From Methylobacter sp. (GTDB lineage Bacteria > Pseudomonadota > Gammaproteobacteria > Methylococcales > Methylomonadaceae): a stretch of DNA of 5,354 nucleotides. The stretch covers positions 2,758-8,111 of the forward strand of contig PMJA01000350.1 of the NCBI GenBank assembly GCA_003158415.1, read 5' to 3'. The position numbers and the translations under genes were made by a program. Numbering within the stretch: position 1 is the stretch's first letter; every line of letters begins with the position of its first letter. Below, in pieces: positions 1 through 5,354 of this stretch. Under the pieces are notes generated by a model. That model was not told the DNA's origin. It ran no database searches and was given only the letters and a program-made list of their open reading frames with translations.

Positions 1-534
1 TAACGGTAATTCATTCTGCTTATGGAGCTTTAAGCCGTCTTCATTGACCGCCCTGTTCATGTGGATTGCCAGATTGGGCAATCGTAACAAGGGTTGGTCA
101 AACTTTACCAGCTGGCTAACCAGATTATTTTTATCGTCTTTATAACTGATACGCCCAGCAAGACTCAGATCCCTGTCGGTAAAAGTGGCAAGTATAGGCC
201 CGCCATAAACTTCAACACCCAGCCTTAACAAGCCATCCGCCCCAGTGGCGGCATTTGGCTTTATTCTTAAGCCGGGTGAATCGGTATGTGCGCCGATAAT
301 TTTAAAACCGGTTTCAGGCAACGGTTTTTGCCCCAGCACGAAAATAATAATGGAGGAATCGTCACGGATAACGTAATAACGTCCGCCCGGTTGCACATCC
401 CACTTTGCGGTTTCATCCAGCTTTACAAACTGAACAGCAGAAAGCCTGGTTTCAATACTTTTAACCGCATGCCACGGGCTGGGACTGGCATCAATAAAAT
501 CCAGTAAGTTTTGCACCTGTTGCCGGGCGCTCAT
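1..534 (-). CDS. apeB: M18 family aminopeptidase, N-terminal 178 residues (partial, runs off left edge)
   Basis: Zinc metallo-aminopeptidase of family M18 (aspartyl aminopeptidase type), a cytosolic enzyme that removes N-terminal residues from peptides. The frame is open from an ATG at 534-532 to base 1, giving 178 residues of a protein normally about 430 long, so the C-terminal part with the remaining zinc ligands lies outside the window. Visible family marks are an SPSPWHAV segment (residues 17-24), the zinc-ligand motif [12 protein letters not shown] with His83, VYGGP...DRDLSLAGR (about 109-128) and [10 protein letters not shown] (152-161). Residues 117-119 read TFT before DRDL, where relatives usually have a Trp-Phe-Asp run. 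The ATG overlaps the msrB stop codon as ATGA, implying translational coupling; its own ribosome site is only a weak AAGAA, which fits coupling. Family assignment is firm; substrate preference is from family knowledge. Confidence 0.93.
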
Positions 535-929
535 GATTTTTCTTTTAAATCCAGGGCGGCTGAGTTAATGCAGTAACGCCGCCCGGTGGGCTTTGGGCCA
601 TCTTCAAACACATGACCTAAATGGGCATCACAAACTTTACAGGTCACTTCAACCCGGCGTAAGCCATGACTGCTATCAATATGCTCGATCACACCCCCTT
701 CAGGCAAATCAGCCCAAAAACTGGGCCAACCCGAACCTGAATCATACTTGGTCTCAGAAGCAAACAAAGGGCTGCCGCAACATATACAATGATAAACGCC
801 GGTCTTTTTGCAATCTGCATATTTTCCGGTAAAAGGCGGCTCGGTGCCTTTTAAGCGACAAATACTAAATTGCTCCGGCGTTAATTTATCCAGCCACTGG
901 TCATCGTTAATGTGTTCTTTGTCTGCCAT
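531..929 (-). CDS. msrB: Peptide-methionine (R)-S-oxide reductase MsrB
   Basis: Reduces the R epimer of methionine sulfoxide in proteins, a cytosolic oxidative-damage repair enzyme normally recycled by thioredoxin. The protein has 132 residues, close to the E. coli enzyme at 137. Visible motifs are GTEPPFTG (28-35), the zinc-binding pairs Cys48/Cys51 and Cys97/Cys100 (the latter in [12 protein letters not shown]), GWPSF (67-71) and the catalytic Cys120 in RRYCINSA. The position that holds the resolving cysteine in many MsrBs (GCGWPSF) is Ser66 here. Extra cysteines at 24, 40 and 50 could replace it, or thioredoxin may act directly. I chose the start at 929 because homologues begin there with a short polar segment, and because the in-frame ATG at 965 overlaps the predicted -10 box. 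A GGGA at 942-939 is a possible ribosome site. The stop codon overlaps the apeB start. Confidence 0.95.
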
Positions 930-942
930 AGCCTTATGTCCC

Positions 943-963
943 GCACCACTATTCAAATGGTGC
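943..963 (-). repeat. Inverted repeat / potential hairpin at the msrB promoter
   Basis: On the minus strand the arms GCACCA and TGGTGC are perfectly complementary. Two more inner pairs (one G-U) give an 8-bp stem with a five-base loop. It begins directly downstream of the predicted -10 box and covers the expected transcription start. A DNA operator is therefore as likely as an RNA hairpin, because part of the 5' arm may not be transcribed. No known regulator motif is recognised. Confidence 0.45.
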
Positions 964-992
964 ATTGTACGCGATCAAAACGGCATCACCAA
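964..992 (-). promoter_or_regulatory. Predicted sigma70-type promoter for msrB-apeB
   Basis: Read on the minus strand, TTGGTG (992-987) is followed after exactly 17 bases by TACAAT (969-964). The -10 box matches TATAAT at five of six positions and the -35 box matches TTGACA at three of six. The expected start near 957 gives a leader of about 28 bases before the msrB ATG at 929. It overlaps the upstream in-frame ATG at 965, which argues against that start. Confidence 0.45.
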
Positions 993-1127
993 AATTCAAT
1001 ATCTAACGGCTAATACCACATCAACTTCGCCGCCATAACAAAAAGCAGCAGCGAGAAATAACGCTTTAGAATGCTCACCCCAAAAACTTCTATCACAACA
1101 TGCCTTTTATTATTCAACCTAAGCTTG

Positions 1128-1136
1128 TGCTATTCT
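1128..1136 (+). promoter_or_regulatory. Predicted extended -10 promoter element for cca
   Basis: TG at 1128-1129, one base, then TATTCT at 1131-1136 forms an extended -10 pattern (four of six matches to TATAAT). No good -35 box lies 17 bases upstream, where the sequence is AT-rich. Transcription would start near 1143, about 24 bases before the cca ATG. The element lies inside the spurious N-terminal extension of the cca frame, which supports the downstream start. Confidence 0.33.
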
Positions 1137-1166
1137 AACCTCAACATTAACGTAACTTATCCAGTA

Positions 1167-2399
1167 ATGAAAATATATCTTGTTGGCGGCGCAGTACGCG
1201 ATCAATTACTGGGGTTACCCGTCATAGAAAAGGACTGGGTAGTCATCGGTGAAACGCCCGAAGCTATGGTGAAACAAGGCTTTCGCCCGGTAGGCAAGGA
1301 TTTTCCGGTATTTTTGCATCCGCAAACCCATGACGAGTACGCTCTAGCCCGAACAGAACGAAAAACCGCGCCCGGCTACAAGGGTTTTGCCGTTCACGCC
1401 TCACCGGATGTCAGTCTGGAACAGGATTTAATCCGCCGCGACTTGACCATCAATGCCATGGCAATGACGCCGCAAGGGCAATTGATTGATCCCTACGGCG
1501 GCTTACAGGATCTGGAAAACCGGGTTTTCCGGCATATTTCACCGGCCTTCGCCGAAGATCCGGTGCGCATCTTGCGCGTGGCGCGTTTTGCCGCACGCTA
1601 CCGACACCTGGGCTTTACCCTCGCCGCAGAAACCGGGGCGCTGATGCAATCTATGGTCACAGCAGGCGAAGTTGATTACCTGGTGCCTGAGCGTGTATGG
1701 GCGGAATTGTTTAAGGCGCTTAAGGAGCGAACGCCGTCAGCGTTCTTCTATATTTTAAAAGACTGCACGGCACTGGCAAAAATATTCCCTGAAATAGACT
1801 GTTTATTTGGTGTTCCGCAACCGAAAATACATCACCCGGAAATAGACACAGGCTTGCACAGTATGCTGTGTCTGGAACAGGCGGCGCTACTATCCGCCAG
1901 ACCTGAAGTCCGGTTTGCGGCCTTGGTGCATGACCTGGGCAAAGGCATCACACCCAAAGAAAACTGGCCGCATCACTATGGTCACGAAACAAAGGGTCTG
2001 CACATACTGGAAAATTTGTGCGCCCGCTTGCGCGTACCCAACACATTTAAAGCGCTGGCGATGCACGTCATGCAATATCACACCCATAGTCATAAAGCCT
2101 TTGAATTACGCGCCTCAACATTAACCGATATGTTAATCGCGTTAGGCGCGTTTAAAACCAACAATACGCTGCCTGAGTTTTTATTGGCATGCGCTGCCGA
2201 TGCTAAAGGCCGAACAGGCTTTGAACACGCCACCTACCCTCAAGCCGGGCTGATAAAGTTGGCGGCAAATGCTTCGGCTTCTGTGGATACCTCGATTGTC
2301 CTGAATAGCGGCCTTCAAGGTGCCAAAATAGGCGAGGCCATTCGTCGCCTGCGCATAAAAGCGGTTACCGATGTTATAAATACCTACAAACAGATATAA
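1167..2399 (+). CDS. cca: Multifunctional CCA tRNA nucleotidyltransferase / phosphohydrolase
   Basis: Adds or repairs the 3'-terminal CCA of tRNAs using CTP and ATP; a cytosolic class II nucleotidyltransferase. The 410 residues match the E. coli enzyme (412) nearly end to end. Visible features are the N-terminal MKIYLVGGAVRD with GG at 7-8 and R11/D12, the catalytic carboxylates E21 and D23 (EKDW), the FPVFLHP and YALARTERK segments, RRDLTINAMA with R91/D92, and EDPVRILRVARFAARY with R137 and R140 for base recognition. A C-terminal HD domain shows HDLGKG with H255/D256, the metal-dependent phosphohydrolase site found in gammaproteobacterial members. The first active-site carboxylate is Glu where E. 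coli has Asp21. I chose the ATG at 1167 because the family begins MKIYLVGG there; the frame extends 32 codons further upstream without similarity. No clear Shine-Dalgarno precedes it. yajQ follows on the same strand. Confidence 0.96.
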   Translation: MKIYLVGGAVRDQLLGLPVIEKDWVVIGETPEAMVKQGFRPVGKDFPVFLHPQTHDEYALARTERKTAPGYKGFAVHASPDVSLEQDLIRRDLTINAMAMTPQGQLIDPYGGLQDLENRVFRHISPAFAEDPVRILRVARFAARYRHLGFTLAAETGALMQSMVTAGEVDYLVPERVWAELFKALKERTPSAFFYILKDCTALAKIFPEIDCLFGVPQPKIHHPEIDTGLHSMLCLEQAALLSARPEVRFAALVHDLGKGITPKENWPHHYGHETKGLHILENLCARLRVPNTFKALAMHVMQYHTHSHKAFELRASTLTDMLIALGAFKTNNTLPEFLLACAADAKGRTGFEHATYPQAGLIKLAANASASVDTSIVLNSGLQGAKIGEAIRRLRIKAVTDVINTYKQI

Positions 2400-2453
2400 A
2401 ATGTCGTGGATCAATCGCCCTTTTTAGACATAACAAACCATGAGCTTAAACCT

Positions 2454-2936
2454 ATGCCTTCTTTTGACATCATTTCCGAATTTGATACCCACGAAGTAAA
2501 AAACGCTATCGATCAGGCGAATAAAGAAGTCGCCACCCGGTTTGATTTTAAAGGCTCCAATTCGAGCTTTGAACTAACCGACGACAAACTGGTTATGATT
2601 TCCGAATCCACTTTTCAGTTACAGCAAATGTTTAGCGTGGTTTGTTCAAAGCTCAGCCGACGCGGTGTTGATGTGGGCTGCATGGAGGTAGGCGACGCCA
2701 AAGGCAGCGGCAAAATGATGCGCCAGGAAATCACCCTAAAACAAGGTCTGGATACATTGCTGTCCAAAAAAATCGTCAAATTGATTAAAGACAAAAAGCT
2801 AAAAGTACAAGCGGCGATACAAGGCGATAAAGTCAGAGTGACGGGCAAAAAACGCGACGATCTCCAGGAAGTTATTCAAATGCTGAGGGATGAAAAGCTG
2901 GAGATGCCATTACAATATGATAACTTCAGGGATTAA
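2454..2936 (+). CDS. yajQ: YajQ family nucleotide-binding / cyclic-di-GMP-binding protein
   Basis: Member of the YajQ (UPF0234) family: small cytosolic proteins with two ferredoxin-like halves that bind nucleotides. In Xanthomonas and Pseudomonas, members have been reported as cyclic-di-GMP effectors that work with a transcription factor. The 160 residues agree with the family length (about 160). Visible marks are the start MPSFDIISEFD, EVATRFDFKG (about 25-34), LKQG (96-99 region), KKIVKLIKDKKLKVQAAIQGD, VRVTGKKRDDLQ and the C-terminal NFRD; all align directly with E. coli YajQ. I chose the ATG at 2454 over the in-frame GTG at 2406 because homologues begin MPSFDI; a weak GAG at 2442-2444 lies nine bases upstream. 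It sits 54 nt after cca and may share its transcript. The binding ligand in this organism cannot be told from sequence. Confidence 0.95.
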   Translation: MPSFDIISEFDTHEVKNAIDQANKEVATRFDFKGSNSSFELTDDKLVMISESTFQLQQMFSVVCSKLSRRGVDVGCMEVGDAKGSGKMMRQEITLKQGLDTLLSKKIVKLIKDKKLKVQAAIQGDKVRVTGKKRDDLQEVIQMLRDEKLEMPLQYDNFRD

Positions 2937-2942
2937 CTTGCG

Positions 2943-2954
2943 TTGCAGCTGCAA
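2943..2954. repeat. Perfect 12-bp palindrome upstream of the DUF1538 cluster
   Basis: TTGCAGCTGCAA is a perfect self-complementary sequence in the 43-nt gap between yajQ and the first DUF1538 gene, 25 bases before its ATG. As RNA it would form only a four-base stem with a four-base loop and has no T-run, so it is a poor terminator. It could be an operator, or chance. Confidence 0.35.
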
Positions 2955-2970
2955 TATACCTTAAGAACGT

Positions 2971-2975
2971 TGGAA
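2971..2975 (+). promoter_or_regulatory. Ribosome binding site of the first DUF1538 gene
   Basis: TGGAA lies four bases before the ATG at 2980, a short but usable Shine-Dalgarno match. It supports that ATG as the start, with an AAGAA run slightly further upstream (2963-2967) as a possible alternative. Confidence 0.4.
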
Positions 2976-2979
2976 TATC

Positions 2980-3711
2980 ATGCTAAAGAACCGATTTATT
3001 AGACAATTGTTCAGCAGTTTTCTGGATTTAGCGCCGATCCTTGCCGTTGTTTTGATTTTTCAGGTTCTGGTTATCGGTAAACCCGTACCTGATGTTGCCC
3101 GTTTAATGATCGGCATGCTTTTTGTTGTATTCGGTCTTTGCCTGTTTATCCAGGGATTGGAACTCAGTTTGCTGCCGTTGGGTGAAGCGATGGCATACGA
3201 TTTTGCCCGCAAAGGCAGTTTATTCTGGCTATTGGCTTTTGCATTTTGTCTGGGTTTTAGCGCCGCCATTGCCGAACCGGCCCTGGTTGCGGTCGCCGAA
3301 AAAGCGGCAACCAGCGCCAGTGCCGGTCATGTCATTGAACAAACCCAAGCCGCCAGGGATCGTTATGGCTTAGGATTTCGGCTAACCATCGCGCTGTCTG
3401 TGGGCCTTGCTATTTTGATCGGCGTGTTAAGAATTATCCGGGGTTGGCCGGTCTATTACCCAATTTTCTGCGCGTACGGCGGCGTAGCCCTGATAACGCC
3501 GTTTGCACCCGCCGAGATTATCGGCATCGCCTACGATTCAGGCGGCATCGCCACCTCGACCCTTACCGTGCCGCTGGTGACTGCGCTGGGCGTAGGATTG
3601 GCGACGGCCATCAAAGGCCGCAACCCGATAACAGACGGCTTTGGACTACTCGTCTTCGCCTCCTTGGCGCCGATGATTTTCGTGATGCTTTACGGGATGC
3701 TATATGCTTGA
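2980..3711 (+). CDS. DUF1538 family membrane protein, first of a tandem pair (putative antiporter subunit)
   Basis: Integral inner-membrane protein of 243 residues with about six to seven hydrophobic segments (roughly 13-33, 40-60, 82-106, 133-152, 158-180, 190-212 and 220-242). Signature blocks shared with its neighbour are FQVLVIGKP (27-35), GLELSLLPLGEAMA (59-72), AEPALVAVA (98-106), AYDSGG (184-189), VPLVTALGVGLA (197-208) and GRNPITDGFG (213-222). These identify DUF1538. In Halomonas, a pair of such proteins (UmpAB) was reported as a two-component Na+(Li+,K+)/H+ antiporter; that this pair does the same is inference. A polar stretch of about 25 residues (107-131) is longer than the corresponding loop in the partner. 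It opens a four-gene cluster and its TGA lies inside the next coding sequence (8-nt overlap). No signal peptide beyond the first membrane segment. Confidence 0.88.
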   Translation: MLKNRFIRQLFSSFLDLAPILAVVLIFQVLVIGKPVPDVARLMIGMLFVVFGLCLFIQGLELSLLPLGEAMAYDFARKGSLFWLLAFAFCLGFSAAIAEPALVAVAEKAATSASAGHVIEQTQAARDRYGLGFRLTIALSVGLAILIGVLRIIRGWPVYYPIFCAYGGVALITPFAPAEIIGIAYDSGGIATSTLTVPLVTALGVGLATAIKGRNPITDGFGLLVFASLAPMIFVMLYGMLYA

Positions 3712-4483
3712 ATGGCTAGTACATTTCGCGCTGAAACTGCTGGAAACCTGTAGAAACATTTTACCGATAGCCGTCGTTATCATCGGCTTTCAGCTGTTGG
3801 TCATACGCAAACCCTTAGCGCATCCCAAAAAAATCGTGGTCGGGTTTGTTTTTGTTTTACTCGGCATAGTTTTTTTTCTGGAAGGACTGGACATGGCGCT
3901 ATTCCCGCTGGGAAACTTGATGGCGACGCAACTGACGACACCCGAATTTCTGGGCGTTAATCCTGGGCTACAACCGGTAGTCTGGCAGAATTATCGCTGG
4001 GTTTATAGCTTTGCCGCCAGCCTAGGGTTCGCTACCGCTTTAGCTGAACCGACTTTGCTGGCGGTCGCCATCAAAGTCGACCGTATTTCCGGCGGCACCA
4101 TCCGCGCCTGGGGACTGCGTATTGCCGTCGCTCTGGGCGTCGCTATCGGGCTTGCTCTGGGTACTTTTTGCATCGTCACCGGCACGGGGCCTTATTTTTT
4201 CATTATCGCAGGCTATATCATCGTCATAATACAAACGCTGTTTGCGCCTAAACTGATTATTGCCTTGGCTTATGACACAGGCAGCATAACAACATCAATG
4301 GTCACCGTGCCGCTGGTGACTTCATTGGGACTGGGTCTAGCGGACGCTGTACCGGGTCGAAACCCGCTAACGGACGGTTTCGGCTTAATCGCCTTTGCCA
4401 GTTTATTTCCCATCATCTCTGTGCTGGCTTACGCCCAAATCGCCCATAATCTCAGCAAACGCAGCCTCTCATCCAAACTGTAA
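3704..4483 (+). CDS. DUF1538 family membrane protein, second of a tandem pair (putative antiporter subunit)
   Basis: Integral membrane protein of 259 residues, clearly paralogous to the preceding one: FQLLVIRKP (29-37), GLDMALFPLGNLMA (61-74), AEPTLLAVA (114-122), AYDTGS (189-194), VPLVTSLGLGLADAV (203-217) and GRNPLTDGFG (218-227). Hydrophobic segments fall at about 17-35, 43-62, 100-123, 137-158, 162-180, 195-216 and 224-246, followed by a basic C-terminal tail (KRSLSSKL). Between the second and third segments it has a stretch of about 24 residues (75-98, with TTPEFLGVNPGLQPVVWQNY) that the first subunit lacks. The start at 3704 overlaps the upstream stop by 8 nt, with GGGA at 3694-3697 as ribosome site, implying coupled synthesis and probably a heteromeric complex. 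Transport of monovalent cations against protons is inferred from the Halomonas UmpAB report; no substrate can be read from the sequence. Confidence 0.88.
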   Translation: MLEWLVHFALKLLETCRNILPIAVVIIGFQLLVIRKPLAHPKKIVVGFVFVLLGIVFFLEGLDMALFPLGNLMATQLTTPEFLGVNPGLQPVVWQNYRWVYSFAASLGFATALAEPTLLAVAIKVDRISGGTIRAWGLRIAVALGVAIGLALGTFCIVTGTGPYFFIIAGYIIVIIQTLFAPKLIIALAYDTGSITTSMVTVPLVTSLGLGLADAVPGRNPLTDGFGLIAFASLFPIISVLAYAQIAHNLSKRSLSSKL

Positions 4484-4486
4484 GGA
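4482..4486 (+). promoter_or_regulatory. Ribosome binding site of the PII-like gene
   Basis: AAGGA five bases before the ATG at 4492 is a strong Shine-Dalgarno. It overlaps the TAA stop of the second DUF1538 gene, so termination and initiation are close neighbours, consistent with coupled translation. Confidence 0.65.
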
Positions 4487-4491
4487 AAACC

Positions 4492-4842
4492 ATGCATTTC
4501 AAATTAATTATTGCCTTTGTCGAAGATGATAAAACCGATCTGGTGCTCGATACCGCACGCCAAAGCGGCGCAAAAGGCGCCACGGTTATCAACCATGCCC
4601 GTGGCGAAGGCTTAAAACAGTCCAAAACCTTTTTCGGCCTGTCTTTGGAATCGCCCAGGGATGTGTTAATGTTTCTGGTTGAAGAACATCTCAGCCGACA
4701 CATTCTGGAAAAAATCGCCAAGGTTGCGCAATTCGACAACAAACCCGGCACCGGCATTGCTTTTCAGGTTGATGTTGAGGACGCTATCGGCGTCATGCGT
4801 CAGGTTGAAGAATTAACCCAAGAACTTGAGGATAAAATATGA
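4492..4842 (+). CDS. PII-like (GlnB-fold) signalling protein
   Basis: Small soluble protein of 116 residues with the PII plan: strand 2-10, helix 13-25, strand 29-38, loop, strand 58-63, helix 66-80, B-loop and strand 89-94, then an acidic C-terminal helix. GAKGATVINHARGEG (26-40) corresponds to the GITGMTV...KGFG region of GlnB, and NKPGTGIAF (83-91) to its nucleotide-binding GKIGDGKIF loop. PII proteins are trimers that bind ATP/ADP and other effectors and control partners, often membrane transporters. The T-loop (about 38-57) is some six residues shorter than in GlnB and lacks Tyr51, the uridylylation site; the second Lys of the B-loop is Ile89. Nitrogen-type GlnB/GlnK signalling is therefore unlikely. 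It follows the DUF1538 pair by 8 nt and overlaps the CBS gene by 4 nt, suggesting it controls that transporter (inference). Confidence 0.85.
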   Translation: MHFKLIIAFVEDDKTDLVLDTARQSGAKGATVINHARGEGLKQSKTFFGLSLESPRDVLMFLVEEHLSRHILEKIAKVAQFDNKPGTGIAFQVDVEDAIGVMRQVEELTQELEDKI

Positions 4843-5249
4843 CAATAAAGAATGCCTTAATCCGTGTCAAAGATGTCATGAAAACCGATTTCGGCACCAT
4901 AGACGGCGTAGCCACAGTTGCCGATGCGTTAATAAAGATGAAGTCGCTTAAAACGGCTGTCCTTATTGTCAATAAACGCAATGAGGATGATGAATACGGT
5001 ATGCTGACTTCCGGCGATATTGCCCGCCATGTGCTGGCTAAAGACCGGGCGCCGGATCGGGTTAACGTCTATGAAATCATGAATAAACCCGTCATTTCGG
5101 TACATCCCGATATGGATATCCGCTATTGCTCGCGGCTATTTGCCAACTATAATCTGGTCAGGGCGCCGGTTCTTGAAAATAACAAGGTTATCGGCATAGT
5201 GAGTCCCAATTCATTGGTGCTGGATGGTTTGTATAAAACGTTTCAATAA
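4839..5249 (+). CDS. Protein of two CBS domains (putative adenine-nucleotide sensor)
   Basis: A 136-residue soluble protein that is essentially one CBS pair (Bateman module): CBS1 about residues 10-66 (VKDVMKTDFGTI, then GMLTSGDIARHV at 54-65) and CBS2 about 78-132 (YEIMNKPVISVHPD, then GIVSPNSLV at 119-127). CBS pairs commonly bind AMP, ADP, ATP or related ligands in a cleft and gate attached enzymes or transporters. CBS1 keeps the Thr57/Asp60 pair that usually contacts ribose and phosphate; CBS2 has Ser125 at the Asp position, so probably only one site is canonical. No DNA-binding or catalytic domain is fused. ATGA overlap with the PII-like stop and a GAGG at 4828-4831, seven bases upstream, support the start and coupling. 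As the last gene of the DUF1538 cluster it is likely a regulatory subunit of that system (inference). No terminator is visible after it. Confidence 0.9.
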   Translation: MTIKNALIRVKDVMKTDFGTIDGVATVADALIKMKSLKTAVLIVNKRNEDDEYGMLTSGDIARHVLAKDRAPDRVNVYEIMNKPVISVHPDMDIRYCSRLFANYNLVRAPVLENNKVIGIVSPNSLVLDGLYKTFQ

Positions 5250-5354
5250 ATGGCGTCCAGCCAAAAATAACAGTACAATTCGCGCCTAGCAGAGTAAAGA
5301 TGTTGAACGTGGAAGTCCCGGTTATCAATGTTGTAGTTCTGTGTTAACCGTAAG

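Follow-up and report, generated by a model that had tools for sequence, protein, structure and literature searches.

The window, that is, the whole stretch of 5,354 nucleotides of Methylobacter sp. DNA analyzed here, contains a cluster of four genes transcribed in the same direction between positions 2980 and 5249:

2980..3711, + strand: umpA-like gene, coding for a DUF1538 membrane protein of 243 aa (Pfam PF07556, 206.9 bits; NCBIfam UmpA, 314.4 bits)
3704..4483, + strand: umpB-like gene, coding for a DUF1538 membrane protein of 259 aa with a basic C-terminal tail (Pfam PF07556, 204.2 bits; NCBIfam UmpB, 288.1 bits)
4492..4842, + strand: PII-like gene, coding for a protein of 116 aa with a divergent PII fold and a shortened T-loop, KTFFGL (Pfam P-II, 45.2 bits)
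4839..5249, + strand: CBS-pair gene, coding for a protein of 136 aa (Pfam PF00571, 69.4 bits, two stretches)

The tight same-strand order DUF1538-DUF1538-PII-CBS, described in an earlier note made from the DNA letters, is confirmed by the reading frames and the Pfam matches. The frames of umpA and umpB share 8 nt at the start of umpB, a spacing of 8 nt separates umpB from the PII-like gene, and the stop of the latter and the start of the CBS gene share an ATGA overlap. Both DUF1538 scores are far over the Pfam cut-off of 22.6 bits, and the PII-like protein, whose predicted model also adopts the PII fold, exceeds the P-II cut-off of 25 bits. The two membrane proteins are paralogues (37-39% identity), and their top NCBIfam matches are UmpA and then UmpB, in the order expected. 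The equivalog level is missed in both cases, the cut-offs being 490 for UmpA and 500 for UmpB, and the NCBIfam search gives no match for the PII-like protein. Between 2380 and 5354, 4 promoter-like sites are found against 3.7 (sd 2.0) in shuffled sequences, with no excess to draw on, and nothing is concluded from the 6 terminator-like sites in the same interval (4.0, sd 2.1, in the shuffles).

The conservation of the cluster was evaluated in a family sample of 101 genomes and a phylum sample of 397 genomes. In the former, a CBS match adjoins the PII-like gene in every genome having the latter (69/69), with gaps between the matches ranging from -1 to 44 nt. DUF1538 is present in the same 69 genomes and in one more that is cut by a contig end, being absent from the remaining 31. 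Also, among the named loci (best 80 of 483), the whole cluster is observed in 76, the other 4 are cut by the contig, and none contradicts it. The flanks vary, 64 loci yielding 41 neighbor families on the upstream side and 74 loci yielding 45 on the downstream side, although this count is crude, taking the longest frame of at least 120 aa on either strand near the cluster, and some of these neighbors may be spurious frames. With complete adjacency in the family, no contradicting case among the best 80 of 483 named loci, and flanks that change, chance clustering is rejected. In the phylum sample, DUF1538 and PII matches occur together in 107 of the 397 genomes, the totals being 111 for DUF1538 and 118 for PII.

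The association extends to more distant sequences. Distant DUF1538 genes from Clostridia and Alphaproteobacteria (27-30% identity) are immediately followed by a PII gene in 7 of the 7 plasmid records examined, from 9. Moreover, two natural fusions (P0322 and P0323) join UmpA, UmpB, and PII in one chain; their P-II domains, which score 36.3 and 38.7 bits, stand at the C-terminus after two DUF1538 domains. In the fusion model, parts of the linker (519-534) and of the T-loop (565-586) are below a pLDDT of 50. For the UmpAB fold, Foldseek gives no match at E <= 0.001, and the VIA-align rows are taken up by the PII domain, which is not taken as a sign of a new fold; the PII-like protein PotN (7o4x) turned up in the structural comparison. 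A PII-UmpB fusion proposed from a long open frame in G027 (376 aa) was discarded, its extra length being an overlapping frame. The constant core is DUF1538 plus PII, and the CBS gene is absent from many distant clusters. Rarity of the gene order outside close relatives, which the earlier note named as a point against its reading, is found only in part: DUF1538-PII is widespread from Pseudomonadota to Clostridia, whereas the order including CBS is common in gammaproteobacterial loci and lacking in many distant ones. A dedicated PII-type partner is supported by the persistence of this link in both Pseudomonadota and Clostridia, as well as by the two fusions.

Several observations count against the link. 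Five DUF1538 pairs (L234, L250, L254, L239, and L241) without an adjoining PII gene are found in the 15 phylum genomes re-examined, in G184 and G252 UmpAB and the PII-CBS pair (loci L051 and L044) occupy different sites, and no UmpAB lies nearby in 15 of the 40 wider PII loci, including the contig-cut L089. PII matches without DUF1538 occur in 11 phylum genomes, of which all but G259 were inspected. In 7 of the 11 (G245, G340, G342, G360, G386, G426, and G453) the match is of the canonical GlnB type, and solo relatives of the PII-like gene are present in G122, G217, and G229, in the last one at a contig end.

In 8 of 9 genomes, which belong to three genera only, a paralogue of the PII-like protein is found next to a CPA2 cation:proton antiporter unrelated to UmpAB, and some clusters also have a CPA2 antiporter, or else a K+ channel-like protein, beside them. 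The neighbor at L018 has Pfam Na_H_Exchanger, TrkA_N, and TrkA_C domains, a combination that we take to be CPA2 of the KefB/YbaL type. The likeness to the cluster in the window resides in the PII-type neighbor gene, whereas the membrane domain of the CPA2 antiporters belongs to the Na_H_Exchanger family and comes with its own TrkA_N, unlike the DUF1538 pair. The T-loop of this paralogue seemed to differ from KTFFGL; a T-loop specific for the CPA2 partner was therefore considered and dropped because a similar T-loop is found adjoining umpA-umpB in L065.

Sensing of nitrogen, carbon, and energy is the textbook role of PII proteins, and the T-loop of canonical GlnB/GlnK carries a YRGAEY motif with Tyr51. 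This motif is absent from the PII-like protein of the window, where the T-loop is 5 residues shorter than in the three canonical PII proteins of the alignment. According to the available text of PMC8395244, Gln39, Lys90, Arg101, and Arg103 are the ATP and 2-oxoglutarate residues of canonical GlnB/GlnK. Among the 41 aligned PII-like proteins, the equivalent of Lys90 is Ile and that of Arg101 is Gly in all cases, Arg is kept at the Arg103 position in only 1, and Gln at the Gln39 position in 2. Because these equivalents are replaced, a canonical ATP/ADP/2-oxoglutarate readout is unlikely. A Thr and a Gly of the ligand cleft are invariant in the same 41 proteins, and a separate canonical PII is encoded in the same genome.

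With respect to the CBS protein, the best PDB sequence match is CBS-CP12 (PDB code: 5nmu, E 3.3e-23), the closest solved CBS pair by sequence. That protein has 208 aa including a CP12 part, whereas the chain of the window protein stops after the CBS pair and the CP12 domain is absent. The Asp of the CBS motif is ribose-binding; it is invariant in CBS-1 (Asp60, 45/45 sequences), and in CBS-2 position 125 is Asp in 15 of the 45 and Ser in the window protein. A second input, governed by nucleotides, is predicted to come from the CBS protein. The proposal of two separate nucleotide sensors made in the earlier note is supported only in part, and not as worded there: the CBS pair keeps its CBS-1 Asp, and the canonical ligand residues of the PII-like protein are replaced.

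Comparison with known systems provides a frame for these data. UmpAB from Halomonas zhaodongensis is reported as a heterodimeric Na+(Li+,K+)/H+ antiporter (PMC5484666). As in the window, its two DUF1538 genes are paralogues whose frames overlap and whose order is UmpA-UmpB, and its subunits are also the top NCBIfam matches. The window proteins differ from it by scoring under the equivalog cut-offs. Neither PII nor CBS occurs in the main text of that report, where the 4.2-kb clone is described with ORF1 to ORF4 only, and the exchanger works in E. coli with umpA and umpB alone (PMC5484666). For the bicarbonate system, the available text describes a trimer of the PII-like protein SbtB that caps the SbtA trimer with its T-loop inserted (PMC8352866). 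What the two systems share is an operon that joins the transporter gene to a dedicated PII-like gene, and the PII-like fold; in contrast, SbtA has a fold of its own and is a symporter of Na+ and bicarbonate, SbtB reportedly senses cAMP/AMP, and a CBS partner is not mentioned in that text for SbtA-SbtB (PMC8352866). The same text names AmtB-GlnK (PMC8352866). In that pair, PII also enters a membrane transporter via the T-loop, although GlnK is a canonical PII with Tyr51, Gln39, Lys90, Arg101, and Arg103, which are replaced or missing in the window protein. PII-gated transporters are already known, and the UmpAB cluster would be a further variant. A single experimental study of DUF1538 antiporters and no paper on a DUF1538-PII link were found in the open-licence literature, subscription papers lying outside the search.

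Taken together, the data make it probable that the cluster encodes a cation/proton antiporter, UmpAB, whose own PII regulator docks on its cytosolic side, the CBS pair being the likely second input. Besides the exceptions listed above, points against this explanation are the missed equivalog cut-offs, the clusters lacking CBS, the activity of Halomonas UmpAB in the absence of the small proteins, the low pLDDT around the linker and T-loop of the fusion model, and the restriction of the CPA2-linked paralogue to three genera. The antiporter-type pair put forward in the earlier note agrees, by homology to UmpAB, with the conserved order, the all-or-none presence in the family sample, and the two UmpA-UmpB-PII fusions, and UmpA and UmpB would form a heteromeric monovalent cation/proton antiporter. 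The PII-type protein is likely the on/off regulator of this exchanger because their genes are adjacent in many bacteria and occasionally fused. It would form the usual trimer and, for this reason, the UmpAB heterodimers may gather around a threefold axis, with the short T-loop touching the cytosolic mouth. Depending on a non-canonical ligand, the trimer could hold the exchanger down or set its pH or ion threshold, whereas the CBS dimer would read an adenosine nucleotide and act either on PII or on the exchanger, thereby coupling the balance of ions and pH to the energy state.

The close companionship of the genes and the natural fusion would also fit a PII-like protein that is a structural subunit for the assembly or stability of UmpAB, lacking a ligand switch and leaving the sensing to the CBS protein, and the replaced canonical ligand residues agree with such a role. 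Nonetheless, this is unlikely considering the activity of Halomonas UmpAB in E. coli, the genomes that have UmpAB and no adjoining PII gene, and the invariant Thr and Gly of the ligand cleft. It is common for a PII protein to act on multiple targets, and both the loci of PII-like relatives with no UmpAB nearby (14/40, the contig-cut L089 excluded) and the separated PII-CBS pairs of G184 and G252 would be expected if the small proteins served general signaling on other targets, such as enzymes or transcription, and were merely co-regulated with the transporter. This possibility is quite unlikely, given the fusion of PII and UmpAB in a single polypeptide, the persistence of the link across very distant DUF1538 architectures while other neighbors change, and the separate canonical PII of the genome.

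On the other hand, the scores below the antiporter equivalog cut-offs could indicate a different substrate for the membrane pair, such as bicarbonate or an organic anion together with Na+, with PII acting on the pair as SbtB does on SbtA, the nearest worked example (PMC8352866). We regard this as very improbable: the best named matches are the subunits of the one characterized Na+(Li+,K+)/H+ antiporter pair, and the PII paralogue and some clusters have as neighbors antiporters of the CPA2 type or a protein resembling K+ channels.

Returning to the PII-regulated antiporter, a wider reading is possible and is offered tentatively, namely that these proteins constitute an unrecognized and widespread PII branch dedicated to at least two unrelated antiporter families (DUF1538/UmpAB and CPA2). 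In that case, the PII-like protein would be a near-obligate partner of UmpAB capping a trimer of UmpA-UmpB heterodimers and responding to a non-canonical ligand, with the CBS overlay in gammaproteobacteria allowing one exchanger to integrate two signals. If true, ion and pH homeostasis would be brought under PII control, and DUF1538 antiporters would gain the regulation that they have so far lacked. A stoichiometry that can be tested follows from the natural fusion, which also gives structural studies a target in a single chain. Finally, the complete cluster is present in Methylotuvimicrobium buryatense 5G (locus L120), a cultivated methanotroph, which makes direct testing possible.

As the earlier note had read from the window, the DUF1538 pair, the PII-like gene and the CBS-pair gene are packed tightly on one strand, in the following arrangement:

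left end, - strand: M18 aminopeptidase fragment and msrB-type (SelR) gene
upstream of yajQ, + strand: CCA tRNA nucleotidyltransferase
2406-2936, + strand: yajQ, ending 43 nt upstream of umpA
2980-3711, + strand: umpA, overlapping umpB by 8 nt
3704-4483, + strand: umpB, 8 nt before the PII-like gene
4492-4842, + strand: PII-like gene, overlapping the CBS gene in ATGA
4839-5249, + strand: CBS pair

Of the 79 named loci holding both genes, 68 have the same ATGA junction. The window belongs to a 3.1-Mb draft genome with a completeness of about 80%, and its closest named loci (L099 and L100, Methylococcaceae/Methylococcales metagenome genomes) encode PII-like proteins 98% identical to its own. Given the shared strand and the 43-nt distance, co-transcription of yajQ with umpA is possible.

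Beyond the window, the gene order put forward in the earlier note (DUF1538-DUF1538-PII-CBS) is conserved in 76 of the best 80 named loci, which were drawn from at least 483 relatives scanned with one genome per species. In 75 of them umpA, umpB, PII and CBS are separate and complete (74 by the script rule, plus L145, in which the PII frame overlaps umpB beyond the script tolerance), and in L175 a fused UmpAB is followed by PII and CBS; the other four are cut by contig ends (L131, L139, L153 and L162). By record title, the sources of these loci include Methylobacter, Crenothrix, Methylotuvimicrobium, Methylophaga, Thalassotalea, Aliikangiella and further Gammaproteobacteria, with close kin over-represented because of the ranking by PII similarity. 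The genes outside the set vary: in a crude control that takes the longest frame on either strand as the neighbour, 41 families were counted upstream over 64 loci and 45 downstream over 74, the most frequent upstream family reaching at most 7 of the 64 (yajQ itself lies outside that count).

Moreover, 69 of 101 sampled genomes from the window's own family carry the PII-like gene, and in every one of these a CBS match lies within 44 nt of it, on the same strand of the same contig. DUF1538 occurs in the same 69 plus G064, whose contig stops within umpB, and shares the PII contig in 68, the contig of G019 ending between umpB and PII. The other 31 genomes hold no part of the set, apart from weak CBS matches in three. 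Since the components occur together in 69 genomes and are missing together in 31, the set is acquired or lost as a whole. The genome of the window has a second P-II match (G000:C83:11556-11808), which is broken into two pieces, perhaps by a frameshift or an assembly error.

The strongest sign that PII would be a partner of the transporter itself comes from fused sequences. Among the 120 listed of 4,632 matches to the fused UmpAB of L175, two proteins, P0322 (642 aa) and P0323 (639 aa), join a pair of DUF1538 domains to a P-II domain at the C-terminus (36.3 and 38.7 bits against a cut-off of 25), keeping the operon order. Because they are 84% identical and come from separate source collections, a single frameshift artefact is unlikely. 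PII proteins trimerise; therefore, if the PII domain of the fusion does so, three UmpAB units would be gathered per PII trimer. The P0322 model (mean pLDDT 82.6, pTM 0.74) has too much uncertainty in the linker and T-loop for docking to be seen. Another protein, P0263 (759 aa), has three tandem DUF1538 domains in one chain instead of the usual two.

Across 397 genomes of the phylum, 118 have a PII-like match, 111 have DUF1538 and 107 have both (Fisher p 3.6e-78, kinship ignored). Four genomes have DUF1538 only: in G264 and G332 a divergent PII gene, overlooked by the single-sequence search, adjoins DUF1538; in G305 DUF1538 is a fragment; and in G317 no PII gene was found near DUF1538. Three architectures are seen, namely separate UmpA and UmpB, a fused UmpAB of ~500 aa with PII and CBS (L093-L096), and a fused UmpAB of ~600 aa with one or two PII genes and at times a same-strand CPA2-type antiporter or K+ channel-like protein (L090, L210, L212). 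In L065:3499-7687, two tandem sets lie on one strand: a ~500-aa DUF1538 protein, PII and CBS, then PII, umpA and umpB.

The association has exceptions on both sides. In 40 wider PII loci, taken with ~5-kb flanks where the contig permitted, DUF1538 adjoins PII in 25 (in L088 as a partial frame) and is absent beside it in 15, one at a contig end; several solo PII copies occur in genomes also carrying a UmpAB-PII locus. Twenty weak-match loci comprise 12 with DUF1538 beside PII, seven canonical PII genes and one (L227) that is the L072 solo gene again. Conversely, five UmpAB pairs without an adjacent PII gene (L234, L250, L254, L239 and L241) were found among 15 genomes re-examined, and in G184 and G252 PII-CBS is located away from UmpAB. 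The PII-like relatives encoded at L066-L072, L076, L080, L081, L091, L092, L097 and L098 have no UmpAB in the vicinity and possibly have another class of partner; several adjoin a putative SH3-like exported protein and a putative argB-like gene, or a putative FAD oxidoreductase.

Reaching beyond the phylum, nine plasmid records carry a distant DUF1538 gene, two of them from species already covered, and in all seven examined a PII-family gene lies directly downstream (five by record annotation, from two Alphaproteobacteria and three Clostridia; two, from Clostridia, by profile search). The Chelativorans record has its first DUF1538 gene annotated as a short piece, and no CBS gene is listed in the five annotated stretches. 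The clostridial PII frames, of at least 217 aa, look like tandem PII domains, and Pfam finds two P-II stretches in one of three tested. By protein name, fused DUF1538 proteins also occur in Persephonella, Epsilonproteobacteria and Pirellulaceae among the matches listed.

UmpAB as an antiporter and transporters under PII control are already known; no description of a link between the two was found in the open-licence literature searched. The cable-bacteria papers naming UmpAB homologues discuss salinity, and their passages on these homologues make no mention of PII (PMC12093952, PMC10030654). Also, a pH-prediction study includes DUF1538 in a table within its section on key pH-adaptation genes (PMC13255231), consistent with a role in pH balance. 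In the SbtA-SbtB complex, a trimer of the PII-like SbtB covers the cytosolic face and inserts its T-loop into the transporter (PMC8352866). By analogy, the PII-like protein would dock on UmpAB and restrain it, and a ligand or the CBS state would free the antiporter. The Halomonas UmpAB is active by itself in E. coli (PMC5484666); thus, a removable brake, as predicted here, would fit better than an essential subunit.

Regarding the process controlled, a second PII-like gene, with 42-49% identity to that of the window, is present in nine of the sampled family genomes, belonging to three genera. In eight of the nine a ~660-aa protein matching a CPA2 profile adjoins it (upstream, downstream or convergent), the one in L018 having Na_H_Exchanger, TrkA_N and TrkA_C domains by Pfam; at the ninth genome's locus (L272), no CPA2-type protein was found within ~5 kb. 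That one PII branch is common to two unrelated cation/proton antiporters suggests that the process under control is ion/proton exchange. In L090:1846-3375, L084:7070-8761 and L210:7581-8945, a gene for a K+ channel-like protein precedes umpA on the same strand, directly so in the first two, and the only one tested (L090) has Ion_trans_2 and TrkA_N/C domains by Pfam; these neighbours suggest K+ as the ion of the cluster. In some genomes, genes that we take to encode DUF21/CNNM-like membrane proteins lie directly upstream of umpA (L087:6912-9513, L234:144-1376).
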